A stretch of 64,000 nt of DNA from assembly GCA_030432595.1 (NCBI GenBank), contig JAUIGU010000016.1:1-64000 (forward strand). The letters run 5' to 3'. Numbering within the stretch: the stretch's first letter is position 1; every line of letters starts with the position of its first letter. The notes beneath the pieces are model-generated. The model searched no databases and had not been told where the DNA came from. It worked only from the letters and a program-made list of their open reading frames with translations. A program made the position numbers and the translations under genes. Shown in pieces: positions 1 to 64,000 of the stretch. The DNA comes from Phycisphaerae bacterium (GTDB lineage: Bacteria; Planctomycetota; Phycisphaerae; Phycisphaerales; Phycisphaeraceae).

Positions 1-939
1 GATGCGGCCCTCGAAGAGCTCGCCGGGGTAGGCCTCGGTCTCGAAGCGGACGCTCTGTCCGTAGCGCAGCCAGGCCAGGTCGCTCTCGTAGGCTTCGAGG
101 TAGACCCAGACGAAGCTCAGGTCGGCGATCTTGTAGATCGGGCTGCCGGTCTGGACGTACATGCCCTCTTGGGCGTTTTTGTGAACGACGACCCCGCCCA
201 TCGGGGCGTTAATAGTGACTTGGTTGGAGGCAGAGCCGCGTTTTTCGATCTCGGCCACTTGCTCCTTGGTCAGCCCCCAGAGCAGTAGCCGTTCCCGGGC
301 GGCTTCGAGCGTGGCTGTGGTCGCTTCACGCACCGAGCCAATGCTGCTGCGTCCGATTTGGTCAACCGCTCGCCGTGCCTGGATGAGTACCTCCTGAGCT
401 TCAAGCAGCTCCGGGCTGTAGAGCTCCACCATGTGGTCGCCTTCATTGACGGCAACTCCGGTGTAATCAACAAAGAGGCGGTCGATCCGGCCACCAACCC
501 AAGCGGTGATGTATTTCAGACGAGTCTCGTCGTAAGTGATCTTGCCGACCATGCGGATCTCGGCCTCAACGAAACGGCGTTCTACCGGGCTTGTTTCGAT
601 CTGCATCAGTGCGGCTGCCGCAGGACTGACCGACATGGAGCGCATACCCAACGCATCGCCCATGTTGCTGGCGGGAATGAGGTCCATCGCGCAAATGGGG
701 CAGAGCCCAGGCTTAGGCTGACGAATCTGGGGGTGCATCGAACACGTCCATTCAGTCGGCGCCGACTCGGCGTCGTGGTCGTGTTCGGACATGCCTTTCA
801 CGCTGTCGGTTGTCGCTTGGTCGTTTGGGCCTCCGCCCCGGGAGAGGAAACCCAAACCAAAGGCAGCTAGCACCAAGAGAGCAAGCAGCCAGGGTCGATT
901 AAGCAGTTTCGCGGTTCGTTGTCGCAGTGCGGTGGTCAT
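1..939 (-). CDS. CusB-type efflux RND periplasmic adaptor (partial, C-terminus outside window)
   Basis: Membrane-fusion protein of a heavy-metal RND efflux pump, linking the inner-membrane pump to the outer-membrane channel. Read from the complement, it starts with a basic stretch and one N-terminal membrane segment (about residues 15-33). A heavy-metal-binding module follows (about 64-90) with the pattern WTCSMHPQI...LCPICAMDL, as in CusB/CzcB relatives. Then come lipoyl/hairpin-like sequence and a barrel segment (APMGGVVVHKNAQEGMYV). ATG at 939 overlaps the TGA of the upstream TolC-like gene by 4 bases (ATGA), so the two are translationally coupled. The C-terminus and the expected CusA-type pump lie off the left edge. 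The metal (Cu/Ag versus Zn/Co) cannot be read from the sequence. Confidence 0.9.
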   Translation of the reverse strand, partial: MTTALRQRTAKLLNRPWLLALLVLAAFGLGFLSRGGGPNDQATTDSVKGMSEHDHDAESAPTEWTCSMHPQIRQPKPGLCPICAMDLIPASNMGDALGMRSMSVSPAAAALMQIETSPVERRFVEAEIRMVGKITYDETRLKYITAWVGGRIDRLFVDYTGVAVNEGDHMVELYSPELLEAQEVLIQARRAVDQIGRSSIGSVREATTATLEAARERLLLWGLTKEQVAEIEKRGSASNQVTINAPMGGVVVHKNAQEGMYVQTGSPIYKIADLSFVWVYLEAYESDLAWLRYGQSVRFETEAYPGELFEGRI

Positions 940-2417
940 GGCGTATGGTTCTCCCCGGTTTGGTTTGATGGTTTTTCGTTTTGTGCTTGCTGGGCAGGTA
1001 ATCCACCGGTCAGCAGTTCGATCTGCGCGCGGCGAATCGCTTGGTCGGCCTGGGCACGCGCGTCTTGAATCTGAAACTCCAAGAGCACGCGCTCGGCGTC
1101 GATGAGATCGGTGAAGCTTGCGGTGTTTCCCTGAAAAGCGGTCAGCGTTGCGCCGAGCGACTCCTCGGCCTTGGGCAGCAGGGTGTTGCGGTAGAGGTCT
1201 ACCTTGCGAACCGCGTCTTCATATTGAAACAAAGCGAGTTCAAGCTCCGCCTTGAGTGCGTTCTCCCGGTCAACACGTTGTTTGGTGGCCGAACCAAAAC
1301 GCGACAATGCTTCACCTACCACCGCGTCGTTCTTTTCCGCCCAAATGGGCAGGGTGACGGAGACGCCAACGGAGAGAATGTCGTCGCTCTCGTCAGGCGC
1401 GTTGCTAAACGGCGAAGTCCCCACGTCGGTGTAGTCGACGCCGAGCGTGAAGTCGGGGTAGCGGTCGGTCTTGGCCAAGTCGATGCCCGTGCGATTACGG
1501 GCCACCTCGTGTTGCAGAGCATGCAGCTCGGGATTTGCGGCTAGAAGCAGGCGTTGTAACTCATCGCGTCCGAGCTGAAGTGGATCAGTTGCCGGCAAGA
1601 CCACCCCAGGCACGGCGGCGTGTGCTGGGCGATTGAGCAAGGCGTTGAGTCGGCTCCGCAGAGGAGGCTCCAAGGCTTCGGCGCTTAGCAATCGGTCTTC
1701 AAGACGCCCCAACTCGACTTGGGCACGGATGACGTCGGCCGAATCGGCGTTACCGGCCCGAAAGCTCGTCCTCGCCACTTCTTCAAGGTGTTTCACGAGA
1801 TCGCGGTTCTCCCGGACAATCTCAGTTGCGGCAGACTGATAGGCGTACTCCGCGTATGCGGCGATCACTTGATAGGTGACTAAAAGGCGTTGCTGCTCAA
1901 AGCGTGCCTGCATTGTGCGGGCGGCCTCAACCGCCATTTCACCCTTGAGGTCAAGCTCTCCAAACCAAGGAAACGCTTGAGAAAGGCCAAGCATGTTCTC
2001 TTGGGGGCCGGTGCGAGTCTCCACGTTTTCGATGAAGTAGCGGTAGTTGAAGCGCGGGTCGGGCAGGGTGCGTGCCTGCGGGATTTCTTCGAGCGCGGTC
2101 CGCCATCGATTGAATGCCGCCTCAAGCCCCGCGTTGTTGAGTAACGCATAGGCGACGTAATCATCGAGGGTTGGCTTCTCAGGTAGTTGGGCTATCAGCT
2201 CAACCTTTTCCTGAGACTCATTTCCACGAGATGTGGAACTCACCGACTGGCGACTTCCCGCCTGTTGAGCCGCGGCATCGAGGCGTTCATACGCTTCAAA
2301 CGCTTGTCGCTCCTGGCGAGTAGCGCAGCCCGCGACGGTCAACATCAAGCCGACAGCAATAAGAGCGCCAGCCCGTTTTACCTCTCTCTCATTCAATAAC
2401 CAAGATGCTTTTACCAT
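936..2417 (-). CDS. TolC/CusC-family outer membrane efflux lipoprotein
   Basis: Outer-membrane channel of the efflux system, 493 residues, the usual size for the family. The N-terminus carries a lipoprotein signal (LIAVGLMLTVAGC, lipid-acceptor Cys31). Two OEP repeats follow, rich in long Ala/Glu/Arg amphipathic helices, with typical phrases such as QARTLPDPRFNYRY, LGLSQAFPWFGE and LSVGVSVTLPIW. It sits between the DUF2231 gene (7-base overlap) and the adaptor gene (4-base overlap), so these three genes are almost certainly one transcript. CusC/CzcC-type function is inferred from the adaptor's metal-binding domain. Confidence 0.9.
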   Translation of the reverse strand: MVKASWLLNEREVKRAGALIAVGLMLTVAGCATRQERQAFEAYERLDAAAQQAGSRQSVSSTSRGNESQEKVELIAQLPEKPTLDDYVAYALLNNAGLEAAFNRWRTALEEIPQARTLPDPRFNYRYFIENVETRTGPQENMLGLSQAFPWFGELDLKGEMAVEAARTMQARFEQQRLLVTYQVIAAYAEYAYQSAATEIVRENRDLVKHLEEVARTSFRAGNADSADVIRAQVELGRLEDRLLSAEALEPPLRSRLNALLNRPAHAAVPGVVLPATDPLQLGRDELQRLLLAANPELHALQHEVARNRTGIDLAKTDRYPDFTLGVDYTDVGTSPFSNAPDESDDILSVGVSVTLPIWAEKNDAVVGEALSRFGSATKQRVDRENALKAELELALFQYEDAVRKVDLYRNTLLPKAEESLGATLTAFQGNTASFTDLIDAERVLLEFQIQDARAQADQAIRRAQIELLTGGLPAQQAQNEKPSNQTGENHTP

Positions 2418-3292
2418 GTGAAATACCCCTCACCAAAAACAAGCGTGCCCCCGAAGTGACCGGTGGCACCGACCAGAATCACCGCGATGGCCAGGTTGAT
2501 ACGAAACGCTCGGCACGATCCCCCGTAGTCCATTCCCCAGGCGTGCCAAGCAAGTGCGACAGACCAAACAGCCGTGGCGACCCCCAGCCAGCGGTGCACC
2601 GAAAGCGTTGTTGCCATCGATTCGGGCTGGGTGCCGTACGCGGCGTTAAGCCAGCCTACTACCGCGGCCGCAACAGCACTTGCCGCCCCGATGTAGATCA
2701 TGAAGTAAACCCCAGTGTGTAGCCGCGGCCAGCCCTTGATCGCGTGTATGCCTTCAGCCAGCGCTGCGGCCACCAGCAAGGCGATCGGGAAGTGAACGAT
2801 GAGCGGATGCAGGCGGCCAATCCACGACAGCGATCGGCCCACGAACCCGCGGTCCGTCGCCGGGGCGTGGTCAGTGGCGTGGTCGTGTGTGTGTGCACCA
2901 CCACCGGGAGGTTCACCTCCCGCACTCAAAGGCGTATCCGATTGATTGGCGGCTGACACCTCGTCAACCTCACGCCCGTGATCGTCGTGAACATGACCGT
3001 GTTCATCTATTGAGGAAGTTGCCGATGGCAGATTGCCCGTAAATTCTGCCGGGTTCGCTTCAAACTGTCGCCGACAGCGTTGACAACAGAAATACACGCG
3101 CCGGCCCTCGAAGTCGGTGTAGATCTCACGATCGACTGTTTCGCTAGGGGTGACCGGACACATCAAATTGCCGGGGTCAACCTCGGCCAACGCATACCCT
3201 GGTGGCAGAGCAACCGCTACAAGCGATAGCAGCAAGAGCGCCAACAGATGAATGTTTGGGGTCGCGGGTCTTTTCATCTGGAGTGTCCTCAC
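2411..3292 (-). CDS. YHS-domain plus DUF2231 membrane protein
   Basis: 293 residues. The signal-peptide-like N-terminus (LLALLLLSLVAVALPPGYALA) is followed by a YHS-type module: LMCPVTPSETVD, then a tyrosine-rich strand, then VYFCCQRCRRQFEANP. A His/Asp-rich linker (HGHVHDDHG, HTHDHATDH) leads to a four-helix membrane domain resembling DUF2231 (IGRLHPLIVHFPIALLVAAA, WPRLHTGVYFMIYIGAASA). The Cys and His clusters suggest periplasmic or membrane metal handling. It overlaps the upstream YHS gene by 4 bases and the downstream TolC-like gene by 7. The exact role is unknown; a metal-binding accessory of the efflux pump is the simplest reading. Confidence 0.8.
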   Translation of the reverse strand: MRTLQMKRPATPNIHLLALLLLSLVAVALPPGYALAEVDPGNLMCPVTPSETVDREIYTDFEGRRVYFCCQRCRRQFEANPAEFTGNLPSATSSIDEHGHVHDDHGREVDEVSAANQSDTPLSAGGEPPGGGAHTHDHATDHAPATDRGFVGRSLSWIGRLHPLIVHFPIALLVAAALAEGIHAIKGWPRLHTGVYFMIYIGAASAVAAAVVGWLNAAYGTQPESMATTLSVHRWLGVATAVWSVALAWHAWGMDYGGSCRAFRINLAIAVILVGATGHFGGTLVFGEGYFTW

Positions 3293-4035
3293 TGGTGGTT
3301 GTGACGATGCCCGTCGTGTTCGTCGTCGCCGGAAGGTCGGCGTTCAGCATCGAGCACGCTGAGAAAGCCAACAGGGTCGTCTATCAGTTGTCCCTCGCAG
3401 CCAGCACAGCACAGACGTACCAGCCGATTGGCGATCACCACATTCACCGGCTCTCCCATCGACCCCAGTTCGAGCTTGGAGACCGGGCAGGTCTTAAGCG
3501 GGTAGTTCTCGACTTGTTTCGCGGCTACGGCTTCGTTGAGCTTCTTGAGATACGCATCGGGGTTTTTCAGGAAGTCCCCGCGGCACCCTTTACAGCAGAA
3601 ACGCACCAAGCGGTTGCGGTAGACGAAATCGACCGGCTCGTCGCCGAGTGGTTCGTTGCTGACCACGCAGGTCTGAGTTGGGTAGTGCTCAAGTTGGTCG
3701 GCGACCATCTGTGGGTCGAGCGCCGTGATGAACTTGGCGGGTGCTTCCAGAAAGGCGGCGTGGTTCGCTTCGTTCGCGAAACGTAGCTTGCGGCCTTCGT
3801 GCGTGACACGCACTTGCTTGCCCAACTCAGGTAGGGTCTCTCCGGTAACGGGGTCGGTTTTTAGGTAGTAAGGGTCGTCGAGTTTGGCGTGCTCCACGGC
3901 AGCGGCGTCTTGCCCACCGTGGGTATGGTCATGACCTTCGTGGTCGTGGCCCGAGTGTTGCTGGGCGTTTACTAGCGGCGCAGCTCCAAGGATCAGCGCA
4001 AGACAAATGAGGGTATATGAGAAGTATCGGCTCAT
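3289..4035 (-). CDS. Secreted His-rich protein with three YHS-like modules
   Basis: 248 residues with a clear Sec signal peptide (about 1-24, ending LVNA-QQ). It has His-rich tails at both ends (HSGHDHEGHDHTHGG; HDGHRHNHQ) and three degenerate repeats of about 55 residues. Repeat 1 lacks cysteines; repeat 2 has TCVVSNEPL...FCCKGC; repeat 3 has TCPVSKLEL...LCCAGC. The Cys pairs plus CxxC-like CCxGC groups match YHS/TRASH-type metal-binding modules. A strong GGAGG lies 7 bases before ATG 4035. It heads the efflux gene run after a 130-bp gap. A periplasmic metal chaperone or buffer is inferred; there is no catalytic motif. Confidence 0.8.
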   Translation of the reverse strand: MSRYFSYTLICLALILGAAPLVNAQQHSGHDHEGHDHTHGGQDAAAVEHAKLDDPYYLKTDPVTGETLPELGKQVRVTHEGRKLRFANEANHAAFLEAPAKFITALDPQMVADQLEHYPTQTCVVSNEPLGDEPVDFVYRNRLVRFCCKGCRGDFLKNPDAYLKKLNEAVAAKQVENYPLKTCPVSKLELGSMGEPVNVVIANRLVRLCCAGCEGQLIDDPVGFLSVLDAERRPSGDDEHDGHRHNHQ

Positions 4036-4165
4036 AACGAAACCTCCAAAACATGGGTTATTAAGGTGTATTCACGACATACCGTGTGCGTGACGCCGAG
4101 CGTCAAGCACAGAACAGCTAAGACGCCAAGAACGTTTGGCGGCTAACCAGAGATGGAGGTATCAG

Positions 4166-4588
4166 CTAGATGCGCAGCACGCAGAGAAGGGATAGACGGG
4201 TGCGTGCCGCTGGACCCGGGGGTTCGCCCGAGTACCACACACTCGACAACATCTCTTGCGAGAAAGCCAAGCGAGTCGATGCCCACTGAGTCAACGCAAG
4301 TGAGGGGAGTTCGACAGGAGCATTGACTTTGATTTCCAGTGAGGTCGTCTGCGCGATCAGCGTCTGTTCACAGTCGCAGTCGTCCGAATGGCCGGGCTGC
4401 TCATCGGAATTACGATCAGAGTTGCTATTGGACTCTTCGGGACACTTGCCACAAGGTGAAGACGACGGGGCGGTCTCGGCGGTTTCTACGCTGGCAAAGG
4501 CCATGGCTCCAGTGCAGCAGCACATCACGGGTGCGAGTAGCACCGCGAAGGCAAGCAGGGGAGAAAGTAGAAGTCGAGACGAACGCAT
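4166..4588 (-). CDS. Small Cys-rich secreted protein of the metal operon
   Basis: 140 residues; I do not recognise a named family. The N-terminus is a signal peptide or membrane anchor (LLLSPLLAFAVLLAPVMCCC). It is followed by a short polar region with CGKCPEES and DDCDCEQ cysteine groups, then a featureless C-terminal half. It lies between the anti-sigma gene and the triple-YHS gene in the same orientation. Position and Cys content suggest a periplasmic metal-responsive or metal-binding role, but this is inference. No strong ribosome-binding site is evident before ATG 4588. Confidence 0.6.
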   Translation of the reverse strand: MRSSRLLLSPLLAFAVLLAPVMCCCTGAMAFASVETAETAPSSSPCGKCPEESNSNSDRNSDEQPGHSDDCDCEQTLIAQTTSLEIKVNAPVELPSLALTQWASTRLAFSQEMLSSVWYSGEPPGPAARTRLSLLCVLRI

Positions 4589-4646
4589 AGTTACGATTTT
4601 ATCACAGGTATCTGATGAAGAACAAGCATTTGCTTTCTCGACTCAC

Positions 4647-5327
4647 TCAAAAGGCAATCTCTTCGGCAATTTCGGCCAAAACCTCGGGACTTGTCTGCCC
4701 CATAACACAAAGCCAGCGATCTGCTTCACTTCGCATCACCATGGTGATGCCGTTGGCCCGATGGACCACGTACGTCTGGTTGCCGAAGTTCAACTCGTCA
4801 CCCTCGGGTGAGCGGAGGTCGGCGCCCCGCGCTACAGCGATCGTGGCTAGTTGCCCCTTGTGTTCGACCACAGCGCAGGTAAGCATCTTGCCCGCGTGCT
4901 CGTGTAGGCAGCATGATTGAAGGTTGCCGGGAAGTTGTGGCAGGGCGACAAAGTCGGATGATTGTTCTGCGAGGATGCGGTTGGCTTCCTCAATTGTTGA
5001 AACTTCCAAATGCGGGGTGAAACCGTGAGTCACATCAAAGTGAATCTCCGCGAGGCCGGACGGCGCAGCCATGGCCGAAGCTCCGCTGAATTGCAGTACC
5101 ACGAATGCCACCGAACCGAGGATCAACATTGCGGCGGCAAAGCCGATGAGTGGTCGCGACCACAGCATCAGCCAACCCGTGGGAGTTTTCGTGGGGCCGA
5201 CCTCGTCGTGGAGCGCGGCCTCAAGACGGTTTTCGAGGTGAGAGGTATCGATTGGCCGAGTAGCGAGTTTGGCCAACCGCTCCGAAGTCACCTGATCCAG
5301 TAGGTCTTGGTTCGGTGTCTGATTCAT
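4647..5327 (-). CDS. Anti-sigma factor with periplasmic Cys/His cluster
   Basis: 226 residues from ATG 5327, which overlaps the TGA of the sigma gene (ATGA); a longer reading from 5354 would run inside the sigma gene and is not needed. The cytoplasmic N-terminus (about 1-70) should bind the sigma factor, although I see no HxxxCxxC zinc motif. One membrane helix follows (about 71-95, PLIGFAAAMLILGSVAFVVL). The periplasmic part contains SCCLHEHAGKMLTC, a tight Cys/His group that could bind a metal. Coupling to the sigma gene and the metal-efflux context support a membrane-bound metal-sensing anti-sigma role; the sensing is inferred. Confidence 0.8.
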   Translation of the reverse strand: MNQTPNQDLLDQVTSERLAKLATRPIDTSHLENRLEAALHDEVGPTKTPTGWLMLWSRPLIGFAAAMLILGSVAFVVLQFSGASAMAAPSGLAEIHFDVTHGFTPHLEVSTIEEANRILAEQSSDFVALPQLPGNLQSCCLHEHAGKMLTCAVVEHKGQLATIAVARGADLRSPEGDELNFGNQTYVVHRANGITMVMRSEADRWLCVMGQTSPEVLAEIAEEIAF

Positions 5328-5929
5328 GCTGGCTGTTCCTTGGCGTCGATCCACCCGCGTTTGAGCGCTCGCTCAAAGAGTCGGTCTCGGAGCATGGCCC
5401 GGCCACGGTGGGACCTGCTCTTGATTGTTCCCACCGCCACGTCCAAGGCCGCGGCTGCGTCAGCGTGGTCCATCTGCTCGACGTCCACCAACAGGAGCGT
5501 CCACCGCATGTCGTCGGGGAGTCCTCGCAGTGCATCGATCACCGTCTCGTCTTCAAAACGGCTCATCAATTCTTCGGGCTGGGACCAGCGTCCGTCAAAC
5601 TGCCCGCCGAGTGTATTACTCCTGTCCGCCATCTCGACCCCTTCTTGGTCAATCGAAAGCTTAAGTGGACGTTGCTGCTCGGCCCGTAGCCAGTCGATGT
5701 GGGTGCGACGCAGAATTGTGAGCAGCCACGCCTTGATGTTGCTGCCACTGCGGTAGGAGTGGATGGCTCGTGCAGCTTTGATCATCGTTTCTTGTGCGAG
5801 ATCCTCGGCTTGGGCGGCGTTACCGGTCAGGCACTGAGCTGCACGCAAGACCACCGGCATCAGCGGCCAGGCGACGCGCTTAAACCGCTCCGCCTCGGCG
5901 GCTTGTATGGGGCCGACACGCATGCTCAT
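5324..5929 (-). CDS. ECF-family RNA polymerase sigma factor
   Basis: About 201 residues. Region 2 is visible as NAAQAEDLAQETMIKAARAI then IKAWLLTILRRTHIDWLR. Region 4 shows LRGLPDDMRWTLLLVDVEQM and AAALDVAVGTIKSRSHRGR (helix-turn-helix). It is followed by its anti-sigma factor with a 4-base overlap, the standard arrangement. Several starts are possible (GTG 5932, ATG 5929, ATG 5923). An ECF-like promoter ends only about 10 bases upstream, so the message may be leaderless or start at the inner ATG. The likely targets are itself and the metal-efflux genes downstream. Confidence 0.92.
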   Translation of the reverse strand: MSMRVGPIQAAEAERFKRVAWPLMPVVLRAAQCLTGNAAQAEDLAQETMIKAARAIHSYRSGSNIKAWLLTILRRTHIDWLRAEQQRPLKLSIDQEGVEMADRSNTLGGQFDGRWSQPEELMSRFEDETVIDALRGLPDDMRWTLLLVDVEQMDHADAAAALDVAVGTIKSRSHRGRAMLRDRLFERALKRGWIDAKEQPA

Positions 5930-5937
5930 CACTTATC

Positions 5938-5966
5938 TAAACGAAGTCTGTAAGGCGTCAGGTTCC
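5938..5966 (-). promoter_or_regulatory. ECF-type promoter of the sigma gene (autoregulation)
   Basis: On the minus strand GGAACC (5961-5966) is followed after exactly 17 bases by CGTTTA (5938-5943). This matches the usual ECF pattern of a GGAAC -35 and a CGTT-like -10. Transcription would begin around 5930, leaving almost no leader before the sigma start codon. It suggests that the sigma factor transcribes its own operon. Confidence 0.6.
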
Positions 5967-6169
5967 ATGGACCTAGACATTTTGGAAAATTTCGGGTTGA
6001 GCCAACGCCGCCCCATCAAAGCTAGAACGAGCCGAATCCATGTCGAAGTTTCTGGCGATGGTGTGGAGCGAATGAGCGAGTGGCCACTTGGGAGGGAGAC
6101 GACGCTGGGTGCCTGAAAATACGCAGGATCTGGTTTTTCCAGCCACAAACGTCAGATTTTGTGTTTTTG

Positions 6170-6197
6170 TATTGACATATATCAGTATTTGACAATA
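6170..6197 (+). promoter_or_regulatory. Imperfect inverted repeat upstream of the AbiEi-like gene
   Basis: The 28 bases hold two facing half-sites, TATTGACATATAT and (from the other strand) TATTGTCAAATAC, which agree at 10 of 13 positions. The repeat ends 9 bases before ATG 6207 and includes TTGACA. AbiEi-type antitoxins are known to repress their own promoters by binding inverted repeats, so this is a plausible operator. The surrounding 5967-6206 stretch is AT-rich and holds no gene I can support. Confidence 0.45.
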
Positions 6198-6206
6198 AAA
6201 CAACAC

Positions 6207-6812
6207 ATGGCCTCGACTGACCCCACCACCGAAATTCTCCGCATGGCGAAACAAGCCGGCGTGATCCGACGCCGCGATGTGACCGAACGGGGCATCCACC
6301 CTGAGTATCTGCGGCGACTTGTGGCTGCCAGAGAACTGGAGCGAGTCAGCCGGGGCATCTACTGCCTGGCCGAGGCCGAGGTCACCGAGCACCACCTGCT
6401 GGCCGTCGTGGCCGGACGCATCCCCGAGGGCGTGGTCTGCCTGCTCTCGGCGCTGCGCTTTCATGAACTGGGCACCCAGAGCCCCGGCCGGGTCTGGGTG
6501 GCCCTGGACCGCCGGGCCGCCAAACCTCAACTCACCGAACCCCGGGTCCACATAGTGAGATTCTCGGGTGCCGCGCTCACGCAAGGGGTTCAGACTCACC
6601 GCCTCGAAGGTGTCACGGTAAAGGTTTACTGCCCTGCAAAGACCGTGGCGGATTGCTTCAAATACCGCAACAAGACCGGATTGGACGTCGCGCTAGAGAG
6701 CCTTAAATCGGCACTGCATACACGGAAAGCAAGCATCGACGAGCTGCTCCGCTACGCCGACATCTGCCGCGTCCGCAAGGTCATGCAGCCTTACCTGAAT
6801 GCTTTGGTATGA
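6207..6812 (+). CDS. AbiEi-family antitoxin-like transcriptional regulator
   Basis: 201 residues. The N-terminal winged-helix part (about 8-60) reads ILRMAKQAGVIRRRDV...HPEYLRRLVAARELERVSRGIYCL, the usual 'AbiEi antitoxin domain' layout. The C-terminal part contains the family-like VHIVRFSG, VTVKVYCPAKTVADCFKYR and a helical tail. Such proteins normally pair with a downstream AbiEii nucleotidyltransferase toxin. Here the next gene, 84 bp on, lies on the other strand and is an XRE regulator, so no toxin partner is visible. ATG 6207 is preferred over an upstream in-frame start because the family N-terminus begins here. Confidence 0.8.
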   Translation: MASTDPTTEILRMAKQAGVIRRRDVTERGIHPEYLRRLVAARELERVSRGIYCLAEAEVTEHHLLAVVAGRIPEGVVCLLSALRFHELGTQSPGRVWVALDRRAAKPQLTEPRVHIVRFSGAALTQGVQTHRLEGVTVKVYCPAKTVADCFKYRNKTGLDVALESLKSALHTRKASIDELLRYADICRVRKVMQPYLNALV

Positions 6813-6895
6813 CCGACTGATCCGCCCACGATTAGAAACGACCTGTTTTTCAGAGCGATCATGTTAATACCGTGCGCTTACGCAGACGGACGCAA

Positions 6896-7303
6896 CTACG
6901 AATCACCTTGACGCGAGCGGATGAAGGCGAGGTACTCAAGAAGCTGCTTCTCTTCTTTATCGGTGAGTTCATGGCCTGCGAAGGCATTAGGCCGAGCTTT
7001 GCCCGCTTTTTTTCTGCCGGCCGAACGCAGCACGCCGGAAGCAGGGCTTGTTGACGCGGCGAGGTATCCAGCCTTCTCCATCAACGTTTCGTAAGCAACG
7101 CCGTAGGCCTCGGCTAGGGCGTGGAGAACGTTGGGAGAGGGGCGGGCGATCTTCCCGTTTTCGACCTGCGAGAGATACGCGTTTGAAACCCGCTTTTCGG
7201 TGGCCGCCTCGACATCACGAAGACTGAGCCCGTGTGAGCTGCGCAGCGTTGCCAAGTAAGCCCCCAAACCTTGTGGCTCCCTCGATTCTATTGCCGTAGT
7301 CAT
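6896..7303 (-). CDS. XRE-family helix-turn-helix regulator
   Basis: 135 residues. A Cro/C1-type helix-turn-helix fills about residues 11-70 (LGAYLATLRSSHGLSLRDVE...VSNAYLSQVENGKIARPSPNVLHALAEAYGV). A short linker and a Lys/Arg-rich tail ending LLEYLAFIRSRQGDS follow. A strong AGGAGG lies 8 bases before ATG 7303. It is transcribed divergently from the ubiquitin-like operon and shares a 174-bp control region with it. That region contains a 9-bp inverted repeat over both -35 boxes, so this is probably the operon's repressor and autorepressor. No linked ImmA/IrrE-type peptidase is seen. Confidence 0.88.
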   Translation of the reverse strand: MTTAIESREPQGLGAYLATLRSSHGLSLRDVEAATEKRVSNAYLSQVENGKIARPSPNVLHALAEAYGVAYETLMEKAGYLAASTSPASGVLRSAGRKKAGKARPNAFAGHELTDKEEKQLLEYLAFIRSRQGDS

Positions 7304-7339
7304 GAAAATCACCTCCTGAATGCAGCTTTCTAAGGCTCA

Positions 7340-7415
7340 ATAGTACGCTTGCTTGCTAATTTAGTCAAGCATTGCTCGATCTATGCTTGACATACTTAGC
7401 AGTGCTTGATACCGT
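7340..7415. promoter_or_regulatory. Divergent promoter/operator between XRE gene and Ubl operon
   Basis: Minus strand: TTGACT (7363-7368), 17-bp spacer, TACTAT (7340-7345), a good promoter for the XRE gene. Plus strand: TTGACA (7387-7392) with a weaker -10 near 7410 (TACCGT at 17 bp). Between them, GTCAAGCAT (7364-7372) and ATGCTTGAC (7383-7391) form a perfect 9-bp inverted repeat with a 10-bp centre, overlapping both -35 boxes. Additional GCTTG half-sites lie at about 7348-7355 and 7403-7408. This is a likely XRE operator. Confidence 0.7.
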
Positions 7416-7477
7416 GCCTCTAAGTGCGGATGGCAATGTGGCCGCCCGCGTTTGATCCATGCAATCGGAGTGCAGCT

Positions 7478-8566
7478 ATGACCAATTCAACGACCGCTTG
7501 TGCAGCTTCTCCCAAATGGCGGGCCCTTGTGGACGACACCGCCATTCCGGCCCCCCGGCAAAAGGTTTCGGTGCAGGTCATCAAAAACCAGAGTGGCATC
7601 GGGGAGGAATTCGCCCTCGTCCGCGACCACAACTCACCTCACGATGTGGTCCTCGATGACGAGGCAGAGATTGATTTGTCGGAGGGCAACGTGTTCTATC
7701 GGGTGCGTCGCTGTGACCTACAGCCGCGGGATCGGTGCGATGCTCCAGCCAAGCTCGCGCTCTTTCTCGACGATCGTGCCGAGGTCACACTACGCCGAAC
7801 ACAGACGGGAACTCAGGTGCTCCAGCTTTTCGGGGCCCCCAAACACACCACGCTGGTTCGAGACCACGAAAGCCCGCACGACGAGGTTATTGAGGCGGAG
7901 GAGTCCGTCGACTTCTCCGATGGCCCGGTGTTTATCACTCGGTCGGTTGAGGCAGCGTTGCGTATCACCATCAACGCCCAGGTCTTCACAGAAACCGACG
8001 GCGTTAAACCGGAGATGACGGGCAACCAGATCGCTGCTCTCGTCTATCCGGAAAAGCCCGGCCAAACCCGCATCTGGCTCACCTCCGACGGAAACCGCGA
8101 GGTGGGCCAGCACGAAGTTCTCCACATCAAAGGGTGCGAATCGTTTGACGTGGTGCGACAGGGCGTAACCGGAGGGTTCGAACGCTCACGTGTAGAGCGT
8201 GAGCTAGACGGGCTGCGGGAAGGCGGGGCGAGTGTCACCTTTCACGACCAACCTCCGGCCGTGGTTTACCACGACGTTGCGGTCGCCGACGGTGGGCCAA
8301 TTAATGAAACCGATGTTTTGGTGGTCGTGCCTGGGGCGTACCCCGGTCAGATGCTTGACGGCGCCTACCTGCCGGATCGCTCCCCGCTTCTCGGACGAGT
8401 CAAAGGAGCCCCTCAGCAGAAGCTAATCAACGCACTTGGTCGCAGTTGGCGACTGGTTAGTTACCACCCGCACACCAACGGCGTGGGGCCGGCGTGGGAC
8501 CCCACCCGACACGGTTTTCACACCTACTTGGGGGAGGTGATGTCATGGCTACGCGATCTGAACTGA
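7478..8566 (+). CDS. Multiubiquitin (three Ubl repeats) fused to Prok-E2_E-like domain
   Basis: 362 residues from ATG 7478, which has GGAG 7 bases upstream; an in-frame GTG at 7424 lies further up. Three ubiquitin-like repeats can be traced at about residues 28-80, 91-155 and 161-233. The first two share a near-duplicate core (LVRDHNSPHDVVLDDE / LVRDHESPHDEVIEAE). The third ends in VTGG (230-233), like a mature Ubl C-terminus. Residues 241-362 resemble the Prok-E2_E family: VVVPGAYPGQMLDGAYLP, then WRLVSYHPHTNGVGPAW and HGFHTYLGEVMSWL. This E2-like part has no cysteine at all. It is followed by a JAB-E1 gene with a 22-base overlap. Inferred role: Ubl source and carrier of a conjugation or signalling system. 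Confidence 0.85.
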   Translation: MTNSTTACAASPKWRALVDDTAIPAPRQKVSVQVIKNQSGIGEEFALVRDHNSPHDVVLDDEAEIDLSEGNVFYRVRRCDLQPRDRCDAPAKLALFLDDRAEVTLRRTQTGTQVLQLFGAPKHTTLVRDHESPHDEVIEAEESVDFSDGPVFITRSVEAALRITINAQVFTETDGVKPEMTGNQIAALVYPEKPGQTRIWLTSDGNREVGQHEVLHIKGCESFDVVRQGVTGGFERSRVERELDGLREGGASVTFHDQPPAVVYHDVAVADGGPINETDVLVVVPGAYPGQMLDGAYLPDRSPLLGRVKGAPQQKLINALGRSWRLVSYHPHTNGVGPAWDPTRHGFHTYLGEVMSWLRDLN

Positions 8567-10080
8567 TCAAGGAAACACCACTAATCGAGTGCCACGAAAC
8601 CACCGGCCTGTTTCGCATCCGCGAGAGTGACCTGGAGCAGTTCTGCGGACATCTATTTCAGCGCTACCCCGAGCGCGAGTGGGGAAGCTTCTTTCGCTTC
8701 GGCTTTCGTCGCACAAGCCGCGGGATCGCACTCTCTTTTGTCTCTCCACTACTGCCCGAACCGGGCGACCTGGACCGACAATCGGGACTGACTCGGTTTG
8801 ACGCGGCTTACGCTCGCCGAGCGTTTCACGCCGCCGCGAGCGATGACGGGCTTGGCCTCGGAGTGGCCCATTCTCATCCTGAGGGCTGCCGCACGTCACC
8901 AAGCCTGCTTGACAATGACATGGACACGTATTTTTCCAAGCAGGTGGAGTCATATACCGGCGGGCGGCCTTACGCGAGTCTGATTTTCTCTTCGAACGCC
9001 AAAGGGGAACTGAGCTTCTCCGGTCGAGTGTATGACCGCGGTAGCTGGTTTGGCGTGAGGGACCTCGTCACCGTAGGCGATCGTGTCCGACGAATCCGCT
9101 CTCAACTTGTATCCGACACCAATAAGCACGGGACCGGCGAAACGGCAATCACCAACGGGAGGCTTCGGTCGCTCATGGGTGACGCCTCGGCAGCACGGCT
9201 AGCGGACGCCACGGTAGGGGTGATTGGCTGTAGCGGGACAGGTTCGCCGGCCGTCGAGGTGCTTGCACGGGCTGGGGTCGGCTCTTTCGTTTTGGTTGAT
9301 CCGGAACGCCTCAGCGTATCCAACCTCGAACGCCTTCACGGGAGCCACTTCGAGCACCTTCGCCTCGACCCGAAACCCTACAAGGTGGAACTGATGCGTT
9401 CGATGATCCGCCGGATCAACCCCGCCGCCCACGTGGTTAGCTTGGTCGGCAACGTCCTGCACGAAAACGTCATCGACAGGCTTGTTTACGCGGACATCGT
9501 TCTTGGCTGCACCGACTCGATGCACGGTCGCGTCGCGCTTGATGAGCTCGCCCGGAATTACTTGGTGGCGTCTATCGATGTCGGAGTGCGTATGGGAGGG
9601 CGATGCGGCCGAATTGATGAGCAAGTGATCGAACACGCTCTGTACGGGCCGACGCACCCGTGTCTTTTTTGCCGTAAAAAAGTTGACGCTCAACGGCTGG
9701 CCTACGAGTTGATGCCCGACACTGAGCGCCACGAACGCGAAGCCCAGGCGGAAGCGGCGCGGGAGTGCGGCATCGACGGGGATCAGTATTGGCAGGGAAG
9801 GCCTCGCGAACTCCACACGGTCGGCTACCTCACGACGGTAGCGGGCGCGATGGCGGCAGGCTATGCCGAGGGAGTACTCACGGGCACGTTTTCGCCCCCG
9901 CACCCAGAACATCAGTTCGACTTCGCAACACCCCGCTTCGGGGTCGTCTCGCCACCCCTGAAAGCTCGCGAAAGCTGCGGGTGTTTGGCTCGCATGGGCT
10001 GGGGAGATGCCGCACGGCCGCACACCAATTTGGCCGCTCCGCCTCATTTCGGGCGACGCGCTGTAGAGCTTGGGGAGTAG
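8545..10080 (+). CDS. JAB deubiquitinase-like domain fused to ThiF/E1-like domain
   Basis: 511 residues from ATG 8545, with GGAGGTGA just upstream. N-terminal JAB/JAMM metalloprotease (about 15-160): E45 in EREWGS, then H109-S-H111-P and SLLD with D123, the complete zinc-ligand set. C-terminal E1/ThiF fold (about 210-490): glycine-rich GVIGCSGTGSPAVE (225-238), VDPERLSVSNLERL with D252 and R263, K280, and a conserved CTDS. CxxC (373, 376) and CxC (478, 480) may form a zinc site. Candidate catalytic cysteines include C354 and C408. It should activate the Ubl (E1) and process or remove it (JAB). It overlaps the Ubl-E2 gene and is followed by the ATPase gene. Confidence 0.88.
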   Translation: MATRSELIKETPLIECHETTGLFRIRESDLEQFCGHLFQRYPEREWGSFFRFGFRRTSRGIALSFVSPLLPEPGDLDRQSGLTRFDAAYARRAFHAAASDDGLGLGVAHSHPEGCRTSPSLLDNDMDTYFSKQVESYTGGRPYASLIFSSNAKGELSFSGRVYDRGSWFGVRDLVTVGDRVRRIRSQLVSDTNKHGTGETAITNGRLRSLMGDASAARLADATVGVIGCSGTGSPAVEVLARAGVGSFVLVDPERLSVSNLERLHGSHFEHLRLDPKPYKVELMRSMIRRINPAAHVVSLVGNVLHENVIDRLVYADIVLGCTDSMHGRVALDELARNYLVASIDVGVRMGGRCGRIDEQVIEHALYGPTHPCLFCRKKVDAQRLAYELMPDTERHEREAQAEAARECGIDGDQYWQGRPRELHTVGYLTTVAGAMAAGYAEGVLTGTFSPPHPEHQFDFATPRFGVVSPPLKARESCGCLARMGWGDAARPHTNLAAPPHFGRRAVELGE

Positions 10081-10123
10081 GACCATGCTTCTCACACATG
10101 GACCAATATCGCCGGTTGACGGT

Positions 10124-10237
10124 TTGTTCGAATCAGGTGTAAGATGCGACCGCAATCGAACATACAGCGGTATACTCCCTTTAAATCATGATTATTTTGT
10201 GTTCGATTCTGACGAAGGTAAATACGTGAGTCGAACA
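10124..10237 (+). promoter_or_regulatory. AT-rich control region with four TGTTCGA-type sites
   Basis: Between the JAB-E1 stop (10080) and the probable ATPase start (10226), base composition turns AT-rich and TGTTCGA occurs four times in alternating orientation: 10125-10131 (+), 10156-10162 (-), 10200-10206 (+), 10231-10237 (-). The middle pair extends to a perfect 9-bp inverted repeat (AATCGAACA / TGTTCGATT). TATACT at 10171-10176 could be a -10. This looks like a second, separately regulated promoter for the ATPase and protease genes. Confidence 0.5.
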
Positions 10238-11356
10238 AAACGCTTAGAGGCCTGGCTTCCCAAAATCACCGAGGCCGGCCTGTCCGGAGACCCCCGGAAG
10301 CTCGAATTGGTCGTCGTTCGGGCAATACGCGTCCTCAAAAGCGATCTTCCCGAGGTCAGCAAACAACTGGGTTCGCTGCTCTCGGAACACGCAGCAAACC
10401 CGGGGGCACTGCGCCGTGGGCGCACCAGCCCCCCTCCGGTGGACTCCGACGAGGGGCTTTCGCTCGTTCGCGCGGAGGACGTGGACGATGCCCCGACACC
10501 GGTGATGCCGAAGCGGGTGTCCAACTGCGTCGACCAGTTCATCACGGAGCGACGCGAGGCGAAGCGTTTGCTTGCTGAAGGGTTTCTTCCGCCGGGCTCG
10601 TTGCTGCTGACCGGATCTCCGGGAACGGGCAAGACCATGCTCTCGCGGTGGGTGGCGCAGCAGCTCGGCTTGCCGTTCATCACGCTCGACCTGGCAACTT
10701 CGATTTCGAGTTTCCTGGGCAAGACCGGCTTCAACCTTCGCCGGTCGCTTGATTACGCCCGCTCCCATCCCTGCGTCCTGCTCTTGGACGAGTTCGACGC
10801 CATCGCGAAGCGCCGAGATGACGACACCGAGATCGGTGAGCTGAAGCGGATTGTGAATGTGCTACTCAAAGAACTTGAGGACTGGCCGCTGAACTCGGTG
10901 TTGATCGCGGCCACCAACCACCCGGAGCTTTTAGACCGTGCGGTGGAACGCCGCTTTGACCTCACCTTAGAGCTGCCGCTGCCGGAAGAAAAAGAGCGGG
11001 AGAAAATCCTCCGTTTCGCGGCGGGCAGGTTCGCCGAGGAGCTTCCTCCGTCGATGTTACCCGCCATCGCCAGTTCTTTGGACGGGGCGAGTGGCTCGGA
11101 TTGCAATTCGCTAGTCACCGCGGCCGTGCGTCGACATCTTTCGGGCGGAGTCGAATTCACTCGCTGTTTGATTGATGCATTTCGCGCTCAATCTGCAAAC
11201 AAACTCGGTGGGAAAAATTTGGGTGAGCTAATTCGCGGTCTCCAAGCCGGAAACGGTACGCAATATAAGGTGCGTGAACTCGCCGAACTCTTCGGCCGAA
11301 GCCCATCGACGATTCAACATCATTTGAAGAAGGGGGAGAAGTCCAATGGCAAGTAA
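10226..11356 (+). CDS. AAA+ ATPase (IetA-like) with C-terminal helix-turn-helix
   Basis: 376 residues from GTG 10226, which follows GAAGG by 7 bases. An upstream in-frame ATG (10085) would add a low-complexity, AT-rich stretch that I read as regulatory DNA. An N-terminal helical part (1-95) precedes one AAA+ module: Walker A GSPGTGKT (130-137), Walker B LLLDEFDA (185-192), sensor-1 ATN (N231) and arginine finger in DRAVERRFD (R242/R243). The tail (346-368, RELAELFGRSPSTIQHHLKK) looks like a helix-turn-helix. Its stop overlaps the S8 protease start by 11 bases. The ATPase plus subtilisin pair matches the architecture of IetAS-type defence modules; function here is inferred. Confidence 0.85.
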   Translation: MSRTKRLEAWLPKITEAGLSGDPRKLELVVVRAIRVLKSDLPEVSKQLGSLLSEHAANPGALRRGRTSPPPVDSDEGLSLVRAEDVDDAPTPVMPKRVSNCVDQFITERREAKRLLAEGFLPPGSLLLTGSPGTGKTMLSRWVAQQLGLPFITLDLATSISSFLGKTGFNLRRSLDYARSHPCVLLLDEFDAIAKRRDDDTEIGELKRIVNVLLKELEDWPLNSVLIAATNHPELLDRAVERRFDLTLELPLPEEKEREKILRFAAGRFAEELPPSMLPAIASSLDGASGSDCNSLVTAAVRRHLSGGVEFTRCLIDAFRAQSANKLGGKNLGELIRGLQAGNGTQYKVRELAELFGRSPSTIQHHLKKGEKSNGK

Positions 11357-13682
11357 TCAGCGGCGCCTGATTCTCGGCAACGGTGAGGCCTACGTTCAGC
11401 GATTTGAGAAGAAGTTCAACGCGAGACCTCCGGTACCTCCCCGAACGTTTGACGAAGCTCGCGCACTGCTCAAGGCCGCAATCAATACCTCACTAGATGC
11501 GTTTGAGAACCTCGACGCAACGAAGAAGATCGAAGACGAAGCGGTCTTCTGCCTTCGCTTGCACCCCGACGTGACGGCGAAGAGTTACAGCCCCGAAGCG
11601 ATCTTCAGCAAAGTGCCGGAACTGAGAAGCATTGGTTCGCGAATTTACCGCGTCGGGGCCGAGGAGGTGGCTCAGACCAAGCGTGTGAAGAAACAGGTCG
11701 GTGATGGTGCTGAGCGCTTTGATGCACGGATGCTCTTCGTGCAGAGCTCGCCGGATGGGTTTCGGCGACTTGACCGATTTTTAGACCTACGCGAGTCTCA
11801 ACAGACCAAAGAGTTTCGTCGCGAGATTTGTCGAGTGGAGAACCTAGATGTGCTCCGGGCCGAGGAACAGCTTGTCGGTTTCGGAGACCGCTGGAAAGAG
11901 GGGCGCGTCGAGTTGGTGATCCATCCGTTCCGCACTACGGATGAAGCACAGCAAGAGTTTCTGTTTGAGCTCTTCGACCAGGCTGGCATTGACCGAGAGA
12001 CCGCCACGGTCCGTCCGTATGCGGGCGGACCGACGTTTGTCTCCTGCCGGGCATCTAAGGCGGCGTTAGGCCGGCTAGCCGGAGCCAATCCGTTGCGTTC
12101 GGCTCACCCGCTGCGATTCGGCGGGCTCAAGAAGCTTCGCAACGCCCCCAAAGCCAACGGACCCAAGCCGCCAAGTTCGACCACCCGGTCAACGATCAAG
12201 GTCGGAGTTTTCGATGGGGGCATCGACCCTTTTGCGCCGCTGCTTCGCGGCCACGCCGAAGAAGATGAGGAGTTGTCAATCGGCACGCCCGCCGAACTTG
12301 ACTACTTAGAGCACGGAACCGCGGTAGCGGGTGCGGTGCTTCACGGTTCATTGACCAGCTACGGCCCGAAGGATCGGCTTCCCACACCGCCGGTTTATGT
12401 TGTGAGCTTCCGCGTGTTTCCCGCCTCAAACCCGGATGACGTGGATCTGTACGAGGCAATCGACCTGGTCGAGAACGCGGTACCGTCGCGTCCAGATATT
12501 AAGGTGTTCAATCTGAGCTTCGGCCCGGAAGGCCCCATTGATGATGACCCGGTGTCTCGCTTTACCTACGTGCTGGATTCGCTTGCGGTTGCTCACAAGG
12601 TGACGTTTTGTGTGGCGGTAGGAAATGACGGCGATGTGGAGGGTGAGTCCCGAATTCAGTCGCCCTCCGACCTCGTACACGGACTCGGTGTTGGTGCGTA
12701 CACCCTTGAAGGAGATCGCGTTGTTCACGCGGACTACTCCTGCCACGGCCCGGGGCGGGAGTGCGGCAAGATCAAACCCGACGTCACGGCGTTTGGCGGC
12801 TGCGAGGTTCGTCCCACGCATCTTGTTTCCGTGGACCCCAACCAAAAGGTATTGGATTGGGGGACAAGCTACGCAGCACCGATTGCGTCGGCACTGACCG
12901 CACAAGCAGCCGAATCCTTCGAGCGAAGCTCCGCGTTGCTTGGCAGAGCCCTGATGGTTCACACAGCGAGCCATCCGGACGGAGATCCTGACCATCTGCT
13001 GGGACACGGGGTGATCGAAAGGAGCATCGATGAGGTGCTCTTGTGTGACGAGCACAGCGTGACCGTTGTGTTTCAGGGCGGCTTGGTACCGAAGCAGGTG
13101 GTCAGGCTCCCGATCCCGTGGACCGGAAAGCAAGAAGTGTCGGGGACGGTTGATATCACCTGGACGATCGCAGCGCTCTCGGGTATCGACCCCAGTCATC
13201 CGGGCGACTACACCTCCTGCTGCCTCGAAGACACCTTTTACCCCAACGAGAGCAAGTTCAGGTTTAGCGCCCCGTCGGACTGGACGGGCCGCCCGAAGCA
13301 GCGGATTCTCCACGTTGAAAAAGACAAGGACGAAGCCGAGTCCCTGATCGCGCAGGGCTGGAAATGCTCACATACACCAGTCTCCGACTCCGGAAATCAG
13401 TACCGCGACGAGTTGAGCCGCCGGAAGCTCGACTGCAAATGGGAATCGATCGTGCGGCGCTACAAGCCCAATAAGCCAGGGAAGGGAATCGAGCGCCCGT
13501 TTCTGACGCTACACGCGATCGGGAGAAACGGGGCCTCCCAACGCTTCGACTACGCCGTGGCGGTAACGCTTCGGGCGAAGACCTTTAGCGGCGACCTGTA
13601 CACGGTCGTCCGAAACGAGTTCCCCGCACTCGCCCCAATTCGGCTACGAACTGAGGCCGAGACGCGTATTCAGATTGCATGA
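11346..13682 (+). CDS. Subtilisin-like (S8) serine protease, IetS-like
   Basis: 778 residues. ATG 11346 lies inside the ATPase gene end and is preceded by GGGGGAG. The N-terminal domain (about 1-275) is not catalytic (EAVFCLRLHPDVTAKSYSPE, IGSRIYRVG) and resembles that of proteases paired with AAA+ partners. The S8 catalytic core follows: D290 (VGVFDGG), H323 (LEHGTAVAG), oxyanion N427 (VAVGNDG) and S508 (WGTSYAAP), so all key residues are present. About 200 C-terminal residues form an extra beta-rich region. There is no signal peptide, so it is probably cytoplasmic. Likely effector of the four-gene system, perhaps degrading Ubl-marked or phage-triggered targets; this is inference. Confidence 0.88.
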   Translation: MASNQRRLILGNGEAYVQRFEKKFNARPPVPPRTFDEARALLKAAINTSLDAFENLDATKKIEDEAVFCLRLHPDVTAKSYSPEAIFSKVPELRSIGSRIYRVGAEEVAQTKRVKKQVGDGAERFDARMLFVQSSPDGFRRLDRFLDLRESQQTKEFRREICRVENLDVLRAEEQLVGFGDRWKEGRVELVIHPFRTTDEAQQEFLFELFDQAGIDRETATVRPYAGGPTFVSCRASKAALGRLAGANPLRSAHPLRFGGLKKLRNAPKANGPKPPSSTTRSTIKVGVFDGGIDPFAPLLRGHAEEDEELSIGTPAELDYLEHGTAVAGAVLHGSLTSYGPKDRLPTPPVYVVSFRVFPASNPDDVDLYEAIDLVENAVPSRPDIKVFNLSFGPEGPIDDDPVSRFTYVLDSLAVAHKVTFCVAVGNDGDVEGESRIQSPSDLVHGLGVGAYTLEGDRVVHADYSCHGPGRECGKIKPDVTAFGGCEVRPTHLVSVDPNQKVLDWGTSYAAPIASALTAQAAESFERSSALLGRALMVHTASHPDGDPDHLLGHGVIERSIDEVLLCDEHSVTVVFQGGLVPKQVVRLPIPWTGKQEVSGTVDITWTIAALSGIDPSHPGDYTSCCLEDTFYPNESKFRFSAPSDWTGRPKQRILHVEKDKDEAESLIAQGWKCSHTPVSDSGNQYRDELSRRKLDCKWESIVRRYKPNKPGKGIERPFLTLHAIGRNGASQRFDYAVAVTLRAKTFSGDLYTVVRNEFPALAPIRLRTEAETRIQIA

Positions 13683-14539
13683 GTCTGCACGCGTAATGAA
13701 AGCAGAATTTGGCTGTACGTGTCGTTTGCTCATCGCTAGATGCGAAACCTGTGTGCCCTCAATGTGCCCTCAAAACGGGTCTCAAGACGGTAAAAAACCG
13801 TGCAAAGAGAGTAACGATTCGAGATTTCGCAAGTCTCGCACAGGAAGCGATTTAGATCGTAAATACAGCTCTCTCAAAATCTTACATATTAGGGTCCGAT
13901 CCAATCCCGCCCTCTCCGCTTTTGTGATCGATGCCGTGTGGCCGCGTCATCCACGCGGCGTGAATGGCTCGTCCGGGTGCTTGGGGAAGCTCGCGCCGGC
14001 GCACCAAGGCATCACGAAACGGCAACGCGACAAAGCCGCCTACGGAGGCGGCGGTCGAACACATACAAACGGGTGCCTTTGAAAGCCGCCGAGACCAACG
14101 GCGGCTTGATCAGGCAGACCACTTGCAAGCGCGGAGTTCAACTTTCGGGCGGCGCGAGCACCGAGCGATCGTTGGGCGGTGCGGCTTCATTGATACCGGT
14201 TTAGATTCTCTCGCTTGCCCATTTTCAATCCGGTGGCCGGGCGGATATTGCATTGAGATAAACGTTGCGGGGTGGACGCAGTCGTGCATTGTTATTACGG
14301 ATCCCGCGAGACCGTTATGTGCCGTCTTTAGCTTGTTGACCAGCACGGGTGCAGATTACGGGAAAGTCCTCGGCATCCGGGCCGCTGATGTCGCGGCCGT
14401 TGGAAAACCCGCAAATGGGGCTTCCGGTTGGGGCAGCCGGGTGTTACATTTGTACGGCGTTGTCCGGTCGCTGTGAATTCCGGGCCGTACGACTTTTCGT
14501 TTTTAGTCTCGCTTAAAGAGAAAGAGAAGGAACAAGACC
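13683..14539. other. Gene-poor junction; possible island edge with degenerate tRNA 3'-end-like sequence
   Basis: I find no convincing gene in these 857 bp. Base composition shifts from the lower-GC left part to the GC-rich right part near 13.9 kb. At 13891-13924 the phrase GGTCCGATCC followed by TCCCGCCCTCTCCGC and TTTT resembles the 3' end of a tRNA-Ser gene with a terminator-like T run, but the T-arm does not pair properly. It could be an attachment-site remnant. Two hairpins follow: GCCGCCT/AGGCGGC near 14035-14052, and AAGCCGCCG (14083-14091) with CGGCGGCTT (14099-14107). Confidence 0.35.
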
Positions 14540-17500
14540 ATGTGGGAGGCGATCCAACCGAGCCGGACGAACGTTGTGTTTTGCGCGGCCCTTGCGGCGG
14601 GGACGGCGGGCGTGCTGGCCGGTTTGCCGGCGGCGGGCCAAACGGTGACCTGGGACAACGCGGCCGCGGGGCTTTGGCAGACGGACGCGAACTGGGACAC
14701 GGGGGCGCAACCCAACAGCACGACGGTGGACGCGGTGATCCTGAACCCGGTGACGGCGTCGGTGCCGGTGGTGGTGACGCTGGGGCCGAACCTGACGCGG
14801 GACGTGGGCACGCTGACGATCAACGACACGGGCGTCGCGGCCAAGCACGAGCTGGTGGTGGCGAACAACTCGTTCCTCGATATCAACGGGGACGTGACCA
14901 ACTTCGGCACGATCACGCTCAACGCGACGGCCAACCCCACCCGGCTGCGGGTGCAGAGCACCAACGCGACGCTGTCGGGCACGGGCATCTTGCGGATGCT
15001 GGAAACCGGCGGCTCGGCCTCGATCGACGATGTCGGGACGTCCACGCTGACGCAGTCGGCCGGGCACACGATTGCCGGCTCCGGGGCGATTGGCGTGAAC
15101 TCGCTGGGGGTCATCAATCAGGGCCTGATCGACGCGGACATTACCGGCGGCGTGTTGACCATCGACCCGCCCAACAACGCGACGGCGTTTATGAACACGG
15201 GAACGCTGCGCGCCAGCAACGGCGGCATCCTGCGCATCACCGGCAGCTTCGGCGGCGGCGTGGACAACACCGGCGGCAACATCGGCGCCTTCGGCGCGGG
15301 CTCGATGGTGGAATTGACCGGCACGGTCACCGTCACCGGCGGCGTGCTGACCACCGACGCGACCAGTCAGTTCATCGTGCCGTTGAACAACTCGGCCAAC
15401 CTCATCGACACGACGCTCGCGCTCAACAGCGTCTTCAACCTGTCGAACAACACGGACCTGAACATCGTGACCGCGTTGTCCAACCAGGGCACGATCACGC
15501 TCAGCCCCGTGTCCAGCGAGGTGGATTTCGGGATCTCCGGCGATGTCCTGCTCAACGGCGGGGGCACGATCGTCATGAACGCGGGCACGGCCGGCGGCTT
15601 TTCGGGGATCTCCGACAACGGCGGGACCGGACAGAACATTCTGACCAACGTGAACAACACCATCCGCGGGGCCGGCCAGATCGGGCAGAACGGTATGGGC
15701 CTGGTCAATCAGACAAACGGTGTCGTCGACGCCGACGTCACCGGCCAAACCCTGGTGTTGGATCCCGACGGCACCAACGGCTTCACCAACCAGGGCACGT
15801 TCCGCGCCTCCAACGGCGGCACGTTGCAACTGACCGGCGTGTTCGGCGGCGGGTTCGACAACGCGGGCGGCGACATCATCGCCGACGGCGTCGGGTCGGT
15901 GGTCCGGCTGACCAACGGCGTTTTTGTCACCGCCGGCGAGTTCATCGGCACCAACGGCGGAGCGATCGAAACCGCCGCGGGCCAGACGTCGACCCTCGTC
16001 GATACCAAACTCAGCAGCGGGACGCACAACGTCGAGAACAACGCCGACCTGAACCTTGTGGGTGTCTATTCCAACCAGGGCACGGTCTCGCTCAACCCCG
16101 GGGCCAACGAGTCGGACCTGGGCATCTCCGGCGACGTCACGCTCGAAGGCGGCGGCACCATCGCCATGAATGTCGGCACCGGCGGCCTCGCCGCGATCTC
16201 CGACAACGGCGGCACCGGGCAGAACATCCTGACCAACGTGAACAACACCCTCCGCGGGGCCGGCCAGATCGGGCAAAACAATATGGGCCTGGTTAACCAG
16301 GCAAACGGTCTGGTCAACGCGGACCTGGCCGGGCAGTCGCTGGTGCTGGACCCCGGCAGCAGCGTGGCCTTCACGAACCAAGGCGTCTTCCGCGCGTCCA
16401 ACGGCGGCGTGCTGGTGCTGACCGGTTCCTTTGGCGGCGACTTCGACAACACCGGCGGCGTTATCGAGGCCACGGGCGCCGGCTCCGAGGTGCAGTTCGT
16501 CTCCACGGGTGCCAACCTGGCCAACGGTACGCTGCGTGCCACGGGCGGCGGCACCGTCCGGGTCAACGCCAGCCAGAGGGCCAACTTCACCGATGTCGAC
16601 TTCACCGCCGGCACCCTCAACGTCGACGACAACGCCACGCTGAACCTCATCGGCACGTTCACCAACAACGGCACGGTCAGCCTCAACTCTGACGCGAACA
16701 TCCCGGACCTGGGCATCATCGGCGACGTCACGCTCGACGGCGGCGGCACGATCCTGCTGAACCGGACCGGCACCAACTTCCCCTCGATCTCCGACAACGG
16801 AGGCACCGGGCAGAACCGGCTGTACAACATCGACAACACCATCCGCGGGACGGGGTTTGTCGGCCAGAACAACATGTCCCTGACCAACCGCGCCGGCGGC
16901 AGCATTATCGCCGACGTCGTGGGCGCGACGCTCAACATCGACCCGGGCGCTTCGTCGGCCGACGCACAGACCGGCGTGATCAATGAGGGTCTCATGCGGG
17001 CCGCCACTGGCTCGACGCTGTTCCTCAACGGCGTGTTCAACGGCGGCTTCGAGAACGCCGCGGGCGGCACGATCGACGTGCAGGCCGGCGGCACCCTCGA
17101 CCTGTCGGGCCAGCTCGTGCATCGGCAAGGCGCGACGATCAATCAGGCCGGCGCGTTCAACGTGCTCAACGGCGGCAACTTCATCAACGAGGCCGACGAC
17201 TACAGCCCCGGCGCTTCGCCCGGCCTGGTCAGCGTCGCCAACGGCGCTGCGTTCACCAACACGGCGGCGGGCACGGTGCTCTTCGAGATCAACGACGACA
17301 CCACGCCCGGCATCGACTTCGACACCATCCGCGGCGACGGCACGTTCAACCTCGCCGGCACCCTCGACATCGCGCTCAACTTCACCCCCAACTTCTACGA
17401 GTCCATCGAATTGATCCTCGACACGTCGGGCCGCGACGTCAACGGCACCTTCGACCAGCTCGGGTTCGACCCGATCGTCGGCGTCGGCGAAGCGCTGGCG

Positions 17501-17833
17501 ATCACCTACCGGGCGAACACGTTCAACCAGGTCGACGCGGTGCTGCTCACCCGTGCATTGCCCGGCGACGCCAACCTGTCGGGGCAGGTCGAGCAGGGCG
17601 ACCTCGACGCCGTCCTCCAGAACTGGGGCAGCACGAGCAACGTGTCCTGGGGCACGGGCGACATGTCCGGCAACGGGCAGGTCGAGCAGGCCGACCTGGA
17701 CCTGGTCCTCCAGAACTGGGGCGACACGCTCGCCCCGGACTTCGGCAACTTCACCGGTGCGCCGGTGCCCGAGCCCGTGACGGGGGCGCTGCTGGGCCTG
17801 GGCCTGCTGGGCCTGCGTCGGCGTCGCGCGTAA
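14540..17833 (+). CDS. Large secreted PEP-CTERM beta-helix repeat protein
   Basis: 1097 residues with a signal peptide (about 1-33, ending AAG-QTVTWDN) and AAGGA upstream of ATG. The body consists of long imperfect repeats rich in Asn, Gly and Thr. The clearest unit contains SDNGGTGQNILTNVNNT then RGAGQIGQN and LVNQ, seen three times (about 357-395, 556-590 and 755-785), as expected for a right-handed beta-helix. Near the end lie two dockerin-like calcium repeats (GDANLSGQVEQGDLDAVLQ and GDMSGNGQVEQADLDLVLQ). The C-terminus is a PEP-CTERM tail (VPEPVTGALLGLGLLGLRRRR). It is probably exported and sorted to the cell surface by an exosortase. The biological role is unknown. Confidence 0.85.
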   Translation: MWEAIQPSRTNVVFCAALAAGTAGVLAGLPAAGQTVTWDNAAAGLWQTDANWDTGAQPNSTTVDAVILNPVTASVPVVVTLGPNLTRDVGTLTINDTGVAAKHELVVANNSFLDINGDVTNFGTITLNATANPTRLRVQSTNATLSGTGILRMLETGGSASIDDVGTSTLTQSAGHTIAGSGAIGVNSLGVINQGLIDADITGGVLTIDPPNNATAFMNTGTLRASNGGILRITGSFGGGVDNTGGNIGAFGAGSMVELTGTVTVTGGVLTTDATSQFIVPLNNSANLIDTTLALNSVFNLSNNTDLNIVTALSNQGTITLSPVSSEVDFGISGDVLLNGGGTIVMNAGTAGGFSGISDNGGTGQNILTNVNNTIRGAGQIGQNGMGLVNQTNGVVDADVTGQTLVLDPDGTNGFTNQGTFRASNGGTLQLTGVFGGGFDNAGGDIIADGVGSVVRLTNGVFVTAGEFIGTNGGAIETAAGQTSTLVDTKLSSGTHNVENNADLNLVGVYSNQGTVSLNPGANESDLGISGDVTLEGGGTIAMNVGTGGLAAISDNGGTGQNILTNVNNTLRGAGQIGQNNMGLVNQANGLVNADLAGQSLVLDPGSSVAFTNQGVFRASNGGVLVLTGSFGGDFDNTGGVIEATGAGSEVQFVSTGANLANGTLRATGGGTVRVNASQRANFTDVDFTAGTLNVDDNATLNLIGTFTNNGTVSLNSDANIPDLGIIGDVTLDGGGTILLNRTGTNFPSISDNGGTGQNRLYNIDNTIRGTGFVGQNNMSLTNRAGGSIIADVVGATLNIDPGASSADAQTGVINEGLMRAATGSTLFLNGVFNGGFENAAGGTIDVQAGGTLDLSGQLVHRQGATINQAGAFNVLNGGNFINEADDYSPGASPGLVSVANGAAFTNTAAGTVLFEINDDTTPGIDFDTIRGDGTFNLAGTLDIALNFTPNFYESIELILDTSGRDVNGTFDQLGFDPIVGVGEALAITYRANTFNQVDAVLLTRALPGDANLSGQVEQGDLDAVLQNWGSTSNVSWGTGDMSGNGQVEQADLDLVLQNWGDTLAPDFGNFTGAPVPEPVTGALLGLGLLGLRRRRA

Positions 17834-17873
17834 ACCGGCAGGCCGGACCAGCCCACGCAACCCGCCCACCTTC

Positions 17874-17904
17874 GCGCCGAGGCGAAACGCCTCGGCGCTT
17901 TTCT
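17874..17904 (+). terminator. Rho-independent terminator after the first PEP-CTERM gene
   Basis: GCGCCGAGGCG (17874-17884), AAA loop, CGCCTCGGCGC (17888-17898), then TTTTCTT. The 11-bp perfect stem and T run form a strong terminator 40 bp after the stop codon. Confidence 0.85.
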
Positions 17905-18089
17905 TATACGGCCGAGCGAATCCTCGCCAAAACCGATGATTTTGCAAGGATTCGACGCCCGGCAATGTACGATCTGAGTTCCATGGACGCTGCTCCACGG
18001 CGGTCCGCCCGGTGCCCGAGCAGGCGATGTCCATCTCGGCACGGTCCATCTCCAACGCAGGCAACCCGGTTGCCGGAAGGGAAAGAGCG

Positions 18090-20810
18090 ATGAGGAAGCG
18101 AGCAGAGAAGACGCGGGTGGTTCGTGCGTGCGCGTGGTGTGGGCTGGCGGGTTCGGTGCTGGCGCTCGCCGGCACGCCGGGCTGGGGCCAGCAGGCGTAC
18201 TTCTCGTTCGAGGGCGACTTCCCCACGACCGGCGGCGACCAGCACGACTTCTTCTTTACGCTGGCCAACGACCAGGCGGCCACGCCGGGCATGTTCTTGC
18301 GCACCTACGCGGGCAGCGGCGGCACCAACCTCGCCGGCGACACGATCCCCAACGGGCCGATCGACCCGATCCTCGAGCTGTTCACCGCCGGCGGCGTGTC
18401 GGTCACCTCCGATGACGACAGCTTCGTGCTCGACTCGCAGATCGACTTCACGTCCGCCACCGACGGCGGCGCGCTGCCCGACCCGCTGACCGCCGGCGAC
18501 TACCGGCTCAACCACCTCACGTTCGGCAACGACGACGCCGGCCCCTGGGCCCTGGACCTCGCCGGGCCCGCCGGCAACCTCACGCTCACCGGCGCTTCCC
18601 CGGTCGGCGGCAGCACGGTCACCTCGCTCAAGCTGGGCACCATCGACACCGGCATGGGCACCGACGCCGCGACGTTCAACAACGCCGGCAACCTCACCCT
18701 CACCGGCCCGCTCGTCGTCGCGCAGACCGGCAACGCCGTGCTCACCCATTCGGCCGGCACGCTCGTCGTCAACGGCAGCACCACCGTCAACGCCGGCGGC
18801 ACGCTCAACGCCCCCAACACCGACAGCCTCTTCACCGACGGACCGATCAACGTCAACGGTGGCACCCTCAACCGTGGCAACGCGGTGGCCACCTACAACG
18901 TCGCAACCCAGGTCGACAACGGTGGCAGCATTGTGGGTGACCTGACGTTCATCGGCAGATCAGCCGGCTTCACCGGTGACGTCACCGTCACCGGTACCGG
19001 CTCATCCATGACCGCCAACGGCGGCGGCCTGCGCGTCGGCGAGTTCGGCAACGGCATTCTCACCGTCGAGGTCGGCGGCACCCTCACCACCGCCAACGCC
19101 ACCGTCGCCACCTTCGCCGGCTCCACCGGCAGCCTCACCGTCGCCGACGCCAACACCACCTGGACCAACAACGGCCCGCTCTTCGTCGGCGGCAGCTTCT
19201 CCGACCCCGGCGGCACCGGCACCGTCCTGATCGCCAACGGCGCGACCGCCACCCATCACGGCACCACCACCGTCTACGCCCCCGGCACGATCATCCTCAA
19301 CTCCGGCGGCGTCTTCAATGCTCAAGGCGACGTCAACGTTCTCGGCGGCACCATCAACAGCGCCGGGGCGTCGGGTAACGGCAACCTCCTGAACCTTGCG
19401 GCCGGCCGAACGCTCACGGCCTCGGCCGACGCTCAGCTCGTGTTCGCCGGCGACTACGACCTGACCGGCGGCGCGACCGTGCAACTCACCGACGGCGCGG
19501 ACTTGTCGGTCGGCAGTGACCTGGACATCGGCAACGCCGGGGCCGGCACGGTCATCGTCGACGGGCCGGGCACCACGCTCAACGTCGGCCCCGGCTTCTC
19601 CAGCGTCGGGCTCACCAGCAACGGCAACGGAACCCTGACGGTCCGCAACGGTGCCTCGGCCAGCTTCAACGGCGAGCTCAACGTCGCCACCGGTGCCAAC
19701 GGCGTCGGCAACGTCGGCGTCGAATCCGGGGCCGACCTCACGCTCAACAGTCAACTGCTGCTGGCTCACGAGAACGCCAACGCGACCGCCGGCACCCTCA
19801 CCGTCAACGGCATCGGCTCCACCGTCACCCAAAACGGCGGCAGCGGGATCGACATCGGTCGATCGGCCGGCCCCACCGGCACGCTACACATCGCCGACGG
19901 CGGCGTCTTCACCACCGGCACCGGGACCGCCACCGTCCACGCCACCGGGACGGTCAAGATCGATACCCAGGTCAACGCGAATGGTGTCATCAACTCCGCG
20001 CAACTCGTCCTCAACGGCGACCTGGTCGTCGAGGCCGGCGCGCTCGTGACCGCCGACGCCGGGCAGATCGTGGCCGGCACCACGCCCGGGGCGACCTTCA
20101 TCAATCGCGGCACGTTCCGCCCCCGCTCGGTCTCGGCCGAGGACGAGGGCGCCGGCCAATCGACCATCAGCGGGCCGGCGGTCTCCGTGCCGTTCGTCCA
20201 GGAGGCCGGCGGCACCTTCGAGATCGGCCCGGCCGCCGGCGAGGGCTTCTTCATCCCGTCGCTCACCAAGCTTTTCCTCGACGCCGACTACACCCTGGCC
20301 GGCGAGCTGCGCCTCATCGCCGACCGCACCGGCGACCCGCTCACCGACCTCGGCTTCATGACGCCGTACGCATTCTTCCCCGAGGAACTGATCACTAACT
20401 CCGGCCCCGACCCCACCCGCACCGGCGTCTTCGACACCGTCACCGGCCACATCCTCGGCGACGGCACCGCGCTCGCCATCCGCTACGACGGCGCGCATGT
20501 CAACGCCCGGCGCGTGCTCTACGGCGACGGCAACCTCTCGGGCCAGATCGAGCAGGCCGACCTCGACGCCGTCCTCCAGAACTGGGGCAAGAGCAACCTC
20601 AACGGCAACAACGACGACGTGTCCTGGGTCACCGGTGACTTCAACGGCAACGGCCAAGTCGAACAGGGCGACCTCGACGCCGTGCTCCAGAACTGGGGCA
20701 GCACGACGGCCCCGGACTTCACAGGCTACGAGGTGGTCGCGGTGCCCGAGCCGGGCGGGTTGGCGGCGGTTCTAGCCGGTTACCTCTTGGCAATCCGGCG
20801 TCGGCGGTGA
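18090..20810 (+). CDS. Large secreted PEP-CTERM repeat protein
   Basis: 906 residues from ATG 18090, which has GGAAGGGAAAG upstream; an earlier in-frame ATG at 18012 has no such site and would spoil the signal peptide. Signal peptide about 1-35 (CGLAGSVLALAGTPGWG). The first 150 residues (FSFEGDFPTTGGDQHDFFFTL) look like a bacterial pre-peptidase/DVUA-type domain. The rest is a Gly/Thr/Asn-rich repeat region of autotransporter-like beta-helix type. Two dockerin-like repeats (GDGNLSGQIEQADLDAVLQ, GDFNGNGQVEQGDLDAVLQ) precede a PEP-CTERM tail (VPEPGGLAAVLAGYLLAIRRRR). It is directly followed by a third PEP-CTERM gene. Confidence 0.85.
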   Translation: MRKRAEKTRVVRACAWCGLAGSVLALAGTPGWGQQAYFSFEGDFPTTGGDQHDFFFTLANDQAATPGMFLRTYAGSGGTNLAGDTIPNGPIDPILELFTAGGVSVTSDDDSFVLDSQIDFTSATDGGALPDPLTAGDYRLNHLTFGNDDAGPWALDLAGPAGNLTLTGASPVGGSTVTSLKLGTIDTGMGTDAATFNNAGNLTLTGPLVVAQTGNAVLTHSAGTLVVNGSTTVNAGGTLNAPNTDSLFTDGPINVNGGTLNRGNAVATYNVATQVDNGGSIVGDLTFIGRSAGFTGDVTVTGTGSSMTANGGGLRVGEFGNGILTVEVGGTLTTANATVATFAGSTGSLTVADANTTWTNNGPLFVGGSFSDPGGTGTVLIANGATATHHGTTTVYAPGTIILNSGGVFNAQGDVNVLGGTINSAGASGNGNLLNLAAGRTLTASADAQLVFAGDYDLTGGATVQLTDGADLSVGSDLDIGNAGAGTVIVDGPGTTLNVGPGFSSVGLTSNGNGTLTVRNGASASFNGELNVATGANGVGNVGVESGADLTLNSQLLLAHENANATAGTLTVNGIGSTVTQNGGSGIDIGRSAGPTGTLHIADGGVFTTGTGTATVHATGTVKIDTQVNANGVINSAQLVLNGDLVVEAGALVTADAGQIVAGTTPGATFINRGTFRPRSVSAEDEGAGQSTISGPAVSVPFVQEAGGTFEIGPAAGEGFFIPSLTKLFLDADYTLAGELRLIADRTGDPLTDLGFMTPYAFFPEELITNSGPDPTRTGVFDTVTGHILGDGTALAIRYDGAHVNARRVLYGDGNLSGQIEQADLDAVLQNWGKSNLNGNNDDVSWVTGDFNGNGQVEQGDLDAVLQNWGSTTAPDFTGYEVVAVPEPGGLAAVLAGYLLAIRRRR

Positions 20811-20821
20811 ATACTGTGGGT

Positions 20822-21895
20822 ATGGAATCGGACCGAAACCTCCGAGCGTGCGCGATGCGGTCGCGGCGAGCCTTGCGCGGCGTCGCGGCGGCCGCCGTCG
20901 CGGGCGTCGTCATGGGGCCGCATGGATCGGCAGAGGCGGAGCCCACCCTGCCGGACCTGGTCTCCCACGCGAGCGTGCCGCTGAACTACATGTACGGCGG
21001 GTTCTTCGACACGACGTCCGAGCCCGGACGCGTGCTCTACCGCTTCAACACCGCGATCACGAACCTCGGTGACGGGCCGTTCGAGATCTTCGAGATCACC
21101 GACGAGACCGCGCAGACCCAAGAGGTGTTTCAGAACCTCTACGACAGCGACGGCAGCTTCGAATACGTTTCGATGGGCACGTTCCCGCTGACCGATTCGC
21201 CGTTCGGGCACCTGCACCTCGCGGCGCTGGCGCAGTACAACCTGCGCGAGGTGCTGCCGGACGAGGGCGCGGGGCCGGGCGTCGGCGGCGTGGTCGCGTC
21301 GTTCGCCAAGACCTCGCACGCGGTGGTGGATTCGGTCGCGATCGACAACTCGCTACCCAACGCACCGTCCTTCCCGGTGTACCGCAACGTCAACATCAAC
21401 CCGCTGGGCATCTCGGTGGGCTACGCCGACCTGTACAGCACGACCATCCCCACGCAACGCATCGACGTGACCGGCATCGCGTCCGGGCAGTACTGGCTCG
21501 AAGTCACCGTCGATCCGCTGGGCTACGTTCAGGAAACCGACGACACCAACAACACGACGCGCATCCTCGTGGACTTGGCCGTCCCCGTGGGGGCCGCGAC
21601 CGTGCCGGGCGACTACGACAACTCCGGCCAGGTCGATCAGGGCGACCTGGACCTGGTGCTCCAGAACTGGGGCCTGGACGTGGACGCCACGGCGATCCCC
21701 AACGCGTGGGTGAACGACCGCCCGGACGGGCTCGTGGACCAGGCCGAACTGGACGGAGTGCTTTCTAACTGGGGCGACGCGCTGGCCCCAGAGTTCGGCG
21801 GCGCGGCGGTGCCGGAACCGGTGGGCGTGGGTTTGCTGGCGGGCCTGGGCGCGGCCCGTCGGAAACGGACCGTGATCGCCCCGACAAATGAATAA
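20822..21895 (+). CDS. Lysyl-oxidase-like PEP-CTERM protein
   Basis: 357 residues from ATG 20822. A GTG at 20807 overlaps the previous stop as GTGA and is the alternative. The signal peptide lies at about 12-38. The domain at about 40-250 matches bacterial lysyl-oxidase-like proteins: LPDLVSHASVPLNYMYGG, HLHLAALAQYNLRE, then ISVGYADLYS, IDVTGIASGQYWLEVTVDP and TDDTNNTTRI. The copper-binding HxHxH group seems reduced to HLHL, and no cysteines are present, so oxidase activity is doubtful. A dockerin-like repeat pair (GDYDNSGQVDQGDLDLVLQ, DGLVDQAELDGVLSN) and a PEP-CTERM tail (VPEPVGVGLLAGLGAARRKR) follow. Role unknown; possibly cell-surface matrix. Confidence 0.8.
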   Translation: MESDRNLRACAMRSRRALRGVAAAAVAGVVMGPHGSAEAEPTLPDLVSHASVPLNYMYGGFFDTTSEPGRVLYRFNTAITNLGDGPFEIFEITDETAQTQEVFQNLYDSDGSFEYVSMGTFPLTDSPFGHLHLAALAQYNLREVLPDEGAGPGVGGVVASFAKTSHAVVDSVAIDNSLPNAPSFPVYRNVNINPLGISVGYADLYSTTIPTQRIDVTGIASGQYWLEVTVDPLGYVQETDDTNNTTRILVDLAVPVGAATVPGDYDNSGQVDQGDLDLVLQNWGLDVDATAIPNAWVNDRPDGLVDQAELDGVLSNWGDALAPEFGGAAVPEPVGVGLLAGLGAARRKRTVIAPTNE

Positions 21896-21920
21896 GCCCA
21901 CGGATTGAATCCGTGGGCTT
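21894..21920. terminator. Bidirectional terminator hairpin
   Basis: AAGCCCACGGAT, TGA loop, ATCCGTGGGCTT: a perfect 12-bp stem spanning the stop of the lysyl-oxidase-like gene. It lies between this plus-strand gene and convergent rplQ, so it can serve both transcripts. Confidence 0.75.
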
Positions 21921-21952
21921 GGGTAAGGAACAAACTCAGAGGGTTCGACCGG

Positions 21953-22615
21953 TCAGTCCTTCGATTCTTCCGTCGACTCGGCGTCGTTGGCTTGGGCTTC
22001 CGTCGCTTCGGATTCGGTCTCCGGCGGGTCTGCCACGGCCGTCGAGGTTTCGGCTTCGTCGGCCTTGGTTTCCTCGGCGTCGTCCGCCTTGCCCTCGCCC
22101 TTGCGGCGCTTGGCGGCGAAGTCCATGCGGCGGTTGGCCTTCTCACGGCGGCGGGAGAACTTTCCGCCGACCTGCGGGCCGTCCTCGTCGCCGACCAGTT
22201 GCAGCACGACCAGGTCCGCGCCGTCGCCGATGCGGTGCTTGCCGAGCTTGATGATGCGGGTGTACCCGCCGTCGCGTTCGGCGTAACGCGGGGCGATGTC
22301 GTCGAAGAGGTGCTTGGTGATGCGCGGGGCGGACTTAAGTTCACCGTACTTGTTGCGTTCGACGCCGTCGGCCTCTTCGTCGGGGATGTTCCACTTGTCG
22401 CCGCCGAGCTTGGCGATGACGCGGCGGCGCGAAGCAAGGTCGCCCTTCTTGGCCGCCGAGATCAGCTTCTCGACGAACGGCTGGACGGACTTGGCCTTGG
22501 GCAGGGTCGTGGTGATCTGCCCGTGGGTGAACAGCGACACCGCCATGTTGCGGAACATGGCGATGCGGTGGTTGGTCTTGCGGCCGAGCGTCCGGCCGTA
22601 CACGCGGTGTCTCAT
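21953..22615 (-). CDS. rplQ: 50S ribosomal protein L17 with acidic tail
   Basis: 220 residues. The L17 core is MRHRVYGRTLGRKTNHRIAMFRNMAVSLF... through IIKLGKHRIGDGADLVVLQLVG. ATG 22615 is the conserved family start. The C-terminal ~80 residues are a low-complexity Glu/Ala/Lys-rich tail not found in short L17 forms (family core about 115-130). The tail contains TAVADPP, which also occurs in the S5 tail in this window. Last gene of the ribosomal run, downstream of rpoA. Confidence 0.95.
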   Translation of the reverse strand: MRHRVYGRTLGRKTNHRIAMFRNMAVSLFTHGQITTTLPKAKSVQPFVEKLISAAKKGDLASRRRVIAKLGGDKWNIPDEEADGVERNKYGELKSAPRITKHLFDDIAPRYAERDGGYTRIIKLGKHRIGDGADLVVLQLVGDEDGPQVGGKFSRRREKANRRMDFAAKRRKGEGKADDAEETKADEAETSTAVADPPETESEATEAQANDAESTEESKD

Positions 22616-22760
22616 GATGGTTTCCTTTCTTGACGTGAACCGTGCCGAGAGACGTTGGCAGGGTTCGGCCACTCGCCCCTGTGCGCGCACCGCGTTGCGG
22701 TGCGGCTATCGAGGCGGCAATTCCCGCGACGCGCGGGTCGGGCAACGAAGGCCCGGAGCG

Positions 22761-22847
22761 ATTGATGAGTGATGATCTCTGATTGCTGATTGAAGGCATC
22801 CGCCTTCCGCATTCATCAATCATCTCTCATCAATCAGCAAATCCGAT
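22761..22847. repeat. Inverted-repeat hairpin built of GATTGATGA-like units, rpoA-rplQ gap
   Basis: The left arm consists of degenerate GATTGATGAG/GATTGCTGATTG units. The centre AAGGC-atcc-GCCTT forms a short GC stem. The right arm (ATTCATCAATCATCTC, then ATCAATCAGC) is roughly the complement of the left. The element ends exactly at the rpoA stop codon (22848). Confidence 0.65.
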
Positions 22848-23849
22848 TCACGCTTCCTGCTGCAGTTCCGCGGGCAGGTCCATGCCCAGTTCCAGGTTCA
22901 GGTCGGCGAGCTTGCGCTTCACCTCACGGAGGCTGGTCTTGCCGAAGCTGCGGACCTTGAGCAGGTCGGCCTCGGTCAGGCTGACCAGGTCGGAGACCGT
23001 CATCAGCTTGGCAGACTCGAGGCAGTTGCTCGCCCGCACGGACAGGTCCAGCTCGGACATGGGCATCTGCAGCTTGCGGATCAGTTCCTCGTCGACCTTC
23101 GCGGCGGCGGCGGCGTCTTCCGAGGCGACCTCGCTGCCCAGCTCGAAGTACTGCACGAACGGGTTGAGGTGCTTGCGGAGGATCTTCGCGGCCTCGACCA
23201 CGGCCATCTCGGGCGAGACCGTGCCGTTGGTCCAGACCTCGAGGGTCAGCTTGTCGTAGTTGGTCTTCTGACCGACGCGGGTGTTCTCGACCTTGTAGCG
23301 GACGCGGGTGACCGGCGAGAAGATCGCGTCGACGGGGATGAGGCCGACCTCCTGCTCGGCGTTGGCGTCGTACTGCTCGGAGGCAGGGACGTAGCCACGG
23401 CCCTTCTCGACGACGAACTCCATGTCGAAGTCGACCTGTTTGGTCAGCGTCGCGAGGACGAGGTCCTTGTTGTGGATGGTCACGGACGTGTCGGCCTCGA
23501 TCAGGTCGCACGACACCTCGCCCGGGCCCTCGGCCTGGAGGCGCATGGGCTTGGACTCCTCGCTCTCGAGCGAGACGACCATGGACTTGACCTTGAGGAT
23601 GATGTCGGTGACGTCTTCCATCACGCCCTCGAGGGACGTGAACTCGTGGGGCGCGCCCTTGATCTTGACGCCGGTGACGGCGGCGCCTTCGAGCGAGGAA
23701 AGCAGGATACGGCGCAGCGCGTTGCCGACCGTCGTGCCGAAGCCGCGCTCGAAGGGTTCGCAGGAGAATTTGCCGTAGGTGTCGGTGGCCGTCTCTTGGT
23801 CGATGACGACGCGGTGGGGAAGTTCGAGGCCACGCCAGCGGATACGCAT
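22848..23849 (-). CDS. rpoA: RNA polymerase subunit alpha
   Basis: 333 residues from ATG 23849 (MRIRWRGLELPHRVVID). Upstream in-frame codons lie in a repeat and are not used. The N-terminal dimerisation domain shows FGTTVGNALRRILLSSLEGAAVTGVKIKGA. The C-terminal domain shows LDLSVRASNCLESAKLMTVSDLV and VRSFGKTSLREVKRKL, the helix-hairpin-helix that contacts UP elements and activators. Normal length. Placed between rpsK and rplQ; rpsD is missing from its usual place before rpoA. Confidence 0.97.
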   Translation of the reverse strand: MRIRWRGLELPHRVVIDQETATDTYGKFSCEPFERGFGTTVGNALRRILLSSLEGAAVTGVKIKGAPHEFTSLEGVMEDVTDIILKVKSMVVSLESEESKPMRLQAEGPGEVSCDLIEADTSVTIHNKDLVLATLTKQVDFDMEFVVEKGRGYVPASEQYDANAEQEVGLIPVDAIFSPVTRVRYKVENTRVGQKTNYDKLTLEVWTNGTVSPEMAVVEAAKILRKHLNPFVQYFELGSEVASEDAAAAAKVDEELIRKLQMPMSELDLSVRASNCLESAKLMTVSDLVSLTEADLLKVRSFGKTSLREVKRKLADLNLELGMDLPAELQQEA

Positions 23850-23962
23850 GGTGAGGGTTCCTTTGTTGCCGCGGTTCCGGGGGAGGAAAGGCCGGGATTC
23901 ACGCTCTTGACTCGGCGGCGCGGCACCGTCGAGCGTGGCTTCTGTTCCCGGCCAAGGGGTAG

Positions 23963-24053
23963 CTATTTCAGATTGCAGATTTGAGATTTCAGATTTGAAG
24001 AAACGGCAGGGTTCAGACAATCTGAAATCTGCAATCTCCGATCTGAAATCGAT
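23963..24053. repeat. Inverted-repeat hairpin built of CAGATTT-like units, rpsK-rpoA gap
   Basis: Left arm TTTCAGATTGCAGATTTG then AGATTTCAGATTTGAA. Centre AACGGCAGGGTTCAG. Right arm AATCTGAAATCTGCAATC then ATCTGAAATC. The arms are complementary over most of their length, although each is internally repetitive. The element abuts the rpsK stop codon (24054). Confidence 0.65.
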
Positions 24054-24431
24054 TCACACGCGGCGCTTCTTGGGCGGGCGGCATCCGTTGTGGGGGATGG
24101 GCGTGTGGTCTTCGATGGCGGTGATCTTCAGGCCGGCGGCCTGGAGGGCGGTGACGGCGGACTCGCGGCCCGAGCCGGCGCCGCGGACGCGGACCTCGAG
24201 CTCGGCCATGCCGAACTTCTTGGCCTTCTGGCCGGCCTCTTCGGCGGCGCGGGTGGCGGCGAAGGGCGTGCTCTTGCGCGAGCCCTTGAAGCCGATCTGC
24301 CCGGCCGAGCTCTGGCAGAGCGTCTCGCCGTTGACGTCGGTGATGGTGATGAGGGTGTTGTTGAACGTCGCCTTGACGTGGGCGATGCCACGGCTGACGT
24401 TCTTGCGGACCTTGCGTTGCTTCTTGGCCAT
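24054..24431 (-). CDS. rpsK: 30S ribosomal protein S11
   Basis: 125 residues with the complete S11 pattern: [39 protein letters not shown], then [20 protein letters not shown] and the conserved end [12 protein letters not shown]. It binds the 16S platform near the Shine-Dalgarno region. Lies between rpsM and rpoA, with repeat-filled gaps on both sides. Confidence 0.97.
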
Positions 24432-24449
24432 GGTGGTTTCCTGAAGTTG

Positions 24450-24588
24450 AGCACCGCCGTGATACCGGCGGCTTGCTTCGGGGGTGTGGGGGTTCGTTAA
24501 CGGTCTGAGTTGGAGAAACGCGATGAATCGCGTCGTTTCGTGATCGCGGTGCGATCGGACGCTGGCGCGTCCAGTGCCGGCTGCGCCG
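24450..24588. repeat. rpsM-rpsK gap: CGCGATGAATCGCG repeat plus second hairpin
   Basis: ACCGCCG-tgatac-CGGCGG (about 24449-24467) belongs to a CGCCG palindrome family. At 24514-24542 lies copy 1 of the repeat with palindromic core CGCGATgaATCGCG followed by TCGTTTCGT. Then GGACGC-tggc-GCGTCC (24557-24572) forms a second hairpin whose equivalent in copy 2 has a compensatory base-pair change. The unit ends at the rpsM stop. Confidence 0.7.
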
Positions 24589-24972
24589 TCACTTCATGCC
24601 CTTGACGCCCTTCTTGCCGGCGACGGTCTTCTTGCGGCCCTTGCGGGTGCGGGCGTTGGTCTGGGTGCGCTGGCCGCGCGTGGGCAGGCCGCGGCGGTGG
24701 CGGTCGCCGCGGTAGCTGCGGATGTCACGCAGGCGGGCGATGTTCTGCTGGACCTGGCGGCGCAGGGCGCCCTCGATCAGGTAGCCGCCTTCGAGGATGC
24801 CGGCGATCTGGGCGAGCTGGTCCTCGGTGAGCGTGTGGGCGCGGGCCTGGGGGTCCAGGTCGGCCTTCTTGCAGATGTCCTCCGCGAACTTGGGGCCCAC
24901 GCCGTAGATGTAGCGCAGGGCGATGCGGAGGGGTTTGTTGTCCGGGATTTCGGTGCCGACGATACGGGGCAT
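24589..24972 (-). CDS. rpsM: 30S ribosomal protein S13
   Basis: 127 residues with [20 protein letters not shown] at the start, [23 protein letters not shown] (the signature) in the C-terminal half, and a basic tail [21 protein letters not shown] precedes ATG 24972 by 7 bases. It contacts the 16S head and P-site tRNA. Downstream of rpmJ and upstream of rpsK as usual. Confidence 0.97.
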
Positions 24973-25059
24973 GGTGGGACCTCGGGGAAGTTGATGCGGT
25001 TCCGCTTTCCCTCACGTTGGGGGCGGGAACCTGGCTTCGGGGGACGGGGAGGGTTCGGG

Positions 25060-25133
25060 GGAAAACGCGATGAATCGCGTCGTTTCGTCTTCGCGTTGTG
25101 ATCGAACGCTTCGCGTTCAGTGCCGCGGTCGCG
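25060..25133. repeat. CGCGATGAATCGCG repeat, copy 2 (rpmJ-rpsM gap)
   Basis: At 25060-25088 the same GAAAACGCGATGAATCGCG core plus TCGTTTCGT as copies 1, 3 and 4. The second hairpin here is GAACGC-ttc-GCGTTC (25104-25118), followed by CAGTGCCG as in copy 1. The unit stops exactly at the rpmJ stop codon. Confidence 0.75.
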
Positions 25134-25289
25134 TCACTTCTTCACGCCGCGCTTGATCTTGGCCTTTCCTTGGCGGGCCTTGAACTTGGGGTTGGTCTTG
25201 CAGATGACGTAGATACGCCCGCGGCGGCGGACGACCTGGCAGTCTTCGGAGCGGGCCTTGAGGGTGCCGATGGAGCTGACGCACTTCAT
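25134..25289 (-). CDS. rpmJ: 50S ribosomal protein L36
   Basis: 51 residues: [51 protein letters not shown]. This is the L36 fold with the [21 protein letters not shown] pattern of the longer, YkgO-like type and a basic extension of about 10 residues. It is not the compact 37-residue zinc-ribbon form, since not all the usual CxxC...CxxxxH ligands are kept. Placed between infA and rpsM, the canonical position. Confidence 0.93.
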
Positions 25290-25303
25290 GGTTGGTCTCG
25301 TGG

Positions 25304-25334
25304 GACCCGGACCTTTGCTTCGCTCGGGTCCGGC
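25304..25334. repeat. GACCCGGACC...GGGTCCGG hairpin, copy 1 (infA-rpmJ gap)
   Basis: GACCCGGACC (25304-25313), loop TTTGCTTCGCTC, GGGTCCGGC. A near-identical unit, including TTCGCTC, occurs at 32756-32786 in the rplN-rpsQ gap. Confidence 0.6.
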
Positions 25335-25361
25335 TTAAAAAGGGTGAAATACTTCCGGGGG

Positions 25362-25577
25362 TCAGTGGCGGTAGGTGATGCGGCCCTTGGTCAGGTCGTA
25401 GGGGCTGATCTCGACGGCGACGCGGTCGCCCGGGAGGATGCGGATGTAGTGCTTGCGCATCCGGCCGGAGATGGTCGCGATGATCTCGTGGTCGTTCTCC
25501 AGCTTGACGCGGAACATCGCGCTGGGGAGCGACTCGGTGACCTCACCGTCGAATTGGAGCATGTCTTCTTTGGGCAT
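25362..25577 (-). CDS. infA: Translation initiation factor IF-1
   Basis: 71 residues, the normal length, S1-like OB fold: [75 protein letters not shown] precedes ATG 25577. Binds the 30S A site during initiation. Lies between map and rpmJ. Its stop is followed directly by CCCCCGGAAGT, a motif shared by several genes in this cluster. Confidence 0.97.
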
Positions 25578-25645
25578 CGATTCCTTTTGGGAATCCGGGG
25601 CTTCGCGTTGCTCAGCCCTCGGCTTGGTGGTTCAGGTTCCGGGGG

Positions 25646-26425
25646 TCAGTTGCCGTCGGTCAGGATTTCGCAGCCGTCGGCGGTGACGGCGAGGGTGTGT
25701 TCGTAGTGGGCCGAGGGTTGCCCGTCGAGCGTGACGACGGTCCATTTGTCGCTGAGGGTCCGGACATCCTTGGTGCCCAGGTTGCACATGGGTTCGACGG
25801 CCAGGGTCATGCCTTCGCGGAGGTGGATGTCGTGGCGGATGAGGTCGCGGTTGACGAAGTTGGGGACCTTGGGGTCCTGGTGCATGGTGTCGCCGATCCC
25901 GTGTCCGACGAAGTCGCGGACGACGCCGTAGCCCTTGGCTTCCGCGTAGTTCTGCATCAGGCGGGCGACCTGGCTCCACTTGCGGCCGGGCTTGATGTTC
26001 TCGATGGCGATCTGCAGGACGTGCTCGGTGTCTTCGCAGAGCTGGCGGGTCTTGGGGGCGACGTTGCCGACGAGGATGGTCGTCGCGGCGTCGCCGCACC
26101 AGCCGTCGAGTTGGACCCCGCAGTCGATGCCGACGATGTCGCCGTCCTTGAGGGCGTACCCGTTGGCGATGCCGTGGACCACCACGTCGTTGACCGAGAT
26201 GCAGAGGCAGCCTGGGAAGCCCTCGCCGGGCTTGTAGGTCGGGTAGTGGCGGAACAGCCCGATGGCACCCTTTTCATCGATCAGTTGTTGCGCCGCGTCG
26301 TCGATCTCCTTGGTGGTGGTGCCGGGGGTGGCCATGTCCCGGCATAAGTCGTGTACCTGTTTGACGATGCGGCCGGCCGCGCGCATCTTCTTGATCTGGT
26401 CCCGCGTCTTGATCTTGATCGCCAT
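25646..26425 (-). CDS. map: Type I methionine aminopeptidase
   Basis: 259 residues from ATG 26425 (MAIKIKTRDQIKKMRAAGRI). Metal ligands are in place: D in VGIDCGVQLDGW and DAATTI, H in FVGHGIGDTMHQDP, E in TLAVEPMCNLG and the final E in HYEHTLAVT. Removes N-terminal Met from nascent proteins. Located after secY where many bacteria also have adk; adk is absent here. Stop followed by CCCCCGGAACC. Confidence 0.95.
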   Translation of the reverse strand: MAIKIKTRDQIKKMRAAGRIVKQVHDLCRDMATPGTTTKEIDDAAQQLIDEKGAIGLFRHYPTYKPGEGFPGCLCISVNDVVVHGIANGYALKDGDIVGIDCGVQLDGWCGDAATTILVGNVAPKTRQLCEDTEHVLQIAIENIKPGRKWSQVARLMQNYAEAKGYGVVRDFVGHGIGDTMHQDPKVPNFVNRDLIRHDIHLREGMTLAVEPMCNLGTKDVRTLSDKWTVVTLDGQPSAHYEHTLAVTADGCEILTDGN

Positions 26426-26598
26426 GGCTGTGCCGTCCATCGGCCCGGAAGCCTCTTGGGGACTCCGAGCGTGGTCCGCTCAGCCGGACCGCGAATCATA
26501 TCCAAGCCCCCCCGCCGCTGCAAACGCGGGGTCGGGTTTTGTCCGTCTCTGCGGCCGCACCCGCGCGGGTGTGGCTGTGGCCCCCCGTTCGATGCGCC

Positions 26599-28023
26599 TC
26601 AGGTGTGGCGGGCGCCGCGGATCTTGGGTCCGCCGCCGCCGCTGCCCCCGCCGCCCAGGAAGCCCTGGTAGTTCCGCATCATCAGCTGCGCCTCGATCCG
26701 CTGGACGAAGTCGAGCATCACGCTCACCGCGATCAGCAGGCCCGTGCCGCCCAGGAACTGCGTCACTAGGAACGGGATCTCGAACATGCCCGACACGATC
26801 GTGGGGATCACCGCGATGATCGCCAGGAACCCCGCCCCGACGTAGGTGATCCGCTCCATCACGGTTTCGAGGTACTCGGCCGTGCGCGGCCCGGGACGCA
26901 GGCCCGGGATGAACGCGCCGTTGTTCCGCAACTGCTCGGCGACCTCGTTGGGCTGGAACTGCACCGTCGTCCAGAAGTACGCGAAGAAGTAGATCAGCCC
27001 GATGTAGATCAGTGCGTACAGGATGCCGGTCATGTTGGCGAACTGTTCCTGGAGCACCCCGAAGACGTAGATGACGCCCGACAGGAACGTGCCCGGGTCC
27101 TCGATCGTGTTCATGTACGACCCGACCCAGTTGAACAGCAGCGACGGGAAGATCATCAGCGAACTGGCAAAGATGATCGGCATGACGCCGCCGTGGTTCA
27201 CCCGCAAGGGCAGGTAGGACTTCTGGCCGCCGTACACCTTGTTGCCCTTGGCGGTCTTGGCCTGCTGGATCGGGATGCGGCGCTGGCCCTGGGTGATGAT
27301 GATGGCGCCGGCAGTGACGATGATGAACGAGGCGAGCAGGAACAGCACCGTGTCCGGGCCGTACTGCCCGCCGCCGCGGACATCGAACCCGCCGGCGATG
27401 ATGCCGATGGCGTTGGGGATCGACGCGATGATGCCCGCCGTGATGATCAGCGAGATGCCGTTGCCGATACCGTACTTGTCGATCTGCTCGCCGAGCCACA
27501 TCAGGAACACGGTGCCCGCCGTGAGCCCCAGGATGCCGCAGACCCAGAAGATCATGCTGCCGAAGCCGTGCAGGTAGTCGGCGTAGACCATGGGCTCGCT
27601 GCCCGAGGACATGAATCGCAGCCAGAACACCGCCTGGATGAGCGACAGGCCGACCGTGGCGTAACGCGTGTATTCCTGGATGCGTTGCCGGCCGGCGGGG
27701 CCTTCTTTCTGCAGCTTTTTCAGGCCTTCGCTGACGCTGGCGAGCAGTTGGAAGATGATCGCCGCGGAGATGTACGGCATGATCCCCAGACCGAAAATCG
27801 TGCTCTGACCCAGCGAGCCGCCGGTGAAGATGCCGACGAAGGTGATGAGGTTGCCCACGCCCGAGCCCTGCGAGTTCTCCGCCCAAGACTGCAGCGCCGC
27901 CTGATCGACGCCGGGCAACGGGATGAACGACCCGATGCGGTAGATGCCCAGCATCGCGATGGTGAACAAGAGCTTATTGCGGAGCTCTTTGATCTTCCAG
28001 ATGTTGAAGAAGGCCTGGAGCAT
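26599..28023 (-). CDS. secY: Preprotein translocase subunit SecY
   Basis: 474 residues from ATG 28023 (MLQAFFNIWKIKELRNKLLF). Ten membrane helices, with family signatures LTFGIGNG-like IDKYGIGNGISLIITAGII and the cytosolic loop GQRRIPIQQAKTAKGNKVYG. The C-terminus is Gly-rich (FLGGGGSGGGGPKIRGARH). Central channel of the Sec machinery; the PEP-CTERM and other signal-peptide proteins in this window would use it. The upstream gap carries an inverted-repeat element. Confidence 0.97.
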   Translation of the reverse strand: MLQAFFNIWKIKELRNKLLFTIAMLGIYRIGSFIPLPGVDQAALQSWAENSQGSGVGNLITFVGIFTGGSLGQSTIFGLGIMPYISAAIIFQLLASVSEGLKKLQKEGPAGRQRIQEYTRYATVGLSLIQAVFWLRFMSSGSEPMVYADYLHGFGSMIFWVCGILGLTAGTVFLMWLGEQIDKYGIGNGISLIITAGIIASIPNAIGIIAGGFDVRGGGQYGPDTVLFLLASFIIVTAGAIIITQGQRRIPIQQAKTAKGNKVYGGQKSYLPLRVNHGGVMPIIFASSLMIFPSLLFNWVGSYMNTIEDPGTFLSGVIYVFGVLQEQFANMTGILYALIYIGLIYFFAYFWTTVQFQPNEVAEQLRNNGAFIPGLRPGPRTAEYLETVMERITYVGAGFLAIIAVIPTIVSGMFEIPFLVTQFLGGTGLLIAVSVMLDFVQRIEAQLMMRNYQGFLGGGGSGGGGPKIRGARHT

Positions 28024-28024
28024 G

Positions 28025-28115
28025 AGTGGGTATTTCCGAATGCTGATTGCCGATTTCCGAATGTAACGGAACGCGGCGCGCTTCCGAGCGGTCTCCAATC
28101 GTCAATCGGCAATCC
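28025..28115. repeat. Inverted-repeat hairpin built of GATTGCCGATT-like units, rplO-secY gap
   Basis: The left part has TTTCCGAATGCTGATTGCC and GATTTCCGAATG. The right part has CAATCGTCAATCGGCAATCC. GATTGCCGATT is matched by AATCGGCAATC on the other side of a GC-rich centre (GGAACGCGGCGCGCTTCC). It ends at the rplO stop (28116). Confidence 0.6.
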
Positions 28116-28559
28116 TCACTCGGCAACGGCCGCGCTGCCGCCGGCCTTCTCGATCTTTTCCTTCGCGCTGCCGGAGAACGCGGCGGCGGTGACGGTGAGC
28201 TTCTTGGACAGCTCGCCCGAGCCCAGGACCTTGACGTCGGACTTGGCCGAGCGGATCAGGCCCAGCTTGGCCAGCGCGTCGGCGTCGACGGTGGCGCCGT
28301 CGTCGAAGCGGGCGTCGAGGTCCTGAAGGTTGACGATCTCGAAGTGCTTCTTGAAGTAGGCGTTGGTAAAGCCGACCTTGGGGAAGCGCTTGAAGAACGG
28401 GATGCGGCCGCCCTCGTGCGGGTTGGAGTTGCCCGAGCGCGAGCCGAAGCCCTTGTGGCCGCGGCCGGCGGTCTTACCCTTGCCCGAGCCGGGGCCCCGG
28501 CCGATGCGCTTGCGACGCTTGTGGGCGCCGACTTTCTCGGTGACTTCGTGGATCATCAT
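28116..28559 (-). CDS. rplO: 50S ribosomal protein L15
   Basis: 147 residues from ATG 28559 (or the adjacent ATG 28556). The signature is RKRIGRGPGSGKGKTAGRGHKG then GGRIPFFKRFPKVGFTN. GAGGC lies upstream. The usual rpmD (L30) gene between rpsE and rplO is not present; the gap holds nothing recognisable. Confidence 0.95.
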   Translation of the reverse strand: MMIHEVTEKVGAHKRRKRIGRGPGSGKGKTAGRGHKGFGSRSGNSNPHEGGRIPFFKRFPKVGFTNAYFKKHFEIVNLQDLDARFDDGATVDADALAKLGLIRSAKSDVKVLGSGELSKKLTVTAAAFSGSAKEKIEKAGGSAAVAE

Positions 28560-28648
28560 GGCGGTGTGCCTCGGGGGCGGCGTGGGGGGAGACGCCGACT
28601 TCAAAATAGGTGCGTGCGGGGTGCGTTCGCGGGAAAAACCCGCGGGGA

Positions 28649-29446
28649 TTACTCGGACTTGGGGGCTTCGCCGCCGCTGCCATCGCCGGCGGGCGCGGAA
28701 CCTTCGCTCGTTGCGTCGGCCGGCGGGTCGGCCACGGCGGTGGCGCTGTCGCCGCCTTCGGCCGGCGCGTCGGCGGGCTTGCTGTCGCGACGGGCCTCGG
28801 GCTTGCCGCCCCGACCGCCGCCACCGCGACGACCGCCGCGCGACTTCTTCGCGGCTTCGTCCTTCTCGTTGGTCGGGGCCTTGGCCTTCTTGGTCGGGCC
28901 GGCGTCCTCGGCCTCGGTCATGTACCGCTTGTTGGCTTCGAGGACCTCGTCCACCACCGACTTCTCGATGGTCACGCCGCGCAGCTCGGCGATCTGCTCG
29001 CGGGTGCGGAGCTGCTCGAGGGCGTCGAGCACGGCGCGGCAGAGGTTGATCTTGTTGGTCGAGCCGTACGCCTTGGTCAGGCAGTCCTTGATGCCGGCCA
29101 TCTCGAGAACGGCGCGGACGGTGCCGCCGGCGATGACGCCCGTGCCGGGCGCCGCGGGGATGAGGCGGACGGACGACGCACAGAACTTGCCCTGCACCTC
29201 GTGGGGGACGGTGCCGCCCAGCCGGTGGATGGCGATCATGTTCTTGCGGGCGTCTTTCTGGGCCTTCTCGATGCCGACCGGGACGCCACGGCCCTTGCCG
29301 TAGCCGATGCCGACCTTGCCGTCGCGGTCGCCGACGACCACGAGCGCGGCGAAGGACAGCCGCCGGCCGCCCTTGACCGTGGTCGAGGTGCGGTTGATGG
29401 CGACGGTGGTCGATTCGAGTTGGTTTCCGTCGAGGAGTTCAGGCAT
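28649..29446 (-). CDS. rpsE: 30S ribosomal protein S5 with long C-terminal extension
   Basis: 265 residues against a usual ~165-175. Core: TTVAINRTSTTVKGGRRLSF, GKVGIGYGKGRGVP, GTGVIAGGTVRAVLEMAGI, then LGSTN-like YGSTNKINLCRAVLDAL. From about residue 175 a Lys/Arg/Gly-rich then Ala/Glu/Pro-rich tail (RGGRRGGGGRGGKPEARR, ATAVADPPADATSEG) adds about 90 residues. The tail's TAVADPP recurs in L17. The extension is in frame, so this is a real fusion of disordered sequence. Confidence 0.95.
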   Translation of the reverse strand: MPELLDGNQLESTTVAINRTSTTVKGGRRLSFAALVVVGDRDGKVGIGYGKGRGVPVGIEKAQKDARKNMIAIHRLGGTVPHEVQGKFCASSVRLIPAAPGTGVIAGGTVRAVLEMAGIKDCLTKAYGSTNKINLCRAVLDALEQLRTREQIAELRGVTIEKSVVDEVLEANKRYMTEAEDAGPTKKAKAPTNEKDEAAKKSRGGRRGGGGRGGKPEARRDSKPADAPAEGGDSATAVADPPADATSEGSAPAGDGSGGEAPKSE

Positions 29447-29484
29447 GGTGCAATCTCGTGTAATACCGCCGACGGCGTCGGCGA

Positions 29485-29515
29485 GAAACGGCGGACACCG
29501 TCCGCCGCTTTATTC
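29485..29515. repeat. CGGCGG palindrome ending CTTTAT (rplR-rpsE gap)
   Basis: ACGGCGGACACCGTCCGCCGCTTTAT-type element (written in two halves: ACGGCGGACACC, GTCCGCCGCTTTAT). Related units lie at about 29891-29919, 31962-31986, 47664-47690 and 47736-47762. They share the CGGCGG/CCGCCG stem and the CTTTAT or CTTTGT edge. Confidence 0.6.
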
Positions 29516-29518
29516 AGC

Positions 29519-29875
29519 TCAGAACTTCAGTCCGCCTTCACGGGCGGCGTCGGCGAGGGCTTTGACCCGGCCGTGGTACTTGAACCCGTTGCGGTCGAAG
29601 CAAACCGTTTCGATGCCGGCGGCCTTGGCCTTCTCGGCGATCGCGGTGCCGACCTGCTTGGCGGCGTCGATGTTGCCGCCCTTGCCGATCTTGCTCGACA
29701 CCGTGCTGGCCGAGGCGAGCGTCTTGCCGTCGTGGTCGTTGACCACCTGGGCGTAGACGTGCTTGCTGCTGCGGAACACGGTCAGACGCGGCTGCTCGGC
29801 CGTGCCGTACAGGCGCTTGCGCAGCCCGATCTTGCGGCGGCGGCGGCGGAGGGTTTTGAGTTTGTTGGCTTCCAT
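29519..29875 (-). CDS. rplR: 50S ribosomal protein L18
   Basis: 118 residues from ATG 29875, preceded by GAGGT. Arg-rich start ([22 protein letters not shown]) and core [57 protein letters not shown]. Binds 5S rRNA with L5. An in-frame start 9 codons upstream lacks support. Confidence 0.96.
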
Positions 29876-29926
29876 GGGGAACCTCGGGGAGACGGCGGCC
29901 ACCGGCCACCGCTTTATAGATGCGGG

Positions 29927-30466
29927 TTACTTCGCGAAGGCCTTGCCTTGCTTGCGGAGGATCTTCTCGTCGATGTAGCGGATGCCCTTGCCGTTGTAGG
30001 GCTCGGGCTTGCGCTGGGCGCGGATGGCGGCGGCGGTCTGGCCGACGAGTTGCTTGTCGAAGCCCGACACCTTGATGCGGACGCCGGCCACTTCGCAGGT
30101 CACGCCGTCGGGGATGGCGACGCTGCGGGTGTCCGCAAAACCAACCTTCAGGTCGATCTGCTTCGCACCCTTCATCTGCGCGGTGTAGCCGACGCCGGCA
30201 ACCTCGAGTTCCTTGACGTAGCCCTTGGTGACGCCCTCGACCATGTTGGCGATGAGCGAGCGGGTCAGGCCGTGCATTGCGCGGGCGGTCTTGCTGTCGT
30301 TCTTGCGGGTGACGACGACGGTGTCGTCTTCAAGCGCGACCTCGACCTCGGGGCGGTGCGAGAAGGTGAGCGTGCCGAGCTTGCCGGCCACCTGCACAGT
30401 GTTGCCGTTGAGGGTGACCTTGGCGCCGTCGGTGACGGGGACGGGTTTTTTGCCGATGCGGGACAT
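29927..30466 (-). CDS. rplF: 50S ribosomal protein L6
   Basis: 179 residues from ATG 30466 (MSRIGKKPVPVTDGAKVTLN), the conserved start; codons further upstream in frame are spurious. The typical C-terminus is VRIKVSGFDKQLVGQTAAAIRAQRKPEPYNGKGIRY and a Lys-rich end. Placed between rpsH and rplR. Confidence 0.97.
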   Translation of the reverse strand: MSRIGKKPVPVTDGAKVTLNGNTVQVAGKLGTLTFSHRPEVEVALEDDTVVVTRKNDSKTARAMHGLTRSLIANMVEGVTKGYVKELEVAGVGYTAQMKGAKQIDLKVGFADTRSVAIPDGVTCEVAGVRIKVSGFDKQLVGQTAAAIRAQRKPEPYNGKGIRYIDEKILRKQGKAFAK

Positions 30467-30540
30467 AGTGGCTGCTTTCAGGCGGGGCCTTAAATGGCAG
30501 GTTGGAAAATCAAGGAAAGCGGAGCGGAAACTTCCGGGGG

Positions 30541-30939
30541 TTACTCCACGGTGCAGAGCAGTTCGCCGCCGACGTTCTTCTCGCGGCACTGGCGGTCGGA
30601 AAGCACGCCCTGGGGCGTGGTGAGGATGGCGACGCCCAGGCCGGCCAGCGGGCGCGGCAGGTCCTTGACCTTGGTGTACACGCGGCAGCCGGGCTTGGAC
30701 TCGCGGCGGAGGACGTGGAAGAGCTTCTCGCCGTTGGGGCCGTACTTCAGCGACACCTTGAGGACACCCTGCTTGCCGTCGTCGACGACCTCGTGGCCGT
30801 TGATGTAGCCCTCGTGCTGGAGCGCGTCGGCGATGCCGCGGCAGACCTTGGAGTTGCGGCAGTCGACGGTCTCCGCGCCGTTGCGGGCGGCGTTGCGGAT
30901 CCGGGTGAGCATGTCGGCGATGGGGTCGCTGATGGCCAT
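30541..30939 (-). CDS. rpsH: 30S ribosomal protein S8
   Basis: 132 residues: DPIADMLTRIRNAARNGAET at the start, YINGHEVVDDGKQGVLKVSL in the middle and GLGVAILTTPQGVLSDRQCR at the end. Binds the central domain of 16S rRNA; in enterobacteria S8 is the regulator of the spc operon. Stop codon followed directly by CCCCCGGAAG. Confidence 0.97.
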   Translation of the reverse strand: MAISDPIADMLTRIRNAARNGAETVDCRNSKVCRGIADALQHEGYINGHEVVDDGKQGVLKVSLKYGPNGEKLFHVLRRESKPGCRVYTKVKDLPRPLAGLGVAILTTPQGVLSDRQCREKNVGGELLCTVE

Positions 30940-31042
30940 GTTCGTGTTCGCGTGGGGTTCGGGCGGCGTGTCGCCGCGGTGTTTCAGTCGGGACGGCGAT
31001 CTCGTGACCGCCGGGGATGTCGGGATGGATACTTCCGGGGCG

Positions 31043-31312
31043 TTACCAGGAGGCCTTCTTCATGCCGGGGATCTTGCCCTCGAGCGCGAGCTCGCGGAGC
31101 ATGATGCGGCTGATCTTGAACTTGCGGTAGACGCCGCGCGTCCGGCCGGTCAGAGCGCACATGTTGCGGAGGCGCGTCGGGCTTGCGTCGCGCGGGAGCT
31201 GCTGGAGCGCCGCGTAGTCGCCGGCCTTCTTGAGGGCGTGGCGCCGGTCGGCGTATTTGTCGACCGTCTTCTGGATGCGGTCCATGCGGGTCTTGGTGGA
31301 TTTGGAAGCCAT
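31043..31312 (-). CDS. rpsN: 30S ribosomal protein S14 (long, zinc-independent type)
   Basis: 89 residues. The C-terminal half carries the signature [31 protein letters not shown] and [19 protein letters not shown]. The CxxC pairs of the zinc type are absent (one Cys only), so this is the long S14 form. Lies between rplE and rpsH. Confidence 0.96.
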
Positions 31313-31334
31313 GGTGTTCTTTCGGGTGCGTCGG

Positions 31335-31370
31335 GGAAAACGCGATGAATCGCGTCGTTTCGTGCGCGGC
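31335..31370. repeat. CGCGATGAATCGCG repeat, copy 3 (rplE-rpsN gap)
   Basis: GGAAAACGCGATGAATCGCG followed by TCGTTTCGTG, ending at the rplE stop (31371). Same orientation and same stop-proximal position as copies 1, 2 and 4. Confidence 0.75.
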
Positions 31371-31946
31371 TCAGGCGGCCTGCTTCTTCTCGCGTTTGAT
31401 GAAGGGGAAGCCCAGTTCGGTCATCGCCTGCTTGGTCAGGTCGTTGGTGGAGTTCTTCCAGACCAGCGTGATGTGCATGCCGAACGTGTGCTGGGCGTTG
31501 GTCATGTCGACCTCGGGGAAGATGCCCTGCTCGGTCACGCCGAACGAGAAGTTGCCGCGGCCGTCGAAGCTGGTGTCCTTGATGCCGCGGAAGTCCTTGA
31601 TGCGGGGGATGGCCAGGGAGATCAGGCGGTCGAGGAACTCCCACATGCGGTCGCCGCGGAGGGTGACGCGGGCCGAGGTCTCGTAGCCCTCGCGGACCTT
31701 GAAGTTCGCGACGGACTTGCGGGCCTTGACGGCGACGGCCTTCTGACCGGCGATGAGCGCGAGGTCCTGCAGAACCTGCTCCTTGACCGCGGGGCGGACC
31801 TTCGTGCCGTCCAGGTACTTGCCCATGCCCGAGGAGATGACGATCTTCTCGAGGCGCGGCAGCGCGAGGCGGTTCTTCGTGCCGGCCGCCTCGCCCAGCT
31901 TGGGCAGGACGTCGTCGGCGAACTGTTGTTTGAGGCGGGGAGTCAT
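31371..31946 (-). CDS. rplE: 50S ribosomal protein L5
   Basis: 191 residues. Signature [71 protein letters not shown] and the C-terminal [10 protein letters not shown]. Slightly longer than the usual ~180. Binds 5S rRNA and P-site tRNA. Confidence 0.97.
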
Positions 31947-31959
31947 GGTTCGTGTCTCA

Positions 31960-31990
31960 CGGAACCGCCGATGCCATCGGCGGCTTTGTA
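31960..31990. repeat. CCGCCGATG/CATCGGCGG palindrome (rplX-rplE gap)
   Basis: CCGCCGATG-c-CATCGGCGG followed by CTTTGTATT, filling most of the 50-bp rplX-rplE gap. It resembles the CGGCGG...CTTTAT elements at 29485 and 29891 in stem edge and flank but differs in stem sequence. Confidence 0.55.
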
Positions 31991-31997
31991 TTGATGG

Positions 31998-32354
31998 TTA
32001 CTTCGCGGCCTTTCGCAGGGTGTCGCCGAGCTGCTCGCCGGTGGTGGCGGCGACGCGGACCTTGTTGCCCTTCTTGTCGGTGGTGAAGCGCACGCGGGTG
32101 GCTTTGCCGTGGCCGTCGACGGGGCTGACGTTGGAGATGTGGATGGGCATCTCCACGCTGGTCATGCCGCCCTGGGGGTTGGCCTCGCTGCGGCGGACGT
32201 GCTTGGCCTGGATGTTCACGCCCTCGACGACGACGCGCTCGGCGGCGGGGTTGTCGCGGTCGGTGACCACGCGCAGCACCTTGCCGGTCCGGCCCTTGTC
32301 GCGGCCGGCGGTGACTTTCACGGTGTCGCCTTTGCGGATGTGTCGGGCTGCCAT
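31998..32354 (-). CDS. rplX: 50S ribosomal protein L24
   Basis: 118 residues with the KOW motif KGDTVKVTAGRDKGRTGKVLRV, then VVVEGVNIQAKHVRRSEANPQGG and EMPIHISNVSPVDGHGKATRV. It starts 1 base after the rplN stop, so it is translationally coupled. Assembly initiator protein of the 50S subunit. Confidence 0.97.
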   Translation of the reverse strand: MAARHIRKGDTVKVTAGRDKGRTGKVLRVVTDRDNPAAERVVVEGVNIQAKHVRRSEANPQGGMTSVEMPIHISNVSPVDGHGKATRVRFTTDKKGNKVRVAATTGEQLGDTLRKAAK

Positions 32355-32355
32355 A

Positions 32356-32742
32356 TCAAACCACCTCCGAAGCGAGGGACACGATCTTCATGTAGTTGTT
32401 CTCGCGCAGCTCGCGGGCGACGGCGCCGAAGATGCGCGTGCCCCGCGGGTTGCCGTCGTCGTTGATCAGGACGATGGCGTTGCGGTCGAACTTCACGAGG
32501 CTGCCGTCCTTGCGGCGGACGGGGTAGTTGGTGCGGACGACGACGCCCTTGACGATCATGCCCGTCTTCATGTCGCTGCCGGGCAGCGACTTCTTGACCG
32601 AGCAGACGACCTTGTCGCCGATCGTCGCGGTGGGCCGGCTGGACTTGCGGGCGGCGGTCTTCTTGCCCAGCACGCGGATCACGTACGCCACCTTGGCGCC
32701 GCTGTTGTCCGCGACATCGACTCGGGATTCTTGCTGGATCAT
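32356..32742 (-). CDS. rplN: 50S ribosomal protein L14
   Basis: 128 residues: [28 protein letters not shown], the signature [55 protein letters not shown]. Six residues longer than the E. coli protein. Contacts 16S rRNA at an inter-subunit bridge. Confidence 0.97.
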
Positions 32743-32755
32743 GGTGGGTCTCTTT

Positions 32756-32786
32756 GACCCGGACCTTCGCGTCGCTCGGGTCCGGC
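32756..32786. repeat. GACCCGGACC...GGGTCCGG hairpin, copy 2 (rpsQ-rplN gap)
   Basis: GACCCGGACC (32756-32765), loop TTCGCGTCGCTC, GGGTCCGGCT. Nearly identical to 25304-25334, more than 7 kb away in the same gene cluster. Confidence 0.6.
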
Positions 32787-32809
32787 TAGCGGAAAAACGT
32801 TCCGGGGGG

Positions 32810-33109
32810 TTAGTCGGCGATCTGGTCGGCCGGGGCGGGGGCGGATTCGACGACGCGGACGAGTCGCCAGCTCTTGGTCTTGCTGAGCTTGCGGCACGAG
32901 CCGATCTGCACGCGGTCGCCCAGCTTGGAGGCGTTCTGGTCGTCGTGTACCTGGAACTTCTGGCTGCGGCGGAGGTACTTGCCGTACTTGGGGTGCTTGG
33001 CCTGGTAGGCGACCTCGACGGTGCGCGTCTTGTCGCGCTTGTCGGAGGTGACGACGCCGACCTTGGTGCCCAGCAGCGGGCGGGACGATTTGGAGTTGCT
33101 GTCGCTCAT
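32810..33109 (-). CDS. rpsQ: 30S ribosomal protein S17
   Basis: 99 residues: [19 protein letters not shown] then [58 protein letters not shown] (only parts quoted as landmarks: [28 protein letters not shown]). OB-fold 16S binder. Stop followed by CCCCCCGGAAC. Lies between rpmC and rplN. Confidence 0.96.
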
Positions 33110-33119
33110 GGTTCTTGCC

Positions 33120-33329
33120 TTAGTCAGCGGCCTGGGCGCGGCGGCGCTGTTCGGTGAGGGTGCGGGCGATGTCGCGCTTGAGCGCCTTGAACTGGCTGGG
33201 CTTTTCGATCTTCTCGGTGACCGCGGCGGAACGCAGGTCGAACAACTCCTTGCGGAGCTGCTTGCTCGTCTCGGCCAGGTCTTCGTCGCTCTTTTTGAGC
33301 AGGTCTTGCTGGAAGTTGCGGGACTTCAT
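33120..33329 (-). CDS. rpmC: 50S ribosomal protein L29
   Basis: 69 residues, two-helix protein: KSDEDLAETSKQLRKELFDL, RSAAVTEKIEKPSQFKALKR, DIARTLTEQRRRAQ. The FKALKRDIARTLTEQ stretch is the L29 signature. Sits at the exit tunnel next to L23. Normal position between rplP and rpsQ. Confidence 0.95.
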   Translation of the reverse strand: MKSRNFQQDLLKKSDEDLAETSKQLRKELFDLRSAAVTEKIEKPSQFKALKRDIARTLTEQRRRAQAAD

Positions 33330-33348
33330 GGTGGGGTCTCTGAAATAA

Positions 33349-33765
33349 TCAGGCGTGGCGGCGGGTGACGAAGCGGCACTTGAACGGCATCTTGTGCGCG
33401 ACGCGGGCGAAGGCCGCCTTGGCCATCGACTCCGGCACGCCGGCGATCTCGTACACGATCGTGCCGGGCTTCACGACGGCGCACCAGTACTCGGGCTCGG
33501 CCTTGCCCTTGCCCATACGCGTCTCGAGCGGCTTCTTGCTGATCGGCTTGTCCGGGAAGACGCGGACGAACAGCTTGCCTTCGCGTGAGGCGTACTGGCG
33601 GGCGGCGATGCGGCCGGCCTCGATCTGGCGGGCGGTGAGCCAGCCGCCTTCGAGGAGCTGCAGGCCGTACTCGCCGAACGACACCTTGTTGCCGCGCGTG
33701 GCGTTGCCTTTGTTGGTCCCGCGCTGCTGCTTGCGGAACTTGACTCGTTTGGGCATCAGGGGCAT
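33349..33765 (-). CDS. rplP: 50S ribosomal protein L16
   Basis: 138 residues from ATG 33765, with GAGGT 6 bases upstream. Start MPLMPKRVKFRKQQRGTNKG, then RGNKVSFGEYGLQLLEGGWL, TARQIEAGRIAA, RMGKGKAEPEYWCAVVKPGTIVYEIAG. Forms part of the A-site tRNA contact in 50S. Confidence 0.97.
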   Translation of the reverse strand: MPLMPKRVKFRKQQRGTNKGNATRGNKVSFGEYGLQLLEGGWLTARQIEAGRIAARQYASREGKLFVRVFPDKPISKKPLETRMGKGKAEPEYWCAVVKPGTIVYEIAGVPESMAKAAFARVAHKMPFKCRFVTRRHA

Positions 33766-33776
33766 CAGTCAACCTC

Positions 33777-33881
33777 GATCAAAAGTCGAAAGTAAAAAGT
33801 CAAAAGTCGAAAGTGGCGAGCATCCGGATGCCGAGGGCGAAGGACTTTCGACCTTCGACTTTCGGCTTTCGCCTCCCCGGC
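33777..33881. repeat. Inverted-repeat hairpin built of AAAGTCGAAAGT-like units, rpsC-rplP gap
   Basis: The left arm has TCGAAAGTAAAAAGTCAAAA and GTCGAAAGT. The centre is GCATCCGGATGC. The right arm has GGACTTTCGACCTTCGAC and TTTCGGCTTTCGCC. The arms are complementary; each is a run of degenerate GTCGAAA units. It ends at the rpsC stop (33882). Confidence 0.65.
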
Positions 33882-34586
33882 TTAGCGCCGGCCGCGGCTG
33901 CGGGGGCGGGCGCCGGCGGCGCGGGACTCGATTTCGCCTTCCTTCAGTTCTTCGTGCAGGCCGTTGTAGATCCACACCTTCACGCCGATCGTGCCGTAGG
34001 TCGTGCGGGAGATCGCGAAGCCGTAGTCCACGTTCGCCTGCAGGGTCTGCAGCGGGATGGCGCCCAGCCGAACCTCTTCCGAGCGGGACATCTCGTGGCC
34101 ACCCAGACGACCCGAGAGCATGACCTTCACGCCCTTGGCGCCGGCGGTCATCGCGGCCTCGGCCTTCATCTTCATGACTCGGCGGAAGCTGGCCCGCTTG
34201 GCGAGCTGCTCGGCGATCGACTCGCAGACGAGCTGCGCATCCGCGTCGGGATTCGGAACCTCGACGCAGGTGATCGACACGTTGCGGCCGGTCAGGTGCT
34301 GCAGCTCCGCGGTCAGGCGGTCGACCTCGGCGCCCTTGGGCCCGATGACCAGGCCCGGGCGGGCGGTCTTGACGATGATCTTCAGCTCTTCACGCGTGCG
34401 CTCGATGTGGATGTCGGAGACGGCCGCAAACGGGGGCTTGCGGTTGAGCTCCTTGTCCAGGAAACGGCGGATCTTGAAGTCTTCCACCAGCAGCTCGCCG
34501 TACAGCGCTTTGGGCGCGTACCAGCGGCTCTTGTGGGCCTCGGTGATGCCGACGCGGAAGCCGAAGGGGTGAACTTTTTGTCCCAT
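33882..34586 (-). CDS. rpsC: 30S ribosomal protein S3
   Basis: 234 residues: MGQKVHPFGFRVGITEAHKS start, KH domain with IIVKTARPGLVIGPKGAEVD, and the C-terminal signature GAKGVKVMLSGRLGGHEMSRSE then GTIGVKVWIYNG. A short basic tail (RAAGARPRSRGRR). Part of the mRNA entry site. Confidence 0.97.
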   Translation of the reverse strand: MGQKVHPFGFRVGITEAHKSRWYAPKALYGELLVEDFKIRRFLDKELNRKPPFAAVSDIHIERTREELKIIVKTARPGLVIGPKGAEVDRLTAELQHLTGRNVSITCVEVPNPDADAQLVCESIAEQLAKRASFRRVMKMKAEAAMTAGAKGVKVMLSGRLGGHEMSRSEEVRLGAIPLQTLQANVDYGFAISRTTYGTIGVKVWIYNGLHEELKEGEIESRAAGARPRSRGRR

Positions 34587-34643
34587 GGTGTGGGTCTCGC
34601 TTCGGGGGGCCGCCGAAGAATCGACGGCGTGTTCAAAATCAGA

Positions 34644-34973
34644 TCAGGCCACGTCTACGCTGACGGTAATGTGGCTCGTGCGCTTGAGGATCGGGTGGGC
34701 GCGGCCGCGGTCCTTGGGCTGGAACCGCTTGATGGTCGGGCCGGAGTCGACGCGGGCATCGGTGACGATCAGCCGGCGGGTGTCGGCTTCGCGCTGGTCC
34801 GCGTTGGCGTAGGCGGCGTGCAGCGCGTTCTTGACGAACACGGCCGCGCGCTTCTTGCTCAGCTCCAGGATCGTGACCGCCTCGCCGTAGGGCTTGTTGC
34901 GGATCAGGTTGATCACCGGGCGCACCTTCAGCGGGCTGATGCGGGCCATGCGGTGGGTGTTGGTGTAGGGCAT
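34644..34973 (-). CDS. rplV: 50S ribosomal protein L22
   Basis: 109 residues: ARISPLKVRPVINLIRNKPY, AVFVKNALHAAYANADQREA, then VDSGPTIKRFQPKDRGRAHP and ILKRTSHITVSVD. The beta-hairpin loop reaches into the exit tunnel. Between rpsS and rpsC. Confidence 0.96.
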   Translation of the reverse strand: MPYTNTHRMARISPLKVRPVINLIRNKPYGEAVTILELSKKRAAVFVKNALHAAYANADQREADTRRLIVTDARVDSGPTIKRFQPKDRGRAHPILKRTSHITVSVDVA

Positions 34974-35077
34974 GATCGGGCTCGTGGCTGGCTATTCCGA
35001 GGCTTGGTCCGGGGCGTGATCCGACGCTTCGTCGCGCTGCTCCTCAGCATTCGGCTAAAACAGTTGCGACCGAATCA

Positions 35078-35368
35078 TCAGGTGCGGCCGGCGGCGCGTT
35101 GGGCCTTGGTGCCGGTGGTGTGGCTGCGGAACGAACGGGTCGGGGAGAACTCGCCGAGCTTGTGCCCGACCATGTCCTCGGTGACGAAGACGTTGTTGAA
35201 CACCTTGCCGTTGTGGACCAGGAAGGTGTGGCCGACGAACTCGGGCACGATGGTGCAGGCGCGGGCCCAGGTCTTGATGGGCGAGCGCTTGTCCATCTGC
35301 GTCAACTGCTCGACCTTGCGGTAGAGCTTGAGATCGACGAAGGGGCCTTTTTTCAAGCTGCGTGACAT
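35078..35368 (-). CDS. rpsS: 30S ribosomal protein S19
   Basis: 96 residues: [80 protein letters not shown]. Head-domain protein that pairs with S13. Standard position between rplB and rplV. Confidence 0.97.
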
Positions 35369-35421
35369 ATCAAAGTCTCCCGAAGTCCACGTTCACTGAA
35401 CGTGGGCTTCCGTTCATTCAA

Positions 35422-36279
35422 TTACTTCAGTTTCAACTGCCCGTAGCGCTTGCTGACGCGGCGGCGGATGATGCGTTTGTTCGAGGCCTTGCCGGGCTGG
35501 CGGGTACGGCCGCCCTTGGCGAGGGTGCCCGAGCGCTGGGCCGGCGGGCGGTTGCCGGAGCTCTTGTTGTCGCCGCCGCCCATCGGGTGCTCGTGGTGGT
35601 TCTTGGCCATGCCGCGGGTGTGCGGACGCTTGCCGAGGTGGCGGGACTTGCCGGCCTTGCCGAGCGTGACCTTGTTGTGGTCGGTGTTGCCGACCTGCCC
35701 GATGGTCGCGCGGCACTCGATGCTGACCTGGCGCACTTCGCCGGAGGGGAAAGTCAGCGTGGCCCACTTGCCCTCGCGGTTGGTCAGGCGGGCGTAGGTC
35801 CCGGCCGACCGGCACATCTGGCCGCCGCGACCCGGCTGCAGCTCCACGCAGTGCACGTTCAGGCCCGTGGGGATGAACTTGAGCAGCATCGCGTTGCCGG
35901 GCTTGGGCTCGGCGCGGTCGGAGGCGGAGACGACGGTGTCGCCGTCGGTCAGCCCGACCGGGGCGAGGATGTATCGCAGCTCGCCGTCGTCGTGCTTGAT
36001 CAGGGCGATGTTGGCCGAGCGGTTGGGGTCGTACTCAATGCCGACGACGGTGGCGACCGAGTCGAACTTCTTGCGCGACCAGTCGATGCGGCGGTAGCGC
36101 TTCTTGTTGCCGCCGCCGCGCCCGAGCACGGTGAGCTTGCCCTGGTTGTTGCGGCCGGACTTCTTGTTGTTCTTGAGCAACAAGGTCTTCTCGGGGCGCG
36201 TCTTGGTGACCTCGGAGTAGAGGTTCACCGAGGCGTTGCGCCGGCCGGGCGAGGTTCGCTTGTAGGTGCGGGTGGCCAT
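35422..36279 (-). CDS. rplB: 50S ribosomal protein L2
   Basis: 285 residues from ATG 36279 (MATRTYKRTSPGRRNASVNL). Signature PVGGGDHKHEG-like region here reads GMAKNHHEHPMGGGDNKSSG, unusual in having the conserved peptidyl-transferase histidine inside HHEHPMGGG. Other landmarks are RRIDWSRKKFDSVATVVGIE, LHTGVSRG-like QPGRGGQMCRSAGTYA and the end KRIIRRRVSKRYGQLKLK. GGAAG upstream. Confidence 0.96.
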   Translation of the reverse strand: MATRTYKRTSPGRRNASVNLYSEVTKTRPEKTLLLKNNKKSGRNNQGKLTVLGRGGGNKKRYRRIDWSRKKFDSVATVVGIEYDPNRSANIALIKHDDGELRYILAPVGLTDGDTVVSASDRAEPKPGNAMLLKFIPTGLNVHCVELQPGRGGQMCRSAGTYARLTNREGKWATLTFPSGEVRQVSIECRATIGQVGNTDHNKVTLGKAGKSRHLGKRPHTRGMAKNHHEHPMGGGDNKSSGNRPPAQRSGTLAKGGRTRQPGKASNKRIIRRRVSKRYGQLKLK

Positions 36280-36292
36280 GGTGCGTCTTCCA

Positions 36293-36347
36293 TTTAGCCC
36301 CCGGCGAGTCGCCGGGGGCACCCCCGGGTCATTGACCCGGGGCTAAA
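36293..36347. repeat. Nested palindrome in the rplW-rplB gap
   Basis: The outer stem TTTAGCCCC/GGGGCTAAA encloses two perfect hairpins, CCGGCGAGTCGCCGG (36301-36315) and CCCGGGTCATTGACCCGGG (36323-36341). It forms a cruciform-capable element filling nearly the whole gap between rplW and rplB. Confidence 0.65.
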
Positions 36348-36353
36348 TAAAAA

Positions 36354-36635
36354 TCAGAACAAATCGATCCGGTCGTCGCCGTGCAGCTGCACGGTCGCCT
36401 TCTTCCAGTCGGGCGTGCGGGCCTGGCCCCAGCGGGTGCGGCGGTACTTGCCCTTGCGGATGTTCGTCGCGACCGACGCGACGCGCACGTTGTACAGCTG
36501 CTCAATGGCGGCCTTGATCTGCTTCTTGTCGGCCCGCTTGTCGACCTCGAAGGACACGCGGTTGCGGTCGCTGGACTCCCACGCGGCCTTCTCAGTGATC
36601 AGCGGGCGCTTGATGATGTAGGTGGCGTCGAGCAT
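36354..36635 (-). CDS. rplW: 50S ribosomal protein L23
   Basis: 93 residues from ATG 36635, which overlaps the rplD stop as TGATG and has AAGGAGG 7 bases upstream. Landmarks are IIKRPLITEKAAWESSDRNR, VSFEVDKRADKKQIKAAIEQ, LYNVRVASVATNIRKGK. Tunnel-exit protein that docks trigger factor and SRP. Confidence 0.96.
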   Translation of the reverse strand: MLDATYIIKRPLITEKAAWESSDRNRVSFEVDKRADKKQIKAAIEQLYNVRVASVATNIRKGKYRRTRWGQARTPDWKKATVQLHGDDRIDLF

Positions 36636-37315
36636 CACGCGGCCTCCTTCTTAGCCTTCGTGTCGGCCTTGGGTTTCGAGGCCGGGGCGTTGTTCACGAA
36701 CTTCTCGAGGTACGCCTCGAACGCGTCCTTGTGGGCCACGACGTAGCGATGGTTGAGCAGGTCGAAGGCGTGCAGCCGGTCGATCTGCGTCACCGACACC
36801 GAGTCGAGGTTGCGGGCCGACTTGGCCTCGGCCGAGCGGACGTCGGCCAGCGCGACCAGCGCGGTGCGGTCCACGCCCAGGGCGCTCAGCAGGGCCGCGA
36901 AGGCCTTGGTCGAGGGCGAATCGTTGGCCGGGGCATCGACGAGCTTGATCTCGCCGTCCACCGCCTTGGCCAGCAGCGCGTTGCGGTTGGCGAGCTGCCG
37001 CATCTTGCGGGGCATGTCCTGGTTCCAGGAGTGCCGGCGCTTGGGGATGCCGTGGCCGCCGCCGCGGAGGATGTTGGCCTTCTTGTCGCCGCGGCGGGCG
37101 TTGCCGGTGCCCTTCTGCTTGTAGAGCTTGCGGGTCGAGCCACGGACGTCGCTGCGCGACTTGGTGACCTGGTTGACCGGGCGCTTGTTTGCGTGGGTGC
37201 GGACGAACGCCTGCTTGAGCAGCGCGTGACGCACCTCGCCGCCGAGCTTCGCCTCGTCGATGGAGACGCTGCCGGTCTGCTTGCCGTCGGTGCTGTAAAC
37301 GGGGATCTCAATCAT
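36635..37315 (-). CDS. rplD: 50S ribosomal protein L4
   Basis: 226 residues: RTHANKRPVNQVTKSRSDVR, KLYKQKGTGNARRGDKKANI, LRGGGHGIPKRRHSWNQDMP and LALADVR-like VALADVRSAEAKSARNLDSV. C-terminal tail is Lys/Ala-rich. L4 is the autogenous regulator of the S10 operon in enterobacteria; whether it regulates here is unknown. Confidence 0.96.
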   Translation of the reverse strand: MIEIPVYSTDGKQTGSVSIDEAKLGGEVRHALLKQAFVRTHANKRPVNQVTKSRSDVRGSTRKLYKQKGTGNARRGDKKANILRGGGHGIPKRRHSWNQDMPRKMRQLANRNALLAKAVDGEIKLVDAPANDSPSTKAFAALLSALGVDRTALVALADVRSAEAKSARNLDSVSVTQIDRLHAFDLLNHRYVVAHKDAFEAYLEKFVNNAPASKPKADTKAKKEAA

Positions 37316-37353
37316 CGTGAAGTCTCACGGTTTTCGTGCGAATCGGAAGCCCC

Positions 37354-38052
37354 TCAGGACGCGTTGACGATGGCCACCTTGCGTTTCCACAGCCGGCGGG
37401 CGGTGCGGAGGAACAGCAGCGAACCGTTGGCGCCGGGGACGGGGCCCTTGACCATGATCAGGTTGCGCTCTTCGTCGATCTTGACCACGGGCAGGTTGCG
37501 GAGGGTGACGCGTTCGTCGCCCATGTGCCCAGACATACGGATGCCCTTCTTGGGCTTGCCGGTGCCGAGGTTCGACGACCGACCGCCGACCGAGCCGGGC
37601 GAGCGGTGCTTGCGCTCCACGCCGTGCGACGCCTCTTGGCCTTTGAAGTTGTGACGCTTCATCGAACCCTGGAAGCCTTTGCCCTTGCTGGTGCCGACCA
37701 CGTCTACATAAGGCACATCTTTGAGGTCGGCGACGGTGACCGTTCCGCCGAGCTCGTGCTCGCCGGCGGCGTCAAGCCGGACCTCGCGGTGGAACCGCTT
37801 GGGCGTCGTGCCGGCCTTGGCGTCGTGGCCGATCACCGGGAACGTCGAGTTGCGGCCCTTGACGTCTTCGAAGCCGAGCTGGATCGCGTCGTAGCCGTCC
37901 GTCTCTTCGTTCTTGACCTGGGTGATGACGCAGGGCCCGGCCTGGATGACGGTGACGGGCTGGTCCGTGCCGTCTTCGTTGAACAGGCGGGTCATGCCGA
38001 CCTTGCGGCCGAGGATGCCGGTCTGCGGGATGTCGTCGACTTTGCTGGCCAT
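37354..38052 (-). CDS. rplC: 50S ribosomal protein L3
   Basis: 232 residues: GILGRKVGMTRLFNEDGTDQ, PVTVIQAGPCVITQVKNEET, the signature FQGSMKRHNFKGQEASHGVE, then HRSPGSVGGRSSNLGTGKPK and MSGHMGDERVTLRNLPVVKI. Slightly longer than usual. Second gene of the S10 run. Confidence 0.97.
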   Translation of the reverse strand: MASKVDDIPQTGILGRKVGMTRLFNEDGTDQPVTVIQAGPCVITQVKNEETDGYDAIQLGFEDVKGRNSTFPVIGHDAKAGTTPKRFHREVRLDAAGEHELGGTVTVADLKDVPYVDVVGTSKGKGFQGSMKRHNFKGQEASHGVERKHRSPGSVGGRSSNLGTGKPKKGIRMSGHMGDERVTLRNLPVVKIDEERNLIMVKGPVPGANGSLLFLRTARRLWKRKVAIVNAS

Positions 38053-38319
38053 GCTGGCTTGACTCCGGTGGTTTCGCCGGGGGTGGCGGGGTCGTGTGCC
38101 TGAGGGTTGCCCAACCCAACGGGTCGGACGGTGTTGGCACAGGTACCCTGCCGGGTCGTGCGCTGACTTGCCTTGGGCTTGGAACCTTCCGCGTGGCTCT
38201 TAGATGAGCCGGGAAGGCAGCCGGGCAGTCTCAGGCAGAGGACCGGGCCCCTGTTTGATTCCGGTTGGACCGACGGGGAACCGTTCCCCTGACTCGGGTC
38301 CCCGGAGTTTGTGGCTCCG

Positions 38320-38377
38320 GGAAAACGCGATGAATCGCGTCGTTGCGTTGCCGCGTACGCGGCGAGGCGTGACTTGG
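38320..38377. repeat. CGCGATGAATCGCG repeat, copy 4 (rpsJ-rplC gap)
   Basis: GGAAAACGCGATGAATCGCG then TCGTTGCGT, followed by CCGCGTACGCGG as second palindrome, ending next to the rpsJ stop (38378). The remaining 38053-38319 stretch is non-coding, with no gene I can support. Confidence 0.75.
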
Positions 38378-38686
<309 letters not shown>

Positions 38687-38780
38687 GCGTCTTGCCGCCC
38701 TGCTCTTGCCCCGCGTAAACCACGCGGAACAAAGTACTTTCGTAAAAACTCCCCGAACGGCTCGGAGAGGCGAGTCGCGT

Positions 38781-38808
38781 AGTGTACAAAGCCTCCAAAG
38801 GCTGTCAA
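38781..38808 (-). promoter_or_regulatory. Sigma-70-type promoter of the S10-spc-alpha operon
   Basis: On the minus strand TTGACA (38803-38808, full consensus), a 16-bp spacer, then TACACT (38781-38786). Transcription would start near 38774, giving a leader of about 88 nt before rpsJ. This is the only strong promoter I see for the whole minus-strand ribosomal run. Confidence 0.75.
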
Positions 38809-38812
38809 ATGG

Positions 38813-38919
38813 GGAAGTAGTCAGGAGTCAGGAGCAAGTAGACAGGAGAAAAACGAGGTCACGGCAAGCGTCAGCCGAGCCCGCATTTCCGACTACTGAC
38901 TACTGACCTACTGGCTACT
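38813..38919. repeat. Inverted-repeat hairpin built of AGTAGTCAG-like units, between the nuclease gene and rpsJ
   Basis: The left arm has GTAGTCAGGAGTCAGGAG and AAGTAGACAGGAG. The right arm has GACTACTGACTACTGACC and TACTGGCTACT. They are complementary around a GC-containing centre. The right edge touches the stop codon of the bifunctional-nuclease gene (38920). Confidence 0.6.
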
Positions 38920-39348
38920 TCATCCAACTTGCCCCGCCTCCGCCAGCACGGACTCGGCCACATAGATCGGCACGTCGTGGTCCGCCCCCAGGGCCAGCGC
39001 GTCGGACGGCCGGGAATCGACCTCCACGGCGTCGCCGGTCTGCCGGCTCCGCAGCACCAGCCGGGCGAAAAACGTGTGGTCGCGCAGCTCGTGAATGACC
39101 ACCGCGTCGAGTTCGTACCCGAGCGAATCGATCACATCCGACAAAAGCTCGTGCGTCTGCGGGCGGATCGGCACCTGGCCCATCAGCCGACGTTCGATCG
39201 CCGCCGCCTCGGTGAGCCCGATGACGATCGGAAACGTGCGAGGCTGCCCGTCCACGGGTTCGACCTCACGCAGCTCGACGTGGTGCGCGTCCTCAGTCTC
39301 GCGGATCACCACCCGCGACAGCTCCATCTGCACCGTGCCGCCATCCAT
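38920..39348 (-). CDS. Bifunctional nuclease family protein (DUF151/BFN)
   Basis: 142 residues, typical length. Family phrases: FPIVIGLTEAAAIERRLMGQ, RPQTHELLSDVIDSLGYELD, AVVIHELRDHTFFARLVL, VDSRPSDALALGADHDVPIY. The SRPSDALAL motif is the hallmark. A role in nucleic-acid cleavage is known for some members; in bacteria the physiological role is unclear. It lies upstream of rpsJ and could read into the operon, but a separate promoter follows it. Confidence 0.9.
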   Translation of the reverse strand: MDGGTVQMELSRVVIRETEDAHHVELREVEPVDGQPRTFPIVIGLTEAAAIERRLMGQVPIRPQTHELLSDVIDSLGYELDAVVIHELRDHTFFARLVLRSRQTGDAVEVDSRPSDALALGADHDVPIYVAESVLAEAGQVG

Positions 39349-39428
39349 ACGACCGTCTCCCGGGGAACATCAAACGCTCGGGACTCAGACGTTCCCGCGC
39401 GTCGGTGGGTTCGGCCCGGCCGGCTCCC

Positions 39429-40778
39429 TCAGACGCCGACGCGGACCACCGCATGATAACTGCCATCGTGGGCGTTTTCGCCGGTCCCGCCGGGCAAAAG
39501 TTGCGATTCCGCGACCACCTCCACCCCGCCCAGCCCGCGCCGCTTCGCCAGGTCCACGGCCCACGCGGCCTGATCCCCGTTTTCCTCCGCATCCACGGAA
39601 CACGTGCTGTAGACCAACACGCCGCCGGGCGCGATCAGCCCCAGTGCCCGGTCGATGATCTCCCGCTGGATCTCGACCAAACTTCCGAGGCGATCCGGGT
39701 TCCACCGGTATCGAGCCTCGGGCCGGCGGGCCAGCACGCCCGTGTTGCTGCACGGTACGTCGAGCAGGATCAGGTCGAACCGCTCGTCGCCGCGCGGCTG
39801 CCAGACGCCGAGTTCCCGACCCGCCTTGGCTTGCAACGCTTCGCGCAGCGTGAACAGGTCGGCCCGCCGGGCGTGGTCGGGGTCCCACGCGACCACGCGG
39901 GCGTCCGGGTGCGTGACCAGCAGCTGCCGCGTCTTCGTGCCCCGACCGGCACAGAGGTCCAGGATGAATCCGGGCTTGAATCCATCCGTCGCGGCAACGG
40001 CCCGCGTCGACGCAGGGTCCTGCACACGACGCAACGGGTCCGCATCCAGCCACGCGGACAACTCGGCCATCGAACCGCCCCACCGCGTCGATGCGTTCTG
40101 CTCGTCCACCGCAAAAACACTCGGCACCCGTAACCCGGACTGCAACATCGATTGTGCCGCGGCTTCACCGTGTTCTTCCACCCAACGCCGAACCAGCGGC
40201 CGCGGGTGGCTCGTCGCGACCGAGAGATGCCGGACGAGGTTCGACGTGTCGGGCAACACGGCCTGCGTCAGGCGCAACGCGTGGCCGGCCGCATCAGGGA
40301 TCGTGTCGGTCGAGGGCTGCCACACGACGTTTTCAGCGCGACCCGCGTCGTGGTCTTCTTCGCGTGGTTCGCCCTTCAATTCCGCAATCCGCCGCAGCAG
40401 CGCGTTGACCAGGCCGACCGCCTTGAGCCGGTTCATCGCCCGGCAGGCCTCGACGGTTTCGTCGATCACCGCGAACGCCGGCGAATCGAAGAACAACAGC
40501 TCTGCCGCGCCCACCAGCAGCGCCGCCTGCACCGGCGGCTCGAACTTCTCGACCGGGTTGCGGCTGCCCGCGTTGAGCAGGAACGTCAGCGTCAGCCACC
40601 GCTGCAACACCGTGCGGTGCAGCGCCACCGCCTTGCCGCGCTGCTCCGCCGCCCCCGGAAGTCTGGACATCTGCGCGAGGTAGGGCTCGAGGGTGTCCGC
40701 CGGGATGTCGGGGTACGCCACGACCGCGTCGTGGATCGCGGCGATCGCCGCGCGGCGGGCGTTGGTCGGATCGATCAC
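39429..40778 (-). CDS. rsmB: 16S rRNA m5C967 methyltransferase RsmB-like
   Basis: 449 residues. The N-terminal NusB-like RNA-binding domain (about 8-140) includes FFDSPAFAVIDETVEACR and GLVNALLRR. The C-terminal Rossmann methyltransferase has a SAM loop (DLCAGRGTKT, 274-283) and both catalytic cysteines: C343 in LLDVPCSNTGVLARRPE and C393 in YSTCSVDAEEN. Probably RsmB; other RNA m5C methyltransferases share the fold, but the NusB domain favours RsmB. Start ATG 40778. Confidence 0.92.
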   Translation of the reverse strand: MIDPTNARRAAIAAIHDAVVAYPDIPADTLEPYLAQMSRLPGAAEQRGKAVALHRTVLQRWLTLTFLLNAGSRNPVEKFEPPVQAALLVGAAELLFFDSPAFAVIDETVEACRAMNRLKAVGLVNALLRRIAELKGEPREEDHDAGRAENVVWQPSTDTIPDAAGHALRLTQAVLPDTSNLVRHLSVATSHPRPLVRRWVEEHGEAAAQSMLQSGLRVPSVFAVDEQNASTRWGGSMAELSAWLDADPLRRVQDPASTRAVAATDGFKPGFILDLCAGRGTKTRQLLVTHPDARVVAWDPDHARRADLFTLREALQAKAGRELGVWQPRGDERFDLILLDVPCSNTGVLARRPEARYRWNPDRLGSLVEIQREIIDRALGLIAPGGVLVYSTCSVDAEENGDQAAWAVDLAKRRGLGGVEVVAESQLLPGGTGENAHDGSYHAVVRVGV

Positions 40779-40841
40779 GGGCGGATCGTACCGAACTGTG
40801 AGAGAAGCACGACCGACGCAATGGGAATATCACAATCTGAC

Positions 40842-40909
40842 TTAGCTGCGTTGCCACGCAACGCAGCGCACCAACGCCACAGCACCGCATTGCGTGGCAA
40901 TGCGGCTAA
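40842..40909. repeat. Palindromic element between the receiver gene and rsmB
   Basis: Left TTAGCTGCGTTGCCACGCAA then CGCAGCG. Right ACCGCATTGCGTGGCAATGC then GGCTAA. Each half is itself a hairpin around GCCACGCAA/TTGCGTGGC, and the two halves are inverted copies, so the whole can form a cruciform. No gene in the 157-bp gap. Confidence 0.6.
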
Positions 40910-40935
40910 CACGAGGAATCAAAACAAACTCGCCC

Positions 40936-42642
40936 TCACTCTTCCGCCGTCGGCTGCCACGCCGGGTCCAGCGCCTTGCGCACCTCGTCCATGAACTGGT
41001 CGACCTTGAACGGCTTGAACAGCACGCCCGCCAGGCCGTCCTGCGAGGCGCGGACGATGGAGTGGTGCGGGTCGTAGCCGAAGCCGGTCATCAGCAGGAC
41101 GGGCATGCCGTCGGTGCAGCGCTGGGCGGCGGCGTAGACCTCGTAGCCGTTGCGATGCGGCATCTTGATGTCGGAGATGACCATGTCGAACGCGGGCGGC
41201 TTCTGCTCCAGCAGCGTGCATGCGTCGTAGCCGTCCTTGGCGACCGTGACGTCGCAGCCGTACTTGCCCAGCACGTCGCGCATCACCTTGCGGATGCTCG
41301 GCTCGTCGTCGGCGACCAGGATGCGTTTGCCGGCCAGGGCCTCGTCGGTCGCGTTCTCCTCCACGTCGTCGCAGCCGATCACGCGGTTGGGCCCGGCCTT
41401 CACGTCGTCGATGGCGCCGCGGATCTTCTCGACGTATCCCGTGATGCGGTCCAGCCGCTGCCGCATCGCGTCGTTGCCGATGTATTCCTCGCGGAGCGTC
41501 TCGGCCTCGGCGATGATGTCGTTCAGCGGGGCCGACATCTCCGCCACCACCGAGTCCGTGATCAACGTCGAGGTGTTGTATCGCTCGACCACGAGCAGGT
41601 CGAGGATGTTCAGCGCCAGCGCGACGTAGCGCCCGAAGATCTCGGCGAACTGCCGGTCGTCCTCGTTGAACGCGCCGATGTCTTCGCTCTCGATGTTGTA
41701 GACGCCCACCACCTCGCCGAACAGGTTCAGCGGCACGGTCAACGAGCTCTTGGAGTGGTGCAGGCCCAGGACGTAGCGCGGGTCCTTCTCGACGTCGTGG
41801 CAGATGTAGCTGCGCCCGGTGGCCGCCACATAGCCGGAGATGCCGTTGCCCTCGGGCTGGGCGTACAGATCGATCTCCAACGCGTCCGGCGGCAAACCCT
41901 CGGCGATGACGACCTCGAGCTTGTTGCTGCGCTTGTCGAGCAGGCGGATCGCGAAGTGGTCGAAGTGCATCAGCTCCTTGCTGAAGCCGATGATCTTGTC
42001 CTGCAGGAGCTTGAGCCGTTCGGCGGGCCGGAGCTTGGAGACGGCGTCGTTGTCGATGCGGGCCAGCTCCCGGCCCGAAGCGTCGATGGCGTCGATCTTG
42101 GCCTGGAGGCGCCGGCCCGAGGTCGCGTCCCAGACCACGCCGACCACCTGCTGCACCTTGCCGTCTTCGCCGACTACGGGCGAGCAGATGATCTCGTAGT
42201 AGTGGTCGCCGTCCTGATAGGTGAACTTCTTGCTGCGGGCCTGGGTGGCCGAGGCGGACCCGACCGCGCCGGCCTGGTTGTTGAAGATCGACATCGCCTG
42301 CCGGCAGATGCGCTTGATGTGCTCGGTGGTCTCGGCGTTGAACGAGCGCATCCGGCGGTTGGCCCAGGTCATGCGGGCCTCGCCGTCGACGACGCACACG
42401 CCCTCGCCGATGGTGTTGAGCACCAGCGACGCCTTCTCGCCGACCAGCGCACGTTCGAGCGGCAGGTAGTCGCCGGCATCGGCAAAGACCGCGTGGAACT
42501 GCTCGTTGCGCAAAAGGTCCGCGGCCTCTTCCGGCGAGGACGCCAGCCGGACATCGAACAGCCCGGACAACGCGTCGGCGACGTCGCGCGCCGGGGCGAT
42601 CCTGCCCTCGAAAATCAGGACACGCTTCAAAGGGGCAGTCAT
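40936..42642 (-). CDS. PAS-GAF-receiver signalling protein with degenerate kinase core
   Basis: 568 residues. 1-60: receiver-like but degenerate (VLIFEGRIAPARDVADALSG). 70-190: PAS domain (LVLNTIGEGVCVVDGEARMTWANRRM). About 225-370: GAF domain (FDHFAIRLLDKRSNKLEVVI, GISGYVAATGRSYICHDVEK). About 375-430: a helical pair (VVAEMSAPLNDIIAEAETLR, RLDRITGYVEKIRGAI) like a histidine-kinase dimerisation domain but without the phospho-His. About 445-565: a complete receiver (ILVADDEPSIRKVMRDVLGK, MVISDIKMPHRNGYEV). No ATPase domain. Probably a sensory output or phosphorelay protein; partner unknown. Confidence 0.85.
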   Translation of the reverse strand: MTAPLKRVLIFEGRIAPARDVADALSGLFDVRLASSPEEAADLLRNEQFHAVFADAGDYLPLERALVGEKASLVLNTIGEGVCVVDGEARMTWANRRMRSFNAETTEHIKRICRQAMSIFNNQAGAVGSASATQARSKKFTYQDGDHYYEIICSPVVGEDGKVQQVVGVVWDATSGRRLQAKIDAIDASGRELARIDNDAVSKLRPAERLKLLQDKIIGFSKELMHFDHFAIRLLDKRSNKLEVVIAEGLPPDALEIDLYAQPEGNGISGYVAATGRSYICHDVEKDPRYVLGLHHSKSSLTVPLNLFGEVVGVYNIESEDIGAFNEDDRQFAEIFGRYVALALNILDLLVVERYNTSTLITDSVVAEMSAPLNDIIAEAETLREEYIGNDAMRQRLDRITGYVEKIRGAIDDVKAGPNRVIGCDDVEENATDEALAGKRILVADDEPSIRKVMRDVLGKYGCDVTVAKDGYDACTLLEQKPPAFDMVISDIKMPHRNGYEVYAAAQRCTDGMPVLLMTGFGYDPHHSIVRASQDGLAGVLFKPFKVDQFMDEVRKALDPAWQPTAEE

Positions 42643-42767
42643 CAGCAGGCCAGCCTCGATCGGCCGCGATCACGAACCGCGGCGGGACACCTCCATGTTA
42701 TCCCTCATCGGGCGACGGCCGACCGGTACTGGAGCCCCACACCGTCCGAAAACGCGCAAAAGACGGC

Positions 42768-43796
42768 TCAGTGCCGCCGCGAGAGCACCGCGGCCGCCAG
42801 ATCGCAGAGGCGACGCCGCGCCGCAGAGTCCGGCAACTCGGCGATGAGTCGGCCGCGGGCGTCGTCGATCAACGCCGTCGCGGCCTCCCGGGCGCTCTCG
42901 ATCGCCCCCGATGCCGCCACCGCCCGGCGGATCGCCTCGGGGTCCGAGCCCGCCGCGGCCCCGGCGCACTGCGACAGCGCCACCGCCCGGCTCGGGCCGT
43001 CCAGCCCCGCCACCCAGCGGATCAGCGGCAGCGTCATCTTGCCCTTGGCTAGGTCGCGCCCCAGCGACTTGCCGACCGTCGCCTCGTCGCCGACCAGGTC
43101 GAGCACGTCATCGATGATCTGGAACGCGATGCCGACCTTCTCGCCGAACGCCGCGAGCGCCGCGCCGGTGGTGCCGTCCGCCGGCTGCCCGAGCAACGTC
43201 GCCGACAGCGAACAGCACGCGCCCGTGAGCGACGCGGTCTTGCGGCGGATGATCTCGAAGTACGTCCGCTCGGTGATCTCGAAGTCGTGGCGGTGCGAGA
43301 GCTGGAGCAGTTCGCCTTCGCAGACCGTGTTGGTCGTTGCGGCCACCGCCCGGGCCAGCGTCGGCTCGTCCAACGCACAGCAGAGGTGGTACGCGTGGCT
43401 GATCAGGTAGTCGCCGAGCATCACCGCCGCCTCGTTGCCGTGCAGGCGGTTCACCGTGGCACCGCGCCGGCGGACGTCGGCCTCGTCAAGCACATCGTCG
43501 TGCACCAGCGTGGACATGTGCACCATCTCGAACACCGTCGCCAGCACCACCACGCGCTCGAGCGTTTCGGAATCGTCCAGCGCCGCCTCATTGACCGCCA
43601 GGGCCGAGAGCACCGCCAGCATCGGACGCAGCATCTTGCCCCGGTACCGCTCGACGTGGCCGGCTAAATCGTTGACGCAGGGCAGGTCGCTGGCCAGCTC
43701 GGCCCCGAAGCACCGCTCGACCTGATCCAGACATTCCCGCAGGCGGGCGTCCAGGGCGTGCTGCGGCTCGTACGTCGGGTCAGAAGTGAGAATCAT
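42768..43796 (-). CDS. Polyprenyl diphosphate synthase
   Basis: 342 residues, long-chain trans-prenyltransferase family. First Asp-rich motif LVHDDVLDEADVRR (D100, D101, D104), second QIIDDVLDLVGDE (D229, D230, D233), RGKMLRP near residue 52 and GNEAAVMLGDYLIS. Makes the isoprenoid chain of quinones or a lipid carrier (IspB/HepT type); the exact chain length cannot be told. Divergent from the kinase gene with about 185 bp between. Confidence 0.92.
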   Translation of the reverse strand: MILTSDPTYEPQHALDARLRECLDQVERCFGAELASDLPCVNDLAGHVERYRGKMLRPMLAVLSALAVNEAALDDSETLERVVVLATVFEMVHMSTLVHDDVLDEADVRRRGATVNRLHGNEAAVMLGDYLISHAYHLCCALDEPTLARAVAATTNTVCEGELLQLSHRHDFEITERTYFEIIRRKTASLTGACCSLSATLLGQPADGTTGAALAAFGEKVGIAFQIIDDVLDLVGDEATVGKSLGRDLAKGKMTLPLIRWVAGLDGPSRAVALSQCAGAAAGSDPEAIRRAVAASGAIESAREAATALIDDARGRLIAELPDSAARRRLCDLAAAVLSRRH

Positions 43797-43982
43797 GGGC
43801 GGGTCACGCGTGGCGTACCGCCATTTAAGCCGATAGACCCGAAAAACGCCATCCGGGCGTCCTTAATCCGTTGACATTCGCAGAACCGCGGTGATAGTTT
43901 CCGCAGTTGAGAGGCCGCCGCGACGGCCCCAAACCTCGAACGACCGCCCCAACCGGGCCTCCCCGCACTTGTCTTCAGGGTC

Positions 43983-45242
43983 ATGGCCGACCAACCCCTC
44001 GAAAACCACGAGAACTTCGACTCGACCATCGGCCGCGTCGTGGTCGAGCGCGGCCTCGCCACCGCCCAGGAAGTCCAGAAGGTCAAGGACAAGATCGTCG
44101 GCCTCGTCGGCGAGAGCGACACCAAGGGCAAGTCGCTGGGCCTGATGCTCGTCGAGGACGGCGTCATCACCCAGTCCCAGCTCGAACGCCTCCGCCCCGA
44201 GACCGACGGCAAGCCCGGCCAGCAGATCCCCGGGTACCAGATCCTCAAAAAGCTCGGCGCCGGCGCGATGGCCACCGTCTACAAGGCCCGGCAGCTCTCG
44301 CTGGACCGCATCGTCGCCATCAAGGTGCTCCCGCAGAAGTACACCAAGAACCAGGACTTCGTGGACCGCTTCTACGCCGAGGGCCGCGCCGCCGCGAAGC
44401 TCAACCACCCCAACATCGTCCAGGCCTTCGACGTGAACCAGGCCGGCGAGTTCCACTACTTCGTCATGGAGTTCGTGGACGGCCGGACGGTGTTCGAAGA
44501 CATCGCCAAGAAGGGCCGTTACGAAGAGGCCGACGCCGTCCGCGTCGCGATCGACGTCGCCAACGCGCTCAACCACGCCCACGACCGCGGCTTCATCCAC
44601 CGTGACGTCAAGCCCAAGAACATCATGATCGCCGACGACTCGGGCCGCACCAAGCTCGCGGACATGGGCCTGGCCCGGGCGATCTCCGACCGCGAGGCCG
44701 CCGAGGCCGAGGCCGGCAAAGCCTACGGCACGCCGTACTACATCTCCCCCGAACAGATCCGCGGCGAGGTCGGCGTCGATTTCCGCGCCGACATCTACTC
44801 GCTGGGCGCGACGCTCTACCACATGGTCACGGGCCAGGTGCCCTACGACGGCCCGAACCCCTCGGCCGTCATGCGCAAGCACCTCAACGACACGCTCCTG
44901 CCCCCGGACCACATCAACCCCGACCTGTCCTCCGGCATCGCCGAGGTCGTCGAGGTCTGCATGGCCAAAGACCGCGACAAGCGCTACAACTCGACGTCCG
45001 ACCTGCTCGAAGACCTCCAGGCCATCGAACGCGGCGAGCCGCCTTTGCAGGCCCGCAAGGTCTTCGACGTCAACGCGCTCTCGGCCCTGGGCAGCTCGTC
45101 CGGCGGGCCGGGCACCATGGACGTCGTCCCCGCCCCCAGCAAACCGTCCGAATCCGCCGGGCTGTGGTTCTGGGGCGCGGTTGCCGGCTGGATCGCCGTC
45201 CTGTTCCTCCTGATCATCCTGATCATCGTCGCGACCAACTGA
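43983..45242 (+). CDS. Membrane-anchored Ser/Thr protein kinase
   Basis: 419 residues. Residues 1-80 form a small helical domain like the N-terminal GspE/MshEN fold (GRVVVERGLATAQEVQKVKD, LGLMLVEDGVITQSQLERL). The kinase domain (84-350) has LGAGAMATVYKAR, catalytic K114, HRDVKPKN (207-214), DMG instead of DFG (227-229), and SPE in place of APE (255-257). One C-terminal membrane helix (394-416), with almost nothing outside. Hanks-type kinases are abundant in planctomycetes; substrate unknown. A thioredoxin-like gene follows 50 bp downstream. Confidence 0.92.
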   Translation: MADQPLENHENFDSTIGRVVVERGLATAQEVQKVKDKIVGLVGESDTKGKSLGLMLVEDGVITQSQLERLRPETDGKPGQQIPGYQILKKLGAGAMATVYKARQLSLDRIVAIKVLPQKYTKNQDFVDRFYAEGRAAAKLNHPNIVQAFDVNQAGEFHYFVMEFVDGRTVFEDIAKKGRYEEADAVRVAIDVANALNHAHDRGFIHRDVKPKNIMIADDSGRTKLADMGLARAISDREAAEAEAGKAYGTPYYISPEQIRGEVGVDFRADIYSLGATLYHMVTGQVPYDGPNPSAVMRKHLNDTLLPPDHINPDLSSGIAEVVEVCMAKDRDKRYNSTSDLLEDLQAIERGEPPLQARKVFDVNALSALGSSSGGPGTMDVVPAPSKPSESAGLWFWGAVAGWIAVLFLLIILIIVATN

Positions 45243-45292
45243 CCGGATCGCCCGGACGGGAATACGACCGCGTTCCGGCCGATTGACCCGGC

Positions 45293-45829
45293 ATGGACAC
45301 ACCCCCGACCACGCCCTCCGCCCGGCCACGCCTCCGACAAGCGGTGGTCTTTGGCGCGTTGCTCGTCGCCGTCGCCGCGTTCGTCGCGACACGCGCCCCC
45401 GCCGGCACGGACGTGGTCCCCTGGCAGGACGACCTCGCCGCCGCCCGCGAACACAGCGCCCAAACCGGCCGGCCCGTGCTCATGTACTTCACCGCCGCGT
45501 GGTGCCCCGGCTGCCGCGCGATGTCGTCGCACGTCTTCGGCGATGAAGCGCTCGCCCAAGACCTCGGCCGCCGCGTCATCCCCGTCAAGATCGACCTCAC
45601 CGACAGCAACCACCCCAACGGCGCCGTGGCCCAGCGATACAACGTGGCCGCCATCCCCACCCTGGTCCTGACCGACGCAACCGGCGACGAGTTCGCCCGC
45701 TACACCCAGGGCGCGATGCCCGACCGGTTCGCGTCCTGGATCGCCGAACACACCGAATCCCCCGCCCCACCCGACGCTCAACCCGGCCCCGCGCCCGTCG
45801 CCCTCGGCCCCGCCGGCGGGACCCGATAA
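45293..45829 (+). CDS. Membrane-anchored thioredoxin-like protein
   Basis: 178 residues. Signal anchor at about 17-33 (AVVFGALLVAVAAFVAT), then a thioredoxin fold with active-site WCPGC (C71, C74) in VLMYFTAAWCPGCRAM, and cis-Pro in VAAIPTLVLTD. Resembles the C-terminal domain of DsbD and DUF255-type proteins. Acts outside the inner membrane in disulfide reduction or cytochrome maturation, by inference. The C-terminal ~20 residues are Pro-rich. Confidence 0.85.
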   Translation: MDTPPTTPSARPRLRQAVVFGALLVAVAAFVATRAPAGTDVVPWQDDLAAAREHSAQTGRPVLMYFTAAWCPGCRAMSSHVFGDEALAQDLGRRVIPVKIDLTDSNHPNGAVAQRYNVAAIPTLVLTDATGDEFARYTQGAMPDRFASWIAEHTESPAPPDAQPGPAPVALGPAGGTR

Positions 45830-45966
45830 CCCGACCCGACCGCTCGCCCGCATTTACCGCAAACCTGTTGCGCCGGTCTGACCGATGCGCGTAACATCCG
45901 ACAGACCGCCGGACGTCCGGCGGCCGCGTTCGCGACCCGTCCCCCGACTTCCATCAGGGCCCCACC

Positions 45967-47022
45967 ATGACCGCCTCCCTCCAATCGCTCATCGACTGCG
46001 GCACCCGCCTCTGGCTCGACTCCGTCGACCCCGACGAGGTCGTCGCCAACAAACAACGCGGCATCACCGGCGCGACCTCCAACCCCATCATCATCGCCGG
46101 CCTCATCGAGACCGGCCGCTTCGATGACGACATCCAACACTTCATCGACCAGGACATGGACGACGAAGCCATCGCCTGGGCCATGACCGACAAACTCGTC
46201 GGCGACGCCCAGCAACAGTTCCACGACGTCTGGAAAAACTCCGCCGGCAACGACGGCTGGGTCTCCTTCGAACTCGACCCCCTGCTCGAAGACCCCGACA
46301 ACGACCTGCCGCTCGACCAGAAGATCGCCCGCTACGTCGAGCTCGGCAAGCAGTGGTCCCAGGGCCACGACAACCGCATGATCAAGGTCCCCGCGACCGA
46401 GGCCGGCCTGGGCGCGCTCGAAGAACTCGCCGCCGCCGGCATCACCCTCAACGTCACCCTCATCTTCTCGCAACGCCAGTACGAACTCGCCCGCGACGCC
46501 GTCTGGAAAGGTCGGCAACGCTTCGGCCAACTCGACTCCTTCAAGAGCGTCTACTCCATCTTCATCAGCCGCGTCGACGTCTACACCAAGGACCACGCGT
46601 CCGACCTGTCCAAAGACGCCCAGGGCCTGATGGGCATCGTCAACGCCAAACGCATCGGCATCGACAACGCCAAGTTCTGGGCCGACAAAGGCCTCAAGCA
46701 CGAGCAGGAAATGATCTTCGCCTCCACCGGCAAGAAGCTCGACTGGCAGCCCGAGGACTACTACGTCCAAGCCATGGCCGGCTCCGACATCCAGACCAAC
46801 CCGCCCGAGACCAACGACGCCGTCGCCGGGATGGACAAGACCTACACCGCCCAATCGCGCGAGCTGCCCGCCCAAGCGATCCTCGACGAACTCGACAGCA
46901 AGGTGAACATCGAGCACCTCGAAGACACGCTCATGTCCGAAGGCACCGCCAAGTTCGCCAAGCCGCACAAGAAGCTGCTCGCCACCATCGCCGACAAACG
47001 CGCCGCCCTGGCGACAAGCTGA
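45967..47022 (+). CDS. tal: Transaldolase
   Basis: 351 residues. Signature [20 protein letters not shown] near residue 35 and the Schiff-base lysine K140 in [20 protein letters not shown], then [20 protein letters not shown]. Non-oxidative pentose phosphate pathway; transfers a dihydroxyacetone unit. Class with an inserted helical region ([20 protein letters not shown]). A strong terminator follows 28 bp after the stop. Confidence 0.92.
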
Positions 47023-47050
47023 CGGCAACCTAAAAACCGATTCCTCCCAC

Positions 47051-47080
47051 AGCCCCGCAAACGCTTGCGGGGCTTTTTTT
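47051..47080 (+). terminator. Rho-independent terminator after transaldolase
   Basis: AGCCCCGCAA, loop ACGC, TTGCGGGGCT followed by TTTTTT: a 10-bp perfect stem with a T run. Confidence 0.92.
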
Positions 47081-47081
47081 C

Positions 47082-47766
47082 GTGAGCGCAGATGAGTCTC
47101 ACTGCAGCCGGGAGCCGGCGGCTCCCGGACCGGAACCGGCCCGGTTCCGGCTGTCCGTGCAAGAATCACGGACGATTGTGGGGACGACAACGCCCCTCGG
47201 ATTCACTTGTGAAAGAACGCCGTGTGCGCCTCTGAGCGAGCCGGGGCGTGTCGCCCCGGATGCCGGACACCGGGCCGACACGGCCCGGCTCGCTTTGGAC
47301 TCGCTGCGAAACAAACCCGGGGCGGGACCGTCGTCACGGTCCGCACGACCCCCGGCCGGCGTCGGTTTTTCAACCCGCCGTCACCGCGCTTCGGATGGGA
47401 CTCACTCGGGGGGTTCCGGCGGGAGACGGCGTGTCGTCGGAATCCTTCCCGACCCACCCGCGTCCAAGGCCACACGGCAATTCGTGATTAAGAAACTCAA
47501 GCCCTCACCCACCTGGCACCCACGCGGAGGCCACGCCCTTCGTCTGCACTTACATTTTACCCGCGCTTCGATCCGCGGCCGGGGAAGTACCGGGCAAAAC
47601 CTGCGCAGAAAACGGACGCGCGCAGGTGCCACGGTCGCAAGCGACCGTGGCACCCAACAAATAAAGCGGCGGCCGGTGGCCGCCGTCTCGGCCCAACACC
47701 CACCGCAAAACAACGACCTCCGCGCCGAAGAAGACACGGCCGACACCGTCGGCCGCTTTATATCCA
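47082..47766. other. Palindrome-rich gap without a supportable gene
   Basis: 685 bp with many hairpins: GGGAGCCGGCGGCTCCC and GGAACCGGCCCGGTTCC near 47107-47150; a large inverted repeat whose outer arms are AGCGAGCCGGG and CCCGGCTCGCT (about 47232-47294); GGTGCCACGGTCGC (47625-47638) facing GCGACCGTGGCACC (47641-47654), identical to a copy at 61473-61502; and two CGGCGG...CTTTAT elements (about 47664-47690, 47736-47762). Open frames across it have no recognisable protein features. Confidence 0.6.
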
Positions 47767-48396
47767 TCACCGGCGCGTGAAACGCCGCACCAGCAGCGCG
47801 CCGCCCAGCGTCAACGCCAGCACGGCGCTCGTGGGTTCGGGGACGGGGTTGATGGTGGCTTCCATGTTGTCCAGCAGGAGCGTGACCTCGAGGCCGCGGT
47901 TGGCGAAGTCGGCGGTCCACAGGTAGCCGAACTCGATCGGCTGGGTGAAGTCCGGGTGCTCGCCGCTGCCGTCCAGGGCGACGAAGTTGTCGGCCCGCAG
48001 GTTCGACTGGCCCAGCGTGAGCCACTCCGCCCCCACCTCGGTCAGACTCGGCGTGTCGCGGCGCGGCTCGGCGACGAACAGCTCGCCCTGCCACACCGCC
48101 AGCGAGACGTCCACCCCCGGCGTGCCGTCCACCCGCACCGGCAGCACGTCGATCACATAATCCAGCGACGCGACCGGCCCCAGCTCCGCCGGGTCGTAGA
48201 AGAACTCGAAGTCCTCGCCGATGGGGTAGGCGACGACGGCGGTCTGCGGCGTCGACGCCGCCGGGGCCGAGAGCGACAGCTCCGCGCTGGGCGCCGGGTT
48301 GCCGGCGGTGGCGTTGAGCAGCTCCTGCACGACGACCGTGTCGTCGGGCTTGTTCTTCCCGCCCTTGCCGACCGACCCGCTGATCTTCTTGGCCAT
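47767..48396 (-). CDS. PEP-CTERM protein with peptidoglycan-binding-like N-terminus and no signal peptide
   Basis: 209 residues. The C-terminus is a good PEP-CTERM tail (VPEPTSAVLALTLGGALLVRRF). The start, however, is MAKKISGSVGKGGKNKPDD then TVVVQELLNATAG, which resembles the first helix of peptidoglycan-binding domain 1 proteins (SVGxGGxNxPxDVxxVQxLLN) and has no Sec signal. The middle (VIDVLPVRVDGTPGVDVSLA, FVALDGSGEHPDFTQPIEFG) is unrecognised. A GGAGGAC lies before ATG 48396. How it would reach the exosortase without a signal is unclear. Confidence 0.65.
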   Translation of the reverse strand: MAKKISGSVGKGGKNKPDDTVVVQELLNATAGNPAPSAELSLSAPAASTPQTAVVAYPIGEDFEFFYDPAELGPVASLDYVIDVLPVRVDGTPGVDVSLAVWQGELFVAEPRRDTPSLTEVGAEWLTLGQSNLRADNFVALDGSGEHPDFTQPIEFGYLWTADFANRGLEVTLLLDNMEATINPVPEPTSAVLALTLGGALLVRRFTRR

Positions 48397-48486
48397 GGGG
48401 GTCCTCCTTGGGTGGAGGGCATTTTACCGCACGGCCCCGAAAACCCGGCTTATCGGGCAGTGCACGCCGGGTGATCCATTCGTGAA

Positions 48487-48870
48487 GTCGCGTTTCCGTT
48501 TGGATACGGGCCGTTCCCCCACGAATACGCCGTGTTTCCCTTTGTAACCGCGGCGTTTCCCCGAAGATATGCCGCGTTTCCCTTCGTTAACGGGGCGTTC
48601 CCCCTTCAATACGCGCCGTTCCCCACGGGATACGCAGCGTTCCCCTTCGCGACCGCCGCGTTTCCCTTCGCTTCGTATGCGTTTCCCTTCGAGTGCGCCG
48701 CGTTTCCCTTCGCCGCGTTGGGATTTCCCTGCGCGGCGTTTGCGTTTCCCTCCGCCTCGAAAACATTTCCCTACGCCGAAGAAACATTTCCCTACGCGCG
48801 GAAAACCTTTCCCATCGCGGAGAAAACAATTCCCGACGCGGCGTTCGGATTTCCCCACGGTCCGAAAACA
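48487..48870. repeat. Degenerate ~21-bp tandem repeat tract
   Basis: About 18 units, mostly 21 bp, with consensus near GCCGCGTTTCCCTTCG plus 5 variable bases. The spacing is a multiple of three, so the tract stays open on both strands: AAFPFA-like units on plus, EGKRG/VGKCF-like units on minus. The core TTTCCC is best kept and the rest drifts. No start with a ribosome-binding site stands out, so I do not call a gene. It is flanked by GGTGGGTC/GACCCACC inverted repeats at about 48900-48967. Confidence 0.7.
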
Positions 48871-48969
48871 GGTCGCGCAGTCCACGCGTCTGAGGCGCAG
48901 GGTGGGTCGAGCGCAGCGGACCCACCAACCCCGAAACTGATCGCGGTGGGTCCGCAAGCTTGACCCACC

Positions 48970-50751
48970 CTACTTGCTCAACGCTTTTTTTGACGAATTC
49001 TTCGCTGTACGTGTGGATTGAAGCTTTGACTTGACAGCCTTCGGCCGACGGATCTCAACGTCCAACGGCCAAGCCTTGGGTGCAATTTCGGCAAGTCTTT
49101 TCTGACGGTGTTCGATCTGTTTACCACCCCAGTCTTTATAATTTGCGATCCATTGCGAGGTCACAAACGAGCTATCCGCAAACACTTGACGCTTTGACTC
49201 AAAACCCGAGTTACCGATCTGGGAGTTGTCAACAGATGAGAGAAGAGCCAGATTTCCAAGGCGACTTTTCAGGGCCCGATGTTCCTCGACGTCAACATGT
49301 ACCCACTCTTTTCCACGATTCAAAGGCAAAACATGCTCAACATTTACATCGTACTCGCTTTCACTCGGCTGCCACGCTACCTGATTTTTGTTCGCGTATC
49401 GCTCGATGCACACCAGCAAATATTTGATAAGATTACTCCGTGATACAGAAAGCGTCAAAAAGTCGGCTTCAAACTGCTTATTGTTGGGAAAATGCTTGAC
49501 CATGACAGATTGAAGCGCCTTGGCATTCACAATTTTCTTTGACGCAATCGACATCGCCAAATCGCAATATACGCGTTCATAGGTGCCGCCCCGCAAACTT
49601 GTAACAATCACACGGACTACGCCGGAAAGGATCAAGCGAAATGCCTTTTCCGCCTCTGTTTTCGAGAATTTTTCATAGACCGACAATAAAAGAGGGCGCA
49701 CTTGTTCCGCGCCTAAAACTTGGAAAGCCGAGAGAACACGCTTTGATTCTGCCGTCATTTCTGTACTTGACGCTGAGCCTGGACTAACTATATTCACATA
49801 TTTCTTGGCAGCCGAAGCAATCTCTCGAGAAAACGCGACTGCTTTTGTTTTAGATGTCAATGAAGTTTTGATCTGTTCATACAAATGCTTTTCACGCGTT
49901 AACCCGTTTCGGGATGACCAGTGATGCCGGATGAAATCAACGATCATTGATTCATCGCCAACAGACTCGATCGCTCCAGACATAATCAACCAATTCCCAC
50001 GAGATTCGTCAAGCCGATCTTCAGAAGAAGCAAATACCCTGTTCTTCAATAAATCAGAAATGGCCAAGTCAATGCCGCGGTCATTAAGGGTCTCGAAAAT
50101 CACAAACGCATTTGAGTGCGATGGCACCTTGACCGCGATAACCTTCACTTTCGTAGACATGTATTCCAAGTAATCGATGAGCGCTGCAACTGAATTTGCG
50201 CCAGCCGCGTGAGCAAAAGATTCTACGTGGTAAAAAACTTCGTTATAAACGTCAATAATTCGGTTGTGCGATGGCCGTTCTGCGGCTCGGTCATAGGACG
50301 ATTGCGAATAATTGATGATCGAGTCGCAATAAAAGCCGTGATCTGAATCATTAAGGGAAAGCCGTGGACGATTTTCGAGGCTTTTAGCATCTTTTTGAGC
50401 GATGTAGCTTTCTTGGATTACATTTGCTCTTTCTTCGTTGTTATCTTGGACCAGATAGTCCCGCACCGCCGCGGCAAACAAGATGAATGTTGCGAGCCGC
50501 TGTTGGCCATCAACTACCTCAAATGCATTTTCAAGCCCGCCCGTCGATTCGGCGCGTGACAGAACAACCGTACCCAAAAAGTAGTCTTGAGCTTTTTCAG
50601 AAAGTGCACCGCTTATGTCCGAACAAAATGCTCTCGCTTGTTCGGTGCCCCAAGCGTAGGAACGTTGATAGAGAGGCACCTTAAGACTATAGCGCTTAAC
50701 CAATTCGCCCAAACCTACAGCTTCAAACTGAGTTTCCGATACATCGGGCAT
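48970..50751 (-). CDS. DUF262/GmrSD-type protein (putative type IV restriction-like)
   Basis: 593 residues. N-terminal DUF262 domain: VPLYQRSYAWGTEQARAF, then FEVVDGQQRLATFILFAAAV with the DGQQR motif, and FVIFETLNDRGIDLAISDLL. C-terminal DUF1524-like HNH region: VNVEHVLPLNRGKEW and LKSRLGNLALLSS. These two domains together form GmrSD-type enzymes that cut modified phage DNA, and also solitary defence proteins. The gene is visibly AT-richer than all neighbours, a sign of transfer. Located directly downstream of rho in the same direction, 22 bp apart. Confidence 0.85.
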   Translation of the reverse strand: MPDVSETQFEAVGLGELVKRYSLKVPLYQRSYAWGTEQARAFCSDISGALSEKAQDYFLGTVVLSRAESTGGLENAFEVVDGQQRLATFILFAAAVRDYLVQDNNEERANVIQESYIAQKDAKSLENRPRLSLNDSDHGFYCDSIINYSQSSYDRAAERPSHNRIIDVYNEVFYHVESFAHAAGANSVAALIDYLEYMSTKVKVIAVKVPSHSNAFVIFETLNDRGIDLAISDLLKNRVFASSEDRLDESRGNWLIMSGAIESVGDESMIVDFIRHHWSSRNGLTREKHLYEQIKTSLTSKTKAVAFSREIASAAKKYVNIVSPGSASSTEMTAESKRVLSAFQVLGAEQVRPLLLSVYEKFSKTEAEKAFRLILSGVVRVIVTSLRGGTYERVYCDLAMSIASKKIVNAKALQSVMVKHFPNNKQFEADFLTLSVSRSNLIKYLLVCIERYANKNQVAWQPSESEYDVNVEHVLPLNRGKEWVHVDVEEHRALKSRLGNLALLSSVDNSQIGNSGFESKRQVFADSSFVTSQWIANYKDWGGKQIEHRQKRLAEIAPKAWPLDVEIRRPKAVKSKLQSTRTAKNSSKKALSK

Positions 50752-50773
50752 CTTGAATCGTCTCCGAAGAATA

Positions 50774-52369
<1,596 letters not shown>

Positions 52370-52893
52370 GGAAAACACTCCGTGGTTTCGGCGTAGATGC
52401 CGGGGAAGGAGGCCGTACCGGGCCGGGGTGAAGCGGCGCGGCAGGGTGATGGTGGGTAGGGGAAGGGTGCGCGGGGTCGGGGGAAAGGGGTGCCGGGGTC
52501 CGCGTCAGCGCGGGCGTGGAAAGGTTTGCATGGGGGCGCGATTTCGAAGGTTCTGGAAGACGTGTTTGGGGGGTGCGGGGGTTTGCGTGGGCCGGGGTCG
52601 GCGGGACGCGGGACGCCGGGGAGGGCGTGGGGCAGGCGGTTTGGGATGGGGGCGTGGTTCGACGCGAGGCGGAGCGGCGAGGGCTCCGGGTGATCTTCCC
52701 CTGAGGCCGGCGGCGGCCCCGACGGGCGGGCCACGGACGCCGGCGGCGTCGATGCGTGGATGATAGCCGGGCGGGCGGGGTTGTGGGAGGCGGACCCGCG
52801 TTCAGGGAACGCGGGTTTCTAAATGGGGGCGGGCTTGCGGGTTACGGGCGTGGGCTTGTAGGTTAGGAATTGGGCGTGGGGACGGAATGAAGC
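52370..52893 (-). promoter_or_regulatory. C-rich, G-poor leader of rho (possible rut / autoregulation)
   Basis: Between rho and the CoaE gene, 524 bp contain no supportable gene. The rho-sense (minus) strand is strikingly C-rich and G-poor over roughly 52430-52720 (for example CCCGCACCCCCCAAACAC, CACCCTTCCCCTACCCACC). Rho loads on C-rich, G-poor unstructured RNA, and rho autoregulates by terminating in its own leader in well-studied bacteria. The same logic may apply here. Confidence 0.5.
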
Positions 52894-53877
52894 TCAGGCG
52901 TCGAGCCAGCCCCATTGGGTGAGCAGGGCGTCGAGTTCGCGGGCGAGGTCTTCCGGGGGGCCGGCGTTGTCGAGCGTGGCGTCGGCGGCGGCGCGGCGGG
53001 TCTGGGGGTCGGCCTGATTCGCTTCGCGGGCGGCGAGTTGGGCGTCGGTCCAGCCGCGCGACGCGGCGAGGCGGGCGAGGCGGACGTCGCGCGGCGTGTC
53101 GAGGAAGAGGATGCGGTCGCACTGGTCGGCCAAACCGGCTTCGATGAGCAGCGGGCAGTCTTCGACGATGAAACGCACGTCGGGGTTTTCGGCGTACTGA
53201 AGGTGAAGCCGGTCGCGGCCCTCGGCGACGCGCGGGTGGACAATGGCTTCGAGGCGCTTCAGGGCGTCGGGGTCGTCGAAGACGAGGCGGGCGATGGCGC
53301 CGCGGTCGGGCGTGCCGTCGGGAAGAAACGCTTGGTCACCAAAGGCGGTGCGGAGTTCGTCGCGCACGGCGGGTTCGTCGAAGGCGGCGCGGGCGAGGGC
53401 GTCGGCGTCGATCACCCCCCCGCCGCGCGTGGCGAGGTGCGCGGCGGCGGCAGACTTGCCCGACCCGGGGTAGCCGGTGAGGCCGAGGACGGGTTTGCCT
53501 TGGACCGGGCCGATCTGGTTCGCGAAGTGCAGGGCGAGCACCCCGATCAGTTCTTCGACATCCGTGAGTTCTGAAAAGCCCTCGGCGTCTATCAGGATCG
53601 CCGGCGCGGGGAGGTCATTCCTGAAAAAGAGCACGGCGGGCCAGGCCACATCGAGTTCAGGCCACTCGCGTTCGGCGTCGTCACGGTGCAGAAACCGCAC
53701 GGGCCAGGGCAACGACACGACGAATGCTCGCCACCGCTCTTTCTCCCGCAACGCGCCGTGCGTCAACTTGCACAGGTCGCACCGGTATGTCTCCGGCGAC
53801 ACCGCCTTGTGTGCCGCGTCGAACGCCCGATGAAGCAGACCGCTGTCGGCGTTGTACACGAAGACCAGCTCGGGCAT
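52894..53877 (-). CDS. coaE: Dephospho-CoA kinase with an extra N-terminal domain
   Basis: 327 residues against ~200 for normal CoaE. CoaE part (about 128-320): P-loop GLTGYPGSGKS, VIDADALARAAFDEPAV, LEAIVHPRVAEGR, VEDCPLLIEAGLADQCDRILF. The first ~125 residues are a separate domain, MPELVFVYNADSGLLHRAFDAAHK...YRCDLCKLTHG, with a CxxC pair, like small stand-alone proteins of unknown function. Catalyses the last step of CoA synthesis; the fused domain might sense redox or metal state, which is a guess. Confidence 0.88.
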   Translation of the reverse strand: MPELVFVYNADSGLLHRAFDAAHKAVSPETYRCDLCKLTHGALREKERWRAFVVSLPWPVRFLHRDDAEREWPELDVAWPAVLFFRNDLPAPAILIDAEGFSELTDVEELIGVLALHFANQIGPVQGKPVLGLTGYPGSGKSAAAAHLATRGGGVIDADALARAAFDEPAVRDELRTAFGDQAFLPDGTPDRGAIARLVFDDPDALKRLEAIVHPRVAEGRDRLHLQYAENPDVRFIVEDCPLLIEAGLADQCDRILFLDTPRDVRLARLAASRGWTDAQLAAREANQADPQTRRAAADATLDNAGPPEDLARELDALLTQWGWLDA

Positions 53878-53907
53878 GCTCAGAGTGTAATCATGGTGCG
53901 CGTGACA

Positions 53908-53937
53908 TAGCCCGGAGGCGGCCGTCTCCGGGCTTTA
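53908..53937. repeat. AGCCCGGAG/CTCCGGGCT palindrome (REP-like), copy 1
   Basis: AGCCCGGAG (53909-53917), GCGGCCGT, CTCCGGGCT (53926-53934), then TTAGGTT. Same family as 55637-55666 and 56316-56345, with compensatory A-T/G-C change in the stem. It lies downstream of the metallopeptidase gene stop and before the CoaE gene start. Confidence 0.65.
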
Positions 53938-53972
53938 GGTTGAATTCGTGCGTCGTTCGGCGTGGCCGTTCG

Positions 53973-55439
53973 TCACGGCCGCAGGTTCCGGGCGCCGATG
54001 GCGTCGCCGAAGGCGCGGACGAGCTGGTCGCGGTCGATGCCGTAGTCTTCGCGCAGGGCTTGTTGCCAGTGCTTGCCGTCCTTGATGGCGTTGATGAAGT
54101 CGCGGTAACGCGTCGGGCTCTGGCGGATCATGAACGCGCACAGCTCGCTGGCGACGGGGTACTGCCAGCCCTGGATGTGCGGCAGGTCGAGCATGCCCTG
54201 GAGCGAATCGAGCTGGCGGAGTCGGCGGCGCATGTACTCGGCCTGCTGGGCCCAGTCGCTCTCGCCGAAGCCGCGGCTGTCGACCAGCTTGTAGGCGATG
54301 TGCTCGGCCAGGCCCTCGTTGATCCACGACGGGATGAACGGGTGCGAGCGGTAGCGGTGGACGAACGCGTGCACGGATTCGTGGACCAGCACGTGCGCGA
54401 AGTTGAGCGTGTTTTCCTGGCGGTAGAACGCGACGACGCAGAACCCGTCGCCGCGGCTGTGGCACACGCCGGCCGTGCCCATCGCCGGGAAGCCGAGCGT
54501 CTGGGCGCAGTACTGGAAGTAGTCGGTCTGCCGGGAGAAGACGTAGATCGCGCACTTGCCGCGGAAGATGTTCTGGCCGGCCGGCAGGTCGAAGGTCTCG
54601 AGCAGGCGGTCGTACATCTCGTCGAGCAAACCCGCCCAGCGCCGCGCCTCGGCCGGGGGCAGGTCGGTGAACAGCAGGAAGTTGTCGTCCTCGTAGGTCC
54701 GCAGGCGCACGCCCATCTGCTCGGTGGCTTCGTCCGCTTCCTTCTTCAGCGCTTCCACGCTTTCGGCCATGAGCTCGGGCGACAACTCGCCCCAGAACTG
54801 GGTCTGGATGTCGCCGACGACCTGAGGGCCGTGCGCCGCGTCTTCGTCATGGGGCGCGGCGTGGTCGTCGCCTTCACCGTCGTCGGGTTCCAGACCGGCG
54901 TCGTCGGGGGCGTTTTCATCCACCGTGTCGGGCCCGGGCGCGTCGTCGGTTTCGGGCTCAGGGGCGGCGTCGGCCCAGGTCACGGCTTCGCCGTCGCGCA
55001 GGCGCTGGGCGAGGTCTTCCAGCGTCGGGTCGGCTCCAAGGGCGCGGCCGAGCGCCTTTTCGCCGGAGATGCGCCCGCCGTCGCGCGGGTAGATCTGTGC
55101 GGCCAACTCGAACCAGCCGCGCGCATCGTCGTCGGCCAACAGCTTGTCCTGCACCCACAACACCCGGTCGGGCGCAAGGTCGTCCCACGGGACCAGCGCG
55201 ATCTCGTCGCCACGCGGCGAACGCACCTCGAACCCCTCGGCGTCCCGCGAGATGATCCAACCCATGACCCGCTCGTCGTCCAACGTCTTGACCGCGATGC
55301 GCACCGGCGGGTCGACCGTGACCCCGACGGCCGCCGACGCACCGCCGGCGAAGACCAGACACAGGCTCAGGACCACGCACCCAAACGCCGACCTCTGCCG
55401 GCGCGGTTGCTGCATGGAGATTCCGGTGCGTGTCGTCAT
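53973..55439 (-). CDS. Secreted peptidase-MA/DUF1570-like metallopeptidase
   Basis: 488 residues from ATG 55439, which has GGGAGG 6 bases upstream. Signal peptide about 12-38 (FGCVVLSLCLVFAGGASA). An N-terminal beta-rich part resembles an SH3-like segment (RVMGWIISRDAEGFEVRSPR). An acidic linker follows at about 155-205. The peptidase part has FSRQTDYFQYCAQTLGFPAM and the zinc motif HESVH in LVHESVHAFVHRYRSH, with the third ligand in WINEGLAEHIAY. Gluzincin-type fold inferred. Substrate unknown; acts outside the cytoplasm. Confidence 0.82.
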   Translation of the reverse strand: MTTRTGISMQQPRRQRSAFGCVVLSLCLVFAGGASAAVGVTVDPPVRIAVKTLDDERVMGWIISRDAEGFEVRSPRGDEIALVPWDDLAPDRVLWVQDKLLADDDARGWFELAAQIYPRDGGRISGEKALGRALGADPTLEDLAQRLRDGEAVTWADAAPEPETDDAPGPDTVDENAPDDAGLEPDDGEGDDHAAPHDEDAAHGPQVVGDIQTQFWGELSPELMAESVEALKKEADEATEQMGVRLRTYEDDNFLLFTDLPPAEARRWAGLLDEMYDRLLETFDLPAGQNIFRGKCAIYVFSRQTDYFQYCAQTLGFPAMGTAGVCHSRGDGFCVVAFYRQENTLNFAHVLVHESVHAFVHRYRSHPFIPSWINEGLAEHIAYKLVDSRGFGESDWAQQAEYMRRRLRQLDSLQGMLDLPHIQGWQYPVASELCAFMIRQSPTRYRDFINAIKDGKHWQQALREDYGIDRDQLVRAFGDAIGARNLRP

Positions 55440-55636
55440 GTCGTGCCTCCCGGTCAACCACGTTGGGAACATGCGGTGAATCCCCTTCTCCAAATCCGTG
55501 CGATGCGGAAATAGCGGGCCTCACGACACATCGTACCGGGCCTGCGCCTTATCCCGATGCAGAAACCCTTGGTCTTAGCCCGGCCCGTCCACGAACGCCC
55601 AGCACGCACGGTGAGCGTATCGCAAAACAAACGTCT

Positions 55637-55666
55637 AAAGCCCGGGGACGGCTGTCCCCGGGCTTT
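55637..55666. repeat. AAAGCCCGGGGACGG palindrome (REP-like), copy 2
   Basis: AAAGCCCGGGGACGG facing CTGTCCCCGGGCTTT: a near-perfect 30-bp palindrome 37 bp before the transposase-like gene start. Confidence 0.75.
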
Positions 55667-55703
55667 GCGACACCGATCGCCCCACCCCCGGTACGATCCT
55701 GCC

Positions 55704-56309
55704 ATGCCTTCCGGGCCCAATCCCAACGCCTGGCGGAACTGGTACCACGCGGTCGGCAGCACCTACGGCACGTGGCTGCGCGGCGATCCGCGTGGCTTCC
55801 GCACCTACCGACACCGCCAACACGTCGAAGGCGACTACCGAACGCCGCCACCGCCGGGCGTGTATGCGGCGCTCTTCGAACAGTCCAAAAAAACACTGAA
55901 GCATCCGCCCACCACCCTCAACCCGCGCCAGCGTCGGCTTGTGTGCACAGCCATGGCCGAGCGGCTGCAAGACAACGAGGTTGAACTCGTCGCTCTGGCC
56001 ATCGCATCCAACCATTTCCATGCGCTCGCCCGATTCCCGGTGCTGACGGCAGACCAAAAAAGGCGGCTCCGATCTGTGCTGATTCAGGACGGGCGCGATC
56101 CGACGCCGCGCCATTTACTCGGACTGGCGCGCAAACACGCGTCACACCAACTTGCAGAAGCCGGCCTCATGCCGCCCGGCCCGGTGTGGGCGGCAAGGCC
56201 CAAGCTCGAACCCATCCGTGATCGCCAACACCAGATCAACACCGCGCGGTACATCCACGCGCACGTTGAACAGGGCGCGGCGGTGTGGTGGAAGGGCCAA
56301 GTTCTTTGA
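55704..56309 (+). CDS. RAYT-like (Y1/HUH family) transposase
   Basis: 201 residues from ATG 55704. Contains the HUH-like group LAIASNHFHALARF (two His around Phe), in the place where Y1 transposases have NHxH, and a C-terminal NTARYIHAHVEQGAAVWW resembling the conserved end of REP-associated transposases. The likely catalytic Tyr is not certain. Flanked by near-identical 30-bp palindromes on both sides, the hallmark of a RAYT/REP unit. Such proteins move or maintain the REP palindromes. No terminal repeats typical of IS200/IS605 are seen. Confidence 0.7.
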   Translation: MPSGPNPNAWRNWYHAVGSTYGTWLRGDPRGFRTYRHRQHVEGDYRTPPPPGVYAALFEQSKKTLKHPPTTLNPRQRRLVCTAMAERLQDNEVELVALAIASNHFHALARFPVLTADQKRRLRSVLIQDGRDPTPRHLLGLARKHASHQLAEAGLMPPGPVWAARPKLEPIRDRQHQINTARYIHAHVEQGAAVWWKGQVL

Positions 56310-56315
56310 AACAGC

Positions 56316-56345
56316 AAAGCCCGGGGACGGCCGTCCCCGGGCTTT
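56316..56345. repeat. AAAGCCCGGGGACGG palindrome (REP-like), copy 3; also terminator
   Basis: AAAGCCCGGGGACGG facing CCGTCCCCGGGCTTT, a perfect 30-bp palindrome starting 7 bp after the transposase-like stop and 27 bp before the convergent rpsD stop. It may serve as a bidirectional terminator. The following TTAGGTTA also follows copy 1. Confidence 0.75.
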
Positions 56346-56371
56346 AGGTTAAAACGAATGGGCGGCGTGCC

Positions 56372-56974
56372 TTAGCGGTAGAACTCGATGATGAGGTTCA
56401 TGTTCACGTCGAACGGGACCTGGTCCGGGGTCGGCGTGCCGTTGACCTTGGCGGTCAGGGTCGAGGGGTCGAAGCCCAGCCATTCGGGGACCTCGTGGCC
56501 CGGGAGGCTCTCCATGTTCTCGCGGATGAGCTTCTTGGCGTTCTCTTTCTTGATGGTGATCTCGTCGCCGACGCTGACGCGGTAGCTGGCGATGTCGACC
56601 TTCTTGCCGTTCACGAGGATGTGCCCGTGGGCGACGATTTGGCGGGCGGCCCAGATCGAGCGTGCCCAGCCGAGCCGGCGGATGACGTTGTCGAGGCGCA
56701 GCTCGAGGAGTTGGAGCAGGACGACGCCGGTGTTGCCCTTGGTGTGGCCCGCCTCGTCGAGGAGCCGGCGGAACTGCTTCTCGAGCACGTTGTAGTGGTA
56801 GCGGAGCTTCTGCTTTTCGTTGAGGCGGACGCCGTAGTCGCGCAGCCGCCGCCCGCGGAAGCCGTGGACGCCCGGGGGGTTGAGCTGGCGCTTGGTGGTG
56901 TGCTTGGGGAGGTCGGCGATGGGCACGCCGACGCGGCGGGAGAGCTTGACCTTCGGGCCGGTGTAGTTGGCCAT
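56372..56974 (-). CDS. rpsD: 30S ribosomal protein S4
   Basis: 200 residues from ATG 56974 (MANYTGPKVKLSRRVGVPIA). S4 domain: RLDNVIRRLGWARSIWAARQ, IVAHGHILVNGKKVDIASYR, then IIEFYR end. In most bacteria rpsD lies between rpsK and rpoA; here it stands alone about 33 kb away, with the RAYT-like gene next to it. S4 binds the 16S 5' domain and is a known translational repressor of the alpha operon in E. coli. Confidence 0.97.
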   Translation of the reverse strand: MANYTGPKVKLSRRVGVPIADLPKHTTKRQLNPPGVHGFRGRRLRDYGVRLNEKQKLRYHYNVLEKQFRRLLDEAGHTKGNTGVVLLQLLELRLDNVIRRLGWARSIWAARQIVAHGHILVNGKKVDIASYRVSVGDEITIKKENAKKLIRENMESLPGHEVPEWLGFDPSTLTAKVNGTPTPDQVPFDVNMNLIIEFYR

Positions 56975-57487
56975 GTTGTTCTTACGCCCGCGGTTTCCCG
57001 GGGACGCCCTTCTTGGTGCTCGGCCGTGGCTACGGCTCCGCGGTTCCAGCAAAGTTCAGGCCCACGGCGGGCCTGCAGCGAGCCGAGCATTATGGACAAA
57101 ACCACGTCAAAGGGCAAATCGGTCACACCTCACCAGAATGATATTTCCAACACCTGCTTGAAGCGTCGCCAGACCCCGGCCCGGTAGCTCGAATCGACTC
57201 TAGGCTTGTGCCAAAGGAGTATGTAGGGAGTGCCAAGTATCAGGATGAGTACGCGGATGATCAACTCAATCAACGCGCCGAATCCGGAACCGATGTCTGG
57301 CATTGCAACATTTTAAGGGCGACCTCAATAAAAAAAGCCCGCCGCGGCCGAAGCCGCGACGAGCCTTCCGGGGGGCGGGGGAGGATTGGGGGTGTTTCGT
57401 CGTGTGGGTCGGAGTCTCGGTCTGTTGTGGCCGGCCGCGGCGTTGCGGGGTGACCTTGGGTTCATAACGGGCTCAGGTTCGGCGGGG
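56975..57487. other. Gap upstream of rpsD, no gene seen; holds a minus-strand terminator
   Basis: 513 bp. The part next to rpsD should hold its promoter; I find no convincing -35/-10 pair. Short open frames around 57208-57453 have no protein-like character. The only clear element is the terminator described at 57330-57365. Confidence 0.5.
57330..57365 (-). terminator. Rho-independent terminator of the DUF454 gene
   Basis: On the minus strand GTCGCGGC, loop TTC, GGCCGCGGC, then GGGCTTTTTTT. It sits about 120 bp after the DUF454 gene stop and before rpsD, insulating the two. Confidence 0.8.
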
Positions 57488-57961
57488 TCACGCGATGCGG
57501 GCGGCGTGGACGGATTCGGGGGTCAGCGTCTTGAGGCCGCGCACGATGTAGGCGGTCACGCCCAGCCCGGCCAGCGCCGGCAGTGTTGCCAGCCACGCGC
57601 GTTCGGCGGGGACCGTGAGCAGGACGGCTCCGCACGACAAGGCCAGCGTCGCCCACATGCCGATCAGGGCGTGGCGCTTCGCGGGGCGCGTCAGGCCGCG
57701 CAGCTCGACGATGTCGTGGACCGCGTGCCCGGCCGGGCCCTGCCGATACACCCAGCGGCGCAGCACCGGGCAGGCCTTGCCCGCCAGCAGCACGGCCAGC
57801 AGCCAGAACACAGTCGTCGGCAGGACCGGCACAAAGACGCCGACCCAGCCGACCGCGAAACACACCGCCGCTAACGCCGCGAGGCACCAACGCGCGAACC
57901 GGCCCGCCGCCGCGGGGCAGCGCGTTGGGGGTTCGGAGGTTGAGCGGGGCGCGGGGGTCAT
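57488..57961 (-). CDS. YbaN/DUF454-family inner membrane protein
   Basis: 157 residues, a bit longer than the family's ~120-130. Family phrase GWVGVFVPVLPTTVFWLLAV (PVLPTTxF signature), GKACPVLRRWVYRQGPAG and RPAKRHALIGMWATLALS. Three to four membrane helices. Function unknown. Single gene with its own terminator; the 181-bp gap to katG holds no gene. Confidence 0.85.
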   Translation of the reverse strand: MTPAPRSTSEPPTRCPAAAGRFARWCLAALAAVCFAVGWVGVFVPVLPTTVFWLLAVLLAGKACPVLRRWVYRQGPAGHAVHDIVELRGLTRPAKRHALIGMWATLALSCGAVLLTVPAERAWLATLPALAGLGVTAYIVRGLKTLTPESVHAARIA

Positions 57962-58142
57962 TGTGTGTTGAAAACAAAGCGGGTCAAATCACGGCGGGCG
58001 TGCTGAGCAGTCGCATGTTTGTCGGAGGGGTTCGGACGGCTCCGTGCAGGTCGTGCGGCCTTTCGGCTTGGCCCGGGAAAGACTCGCCACCGCGCGGGGC
58101 GGCAGCGAGCCCGGGGAGAGAGTTTGCGGGCCGGCGGAGGGG

Positions 58143-60495
<2,353 letters not shown>

Positions 60496-60500
60496 TACCC

Positions 60501-61421
60501 ATGAATGTCCGCGACTTCGAGTACGTCCTGGCGCTGGGCACGACCGGGCAGTTCGCCAAGGCCGCGCGGCGCTGCCGGGTGAGCCAGCCCACGCTGAGCA
60601 CGCAGGTCGCCAAGCTCGAGGCGGAGCTGGGCGTGCGGCTGTTCGAGCGCGGCCCGGGCGGCGTGAGCCCGACGCCGGCCGGGCAGCGTGTGATCGCGCG
60701 GGCACGCACGGTGCTGGACGCGATCGACGCGCTCAAGGCCGAGGCCCACGGGCAGGGGCAACGCTGGGTCGGGCCGCTGCGGCTGGGCGCGATCCCCACG
60801 GCCGGGCCGTACCTCATGCCGCACGTGCTGCCGGTCCTGCGGAAGTCGCAGCCCGAGGCGCAGTGGCTGATCCGCGAGGGGCAGACCCACGACCTGCTCG
60901 AACGCCTCACCGCGTCGGACCTGGACGCCGCGATCGTCTCGCCGCCACTGAACGCGGGCAACATCAGCACGGCCGCGATCTTTGAAGAGCCTTTTGTATT
61001 CGCCGCACCGGCCGGTCATCCAATGGCCAAGCGCACGCCCGTTCGGCTGGCCGACCTGAGCGACACCCCGATGCTGCTGCTCGAAGAGGGGCACTGCCTG
61101 CGGTCACAGACACTCGACGTGTGCAGCGCGGCGCCGCAGCGCGACGAGCCTTTCCAGGCGAGCAGCCTCGAGAGCCTCCGGCACATGGTGATGGCGGGCA
61201 TCGGCGTCACGCTGCTGCCCCGCCTCGCGACCGTGGGCCCGTACGCGCAGCTCACCCGCTTCCCGATCCGTCGATTCGTCAAGCCCGAGCCGACGCGCAC
61301 ACTGGTGCTTGCGTGGCGGCGCAGCTTCCCGCGCGGCGAGCTGCTGCGCGGCATGGCCAACGACATGGGCGATGCGTTGCGGGCGGTGTTGAAACGCAAT
61401 AACGCGAAAAAGAAGACCTGA
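60501..61421 (+). CDS. oxyR: LysR-type peroxide sensor OxyR
   Basis: 306 residues from ATG 60501 (MNVRDFEYVLALGTTGQFAK), the family start. N-terminal winged helix (AARRCRVSQPTLSTQVAKLE, LFERGPGGVSPTPAG). The regulatory domain has both redox cysteines in EEGHCLRSQTLDVC, at positions 199 and 208, the same numbers as in E. coli OxyR. Then GIGVTLLPRLA. It senses peroxide by the C199-C208 disulfide. There is no clear ribosome-binding site before ATG 60501. Confidence 0.94.
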   Translation: MNVRDFEYVLALGTTGQFAKAARRCRVSQPTLSTQVAKLEAELGVRLFERGPGGVSPTPAGQRVIARARTVLDAIDALKAEAHGQGQRWVGPLRLGAIPTAGPYLMPHVLPVLRKSQPEAQWLIREGQTHDLLERLTASDLDAAIVSPPLNAGNISTAAIFEEPFVFAAPAGHPMAKRTPVRLADLSDTPMLLLEEGHCLRSQTLDVCSAAPQRDEPFQASSLESLRHMVMAGIGVTLLPRLATVGPYAQLTRFPIRRFVKPEPTRTLVLAWRRSFPRGELLRGMANDMGDALRAVLKRNNAKKKT

Positions 61422-61471
61422 ACTTCGTCAATCGGTGTATGCCGATCGGGTCAATCGAAACATCGTTGTGT

Positions 61472-61503
61472 GGGTGCCACGGTCGCAAGCGACCGTGGCA
61501 CCC
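61472..61503. repeat. GGGTGCCACGGTCGC palindrome between oxyR and aquaporin genes
   Basis: GGGTGCCACGGTCGC (61472-61486), AA, GCGACCGTGGCACCC (61489-61503): a perfect 15-bp stem. The inner 30 bases are identical to those at 47625-47654. It lies between two convergent genes, so it may act as a bidirectional terminator. Confidence 0.7.
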
Positions 61504-61524
61504 AATCATTGCACCGACCGAAAC

Positions 61525-62241
61525 TCACCCTTCCGCAGAAGGTGCTGTGTCTGTTTCATCGTCCGGCAATTCGAGCACGAAGCGATACAGCGCACACGCG
61601 ATGACGCCGCCGGTGAGGGGTCCGACCCAGTAGACCCAGGTCTGCCCGATGACGGCCGCGTCGCCGGAGAGCATCGCGCTGCCCAGGTGTCTCGCCGGGT
61701 TCATCGCCGCGCCGGTGAGTGGGCCGCCGGCGAGGATGCCCATGACGACCGCCATGCCGATGTAGAGCGCCGCCGACGACTTGGGCGGGCGCTTGTCGAA
61801 CCCGCAGCCGTAGATCATGAACACCAGAAAGAACGTGAGGATCACTTCGAGCAGGATCACCTTCGGGATCGTGATCACTTCGGGATCGAACGACGGCGTC
61901 CCCGCCGACAGCGCCGCGTACGGCGCATCGCCGAGCAGCGGGATCAGCAGCCCCGCCGCCGCGAACCCGGCCAGGAACTGCGCCGCGAGGTAGCCCGCCG
62001 CCAAGCCCGGCTTCATCTTCCCGACGGCCAGGAGCCCGATGGTCACCGACGGGTTGAAGTGGGCCGCGCTGATGTGCCCGACCGCCGCGATCATCACCGT
62101 GATGGTGACGCCGTGCGCGAGCGCGACGCCCAGCAGGGCCGCCTCCCACGAGCCCATGTGGTGGATGCCGAGGATCCCGACAAAGCACAACGCGAACGTC
62201 CCGAGGAACTCGGCGATGCACTTCTGGATCGGGGTGGCCAT
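61525..62241 (-). CDS. MIP-family aquaporin
   Basis: 238 residues from ATG 62241 (MATPIQKCIAEFLGTFALCF), with GGAG 6 bases upstream. Six membrane helices and two half-helix loops: first motif NPS (AAHFNPSVTIGLL) in place of NPA, second NPA (GAAMNPARHLGSAM). GTFALCFVGILGIHHMG is the typical first helix. Probably a water channel (AqpZ-like), with arginine of the selectivity filter in NPAR. Its C-terminus is short and acidic. Confidence 0.9.
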   Translation of the reverse strand: MATPIQKCIAEFLGTFALCFVGILGIHHMGSWEAALLGVALAHGVTITVMIAAVGHISAAHFNPSVTIGLLAVGKMKPGLAAGYLAAQFLAGFAAAGLLIPLLGDAPYAALSAGTPSFDPEVITIPKVILLEVILTFFLVFMIYGCGFDKRPPKSSAALYIGMAVVMGILAGGPLTGAAMNPARHLGSAMLSGDAAVIGQTWVYWVGPLTGGVIACALYRFVLELPDDETDTAPSAEG

Positions 62242-62456
62242 GCGGGGCTCCGGGGGCATCAACGGCCGGCAAACCCGGCAAGGTACCGGCCCGGCGTGAG
62301 CAACGCGTTACCGCGAACACCGCCCCGCTCGCTCGCTGAAAGGCGGCATCCATCGCCCCACCCACCGCGGAACCCAACCCGCGTCGATCCTCTGGAATTC
62401 CCGGATTCCACCGGTTTTGACCCGACATCGCGGCCGATCCGTGTCACAATGAAGGC

Positions 62457-62834
62457 ATGGGAGAAAGATCCGGACAGCCCGTTAGGGCGTGGTCGGTGTT
62501 CCGCGTGTCGGCGTGCGTGGCCGCGACGCTGGCCGTGGTTTTGCTCGGCGGCTGCGCGACGCGGGACGTCCCCGTGGACACCGCCGTGATGGCTTACCCG
62601 CCGCAGTACGGCCGGTCGCTGGCGTTCGACGCCGGCGAGCCCACCCCGGCCGGCCCGCGCTGGTACGACGTCCGCAACGACGCGACGTACGAGGTCTTCG
62701 CCGGCTACGACAGCCCGCGCGAAACCGTCGTCGTGACGCGGGAGTGGGAGCGGCTGCGCGTGTACAACGGCCGGGTCCGCGACGATTCCCACACACGGAC
62801 CTACCGCGAATCCGTGCGTCACTCCGTGCGGTAG
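62457..62834 (+). CDS. Small lipoprotein of unknown function
   Basis: 125 residues. Lipoprotein signal with lipobox LLGGC (ACVAATLAVVLLGGCATRDV). The mature ~90 residues include AYPPQYGRSLAFDAGEPTPA, WYDVRNDATYEVFAGYDSPR and ETVVVTREWERLRVYNGRVR, with no family I recognise. Starts 216 bp from the divergent aquaporin gene and is followed 55 bp later by the FAD-oxidase gene in the same direction. Confidence 0.65.
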   Translation: MGERSGQPVRAWSVFRVSACVAATLAVVLLGGCATRDVPVDTAVMAYPPQYGRSLAFDAGEPTPAGPRWYDVRNDATYEVFAGYDSPRETVVVTREWERLRVYNGRVRDDSHTRTYRESVRHSVR

Positions 62835-62889
62835 CCGGCGGATCGGCGGGGTCCGGATGCCCCCTTCCGCGGGCTTTACAATCCCGGGC

Positions 62890-64000
62890 ATGACCGCCCT
62901 CGACGCCCCGCCTGCTCAGCCCGCGACGACCAACCCCCAGAAAGCCACCGCCTTCGTCAACGCCCTGCGCGACCGGGTGCGCGGCGAAGTCATGACCCGC
63001 GAAGTTTTGCGCGGCATCCACGCCACCGACGCGTCCCACTACCAGATGATGCCGGTCGCGGTGTTCGTGCCCGTCGATGTGGACGACTGCATCAAGGGCA
63101 TCAAGACCGCCCACCAGCACAAAGTCCCGATCACCCCGCGCGGCGGCGCGACGTCGCTGTCGGGCCAGACCTTCGGCAGCGGGCTCGTCATCGACGCGTC
63201 CAAGCACCTCAACAAGGTCCTCGAAGTCAACGAGGAACAGCGCTGGGCCCGCGTGCAGCCGGGACTGGTCCGTGACCAGCTCAACGCCAAGCTCAAGCCG
63301 CTGGGCCTGCACTTCGCGCCCGACCCGGCGACCAGCTCTCGCGCGACCATCGGCGGCATGGTCGGCAACAACACCTCGGGCACCCGCTCCATCGTCTACG
63401 GCAAGACGATCGATCACGTCTTCTCCTGCACGGTCGCGCTCATGGACGGCACGGTCGTCGAGTGCGGGCCCTGCGACGACGAAACGTGGCAGAAACGTGC
63501 GGCCGGCGAAGGTGTCGGGCATCGCGAGGCCGCGCTGTACCGCGGGGTCAAAGACCTCGTCAACCGCCACCAGGACGCCATCCGGCAGCGCTACCCCAAG
63601 GTGATGCGCCGCGTGTCGGGCTACAACCTCGACGAGTTTGTTGACGGCGCGGGCTACACCGGCACGATCGGGCCGCGCGGCGAATACAACGCCGGGCCGC
63701 GCACGTGGAACCTCTCGAACCTGATCGTCGGGGCCGAGGGCACGCTGGGGTTTCTGCTCGAAGCGAAGATCCGGCTCACCCCCCTGCCCAAGGCGACGGG
63801 CGCCTGCGTCATCCACTTCGACGACGACATCGATGCGCTGGACCACGTGCCGGCGATCAACGCGCACGGCCCGTCGGCGGTCGAGCTGCTCGACCGCTTG
63901 GTGCTGCGCGAGTCCAAGGTCAACCCATCGACGCGCGACATGTCCTGGTGGATCGAGGGCGACCCCGCGGCGGTGCTGATGTGTGAGTTCTTCGGCGAGC
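62890..64000 (+). CDS. FAD-linked oxidase, GlcD/D-lactate dehydrogenase type (partial, 3' end outside window)
   Basis: 370 residues visible. N-terminal FAD-binding (PCMH) domain: VFVPVDVDDCIKGIKTAHQH, VPITPRGGATSLSGQTFGSG, DPATSSRATIGGMVGNNTSG, SIVYGKTIDHV, then NLIVGAEGTLGFLLEAKIRL, followed by the start of the FAD-oxidase C-terminal domain. Many members are fused to a 4Fe-4S GlcF-like part of about 400 more residues; whether this one is cannot be seen. Oxidises a 2-hydroxy acid such as glycolate or D-lactate; substrate not determined. Confidence 0.9.
   Translation, partial: MTALDAPPAQPATTNPQKATAFVNALRDRVRGEVMTREVLRGIHATDASHYQMMPVAVFVPVDVDDCIKGIKTAHQHKVPITPRGGATSLSGQTFGSGLVIDASKHLNKVLEVNEEQRWARVQPGLVRDQLNAKLKPLGLHFAPDPATSSRATIGGMVGNNTSGTRSIVYGKTIDHVFSCTVALMDGTVVECGPCDDETWQKRAAGEGVGHREAALYRGVKDLVNRHQDAIRQRYPKVMRRVSGYNLDEFVDGAGYTGTIGPRGEYNAGPRTWNLSNLIVGAEGTLGFLLEAKIRLTPLPKATGACVIHFDDDIDALDHVPAINAHGPSAVELLDRLVLRESKVNPSTRDMSWWIEGDPAAVLMCEFFGE

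Follow-up and report, generated by a model that had tools for sequence, protein, structure and literature searches.

Eukaryotic ubiquitin is made as precursors, either in fusion with ribosomal proteins or as polyubiquitin, from which a DUB frees the ubiquitin-like unit (Ubl) at its C-terminal GG. In the bacterial Bub pathway, the described system closest to the locus reported here, transfer proceeds through oxyester rather than thioester intermediates. As Bub references we used the Citrobacter entries of the PDB (9d59, 9d5a, 9ea4, 9ea5, 9ea8, 9eae, and 9eav) and the plasmid relative LC735984. A single 362-residue protein of the Citrobacter plasmid covers both the BubA and the BubB parts. Chains of its near relatives in the PDB end at G229 (9d59_A, 9ea8_B) or start at residue 230 (9eae_C), and the mature ends therefore coincide with the joint; 9eav_D aligns from residue 228, and its first letters look to us like a tag remnant. 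Operons of similar layout appear in row 6e of Iyer 2006 (PMC1779556), whose passages on them describe multi-Ubl proteins with an optional fused RWD/E2-like domain together with JAB-E1, hold the E2-like domain, where fused, to be inactive for want of a cysteine, and already in 2006 predict that JAB processes such Ubls; those passages name no cut that would part Ubl from E2. For the Bil system (BilABCD), the relevant section of a 2024 review (PMC11354881) reports that the JAB protease BilC processes BilA, exposing its C-terminal glycine, that Ubl, E2, JAB, and E1 are separate proteins, and that E1 and E2 use cysteines.

The window, by which we mean the whole stretch of 64,000 nucleotides analyzed from a Phycisphaerae bacterium, carries a member of the already known Bub kind (Table 1). 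As in Citrobacter, three Ubls and an E2 are encoded as one protein with a glycine at the joint, the JAB domain is N-terminal to the E1, and the Ubl-E2 gene precedes a JAB-E1 gene that overlaps it. Differences from Citrobacter lie in the joint, which reads TGG in the window and NNG in Citrobacter; in the JAB-E1 cysteines C373, C376, C478, and C480, which are invariant in the window's own group and missing from the Citrobacter row; and in what follows, the third gene of the Citrobacter operon being DUF6527, whereas the window has IetAS-like genes. DUF6527, which we take to be BubE, was not found in the window's own genome (E 0.001), an absence that lowers the case for a typical Bub system, not for a Bub-like one. 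The marks of a Bub operon found here are a protein with one to three beta-grasp Ubls beside an E1 (Multi_ubiq above its cut-off, and the folds), a JAB domain with intact ligands at the N-terminus of that E1, an E2 of the BubB/Prok-E2_E type (from the fold match to 9eae_C, the Pfam score being below cut-off), and, judged by position and conservation, a Ubl C-terminal glycine reached via processing or a stop codon. With the row 6e operons, as those passages describe them, the window shares the multi-Ubl protein, the cysteine-free E2-like domain fused at its C-terminus, and JAB-E1. Maturation of the Ubl by JAB to expose a glycine would be common to the window and Bil, but Bil keeps all four parts as separate proteins, and no cysteine lies within the window's E2 domain. 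Like eukaryotic ubiquitin, the window's Ubl is made as a fusion with a C-terminal GG at the joint; unlike ubiquitin, it is joined to the E2-like domain of its own pathway, and the last of the three Ubls alone has the putative processing glycine.

Table 1. Features of the Bub-like locus and its neighbors, with positions in the window
Feature	Positions	Strand	Basis
XRE-type helix-turn-helix regulator, divergently oriented, perhaps equivalent to CapH	6896..7312	-	Pfam HTH_31, 51.4 bits
Fused three-Ubl and E2-like protein (BubAB-like), putative precursor, 362 aa	7478..8566	+	Pfam, model, fold matches
Ubl repeat 1 (residues ~14-77)	7517..7708	+	Strand-strand-helix-strand in model
Ubl repeat 2 (residues ~91-157)	7748..7948	+	Pfam Multi_ubiq; fold
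Ubl repeat 3 and tail (residues 161-233), candidate unit for activation	7958..8176	+	Fold
TGG (residues 231-233), with the putative cut directly past the G233 codon (8176/8177)	8168..8176	+	Position, conservation, model
E2-like domain (residues 236-362), without cysteine, S328-x-H330 motif	8183..8563	+	Fold
JAB-E1 fusion (BubCD-like), 511 aa	8545..10080	+	Pfam, phmmer, Foldseek
JAB domain	~8602-9099	+	
E1 domain	~9151-10023	+	
IetA-like AAA ATPase	10085..11356	+	PADLOC IetA, 272.4 bits; ATG 4 bases past JAB-E1 stop
IetS-like S8 peptidase	11346..13682	+	PADLOC IetS, 181.7 bits; overlaps IetA-like gene

The Ubl-E2 frame opens with an ATG at 7478 and closes with a TGA at 8564-8566. Pfam Multi_ubiq matches residues 96-152 at 29.4 bits, above its cut-off of 24.5, and Prok-E2_E matches residues 262-358 at 20.9 bits, which falls short of the 25 bits set as its cut-off. 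An AlphaFold2 model built on 6 sequences is of moderate quality (mean pLDDT 73.7, pTM 0.38; the five models range from 73.7 to 45.0) and consists of three beta-grasp units followed by an E2-like fold. The best Foldseek matches of this model are bacterial multi-ubiquitin proteins (9cd2, 9d5a, 8u38), with the BubB chain 9eae_C at rank 13; the Ubl domains have fold matches to 9cd2, 9d5a, 9d59, and 8u38, the last of which is named 'Ubl-BilA'. Taken singly, repeat 1 (model residues 13-80) aligns with 9ea8_B, BubA(155-229), at Z 8.2; repeat 2 with BubA in 9d59_A at Z 9.4 (rmsd 2.2, 70 residues); and repeat 3 (model residues 161-230) with ubiquitin 1-74 at Z ~7.5. In VIA-align, the E2 region matches Citrobacter BubB 9eae_C at Z 12.1 (rmsd 2.7, 116 residues), and eukaryotic E2s score lower (Z <=9.4). 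A PDB sequence search with the Ubl-E2 protein and then with its profile gave no relative, so the link to BubA and BubB is one of fold only; HisB, considered as a sequence relative, was rejected as a chance match (E 0.33). The only cysteines of the protein (C8, C79, C87, and C220) all lie outside the E2 domain. They are invariant across the window's group of six, where a metal site or disulfide is possible. All 27 rows compared keep the S-x-H of the E2 domain, Mesorhizobium, which has a gap there, being scored by eye.

At the joint, the bases ACC GGA GGG are in frame, and VTGG spans residues 230-233. The translation agrees with the earlier note's placing of TGG between the third Ubl repeat and the E2-like domain, and with its statement that only repeat 3 ends in GG: pairs occur at residues 232, 249, and 272 alone, and repeats 1 and 2 have none. 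Three pairs compare with 2.5 expected by chance at 8.3% Gly, so the GG motif by itself is not significant; it is the position and conservation of the site that are non-chance. A helix had been expected directly after VTGG, and the model has one at residues 238-248. Nor is the joint buried in a folded strand, a placement that would have spoken against a cut: pLDDT is below 50 at residues 230-235, between a strand (221-227) and that helix. Disorder as a property unique to the joint was rejected, pLDDT falling below 50 in three further segments (1-13, 154-159, and 331-336). VIA-align sets residue 230 at ubiquitin 74 consistently across rows, and G232, not G233, therefore falls on ubiquitin G76, an offset of one read from a tail that is both the end of the alignment and a low-confidence stretch.

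Conservation singles out the last glycine. V230 and G233 are invariant in all six aligned fused proteins (the window and 5 relatives), and residue 232 is split evenly between Gly and Ala (three rows each). Conservation of GG as a pair was therefore rejected, and G233 is the residue that matters; the earlier expectation that GG would be kept among homologues survives for G233 and fails for G232, which is Ala in half of these rows and gives way to NG, EG, or AG joints in distant fusions. Every fused row (16/16) has a glycine at the Ubl/E2 boundary, although one, G178, is weakly aligned there. The joint is GG or AG within the window's own group, Citrobacter and R. gallicum share NNG, seven plasmid proteins have TTEG or TTAG there, and G178 has DYG. 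Where Ubl and E2 are separate genes (11 operons), seven Ubls stop exactly at the glycine and need no processing, and four carry a tail past it, of 1 residue in Methylocystis, 3 in Celeribacter (after TTEG), 6 in G090, and 8 in Bradyrhizobium (after TTEG); a tail is thus not universal. Past the boundary, translation stops at once, continues for a few residues, or goes on through an entire E2, which is the pattern expected if all that lies beyond the glycine is removed. Operons thus differ in whether translation halts at this joint or reads through it, a natural test that makes the processing site predictable from sequence, and the rule for it is the last glycine, not the GG pair.

These rows are not a random or statistical sample, since the 16 fused and 11 split cases were chosen by eye and many are related. 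The plasmid searches returned 193 and 182 records, from which 20 regions were compared, chosen by eye for variety of species and layout; two of the relative loci, L003 and L005, are near copies over much of their length. Among 13 Multi_ubiq loci of the same phylum, two (L022 and L023, below cut-off and inside long frames) were dropped before counting, L020 was counted as the fused row G178, and the remaining 10 were kept out of the 11 split pairs. In these 10 stand-alone proteins, a glycine lies <=6 residues from the end in seven and none is near the end in three. The latter (L011, L014, and L016) end in TDKS or DDNS. On a Chroococcidiopsis plasmid (L046, 1107-1404), a separate E2 is followed by a 438-base gene annotated as Mov34/MPN/PAD-1 and not as ThiF, so JAB may be a separate gene there. 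The Ubl-E2 protein had matches in 3 of 392 genomes of the phylum, its own included, and when 21 genomes were searched again with a profile, G090 alone matched. Only 4 of 43 pattern matches in genome contigs were relatives, so the pattern scan detects close relatives only; within that reach it found none in plasmids and none in phages, and none of 19 pattern-matching stretches in viral contigs was confirmed.

The start ATG of the JAB-E1 gene overlaps the 3' end of the Ubl-E2 gene. Its product matches Pfam ThiF at 96.2 bits and Prok-JAB weakly (16.5 bits, cut-off 25), and the JAB assignment therefore rests on the ligands and the fold match to BubCD. The best phmmer match in the PDB is BubCD in 9ea5 (E 2.7e-12), with TcdA and ThiF next (1.3e-11 to 1.4e-11). 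Foldseek ranks 1 to 8 for the JAB-E1 model (mean pLDDT 64.8) are all Citrobacter BubCD chains, among them 9ea8, 'BubCD(D104A)-BubA(155-229)'. VIA-align does not separate ThiF, MoeB, and BubCD (all at Z 25-26); BubCD spans both domains but at an rmsd of ~22, which means that the way the domains are arranged is not recovered. The zinc ligands reported earlier as complete are indeed all intact (H109, H111, and D123), and together with S120 and E45 they are invariant in 7 of 7 rows. H109, H111, S120, and D123 correspond to Citrobacter H91, H93, S101, and D104 in 13 of 13 rows, D104 being the residue mutated in 9ea5, 9ea8, 9eae, and 9eav. In the E1 half, Y415 corresponds to Y370, which is mutated in 9eav, and is kept in 12 of 13 rows, the Terrarubrum row being gapped.

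We consider it very probable that the Ubl-E2 protein is a Bub-type precursor that JAB cuts after G233, the freed Ubl being activated by E1 and conjugated via E2. The proposal of the earlier note, JAB processing after Gly-Gly, is supported by the conserved joint glycine, the linker, and the Bub-like layout, with the correction that G233 and not the pair is critical. In the pathway that we infer, from cleavage and the identity of the protease through adenylation and conjugation to a target, the Ubl-E2 gene would supply three BubA-like beta-grasp domains and a BubB-like E2-fold domain as one chain. The JAB domain of the BubCD-like neighbor would cut this chain after G233, so that the E2 would become a protein of its own and the three Ubl domains would together end in a glycine; that glycine would be adenylated by the E1 half, the Ubl would pass through the E2 to its target, and JAB might later remove the conjugated Ubl. 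The lack of cysteine in residues 234-362, the S-x-H motif, and Y415 would fit the oxyester chemistry of Bub. Several results speak against this reading: the offset of one residue from ubiquitin G76, the three stand-alone Multi_ubiq proteins that have no glycine near their end, the seven separate Ubls that need no processing, the link to BubA and BubB by fold alone from a model of moderate quality, and the view of Iyer 2006 that the fused E2-like domain is inactive. A Ubl-E2 fusion with a predicted cleavable-glycine joint, as in the structurally solved Citrobacter protein, extends to distant bacteria.

Downstream of JAB-E1, PADLOC finds the IetAS order of an AAA ATPase followed by an S8 peptidase, with both NCBIfam scores below cut-off (IteA 233.5 bits, cut-off 510; IteS 153.5 bits, cut-off 900); the peptidase also matches Pfam Peptidase_S8 at 97 bits. 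Just 4 bases part the JAB-E1 gene from the IetA-like gene, which in turn overlaps the IetS-like gene, an arrangement that looks like a single operon; this direct run into IetAS is the unusual feature of the locus. G+C content is 58-61% in the four genes against 64.5% in the whole window. IetAS was found beside none of seven relative loci, where the sequence downstream of JAB-E1 extends only ~0.6 kb in L005 and ~1.5 kb in L004. We also surveyed the phylum for IetA, with 53 matching genomes and loci from 30 of them: JAB-E1 was absent from the ~1.5-kb flanks of the 29 loci other than the window, and IetS was also matched in only 4 of the 30, the window included, so the others may be other AAA ATPases. 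IetAS as a regular partner was rejected on these counts (0/7 relatives, 1/30 IetA-matching loci). Gene spacing and the absence of DUF6527 are the sole evidence for a coupling in which conjugates of the JAB-matured Ubl would be recognized by the ATPase and then passed on to the subtilase, which would stand in for the DUF6527 gene of other Bub operons, and we consider this coupling unlikely. Since IetAS is not beside the relatives and JAB-E1 is not beside other IetA genes, a chance neighborhood within a defense island is the likelier explanation; the association may be peculiar to this genome, or the genes may simply reside together in such an island. If true, the coupling would be a bacterial counterpart of ubiquitin-proteasome logic, and with a real link the function of a Bub-type system could be put to the test. 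No paper linking IetAS to ubiquitin was found in the literature covered, mostly without subscription papers, and the relevant part of a 2026 EMBO J paper states that phage protection by Bub operons is not demonstrated (PMC13373217).

The joint glycine and the JAB ligands also bear on whether the fusion is cut at all. The TGG stretch might be a flexible linker in a fusion that is never cut, and the Ubl repeats might then serve their E2 domain in cis, for instance by docking or by forming filaments. Gly-rich flexible linkers are common, GG occurs in this protein at chance frequency, and G232 is not conserved; against this, the conserved G233 is the very position at which the Ubl gene stops in 7 of the 11 operons with separate genes, and the neighboring protein retains every JAB ligand, and we regard an uncut fusion as quite unlikely. 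Cleavage after G233 could also be the work of another protease, either a host enzyme or the IetS-like subtilase, which is encoded in the same direction in a run of overlapping or near-touching genes in a genome without a detected DUF6527 gene. IetAS is, however, beside none of the seven relatives, whereas JAB-E1 adjoins all seven (with little downstream sequence in L004 and L005), and PDB entries pair JAB with BubA; a protease other than JAB is in our judgment very unlikely.

It is highly improbable that the Ubl is instead a sulfur carrier of the ThiS/MoaD type, freed by JAB for thiocarboxylation and not for protein conjugation. ThiF and MoeB do fit the E1 half as well as BubCD does (Z 25.6 and 25.2, respectively), and a Terrarubrum relative combines a Ubl ending in GG plus 10 residues with JAB-E1 and nearby SufE and MoaD genes, with no E2 annotated. 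The window, by contrast, has an E2-fold domain and Y415, which is missing only from the gapped Terrarubrum row, and no sulfur-metabolism gene was seen within its operon. The Terrarubrum plasmid locus itself (L024, 6690-8458) has a gene for a single Ubl, and the JAB-E1 gene with which it overlaps has lost the tyrosine of Y415; a MoeB-like gene is also nearby, the stretch without an annotated E2 is 15.4 kb, and the locus is possibly a sulfur-transfer offshoot.

Regulators accompany many Bub operons, CapW or CapH plus CapP being found with 219 of 544 according to the part of PMC13373217 that treats them. An XRE-like gene comparable to the divergent regulator of the window is present at two of the seven relative loci (L005 and L030), and a CapP-type peptidase of family M78 was not found in the window's own genome. 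An AbiEi-type antitoxin gene (6159-6812; Pfam AbiEi_4, 44.9 bits) adjoins the operon, and proteins encoded nearby end in VPEP-type motifs, which on inspection by eye suggest Planctomycetota.

Multi-Ubl proteins that form Ca2+-dependent filaments were reportedly described by Gong in 2025. Repeats 1 and 2 of the window's protein have in common an RDH(N/E)SPHD-type motif (7622-7645 and 7859-7882) whose acidic residues could bind a cation; the motif is kept in 6 of 6 rows.
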